Assembly: GCA_016207765.1 (NCBI GenBank)
Contig: JACQOY010000145.1
Span: forward strand, 1-14,995
Origin: Deltaproteobacteria bacterium
GTDB lineage: Bacteria > UBA10199 > SBBF01
Direction: 5' to 3'
DNA: 14,995 nucleotides
Below the pieces are notes generated by a model, which was given only the letters and a program-made list of their open reading frames with translations, was not told where the DNA came from and made no database searches. Shown in pieces: positions 1-14,995 of this stretch; positions within the stretch are counted from its first letter, which is position 1, and every line of letters starts with the position of its first letter. A program made the translations under genes and the position numbers.

Positions 1-470
1 AAAATGCCGCCGCCGATGCCGGTTAGGCCCGAGAGGAAGCCGAGGGGGGCACCGATAATCAGACCCCATGTAGGGGCGTCCGCCTTGGGCGGACGCCCAT
101 GATTGGCGTCAATTTCGGTATTAAAAAAGAATAAAAGCCTCAATCCAGCGCCCATCAACGATATGCCGAGAAGGATCAAAAACAAATTCTTGCCGACGGG
201 CATGCTTCCCCCCAAATATGCCATGGGGACCGATGCGATGGCAAAGGGGAGGGCGACTTTCAGCGGGAGATGACAGTTTCTTATATAATGATAAAGGCCT
301 CCAGTGACAACAACGAGATTGCAGATCAGTGCCACCTTGGGGATAGACAGATAGGGAAGGTTAAAAAGAACAAGCAAGGCCAGATAGGTCGAACCGCCGC
401 CGAAACCGACGCTCGCGTAGATCAGCGCGGTCAGGAAAAAAAGCGGCACAAGATAAAAAATATTTTCCAT
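1..470 (-). CDS. TauE/SafE (TSUP) family membrane permease, C-terminus cut by window edge
   Basis: About 156 residues are visible; the gene runs off the left edge. The family exports or imports sulfur-containing anions or organic acids across the inner membrane; the substrate here cannot be told. The protein is almost all hydrophobic helices. The N-terminal glycine-rich motif ASVGFGGGS follows the first helix, and its internal repeat SGLTGIGGG appears at the cut end, which is the duplicated signature of the family. The ATG at 470 has AGGAG about 10 nt upstream and follows the moaC-mogA stop by 31 bp, so it is probably the last gene of the moa operon; an anion permease beside Moco genes could move an oxyanion or sulfur compound (inference). 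The linker HGRPPKADAP between two helices is encoded by a GTAGGGGCG-type hairpin (see repeat at 73-99). Confidence 0.85.
   Translation of the reverse strand, partial: MENIFYLVPLFFLTALIYASVGFGGGSTYLALLVLFNLPYLSIPKVALICNLVVVTGGLYHYIRNCHLPLKVALPFAIASVPMAYLGGSMPVGKNLFLILLGISLMGAGLRLLFFFNTEIDANHGRPPKADAPTWGLIIGAPLGFLSGLTGIGGGI
73..99. repeat. GTAGGGGCG-type hairpin inside the permease gene
   Basis: Inverted arms at 74-84 and 88-98 (11 bp, loop TTG) begin with the GGGGCG core also seen at 2532-2559, 6842-6975 and 14810-14833. It lies in frame in the permease gene and encodes a polar linker between two membrane helices. Confidence 0.75.
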
Positions 471-501
471 CTTCTTCACTCCTCACTCATTACTCCGTAC
501 T

Positions 502-1518
502 TCAATGTCCCCCTCCCCCCATCATCTTGTAGCTGTGCAGTACAGCCGGAAAAATCGCATCGAGCGATTCCGTCGTCCCCCGCGATGATCCCGGCAGGTT
601 GACGATGACGGTATTTCCCTTTAGGCCCGCCAGGCCCCGTGAAAGCATGGCGTAGGGGGTTCTTTTTTGGCCGAACTGCCGCATTGCCTCTGCGATACCG
701 GGCGCCTCGCGATCGATCACTTCGCGCGTTGCCTCGACCGTCACGTCTCGCGGCCCAAATCCGGTGCCGCCGGTGGTGACAATGAGGTGGAATCCTTTTT
801 CCGAGAGCGCGAGGAGTTCTTTTTTGATCTGTTCTTTTTCATCCGGCAAGACGACATATTGGATCTCGGCGATTCCCAGTTTTGCCAGCCGTTCCCGGAT
901 GATTTTGCCCGATTTGTCCTCCCGCGTCCCTTTGGCGGTGCCATCCGAGGTGACAACCACCGCGGCCCGAAGATCTTTGGGAATTTTTTCCTGAAAATCC
1001 GATTTGCCGCCGCTCTTTTCGATCAGCCGCGTCGTGATGATTTCCATCTCCTTGTCGATCGGTTTGCACATATCGTAAATCGTGAGCGCCGCAATGGTGA
1101 CGGCGGTGAGCGCCTCCATCTCGACGCCCGTTTTCCAGATGGTCTTGACCGTTGCACGGATACGGATGCCTGACTCCTCCCCTTTGGACCCTAATGGGCT
1201 ACTTCGTTGAGGGGAGGTTGGGTGGGGTAGACCCCCGTTGTCTACCTCCCCCGCCCCCTCCTTACAAAGGAGGGGAGGGTTCTTTTCAAGAAACTCAAAG
1301 TCAATTCTTACCCCATCCAACGGCAGAGGGTGGCAGTAAGGGATCAGCTCCGGCGTCTTTTTGGCGGCCAAGACACCCGCAGTGCGGGCCAGCTCCAGGA
1401 CATCCCCTTTGGGCGTTGTTTTTTCCTTCACCCTTTTGAGGGTCTCCAAGCTCATCGTGATGACGCTTTCCGCCACGGCGGTCCGAAATGTCTCAATTTT
1501 GTTATCGGTGAAAAACAT
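502..1518 (-). CDS. moaC-mogA: Bifunctional MoaC-MogA molybdenum cofactor biosynthesis protein
   Basis: Fusion of two Moco enzymes, 338 residues, cytoplasmic. Residues about 1-175 are MoaC (cyclic pyranopterin monophosphate synthase, working after MoaA): KGDV at 37-40, LIPYCHPL at 58-65, GVEMEALTAV at 131-140, IYDMCK at 147-152 and SGGKS at 169-173. Residues about 180-338 are MogA/MoaB-like (molybdopterin adenylyltransferase): TTGGTGFGPRDVT at 248-260 and LPGSSRG at 308-314. The ATG at 1518 has GGGAGG overlapping the end of moaA, and the moaA stop lies 3 bp upstream, so the two are co-translated. MoaC-MoaB/MogA fusions are known. The oddity is residues 80-117, a proline/glycine-rich insert between two MoaC strands (after IDFEFLEK, before GIRIRATV), encoded by repeat DNA and absent from ordinary MoaC. 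The N-terminus is slightly short compared with E. coli MoaC. Confidence 0.95.
   Translation of the reverse strand: MFFTDNKIETFRTAVAESVITMSLETLKRVKEKTTPKGDVLELARTAGVLAAKKTPELIPYCHPLPLDGVRIDFEFLEKNPPLLCKEGAGEVDNGGLPHPTSPQRSSPLGSKGEESGIRIRATVKTIWKTGVEMEALTAVTIAALTIYDMCKPIDKEMEIITTRLIEKSGGKSDFQEKIPKDLRAAVVVTSDGTAKGTREDKSGKIIRERLAKLGIAEIQYVVLPDEKEQIKKELLALSEKGFHLIVTTGGTGFGPRDVTVEATREVIDREAPGIAEAMRQFGQKRTPYAMLSRGLAGLKGNTVIVNLPGSSRGTTESLDAIFPAVLHSYKMMGGGGH
1172..1281. repeat. Composite intergenic-type repeat inserted in frame in moaC
   Basis: About 110 bp, C/G-skewed. It has CTCCCCTTTG-like and CAAAGGAGGGG-like ends and an inner perfect 7-bp inverted repeat, GGTAGAC (1226-1232) with GTCTACC (1240-1246). 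Its coding-strand translation (NPPLLCKEGAGE..., then QRSSPL) resembles translated dispersed repeats, not MoaC sequence. A 15-bp core at 1196-1210 recurs at 6880-6894 inside the SCO gene, in the same orientation relative to coding and the same frame. Confidence 0.75.
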
Positions 1519-1521
1519 GGT

Positions 1522-2502
1522 TTATCCTCCCAGACTCCGAATCTTCGGAAGTTCCTCGTATTTGTTTTTTTCCAAGAATTCCCCATGCCCCTTCGGCTTG
1601 AGCCAGGCGGTTTCACGGATCAATCGCGCGATTTCTTCATCGGGGGAGCCTTTTCTCATGGGTGTCCGCAGGTCGGTTTCCATGAGTGAAAAAAGGCAGG
1701 GATGGAAACCGCCGGTGGAGGTGAGCCTTAGCCGGGTGCAAGAATCGCAGAACGGTTCGGTCATGGAGGCGATAAATCCAATGCGGCCAAGGCCGCTGTT
1801 CAGGGTGTACGTTTCCGCCACTTGGCCGTTTCGGGGAAGGGGATGCAGGTCAAATTCCTCCCTAATCCATTCGCGGATGAGGGCGATCGGTTTTGTCTGT
1901 TCCAGCTTCCAGCCGGTGCCACAAAGAGGCATGAATTCCAGAAAACGGACCTCCACCGGTTTCTCACGGGTCATTCTGCAAAAGGCGATGACTTCTTCTT
2001 TCGTCAAACTGTCCAAAACGACGACGTTTATTTTCACCTTGAGCCCCGCCTTCAGGGCCTGTCCGATCCCCTCCAAGACAACGGGAAATTCATCTCTTAA
2101 AGTGATGCGTGAAAAGCGTTCCGGATCGAGGCTGTCGAGGCTGACATTCACGCTCGCCAAACCCGCTTCTTTAAGGGGTTGAGCCAGCGGGGCCAAAAGG
2201 GAGCCGTTGGTTGTCAGGCCGAGTTCATTGAGTCCGTCGATATGCGAGAGGGCGGCCACAAGGGCGACTATCTTGTGCCTCAAGAGCGGCTCCCCCCCGG
2301 TCAGACGGATTTTGTTGATTCCCAGCGAGACAAAGATCCGGGCCAAGCGTTCAAACTCGTCGATTCTCAAAACCTCGGCGCGCGGGAGAAGAGAAATTCC
2401 TTCCGGAGGCATGCAGTAGACACAACGAAAATTGCACCGGTCGGTGAGGGAAATACGAAGATAATGAAGAGAACGGCCAAATTGGTCGGTTAGGCGTTCC
2501 AT
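1522..2502 (-). CDS. moaA: GTP 3',8-cyclase MoaA (radical SAM)
   Basis: First step of molybdenum cofactor synthesis: radical SAM rearrangement of GTP to 3',8-cyclo-dihydro-GTP, the substrate of MoaC. 326 residues, the family's usual length. The N-terminal cluster motif is C23-x3-C27-x2-C30 (TDRCNFRCVYC). The C-terminal 4Fe-4S motif is FCDSC followed by Cys 14 residues on (CxxC-x13-C). The protein ends in the conserved Gly-Gly (IRSLGG). The start chosen is the ATG at 2502 (MERLTDQFGR), with AAAGGGG about 6 nt upstream. The reading frame stays open to 2616, but that extension translates the hairpin repeat at 2532-2559 and has no family similarity. First gene of the minus-strand moa operon; expression is probably controlled by the structured leader upstream. 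Confidence 0.97.
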   Translation of the reverse strand: MERLTDQFGRSLHYLRISLTDRCNFRCVYCMPPEGISLLPRAEVLRIDEFERLARIFVSLGINKIRLTGGEPLLRHKIVALVAALSHIDGLNELGLTTNGSLLAPLAQPLKEAGLASVNVSLDSLDPERFSRITLRDEFPVVLEGIGQALKAGLKVKINVVVLDSLTKEEVIAFCRMTREKPVEVRFLEFMPLCGTGWKLEQTKPIALIREWIREEFDLHPLPRNGQVAETYTLNSGLGRIGFIASMTEPFCDSCTRLRLTSTGGFHPCLFSLMETDLRTPMRKGSPDEEIARLIRETAWLKPKGHGEFLEKNKYEELPKIRSLGG

Positions 2503-2531
2503 TGATTCCCCTTTCCAATTTGCGCCGGTTT

Positions 2532-2559
2532 GTAGGGGCGCACGTTTGTGCGCCCCTAC
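2532..2559. repeat. GTAGGGGCG hairpin in the moaA leader
   Basis: Perfect 12-bp stem, 2532-2543 with 2548-2559, loop GTTT. It sits between the putative aptamer and the moaA ribosome binding site. It belongs to the same hairpin class as the copies at 73-99 and 14810-14833. Confidence 0.85.
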
Positions 2560-2561
2560 GT

Positions 2562-2653
2562 CCGGCGGTCGGGAGGCTGTGCCGTTTCCGGCACAGCCCA
2601 TCGGCCGGCTTTTCATCAGTTGACCAAGGAGGATCGCCTGTTAGAAACGCCGG
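2562..2653 (-). ncRNA. Structured moaA leader, candidate Moco riboswitch
   Basis: On the minus strand, CCGGCG (2653-2648) can pair with CGCCGG (2567-2562) to close a roughly 92-nt domain. Inside is a perfect 10-bp hairpin, GGCTGTGCCG and its complement, capped by a GAAA tetraloop (2598-2575), followed by CTCCCGACC. A GC-rich multi-stem domain with a GNRA loop directly ahead of moaA is where the molybdenum cofactor (Moco) RNA motif is found in many proteobacteria. I see the stems and the context; the assignment to that family is inference, since I could not align it to the consensus. Confidence 0.45.
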
Positions 2654-2662
2654 CTCGAGGAA

Positions 2663-2679
2663 TTTGCAACAGTTACAAA
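2663..2679. promoter_or_regulatory. Imperfect palindrome upstream of the moaA leader structure
   Basis: TTTGCAACAGTTACAAA: seven-base arms around a 3-nt centre with one mismatch, 10 bp before the outer stem of the putative aptamer. It could be an operator for a dimeric regulator; it may also be chance in an AT-rich patch. Confidence 0.25.
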
Positions 2680-2693
2680 GGTAGTTGGGGGGG

Positions 2694-2711
2694 AAAAAAG
2701 CCGCTATGCGG
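2694..2711 (-). terminator. Weak hairpin plus T-run downstream of the FNR-like gene
   Basis: On the minus strand CCGC-ATA-GCGG is followed directly by CTTTTTT. The stem is only 4 bp, so it is a weak intrinsic terminator candidate for transcripts leaving the FNR-like gene; it could equally overlap the moaA promoter. Confidence 0.3.
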
Positions 2712-2727
2712 TATATCAGATCGAAAG

Positions 2728-2741
2728 ATGATTCAAATCAT
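2728..2741. promoter_or_regulatory. FNR/DNR-like box upstream of the moa operon
   Basis: ATGATTCAAATCAT contains TGAT-N4-ATCA, the core of the FNR/DNR consensus TTGAT-N4-ATCAA with the outermost base pair changed. If it acts at about -41, moaA transcription would begin near 2693, just ahead of the structured leader. The same core occurs at 3649-3662 beside the FNR-like gene. Confidence 0.45.
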
Positions 2742-2781
2742 ACCAAGCCGATCATTAAATAGACATTAAAGTCGGCTGGTA
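2741..2781. repeat. Inverted repeat with one bulge between fnr-like gene and moaA
   Basis: TACCAAGCCGA (2741-2751) pairs with TCGGCTGGTA (2772-2781) apart from one bulged A; the 20-nt loop holds CATTAAA twice. There is no T-run after it on either strand. Role unknown. Confidence 0.5.
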
Positions 2782-2783
2782 CT

Positions 2784-2836
2784 ATCAGAAACAAAGGGAA
2801 TTCGATGATCAGACGTCATTATATTTTGTTTCTGAT
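2784..2836. repeat. Perfect 12-bp inverted repeat just after the FNR-like gene
   Basis: ATCAGAAACAAA (2784-2795) and TTTGTTTCTGAT (2825-2836) are exact inverted copies with a 29-nt loop, beginning 10 bp past the regulator's stop codon. It may be a 3' mRNA-end hairpin or the ends of a decayed small element. With the items above it accounts for most of the 344-bp gap at 2503-2846, where I see no gene. Confidence 0.6.
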
Positions 2837-2846
2837 TAGTGTCAAA

Positions 2847-3557
2847 TCAATCAGCCAGGTTGGCTGTTTCGGTCAGGCGGGGGAGGTCCAAAAGGGTGAT
2901 TTCACGTCCGGCGACGGTGATGAGATTGTCCTGTTTGAATTCGCTGATCAAGCGGATGACCGATTCTTGCGTGGTGCCGATCAGCTCGGCAATCTCCTCG
3001 CGGGTCAGGGTGATATTCAGTTTGACCCCTTTTTTGGTCTTTTCGCCGTATTTGTTCTTGAAGACCAGAAAAAGTTCTGCGAGGCGTTCCCGGATATTCT
3101 TGTGGACCATGTTGGCGATCTGACGTTCGGCCCTTCCCAGGTCGGTGGCCAAAAGGGTCATGACATTGAAGGCGGTGGTGGGGTGTGAGCCCAGAATTTG
3201 GAAAAAGGTTTTTTTATCGACAAAACAGATCTCCGATTCCTCCAAGGTTTCGGCTGATGAAGTATAGGGTTGCCCGGCCAAAAGACAGCGATACCCCATG
3301 ATATCGCCGGGGCCTGCCAGCCGCACAATCTGCTGATGGCCGTCGGCGTCCATTTTGTAAATTTTAATCTTCCCCGCACTGACGCAATAAAGCCCGTAGG
3401 GCTGATTTCCCTCATAGAAAATGACCTGATGAGACTTGTAATGATTCGTCGTTTTTGCGGAATCGATTTCGTGCAAATGGTCCGCAGAGAGGTCGCAAAA
3501 GACGCTTTTCCCCCGAGTGGAACAGGTTTTGCAATGGATGGGGACCGGTTTGGTCAT
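2847..3557 (-). CDS. FNR-like (CRP/FNR family) regulator with a probable Fe-S cluster
   Basis: 236 residues: a cysteine-bearing N-terminus, a cyclic-nucleotide-binding-like barrel (about 35-125), a dimer helix (about 130-165) and a winged helix-turn-helix (about 180-215). Four cysteines match the FNR oxygen-sensing pattern: C9-x2-C12-x8-C21 near the N-terminus and C111 in EICFVDKKTF, where E. coli FNR has Cys122. This suggests a 4Fe-4S oxygen or NO sensor. The recognition helix TTQESVIRLISEF keeps the Glu and Arg that FNR uses to read TGAT half-sites. The start chosen is the ATG at 3557, with AAGG 9 nt upstream; the frame is open to an ATG at 3599, but that one has no ribosome binding site. 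It diverges from the short CRP-like gene across an FNR-like box and probably controls nir, nar and moa genes (inference). Confidence 0.9.
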   Translation of the reverse strand: MTKPVPIHCKTCSTRGKSVFCDLSADHLHEIDSAKTTNHYKSHQVIFYEGNQPYGLYCVSAGKIKIYKMDADGHQQIVRLAGPGDIMGYRCLLAGQPYTSSAETLEESEICFVDKKTFFQILGSHPTTAFNVMTLLATDLGRAERQIANMVHKNIRERLAELFLVFKNKYGEKTKKGVKLNITLTREEIAELIGTTQESVIRLISEFKQDNLITVAGREITLLDLPRLTETANLAD

Positions 3558-3643
3558 TGTTTTCAACCTTAAAATGAATGGCCCTGTTCCGTCAACCATT
3601 CGATTAACTCATGGTGAAGGAGTCCGTCGGGGGATAATCGGGG

Positions 3644-3667
3644 TCAAACTGATCCAGATCAGCTTGA
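3644..3667. promoter_or_regulatory. 24-bp palindrome holding an FNR/DNR-like box
   Basis: Near-perfect inverted repeat (one mismatch per arm) centred on CTGATCCAGATCAG at 3649-3662, which is TGAT-N4-ATCA. It lies in the 171-bp gap between the divergent FNR-like gene and the short CRP-like gene, so it could serve autoregulation and the nir-side operon together. No good -10 lies at the ideal spacing on either side. Confidence 0.6.
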
Positions 3668-3728
3668 AAACTGACGCCGCTCATTTTTGTTCTCAGAAGG
3701 ATCAAGTACACAGAAAGTGGGAGTATGT

Positions 3729-4091
3729 ATGCAATCATCCCATTGTTGTCGACCCAGTCCCAAACAGGAGAAGGTGTATAGCCGTCTTCACGAGTCGCTG
3801 GACCGTCTGATCCGGGAGGGAAATGCGGTTCATTACCGCAAAGGGCAGGTCATTTTCTACGAAGGACATCACCCCTGCGGTTTTTACCTCTTGAAAGAAG
3901 GAAGGGTCAGTTTGAAGGAATCAACAGCCGGATCCAGGCCGAAAATGCACCCGACGGAGGACAAGCTTTTGGGGTTGGTACATCTCCTCTCTGAAACGCC
4001 GTACTGTTCCACCTGCACGGCGGAAGAAGATGTGGACATTATTTTCGTTCCCAAGACGATTGTTCTCCAATATCTGGATGAAAACAAGTAA
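3729..4091 (+). CDS. Short CRP/FNR-like sensor-domain protein without DNA-binding domain
   Basis: 120 residues forming only the N-terminal and barrel part of a CRP/FNR-family protein: KGQVIFYEGHHPCGFYLLKEGRVSL (about 38-62) matches the QVIFYEG strand region of the divergent full-length regulator, and the protein ends (LQYLDENK) where the dimer helix would start. No helix-turn-helix is present, and none is encoded downstream, because a separate gene with its own strong ribosome binding site begins 10 bp later. Cysteines at 6, 7, 50, 93 and 96 could bind metal or a cluster. The ATG at 3729 has GGGAG upstream; the frame also opens at a TTG at 3687. It may be a truncated duplicate of the neighbour, a decoy or heterodimer partner, or an independent ligand-binding protein. 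Confidence 0.75.
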   Translation: MQSSHCCRPSPKQEKVYSRLHESLDRLIREGNAVHYRKGQVIFYEGHHPCGFYLLKEGRVSLKESTAGSRPKMHPTEDKLLGLVHLLSETPYCSTCTAEEDVDIIFVPKTIVLQYLDENK

Positions 4092-4101
4092 AGGAGGGTC
4101 C

Positions 4102-4479
4102 ATGCAAATCGGGATTCCTTTTGCGCGGTTCGGCATGCTTACCGCCGGCGAGGAAAACACAAAAGTCCGTCTTTTGTACTTCAAGATTTTAAATGCCCTG
4201 TTCGTTTCGTTTTTCGGCGGTAGACCGCATGTGGGGGCGGTTACCGCGGTTCTGAAGCCGAATTCGCGGGAGTATGCAAAGACGGTGAAACTGCCGGGGC
4301 ACCGTGACGATGTGGTCACGCGCAAGGCCGGTTCGATCTTGTCCCAAAGAATTCCTGGCCCGGTGGTGGCGACGGCGGGGATCCACTACGACAACGCCAC
4401 CCCTCTGCAGATCCGCGCCATCGTCAAAAACAGCGAACTCTTGAGCCGGCAATTGCTGAGCGTTCTACGGAAGGGTTAA
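4102..4479 (+). CDS. LpdD-like (prenylated-flavin chaperone-like) small protein
   Basis: 125 residues, no signal peptide. The motifs GGRPHVGAV (39-47), LPGHRDD (64-70) and GIHYDNAT (93-100) resemble the small subunit D of gallate/UbiD-type decarboxylases (LpdD), proposed to help handle prenylated FMN. This rests on recalled family motifs, not a search. Translation starts at 4102 with an excellent AAAGGAGG 5 nt away; the frame is open from 4030 inside the preceding gene, but that part is a shadow. No UbiD or UbiX homologue lies in the window, so a decarboxylase role is unsupported here. Placed between a CRP-like gene and nirK, it may have another ligand-handling or redox role (inference). Confidence 0.7.
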   Translation: MQIGIPFARFGMLTAGEENTKVRLLYFKILNALFVSFFGGRPHVGAVTAVLKPNSREYAKTVKLPGHRDDVVTRKAGSILSQRIPGPVVATAGIHYDNATPLQIRAIVKNSELLSRQLLSVLRKG

Positions 4480-4505
4480 TCCTAGCCTAAAATTCCAAGA
4501 AAACA

Positions 4506-4511
4506 TATAAT
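4506..4511 (+). promoter_or_regulatory. Candidate -10 element ahead of nirK
   Basis: A perfect TATAAT lies 33 bp before the nirK ATG. The position 17 bp upstream (TAGCCT) is not a -35 box, which would suit an activator-dependent promoter; no FNR-type palindrome is seen at the expected place. Confidence 0.4.
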
Positions 4512-4544
4512 CACCCCTTTTCTGTCACGATCAAGGAGGATCCT

Positions 4545-6020
4545 ATGACAAGAATGGGTTTGTCTGTTTTTTTGTCTTTGGGAATTTTTGCTTCGGCGTG
4601 TCAACAACCGATGCCGGATACCGGCGGATCGGCCAAGGGAGATTTTGGCTCCCCCAGAGGCGATCCGATTGAGGCGGTTCTGACACAGGCGCCGGAATTG
4701 CCGCCACCGACCAAGAGGGATTATCCCGCAAAAGTGGTGGTTCATCTTGAGGTAAAAGAGGTTGTTCTTCCGATTGCCGATGGGGTCGACTACACCTTTT
4801 GGACGTTTGGCGGCCAGGTGCCGGGTAAATTCATTCGTGTCCGCCAGGGAGATACGGTCGAACTCCATCTGCAAAACCATCCCGACAACAAGATGCCGCA
4901 CAATATTGATTTGCATGCGGTAACCGGCCCAGGGGGAGGCGCCACCAGCACCTTTACGGCGCCGGGGCACGAATCGCAATTTACCTTCAAGGCCTTAAAT
5001 CAGGGGCTTTTTGTCTACCACTGCGCCACCGCCCCAGTGGGGATGCATATTGCCAACGGGATGTACGGCCTGATTTTTGTCGAGCCGCCTGAGGGATTGC
5101 CCCCCGTCGACCACGAATACTATGTCATGCAGGGTGATTTTTACACGGTTGGAAAATACCGGGCAAAAGGGCTTCAACCCTTCGATATGCAGAAGGCCAT
5201 CGAGGAAAACGCGACTTACGTGGTTTTTAACGGCTCCGAAGATTCGCTGGTGGGGGAGAAGGCGCTAAAGGCCAAGGTTGGGGAAACCATCCGTCTTTTT
5301 ATCGGCAACGGCGGACCCAATTTGGTCAGCAGTTTTCATGTCATCGGCGAGATTTTCGACAGGGTCTATCAGGAAGGGGGGACACGATACCAGGAAAATG
5401 TCCAGACAACGCTTGTCCCCGCCGGCGGCTCCGCGATTGTGGAATACAAGATCGAAGTTCCGGGCACTTACATTCTGGTTGATCATTCGATCTTTCGGGC
5501 ATTCAACAAAGGGGCGCTGGGGATGATGAAGGTGGAGGGAGAAGAGCGCAAAGATATTTATTCGGGCAAGGAGGTCGATTCGGATTATCTCGCCGACAAG
5601 GCGGCGCCGTCGCAGGCCGTTGCCAAGGCGGCGGAAAAAATGAAGGAAGGGGAGTTGACGGGGGACCTGCAGATTGCCGCCGGAAAAACGCTTTTTCAGG
5701 GGACCTGTTCCACTTGTCATCAGGCAAATGGCGAGGGCATTGAAGGAGTTTTTCCACCGTTGGCGAAATCGGATTTTCTCATGGCGGACAAGGGACGTTC
5801 GATCGAAATAGTTCTGAACGGCCTTGAGGGGTCGGTCGTTGTAAACGGCAAGCCCTATCATTCCGTCATGCCTCCGATGAGCCAGTTGAATGATGATGAG
5901 ATTGCGAACATTCTTACCTATGTGAGAAACTCATGGGGAAACCAGGGAGAGGTTGTCAGCCCGGCCGAGGTGCAGGCCGTTCGTGAAAAAACGGCGCGGC
6001 CGCCGGGGGCGGCGAAGTAG
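4545..6020 (+). CDS. nirK: Copper nitrite reductase NirK, AniA-like, with C-terminal cytochrome c domain
   Basis: Reduces nitrite to nitric oxide outside the cytoplasmic membrane. 491 residues. A signal peptide ends in the lipobox FASAC (Cys19), so it is probably membrane-tethered. Two cupredoxin domains (about 60-185 and 190-335) carry the full copper set: type 1 ligands H119, C160, H168, M173; type 2 ligands H124, H159, H314; catalytic D122 and H265. The segment [18 protein letters not shown] is typical of the AniA class. Residues about 375-465 are a haem c domain (C388-x2-C391-H392, axial Met 442 or 445), which would feed electrons straight to the type 1 copper; such fusions are known, for example in Ralstonia pickettii. 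The ribosome binding site AAGGAGG is 6 nt before the ATG. nirV follows after 3 bp. Expression is probably anaerobic. Confidence 0.97.
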
Positions 6021-6023
6021 GCG

Positions 6024-6809
6024 ATGAAAAGGGTTGTTTTTTTCATTGCGATGATCGGTGTCTGTATCGTCGCGGAAGCGGAAGTATCCCCGCCCAACAT
6101 GTCAAGGGTCGGGCCGGGGCCATACCGGCCCCTTTATCCCCCCACGGACAAGGAAAAGGAAATCGCGGTGGACGCGTTTTTCCTCGACCGCCGTCCGGTG
6201 ACCAACACCGAGTTTCTGGCCTTCGTCAGGGAAAATGCCAAATGGCGGCGGGACAAGATTTCGGGGCTATTCGCCGATGAACGGTATCTTTCTCATTGGA
6301 CCGGTTCTCTGGATTTGGGACCGGGTGCCGATGCCGAACAGCCGGTGACTTTTGTCAGCTGGTTTGCCGCCAAGGCCTATTGTGAGTCGCGCGGTGGCCG
6401 CCTGCCTTACGAAGCTGAATGGGAACTGGCCGCCGCCGCAAATGAATCAAGCGCCGATGCGAAAGACGATCCGGTCTGGCAGAGGCGGATACTCGACTGG
6501 TATTCAAAACCGGCGGGTAGACCGTTGGGCAAGGTGGGGCGGTCTGTTCCCAACTATTGGGGTGTTTTTGATTTGCACGGATTGATCTGGGAATGGGTGT
6601 ACGACTACAATGCCGCGCTTGTCGGCGGGGATAATCGCGAACAGGGAGGAACCGAAAAACTCCGTTTTTGCGGGACGGGGGCGCTCAAGGCTTCCGATAA
6701 AAACAAATATGCCGATTTCATGAGGATTGCTTTTCGGAGTTCATTGGAGGCCCGATACACGGTTGGGCACTTGGGTTTTCGTTGCGCGCGGGATTTGGAG
6801 GACAAATGA
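6024..6809 (+). CDS. nirV: NirV-like SUMF1/FGE-fold protein
   Basis: 261 residues with an N-terminal signal peptide (hydrophobic 3-17, AEA-type end), so it acts outside the cytoplasm. Residues about 45-258 form a formylglycine-generating-enzyme (SUMF1) fold: RRPVTNTEFLAFV, PVTFVSWFAAKAYCESRGGRLPYEAEWELAAAA, LIWEWVYDY and a terminal LGFRCARD. Genes of this family beside nirK are called nirV; their role is not settled, with help in nitrite reductase maturation proposed. Only the last of the two active-site cysteines of true FGE is kept (C254); the other position falls in AFRSSLEARY, so formylglycine synthesis is unlikely. The ATG lies 3 bp after the nirK stop with only a weak ribosome binding site, pointing to translational coupling. 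The sco gene overlaps its stop (ATGA). Confidence 0.85.
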   Translation: MKRVVFFIAMIGVCIVAEAEVSPPNMSRVGPGPYRPLYPPTDKEKEIAVDAFFLDRRPVTNTEFLAFVRENAKWRRDKISGLFADERYLSHWTGSLDLGPGADAEQPVTFVSWFAAKAYCESRGGRLPYEAEWELAAAANESSADAKDDPVWQRRILDWYSKPAGRPLGKVGRSVPNYWGVFDLHGLIWEWVYDYNAALVGGDNREQGGTEKLRFCGTGALKASDKNKYADFMRIAFRSSLEARYTVGHLGFRCARDLEDK

Positions 6810-7462
6810 CAAAAAAGTTGTTTTTTCTGTTGATGTTCGCAGTAGGGGCGCAATTTACCCCATTAAGAGGGGCCGCTCTTCAACGAAGTAGCCCCCTTGC
6901 GGGGTATGCGGTTGCGCCCACGATTTCGGGTGCCATGCCCCAAGGAGGGGCCACTTCGTGGAATGGCGCCCCTGCAAGCATCTACGCAGGGGGATGGGAA
7001 CTGACTGATCAGGATGGCACGAAAACACCGCTGGATGTTTTTAAGGGAAGTCCGGTTATTATCACGATGTTTTATTCTTCCTGTCCGTATAGTTGTCCTC
7101 TCCTGATCGAAAGCATCAAGAATAAAATCGAAAAGAAGACGTCCCCATCGGTCAGAAAAAACCTGCGAGTTCTCCTCATTACATTCGATCCCACCCGTGA
7201 CACACCGGAAAAATTGAAAAAACTTGCCTCTGAAAAATCGATCGATCTCACCCGCTGGAAACTGCTCACGGCCAAGGAAGACGTCGTCCGCGATATTGCC
7301 GCTGTTCTTCAAGTGAAGTATCGCCCGCTTCCCGGCGGCGATTTCAGTCATTCCTCCATTATCGCCCTGCTCAATCCAGATGGGGTCATTACCGCCCGTG
7401 TGGACGGGTTAAACCAGCCCTTTGAGCCGATCGTCGAAAAACTGGTTATTACCGGAAGGTAA
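6806..7462 (+). CDS. SCO1/SenC family copper chaperone
   Basis: 218 residues, thioredoxin-like fold, exported. It binds copper through C93-P-Y-S-C97 and H182 (DFSHSS) and probably delivers it to, or reduces thiols of, a copper enzyme; beside nirK and nirV the likely client is NirK (inference). Other family marks are FYSSCPYSCP, LLITFDPTRDTPEKL and the NPDG strand. The ATG at 6806 overlaps the nirV stop (ATGA) and has GGAGG upstream. The hydrophobic segment LFFLLMFAV (5-13) is the signal core. The next 45 or so residues are not SCO sequence: they are encoded by a repeat with inverted GTAGGGGCGC / GCGCCCCTGC ends, giving an unusual proline/alanine/glycine-rich linker before the domain starts at about residue 60. 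Confidence 0.92.
   Translation: MTKKLFFLLMFAVGAQFTPLRGAALQRSSPLAGYAVAPTISGAMPQGGATSWNGAPASIYAGGWELTDQDGTKTPLDVFKGSPVIITMFYSSCPYSCPLLIESIKNKIEKKTSPSVRKNLRVLLITFDPTRDTPEKLKKLASEKSIDLTRWKLLTAKEDVVRDIAAVLQVKYRPLPGGDFSHSSIIALLNPDGVITARVDGLNQPFEPIVEKLVITGR
6842..6975. repeat. 134-bp MITE-like repeat inside the sco gene
   Basis: The terminal inverted repeats GTAGGGGCGC (6842-6851) and GCGCCCCTGC (6966-6975) match in 9 of 10 positions. It carries TCAACGAAGTAGCCC (6880-6894), identical to a 15-bp stretch in the moaC insertion and translated in the same frame. It encodes residues about 13-57 of SCO. Confidence 0.65.
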
Positions 7463-7490
7463 GGCTTTAATTGCGGTAAAAATTATTATA

Positions 7491-7519
7491 TTGGCAATCA
7501 CCGCCGTTTCCCCTATTAA
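7491..7519 (+). promoter_or_regulatory. Sigma-70-like promoter for the Dgk1/phytol-kinase-like gene
   Basis: TTGGCA (7491-7496), 17-bp spacer, TATTAA (7514-7519). Transcription would begin near 7526, about 8 nt before the ATG at 7534, which has no Shine-Dalgarno; the mRNA could be nearly leaderless. Confidence 0.5.
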
Positions 7520-7533
7520 GCATACTATCACCC

Positions 7534-8586
7534 ATGACACGCACACAGACCATTTCCGTTGATTTTCGTCAGGCAAGCCTGTCGATGCGGGAACACTTGG
7601 ACCGGCTGAGGGAGGATGTTTCCGCCCTTCACTTGAGTTCCATCGATCTGTTTCATAACCTGAAGCAAAAGCTGTTGAGTTCGTGGAAAAACCGGGAACA
7701 GGTCATCAGGGAATACAAGCTTTCCCTGCAGGCGATGCCCAAGGAATTGAGAAGGCGTAGCCTTGTCTCCAAGTTATCGAGGGACCTCGAAGATTTTGAG
7801 GCCGATATGAAGCGCTATCTGTCCGAGATCAGGGAATCATCCTTTCAGGATTTTCGAAAATCTTTTCATCGTCGAATAGACGAAATGGCCGATCGTGTGG
7901 CCGGTCTGGAAAGGCATCCGCTTGTCCAGAAATTCTTAAGGGGCGAAGCAGTTCTGGCAAGCCGGAAAAACATCCAATGGAGACGAAAACTTGCCCATGC
8001 CTTCAACGGAATTTTTTTCATCTACCTGTTTGTTTATTCCGGCCTGCCTAAGGCGATCATTTGGACTTTGGCCGGAGGATTCATTGTATGGGCCCTTTCG
8101 CTGGAAACGGCCCGGCATATCAACCCCAAAATTAATCGATGGGTTTGCCGTTGGTTTGCGCCGATCATGCGGGAGCGGGAGAAAACAAGCATCAATTCGG
8201 CCATCTTTTATATTGTTTCGATGGCGGTTGTTTACTTCACCTGTCCGATCGAGGTAAGCCAGTTGACCATGCTTTTTATCGCCATTGGGGACCCCGTGGC
8301 GGGGATTGTGGGGGTTACCTGGGGCAAAACAAAAATCACCTCGCATGTGAGTGTGGAAGGGTCTTTGGCCTGCTTTGCCGCATGCGCCGGTCTGGCGGCC
8401 ATTTGCGCGGGGTTTCTCTTTGAGAAAACCCTCCCTTTGCCATCCCTTGTCCTCTTTTCGGGTTTGAGCGGAATTGTCGGGGCCTTTGCCGAGGCCTCTT
8501 TCAAAAGGCTCGACGATAATCTTGTCATGCCCCTCCTGTCTGCCCCCGCCCTGTGGGGTTTGATGAAATTTTTTTCCCTTCTTTAA
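7534..8586 (+). CDS. Dolichol/phytol kinase or CTP:diacylglycerol kinase-like membrane protein
   Basis: 350 residues. Residues 1-140 are charged and helical (probable coiled coil, cytoplasmic). Residues about 150-350 form a multi-helix membrane domain of the Dgk1 / dolichol kinase (SEC59) / phytol kinase kind: WRRKLAHAFNG (149-159), AIGDPVAGIVGVTWGKTK (250-267), SVEGSLACF (273-281) and AEASFKRLDDNLVMPLLSA (319-337). Family members phosphorylate a lipid alcohol using CTP (or another nucleotide) at the membrane; the substrate here is unknown, an isoprenoid alcohol or diacylglycerol being likely. The long N-terminal coiled coil is not part of the core family. It follows sco by 71 bp with its own candidate promoter. 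Its last 62 bp overlap the amidohydrolase gene on the other strand. Confidence 0.8.
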   Translation: MTRTQTISVDFRQASLSMREHLDRLREDVSALHLSSIDLFHNLKQKLLSSWKNREQVIREYKLSLQAMPKELRRRSLVSKLSRDLEDFEADMKRYLSEIRESSFQDFRKSFHRRIDEMADRVAGLERHPLVQKFLRGEAVLASRKNIQWRRKLAHAFNGIFFIYLFVYSGLPKAIIWTLAGGFIVWALSLETARHINPKINRWVCRWFAPIMREREKTSINSAIFYIVSMAVVYFTCPIEVSQLTMLFIAIGDPVAGIVGVTWGKTKITSHVSVEGSLACFAACAGLAAICAGFLFEKTLPLPSLVLFSGLSGIVGAFAEASFKRLDDNLVMPLLSAPALWGLMKFFSLL

Positions 8587-9796
8587 AGTAAACCCGTTCC
8601 GCATTGTCTCGGCTGATTTTTTGGGCAAGGTCGGCAGGGAGCTGGGAGAGAAAGTTCCAGCTGGCACTTGCATCGTTTTTTAGCTGTCCCTGCAGTTCCG
8701 ATTTGGCGGAAAACTGGTCGGTTCCGATCATAAACCGGTCGGGGAACTCCTCAAGCAGTTTTTTCCATTCGGGACGGATCGTCCCCTTCTCATCCACCGC
8801 GCGGGCCGGATGACCGGGTCGTCCCTCCTTCTGTTCCGGTATGGCAATGGCCATATAAAGGTTGGAATGTGTATTCAACAGCCGGCGCAAAAGATCGACA
8901 ACCGACCCGCTGACGCCCGGCTCCCCTCTCCCAATATGTTGCCAGACAATTTTTGCGCTCCGGTTATGGGTCAGAAGCCTTTCAAACGCCGTGATATTCT
9001 CTTTTATCGTTGCAGGATTCGCCCTGTTTTGTTTCAGCCTTTCGGGAAGCGGCATGTCGGCCTCAATGGCCGTCATGTGCAAATCGATCGGGATATTTGA
9101 ACGGGCGGCGATGTCGGCCAAAAGGAGAAAAAGAGGGTGATCGGGCGAGACCTCTTCGAAAGGGTGCCCCTCCCCCAGGGAAAAGTGAAGGGCGGTCATC
9201 TCGCCAAAAACCTTGATGCCCAGCCCGGCCAGACGGTTGGCCTCGGCTGTAAATTGCGCCGTGACTTCATCGGTAACCGTTTTGTCTTTGTACTCCTGAA
9301 TTGTCGAGTTGAGAGTACTCCCCCCCAGCCCCACGTAGAGACGACCCGGATATTTTTTGGCGATCCGGATGAGCTCAGAGGCCAAGGAGCTGTCCCTGTT
9401 TTCCGGCGACATCGGCGGTGGCATGATGATGGACTTTTCGACCCCATACTGGTCCATGCGGGAGATCAGGCTTGCCGCGGCACCATCGTAATCAGTCTTT
9501 CCCTGTCTCGTTTCCGAAGCGCCCGAACGACCCCCGGGTCTTTTTCGAAAAGATCCGTCCGGCAGACCCCGCCGCGGCGGTCCATAAGAAAAAAGGTCCG
9601 CAAACTGTGGAACCTCACCGCCGCCGGCCCGCATGGAAGGAGGAACTCCCCGCCCCAGAAGATGGGTGTGGACATCGATATAACCCTTCGAGGCCGAGGC
9701 GGATAAACTGCGGGAAGCCCCGGGCCAAATCGACGCCGCCAAGACGGCAATTGACATAACGATAACGACGATGGCAATTTTTCTTCGCATAACCAT
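8525..9796 (-). CDS. Exported amidohydrolase (amidohydrolase-2 / TIM-barrel metal hydrolase)
   Basis: 423 residues. A signal peptide or anchor (IAIVVIVMSIAVLAASIW, 7-24) precedes a TIM-barrel hydrolase. Metal-binding candidates are H43-T-H45 after the first strand (YIDVHTH), H240 (IDLHMT), H287 (VWQHIG) and D360 (IGTDQF); NAERVY (398-403) is the usual family C-terminal signature. The family includes decarboxylases and hydrolases of cyclic amides or lactones; the substrate is unknown. Residues about 52-105 are a basic, glycine-rich stretch unusual for the fold. There is no clear ribosome binding site for the ATG at 9796; a second ATG lies two codons on. Its start is only 28 bp from that of the divergent radical SAM gene, and its tail overlaps the preceding kinase-like gene by 62 bp. 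Confidence 0.85.
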   Translation of the reverse strand: MVMRRKIAIVVIVMSIAVLAASIWPGASRSLSASASKGYIDVHTHLLGRGVPPSMRAGGGEVPQFADLFSYGPPRRGLPDGSFRKRPGGRSGASETRQGKTDYDGAAASLISRMDQYGVEKSIIMPPPMSPENRDSSLASELIRIAKKYPGRLYVGLGGSTLNSTIQEYKDKTVTDEVTAQFTAEANRLAGLGIKVFGEMTALHFSLGEGHPFEEVSPDHPLFLLLADIAARSNIPIDLHMTAIEADMPLPERLKQNRANPATIKENITAFERLLTHNRSAKIVWQHIGRGEPGVSGSVVDLLRRLLNTHSNLYMAIAIPEQKEGRPGHPARAVDEKGTIRPEWKKLLEEFPDRFMIGTDQFSAKSELQGQLKNDASASWNFLSQLPADLAQKISRDNAERVYFKEGKKISSNPTGRGQTGGA

Positions 9797-9824
9797 GATT
9801 TATATGGTAACCACAGCACCGTCA

Positions 9825-11705
9825 ATGAAACTCCTTCTCATCAATCCAAAATTCCCGGAAAGCTTCTGGAGCTTTACCTGGGCGATGGACGCCGTGGTGC
9901 GCAATAAGAAGGCGGTCAATTCACCGCTGGGGTTGGCCACCCTTGCCGCTCTTACGCCCGGTGATTGGGACATCACCATCATCGACGAAAATGTTGAGCC
10001 GATCAACTGGTCCGCTGAGGCCGATATCGTGGGAGTTTGCGGCATGGGGGTTCAGGCGCCGCGCCAGAAGGAAATTCTCGACCATTTCCGGCGGAGGGGG
10101 ATCTACACGGTGGCGGGAGGTTCGTACGCCTCTCTTTGCCCCGAGGAATACGAAGGATTGGTCGATACCGTCATTTCCGGCGAGGCGGAAAACATATGGC
10201 CGAAATTTTGCGCCGATTTTGTCTCGGGACATCCGGAAAAACTGTATCGCGAAACGGAAACGATCGATATCACCAAATCACCCGCGCCGAGGTACGATCT
10301 TCTCAAGCTTGGACATTATCAGAAAGTCTCGCTCCAGTTTTCCCGTGGGTGCCCTTTCCAGTGCGAATTCTGCGATATCATTGTGATGTTCGGCCGAAGG
10401 CCGCGGACCAAAACGGTGGAGCAGGTGGGGCGCGAACTCGATCTTCTGCGCGAACAAGGGGTCACATCCGTTTTCTTTGTCGATGACAACCTTATCGGGA
10501 ACCGTGCCTTGGCAAAGGAATTGCTCCGGTTCCTGACGGAGTATCAGGAAAAACACCGCTACCGCTTCAGTTTCGGCACCGAGGCCTCCATCAACATGGC
10601 CGAAGACCCCGATCTGATGGGTCTTTTCCGAAAGGCCAACTTCGAATGGGTCTTTATCGGCATCGAAAGCCCAAGCGCCGAAAGTCTTAAAGAAACGAAA
10701 AAATCCCAGAATCTCCACCAGGATCTTCTCACCTCGATCCGGACCATCTATTCATACGGCATTGATATTTTTGCCGGTTTTATCGTGGGTTTCGATTCCG
10801 ACGACAAAACCATTTTCGACCGGCAGTATGATTTTATTGTTTCTTCGGGAATCGCTGTGGCGATGGTGGGTCTTTTGTACGCCGCCCCCAAAACCCCCCT
10901 CCACAAGCGTCTTCATGAGGCGGGGCGTTTGCGCAAGCAGGATACATCGGACAACACCGGGCCTTCAACGAATGTGATCCCGCTCCGGATGACTTATGAT
11001 GAACTGGTGGAAGGACATCGAAGGCTCTATGAGCGCCTTTTGACCGACCGGGTTTCATCTATGCGTCTTGCCAACAAACTTGATTACATGAAGAACCCGC
11101 TGACCTCTCCCCATTTCAGTCTGGGCCAAAAACTTGGCTACACCTTGCGTCTCCTCCGGCGCGGCATTATTCCCGGCGGCATGGGGCGCATCTATTATTT
11201 CATGAAATCGTTTGTTGCGGCTCTCCGTCACCCCGCTTTGATCGCGGTGGTGATGACCGATTGGATCGCGATTCTTTCCCTCAAATCCTTTTGGGATCGT
11301 TCCCTCGATCGGTCGGTAGCGCGGACGGAGACGGTTCTTTCGTTGCTTCAGAAGAGGGTGATCAGCCGGATGAGGGAGGCGTGGCAAGGGGGGCTTATCG
11401 CTCTTCGTCTCAATATTTTCAAGGATCGTCCTCATGTCTGGATCGATCTGAAACAGTCGCTCGATGGAAAGGTCTCACGAGTATTGGCCCGGATCATCCG
11501 CCGGACACTCAAAAAGAACCATGAAGCGGTGGTCATCGACTGCAGAGCCGTTCAACCCTCAAACTGGATGTCGCTTGAGGTTCTTCTCCAAAAATTGAGG
11601 CGTTGCCGAAATCAAATTCACATCCGCCTGACCGATGAGCTCTATCAAAAACTGGGCAAAAGACTTGAATTATTTCATTACACCCTGATCCCGATTGAGG
11701 TATGA
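9825..11705 (+). CDS. B12-binding-type radical SAM protein with STAS-like C-terminal region
   Basis: 626 residues. The N-terminal cobalamin-binding-like domain (about 1-140) starts MKLLLINPKFPESFWSF and holds NSPLGLATLAAL and VAGGSYASL. The radical SAM core (about 165-370) has C176-x3-C180-x2-C183 (SRGCPFQCEFC) and FVDDNLIGN. A following helical region (about 375-520) resembles the domain after the SAM core in HpnP/HpnR-like methylases. Such enzymes methylate or otherwise modify unactivated carbons, often of lipids; the substrate is not known here. Residues about 540-626 look like a STAS-type fold (VWIDLKQSLDG, AVVIDCRAV, SLEVLLQKLRRCRNQIHI), judged by eye. The start is taken at 9825 because family similarity begins there; the frame is open from 9771, and no candidate start has a good ribosome binding site. 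The stop overlaps the next start (ATGA). Confidence 0.85.
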   Translation: MKLLLINPKFPESFWSFTWAMDAVVRNKKAVNSPLGLATLAALTPGDWDITIIDENVEPINWSAEADIVGVCGMGVQAPRQKEILDHFRRRGIYTVAGGSYASLCPEEYEGLVDTVISGEAENIWPKFCADFVSGHPEKLYRETETIDITKSPAPRYDLLKLGHYQKVSLQFSRGCPFQCEFCDIIVMFGRRPRTKTVEQVGRELDLLREQGVTSVFFVDDNLIGNRALAKELLRFLTEYQEKHRYRFSFGTEASINMAEDPDLMGLFRKANFEWVFIGIESPSAESLKETKKSQNLHQDLLTSIRTIYSYGIDIFAGFIVGFDSDDKTIFDRQYDFIVSSGIAVAMVGLLYAAPKTPLHKRLHEAGRLRKQDTSDNTGPSTNVIPLRMTYDELVEGHRRLYERLLTDRVSSMRLANKLDYMKNPLTSPHFSLGQKLGYTLRLLRRGIIPGGMGRIYYFMKSFVAALRHPALIAVVMTDWIAILSLKSFWDRSLDRSVARTETVLSLLQKRVISRMREAWQGGLIALRLNIFKDRPHVWIDLKQSLDGKVSRVLARIIRRTLKKNHEAVVIDCRAVQPSNWMSLEVLLQKLRRCRNQIHIRLTDELYQKLGKRLELFHYTLIPIEV

Positions 11706-13267
11706 AATTTTTTGCCTTTTCGGCCTTTTTCCTGCTGTTGATTGCCGTCTACGGGGGGCGATCCGCCCTGGGGGGGACGAATGCCGAAACGATTCCCCCC
11801 CAGGTCGTCGGCACCTTTTATCCCGCCGACAAAACCGAACTCCGTAAAACAGTCGATTCATTGATCAACGAGGCCCCCAACGCCTCTTTTCAGGGGGAAT
11901 TAACGGCGGCCCTTGTGCCGCACGCCGGTTACGCCTGGTCGGGGAAGACCGCCGCCCACATCTACCGCCTTCTCAAGGGGCGCCGGTACGACACGGTTAT
12001 TATTGTGGGCACCGGTCACCGCGTCTACGTCAAAGGGGCGGCAACTGTCGCTGCCGGTTCCTTTTCGACCCCGCTGGGAGAGGTTCCAATTGATGAAGAA
12101 GCGGTTAAAAAACTGATGGGGTTTGCCCCCCCAGGGCAGGTTGCCCCCCCAGGGCGGGTCGCCCCCCTTGTTCAAAATCTTCCCGAGGCCTACAAGGGAG
12201 AACATTCTGTCGAAGTCCAGCTCCCTTTTCTGCAGGTTGTTTTGGGAAATTTCAAGGTGGTTCCCCTTCTGATGAACAATGTCGATACAAAGGTTGCCTC
12301 TCAAATCGGCTCTGCACTGGCCCAACTCATGCAATCGGGCAAGACGCTTCTCCTTGTCTCCTCCGATCTGTCCCATTATCCCGATAAGGAGACGGCGAGG
12401 ATTGTCGATGAAACATCCCTTATGGCCCTTCAACGGTCTTACGACGACCCGGAATATTTCCTTGAGGCCGATCGTCTGCTCATGGCGAAGGGGCGGGGGA
12501 AGAATCTTGTCGTCACCTTCTGCGGCGAGGCGGGTCTTTTGGCCGCGCTTTATGCCATGAAGGAATTGGGCGGCACCGGCCCTGCCGGCGCTCAAAGCCG
12601 TCTGCTTGCCTATACAAATTCCGGGGAGCTTGCGGGGGGCGAACCGGGCAGAGCCGTCGGCTATTCTGCCCTCATCTGGACGCGCGGCGGATTACCACCC
12701 CCCAAAAGAGGGTTGAATGAAATGCAGAGAAAAACGCTGTTGGCGTTGGCCCGGGAAACGTTGACCCGGGCCCTGATCAAGGGAGAAAAACCGGAAAGCG
12801 CCCTCTGGAAAGATCCCGCGTTCAATCTGCCGTCAGCTGTTTTTGTGACCTTGCGCAAGAAAGGCGTCCCGCGAAGTTCATCCCTGCGCGGTTGCATCGG
12901 TTCACTCGTTCCGAACCTCCCTTTGGCCGAGGCCGTTGAAATTTTCGCGCTTAAAAGCGCCCTGGAGGATTCCCGTTTCAGCCCCGTTACGCCCGATGAA
13001 CTGAACGGGATCGGGATTGAAATTTCGATCTTGAGCCCTTTCCGAAAAATATCTTCCGCCTCGGAGGTAAAACCGGGACAGGGGGTGATGGTCGGGCAGG
13101 GGAGGCACACAGGTCTTTTTCTGCCTCAAGTTTGGGAGGATATTCCCGATAAGAAGAATTTTCTTGTGGAGCTTTGCCGGCAAAAAGCCGGACTTCCGGA
13201 GGATTGCTGGAAAGACCCTCGCACCGAAATCCGGGTCTTTGATGCCGAGGCGTTTGAGGAGGAATAG
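11702..13267 (+). CDS. Exported Memo-AMMECR1 fusion (AmmeMemoRadiSam proteins B and A)
   Basis: 521 residues. A signal peptide (about 1-24, no lipobox Cys) leads into a Memo-like domain (about 30-327) and an AMMECR1 domain (about 338-518). Memo marks: PHAGYAWSG with H74, GTGH at H106, GEHSVEVQLPFL at 166-177, SSDLSHY with H225, and CGEAGLL with C274; the set resembles the metal-binding site of human MEMO1, a nonhaem extradiol-dioxygenase relative. AMMECR1 mark: SLRGCIGSL (394-402). These two domains, with a radical SAM enzyme, make up the conserved but poorly understood AmmeMemoRadiSam system. The ATG overlaps the stop of the upstream radical SAM gene, so the two are co-translated. Odd points: the predicted export of a system usually taken as cytoplasmic, and an 18-nt tandem repeat giving APPGQVAPPGRVAP (142-155). 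Confidence 0.9.
   Translation: MKFFAFSAFFLLLIAVYGGRSALGGTNAETIPPQVVGTFYPADKTELRKTVDSLINEAPNASFQGELTAALVPHAGYAWSGKTAAHIYRLLKGRRYDTVIIVGTGHRVYVKGAATVAAGSFSTPLGEVPIDEEAVKKLMGFAPPGQVAPPGRVAPLVQNLPEAYKGEHSVEVQLPFLQVVLGNFKVVPLLMNNVDTKVASQIGSALAQLMQSGKTLLLVSSDLSHYPDKETARIVDETSLMALQRSYDDPEYFLEADRLLMAKGRGKNLVVTFCGEAGLLAALYAMKELGGTGPAGAQSRLLAYTNSGELAGGEPGRAVGYSALIWTRGGLPPPKRGLNEMQRKTLLALARETLTRALIKGEKPESALWKDPAFNLPSAVFVTLRKKGVPRSSSLRGCIGSLVPNLPLAEAVEIFALKSALEDSRFSPVTPDELNGIGIEISILSPFRKISSASEVKPGQGVMVGQGRHTGLFLPQVWEDIPDKKNFLVELCRQKAGLPEDCWKDPRTEIRVFDAEAFEEE
12125..12167 (+). repeat. 18-nt tandem repeat inside the Memo domain
   Basis: Units 12125-12142 and 12143-12160 differ at two positions and are followed by a partial third copy (GCCCCCC). 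Each unit encodes APPG-Q/R-V, extending a surface loop in frame. Confidence 0.8.
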
Positions 13268-13278
13268 CCCGAAGCCAC

Positions 13279-13292
13279 ATGATTAAGATCAT
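13279..13292. other. TGAT-N4-ATCA palindrome between convergent genes
   Basis: ATGATTAAGATCAT has the same FNR-like core as 2728-2741 and 3649-3662, but it lies in the 78-bp gap between two 3' ends, where no promoter is expected. It may be chance or a weak 3'-end hairpin. Confidence 0.3.
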
Positions 13293-13345
13293 ATTGCGTT
13301 TTGATTTATGTCATGGAACTTATGCCGGCGTGGTGATGAAATCGA

Positions 13346-13750
13346 TCAAGCCGCGTGATTTAAGTCGGCGACGGTTGAATGGTCGACAAAGGCGTCGAAG
13401 GCCGTCAAAACCTTTTTCCAGCGGTGATGAAGGCGGCAGGGTTTTTTGGGATTTCCATCGCAGATTGTCTGGGTAAACGGACAGAAATTCCACGGGACCA
13501 GATCTTCAAAAAGGGCAATAACGGTTCGGAGTTTAATGGAGGTCGGGCTTCGGTTAAGTTGAAACCCGCCGTTTTTGCCGCGAGTGGCCTTCAAGATTCC
13601 CGCAAGACGCAGGGTTTGAAGGATCTTTGTCAAATAGGTGGGGGAGATGGACAAATCCTCCGCAATTTCTTTTGAAAGCGCCGGGTGTTTTTTGGAGGAC
13701 AACCAGGCCAATGATTGAAGGGCGTACATACTTGATTGGGTTAGTTTCAT
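13346..13750 (-). CDS. Rrf2-family Fe-S transcriptional regulator (NsrR/IscR-like)
   Basis: 134 residues. An N-terminal winged helix-turn-helix (MKLTQSSMYALQSLAWL, LSKEIAEDLSISPTYLTKILQTL, then TRGKNGGFQL) and three cysteines, C90-x6-C97-x7-C105, are the Rrf2 cluster-binding pattern. NsrR senses nitric oxide through such a cluster and IscR senses Fe-S status; the place next to nar/nir genes favours the NO role, but this is inference and the sequence alone does not separate them. It diverges from the dihaem cytochrome gene across a 30-bp palindrome that is the obvious operator candidate. The start codon ATG at 13750 follows a weak AGACGGA. It meets the Memo-AMMECR1 gene tail to tail. Confidence 0.9.
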   Translation of the reverse strand: MKLTQSSMYALQSLAWLSSKKHPALSKEIAEDLSISPTYLTKILQTLRLAGILKATRGKNGGFQLNRSPTSIKLRTVIALFEDLVPWNFCPFTQTICDGNPKKPCRLHHRWKKVLTAFDAFVDHSTVADLNHAA

Positions 13751-13779
13751 TTTTTTGTATGTTCCGTCTTTAGTTTTTT

Positions 13780-13807
13780 TTGACGGATTAAAGGATATTA
13801 ATATCCT
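13780..13807 (+). promoter_or_regulatory. Candidate promoter of the cytochrome-narG operon
   Basis: TTGACG (13780-13785), 16-bp spacer, TATCCT (13802-13807, 4 of 6 matches to TATAAT). The spacer and -10 lie inside the 13785-13814 palindrome, an arrangement suited to repression. Confidence 0.45.
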
Positions 13808-13814
13808 TTTATCC
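13785..13814. promoter_or_regulatory. 30-bp palindrome, likely Rrf2/NsrR-type operator
   Basis: The core AAAGGATATTAATATCCTTT (13790-13809) is a perfect 20-bp palindrome, extended by GGAT and ATCC on the outside with one mismatched pair between. It sits in the 100-bp gap between the divergent rrf2 and cytochrome genes. AT-rich dyads with this symmetry are typical of NsrR/IscR-type repressor sites. Confidence 0.7.
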
Positions 13815-13850
13815 TAAATTTCTTTCGAGGTCAATGGGGGCAAGCGGTGA

Positions 13851-14801
13851 ATGGAAAAAACTCATAATTTTGTATGTTTTGTTCGGGGGCGAAACACCCC
13901 CTTGCCACGTAACTTGCAAACACCAAGCCATCGCGAATTACACAGCAAGAACATTTTCGGGTTTCTTGTTGTTGCGGGACTGCTGATGGGAGTCCCGACG
14001 GTATCCGCCGATGAATCGGGCAAAGAAATTTTTCAACAGAGGTGTAGCGCCTGCCATACTATCGGCGAAGGGCGGCGTGTTGGTCCCGATCTGGCGGGTG
14101 TAGGCGACCGCCGGTCCGAGGGCTGGCTGTTGAAATTCATCAGGTCCCCGCAAACCGTCATCAATTCAGGAGATCCGCAGGCCTTGGCCCTCTTTGAAGA
14201 GTTCAAGATGGTCATGCCGGATCAGGCATTATCGGATGATCAAATCAGGAAAATCCTGTCTTTAATCAAGGAGACCGGGGCTACTCCCGGCGCCCCCGTA
14301 ACCATGCCCGAACCGGCGCAGGCCCAGCCGGCTGAGCCGGTTCAACCGGTGCCACAGGATGAAATCGAGCTTGGGCAAAATCTGTTTCAGGGTAAAATTC
14401 GTTTTGCCAACGGCGGTCCGTCCTGCATTTCATGCCACCATGTAAGAAATGACGCCGTGATCGGCGGCGGAATTTTGGCGAAGGAACTGACAACGGTATT
14501 CTCGCGGATGGGAGGGGAAGGGGTTCGCGCGATTCTGGGGGGGCCTCCTTTCCCGGTGATGCAGGCCGCTTATAAAGGGATGCCTTTCACGGACGACGAA
14601 ATCCGCGCGCTTGTCGGGTTTTTGCAACATGCCGACAAGGAACATGCCTATCAACATCCGAGGGATTACGGGTGGGGGCTCTTTGGCGCGGGCGCCGGAG
14701 GCCTTGTTGTTCTTTTGGGATTCTATTCCGTGATCGGGCGGCGCCGGAAGAAGAAGTCGGTGAATCAGGATATATACGACCGGCAAATAAAATCTGAATA
14801 A
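13851..14801 (+). CDS. Membrane-anchored dihaem cytochrome c upstream of narG
   Basis: 316 residues. An N-terminal signal segment (NIFGFLVVAGLLMGV, 34-48, then VSADES) precedes two haem c domains: C65-x2-C68-H69 with Met 120 or 122, and C192-x2-C195-H196 with Met 244 (YKGMPFTDDEI). They are joined by a proline/glutamine/alanine-rich linker (about 145-170). A C-terminal helix (about 277-295) followed by RRRKKK anchors it with the haems outside. It probably carries electrons between the membrane pool and periplasmic partners such as NirK, or serves the Nar complex (inference from place). The start is uncertain: the ATG at 13851 has only a poor ribosome binding site, and the first 32 residues, partly encoded by a GGGGG/CCCCC repeat at 13885-13901, look non-native; in-frame TTG codons at 13902 and 13914 are alternatives. 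Confidence 0.88.
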   Translation: MEKTHNFVCFVRGRNTPLPRNLQTPSHRELHSKNIFGFLVVAGLLMGVPTVSADESGKEIFQQRCSACHTIGEGRRVGPDLAGVGDRRSEGWLLKFIRSPQTVINSGDPQALALFEEFKMVMPDQALSDDQIRKILSLIKETGATPGAPVTMPEPAQAQPAEPVQPVPQDEIELGQNLFQGKIRFANGGPSCISCHHVRNDAVIGGGILAKELTTVFSRMGGEGVRAILGGPPFPVMQAAYKGMPFTDDEIRALVGFLQHADKEHAYQHPRDYGWGLFGAGAGGLVVLLGFYSVIGRRRKKKSVNQDIYDRQIKSE

Positions 14802-14809
14802 AGGAGAGT

Positions 14810-14833
14810 AGGGGCGGTTCACGAACCGCCCCT
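14810..14833. repeat. GTAGGGGCG hairpin in the narG leader
   Basis: AGGGGCGGTT (14810-14819) and AACCGCCCCT (14824-14833) form a perfect 10-bp stem with loop CACG. It lies between AAGGAG (14801-14806) and the narG ATG, and belongs to the same class as the hairpins at 73-99 and 2532-2559. Confidence 0.85.
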
Positions 14834-14849
14834 CCGAAAACAGAACATC

Positions 14850-14995
14850 ATGGGTTGGATCAAGGATATCATTTCTCCGGAAACACGCAAATGGGAGGAG
14901 TTCTACCGGAACCGCTTTCAGCATGACCGGATCGTCAGAAGCACTCATGGGGTCAACTGCACCGGGGGTTGTTCCTGGCAGATTCATGTCAAAGA
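14850..14995 (+). CDS. narG: Respiratory nitrate reductase alpha subunit NarG, N-terminal fragment
   Basis: 48 residues are visible; the gene continues past the window. It is the molybdenum (bis-MGD) catalytic subunit that reduces nitrate to nitrite. The segment [25 protein letters not shown] closely matches the NarG region carrying the first ligands of the FS0 4Fe-4S cluster (His then two Cys in HGVNCTGGC, residues 34-42). No twin-arginine signal precedes it, so this start gives a cytoplasm-facing enzyme, as in E. coli, unless an upstream non-ATG start is used. The ATG at 14850 has no adjacent Shine-Dalgarno; the only good one, AAGGAG at 14801, is 43 nt away, beyond a hairpin. It lies 48 bp after the dihaem cytochrome gene and is probably in its operon. 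Confidence 0.93.

Follow-up and report, generated by a model that had tools for sequence, protein, structure and literature searches.

A short sequence module in the tips of palindromic repeats lying in frame within conserved genes of a deltaproteobacterial genome

Repeat insertions in moaC-mogA and a SCO gene

The stretch of DNA analysed here (the window, 14,995 nucleotides) belongs to a metagenome-derived assembly of 1.89 Mb in 256 contigs, 84% complete (G000). On its reverse strand, positions 502-1518 encode a moaC-mogA fusion of 338 amino acids, in which Pfam recognises MoaC at residues 5-171 (profile positions 5-136) and MoCF_biosynth at residues 186-327. An inserted repeat occupies 1172-1281 of the same strand in frame and gives the gene a net 111 nt over its counterpart in the sister genome G001. 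It consists of a palindromic repeat, host C, carrying a shorter unit, module M. The left arm of host C (CTCCCCTCCTTTGTAAGGAGGGG...GGTAGA, 1241-1277, reverse strand) aligned with at least about 28 other host C loci. The right arm (1174-1231, reverse strand) holds in its tip, at T^TAC, a 21-nt form of M (CAACGAAGTAGCCCATTAGGG, 1189-1209, reverse strand) delimited by alignment of the copies; at 23 other distinct places the tip is empty (CTCCCCTTACAAAGGGG). The predicted fold of the whole insert has a z-score of -2.3.

The MoaC proteins of G001 and of a further sister genome, G002, align on both sides of the site and lack the insert; G001 reads FLE-N-GIR where G000 has 37 extra residues. Among the 119 MoaC homologues listed, out of 7947 matched, the loop measures 26 residues in 100, as against 63 residues in G000, while 15 fall outside the loop-length pattern and one has a loop of 46 residues; QRSS, part of the peptide discussed below, was found in none of the 119. 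In a relative from another source (P0004, 74% identity) the insert site reads MAPLLCKET, which looks like a remnant of host C or an independent host C insertion. An AlphaFold2 model of MoaC-MogA keeps the strands at residues 69-77 and 117-127, with pLDDT below 50 at residues 81-113, which places a low-confidence loop where the first-pass annotation had put the insertion, between two MoaC strands; low confidence is expected there anyway, because the non-query rows of the alignment lack the segment. In the solved-structure search for the fusion, the two alignments listed are both to the MogA part.

The second insertion lies in a gene of the SCO1/SenC family (6806-7462, forward strand; Pfam SCO1-SenC). 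A composite palindrome of host A/E type (6842-6975, forward strand, GTAG...CTGC, 134 nt; fold z -3.9) carries two copies of M in opposite orientation. The former (CAACGAAGTAGCCCCCTTGCGGGG, 6881-6904, forward strand), located by the shared 15-mer and by alignment of copies, is read as QRSSPLAG, and the complement of the latter (CCACGAAGTGGCCCCTCCTTGGGG, 6938-6961, reverse strand), located by pattern match, is read as PQGGATSW. The insertion does stand between signal core and domain, as had been proposed, but the linker of the homologues is variable and offers no clean empty site. The closest homologue (P0122, 81% identity) is without the composite palindrome, but its linker differs, so that the exact empty site is not fixed. 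This comparison covered the N-termini of 10 of the 46 other homologues, eight of which were aligned; solved-structure alignments for SCO, and for the DnaG protein described below, do not extend across the insert. Another SCO homologue, P0130, bears an N-terminal extension (PLTLALSHKGRG) that may be a different repeat read through or the product of a wrong start.

Both insertions contain the 15-mer TCAACGAAGTAGCCC on the coding strand of their gene, at 1196-1210 (reverse strand) in MoaC-MogA and 6880-6894 (forward strand) in SCO. The matches are exact and both genes translate it as QRSSPL, just as the first-pass annotation had it, and the bounds that it gave for the two inserts fit as well. A third copy, inverted and with two mismatches, lies at 6948-6962 (reverse strand). 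Shuffles of the window contained on average 0.39 matches at up to three mismatches, and three matches were reached in one of 200. Tabulated genome-wide, the 15-mer is present in G000 as 11 exact copies and two with one mismatch, the reversed pattern used as a control occurs nowhere in G000, and the exact 15-mer was found in none of the 59 other genomes searched. What had been taken for one common element is indeed dispersed, but its common part is a short module set in two differing host repeats, C in MoaC and A/E in SCO.

Module M, its hosts and their distribution

Module M, which the 15-mer opens, can be written C(A/C/G)ACGAAGT(A/G)G(C/T)CCC...GGGG or GGGA. It measures 21-25 nt, mostly 24 nt, exceptions including 22 nt at L142, L143 and L154 and 25 nt at L136. 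A degenerate pattern of 13 bases matched 34 times in G000, compared with no match for the reversed pattern; with two host C copies (L005, L010) and one variant (L051) the total is 37. M is part of larger repeats: palindromic hosts of four or more types hold it in their tips, and for three of these types (C, A and E) empty tips were found in G000. Host copy numbers are lower bounds, 40 of 58 and 40 of 65 candidates having been scored, and in the tip counts places with equal flanks were merged into one distinct place.

The right-hand tip of host C (CTCCCCT^TACAAAGGGG) is filled with M at two distinct places, one of them in MoaC, beside the 23 empty ones. For host A (GCCGCTCTT^TATGCG) four distinct places are empty and eight filled, one of the latter in SCO. 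For host E (GTAGGGGCGTATTG^CAATACGCCCCTAC), the empty L039 differs from filled copies that have the very same arms by exactly 24 nt at the symmetry centre. An empty host E palindrome without the module (GTAGGGGCGCACGTTTGTGCGCCCCTAC) was matched in the window at 2532-2559, and the empty form recurs in genome G015. In host B (L136, L141, L152), M sits at T^T within a CTGGC/GCCAG stem; an empty host B was sought in G000 and not found.

In 17 of 36 copies M is bordered by complementary flanks 8 bp or longer, compared with 0.36% of 5000 random positions at the same loci. The other 19 copies escape the test, in part because the stretch that it compares leaves out the host A stem, and L138, whose end could not be set, was omitted. 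In the predicted DNA fold of a filled host E the arms are paired and M is in the loop (z -7.1). M alone (z -0.4 and -1.2) folds little better than shuffles, as do the tips of hosts C and A when M fills them (z -1.0 and -1.6); the empty tips reach z -3.7 and -2.4.

Three further features of the repeats were observed. At the host C loci L016-L043 the arms are nearly constant and the short centre differs in most (those of L033, L038 and L040 are similar), a variation that copying as a single unit does not predict. In L001, L003, L008, L009, L011 and L051 a second nested unit (CCCATAAAGAGGGACTGCTTACGCTG) occupies the other hairpin of host A. Finally, a Memo-AMMECR1 fusion gene in the window contains two tandem CCCCCCCAGGGC units (12123-12164), read as PPGQVAPPGRVAPL and complementary to 11753-11776, possibly a further repeat-derived coding segment.

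A wider M pattern was detected in five of 60 genomes, G000 included, with 12 copies in G008 and one each in G001, G004 and G044. The G001 copy was considered as a case of vertical inheritance and rejected as such, given that its contig (L170, G001 C54) is 98.7% identical to that of L157 (G000 C188) over 2.1 kb, compared with 84% in the moaC-mogA region (best block 650 nt); from this sequence identity, the copy may be cross-binned, and recent transfer would be the other explanation. Hosts C and E are more widely spread than M (18 and 22 of the 60 genomes, respectively), and core copies of host C number 41 in G017, 53 in G029 and 41 in G042, compared with 31 in G000. We also asked whether M is an ancient element of the whole collection: a 22-nt pattern found two loci in 84,980 species, from which G000 itself may have been left out, compared with about four estimated by chance, and the idea was dropped. 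One of the two loci, L161 (Omnitrophota), has a plausible M context when judged by eye. A profile search for Y1_Tnp (PF01797) was positive in 48 of the 60 genomes, among them G008 with a single one; none was detected in the 84%-complete G000 assembly, nor in G042.

Genes carrying the repeats and their reading frames

M is found inside nine recognised ORFs of G000, namely MoaC-MogA, SCO and seven more: MurI (glutamate racemase, L141), a UbiE-type methyltransferase (L135), MurF (L144), CarA (L067), a sigma-54 activator (L057), DnaG primase (L131) and an M15-type peptidase (L154). Alignment to solved structures shows a 50-residue addition in MurI, placed between residues 170 and 171 of 1b73, a 12-residue addition in MurF relative to 1gg4, and no more than a partial gap in UbiE. 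Three of the elements, those in DnaG, the sigma-54 activator and the peptidase, come after the main profile-matched domains, so that their internal position rests largely on continuity of the ORF. The CarA locus (G000 C226, about 6650-9690) is a single 694-aa ORF with a CarA front and a CheA back, and its contig is probably chimeric. The remaining 26 of the 37 M copies were left out of the intragenic count, some because their long open frames place them close to a likely start or ahead of it (for example L132, L136, L142, L143, L149, L157, L158, L160 and L069) and others because they fall in frames to which no name could be given (L138, L139, L145, L146 and L153).

Furthermore, host C without M is present in frame within five ORFs: AguA (agmatine deiminase), GshB (glutathione synthase), RsmB, the GTPase Der, where it stands between the two G domains, and a XerC/D recombinase. 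Ten ORFs span host C, of which L019, L025, L029 and L040 were left out as unidentified or apparently preceding the start. Together with the insert-free MoaC of both sister genomes, these additional in-frame copies within conserved genes bear out the suggestion that the repeats are tolerated as open linkers.

The 11 intragenic copies of M (two each in SCO and the peptidase) use four of the six frames. They are read as QRSSP or PRSGP in four cases (QRSSP in MoaC, SCO and MurI, PRSGP in one copy), as HEVVP in two, and on the complement as GTTSW, GATSW or GATSS in three and EGPLRG in two. The MoaC insert is free of stops in two of six frames, one per strand, and the SCO insert in one; in both, the sole open frame on the coding strand is the one that yields QRSSP. 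The same holds for the 150-nt MurI insert when bounded by the PDB alignment, but its 139-nt repeat-only stretch has one other coding-strand frame open, so that the MurI frame is not strictly forced, the result depending on the repeat edge chosen.

The first-pass annotation had offered selection for the QRSSPL peptide as one explanation of the shared frame, and here its proposal is not borne out. Because the other coding-strand frames of MoaC and SCO hold stops, the common QRSSP is a matter of survivorship, and the peptide shared by these two genes requires no selection on the peptide. That MoaC, SCO and MurI all have QRSSP, and that the other open frame of the MurI repeat-only stretch went unused, speaks for a useful linker; with other peptides in eight of 11 intragenic copies, and with QRSS missing from the listed MoaC homologues, we consider selection of this linker very improbable, and the stops in the alternative frames, with four of six frames in use, remove frame sharing as evidence for it. 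The varied frames of the intragenic copies largely match what had been named as a sign that the shared frame is chance; in MoaC and SCO themselves, however, the frame is forced.

Origin of the insertions and relation to known repeats

Short palindromic repeats of several families (A, B, C, E and others) are present in G000, a number of these families have M in their tips, and repeats with and without M are in frame inside conserved genes. In the account that we prefer, palindromes and modules would have spread as small non-autonomous mobile elements, probably moving as single-stranded hairpins with an enzyme acting in trans, and insertion would be heedless of frame. The intragenic copies visible today would be those whose length and frame leave the ORF open at a tolerant site, the common QRSSPL frame reflecting this survivorship. 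We put the probability of this whole account at roughly three in four. A hairpin-acting enzyme working on single strands in trans is suggested because the insertions sit at hairpin tips; the mechanism is one that we infer, because a Y1 transposase was found in most of the genomes but not in G000. Movement of M itself we likewise infer, neither target duplication nor strain polymorphism nor transposition having been observed.

How M reached its tips admits of more than one reading. It might be a hyperparasite, a mobile element of some 24 bp aimed at the single-stranded tips of other mobile palindromes (at T^TA or the symmetry centre) and carried with them into genes, where its usual 21 or 24 nt, both divisible by three, would keep in-frame hosts open; we regard this specific version as rather doubtful. 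Alternatively, M might be immobile alone and simply a common loop sequence, the palindromes swapping tips through recombination, gene conversion or template switching. The palindromic arms adjoining almost half of the copies, the mosaic nature of host arms (for example A/E in SCO) and the lack of a transposase in the incomplete G000 assembly would suit such an exchange, whereas the start of M is the same and its length nearly the same in all hosts, and hosts E, A, B and C, compared by eye, share little arm sequence beside M although conversion needs homology flanking it. Tip exchange is accordingly a possible but still unlikely origin. An artefact of assembly or binning in a metagenome of 256 contigs deserves mention on account of the seemingly chimeric CarA locus and of three of the 13 first-found copies, which lie less than 60 nt from contig ends (L007, L010, L011). 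Yet the copies in MoaC, SCO, MurI and MurF are more than 1 kb inside their contigs, homologous protein sequence continues beyond the insert in those genes, and the host-C-like peptide recurs at the same MoaC site in a relative from another source; we consider an artefact scarcely credible.

The in-frame palindromes of G000 add another lineage, with cases in housekeeping genes, to a phenomenon known chiefly from Rickettsia. Empty and filled pairs from the same genome allow a 24-nt insertion in the tip of a palindrome to be located exactly, and the question of how units too short for ordinary transposon ends move is made testable. The case also cautions that a peptide common to unrelated genes can come from stop codons closing the other frames.

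Cyanobacteria have small dispersed repeats (SDR; Elhai 2008), reportedly mobile units about 21-27 nt long that in part sit within other repeats. M falls in this size class and is found in at least four hosts, a likeness of kind. No description of the repeats treated here turned up in a search of open-licence papers.

In Rickettsia, palindromic elements (RPEs) of about 150 bp are described as extra in-frame segments of unrelated metabolic genes (PMC10969869). The G000 palindromes resemble them, by description only, in being in frame within unrelated genes (MoaC, MurI, MurF, UbiE, CarA and others), and differ in the 21-25 nt module found in the tips of several differing palindromes and in the lineage, whose nearest named MoaC homologue among those listed is from a Deltaproteobacteria MAG (79% identity). 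Passages of PMC3733652 describe GTAG/CGTC-tagged REPs as short palindromes with inverted pairs and intragenic copies, some within other palindromes; insertion in varied proteins is said there to argue against functional constraints, although an effect in repair genes was suspected. G000 likewise has inverted pairs and intragenic copies, and its hosts A and E carry a terminal GTAG, but in the predicted fold the GTAG of host E is paired with CTAC and is not an unpaired tag, and the RAYT (Y1 transposase) of these systems and of REPINs was not found in the assembly. According to the same passages, unlinked target palindromes were found in T. roseum and not in A. variabilis or H. neapolitanus; G000 differs from the latter two in having empty hosts. 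With REPINs, as described in part of PMC3116915, host C shares a pair of conserved arms in inverted orientation, the sequence between them differing in most copies. The G000 repeats are kin to RPEs and intragenic REPs, and differ as a variant in that one short module occupies the tips of several host families, some hosts being empty and others filled within a single genome.
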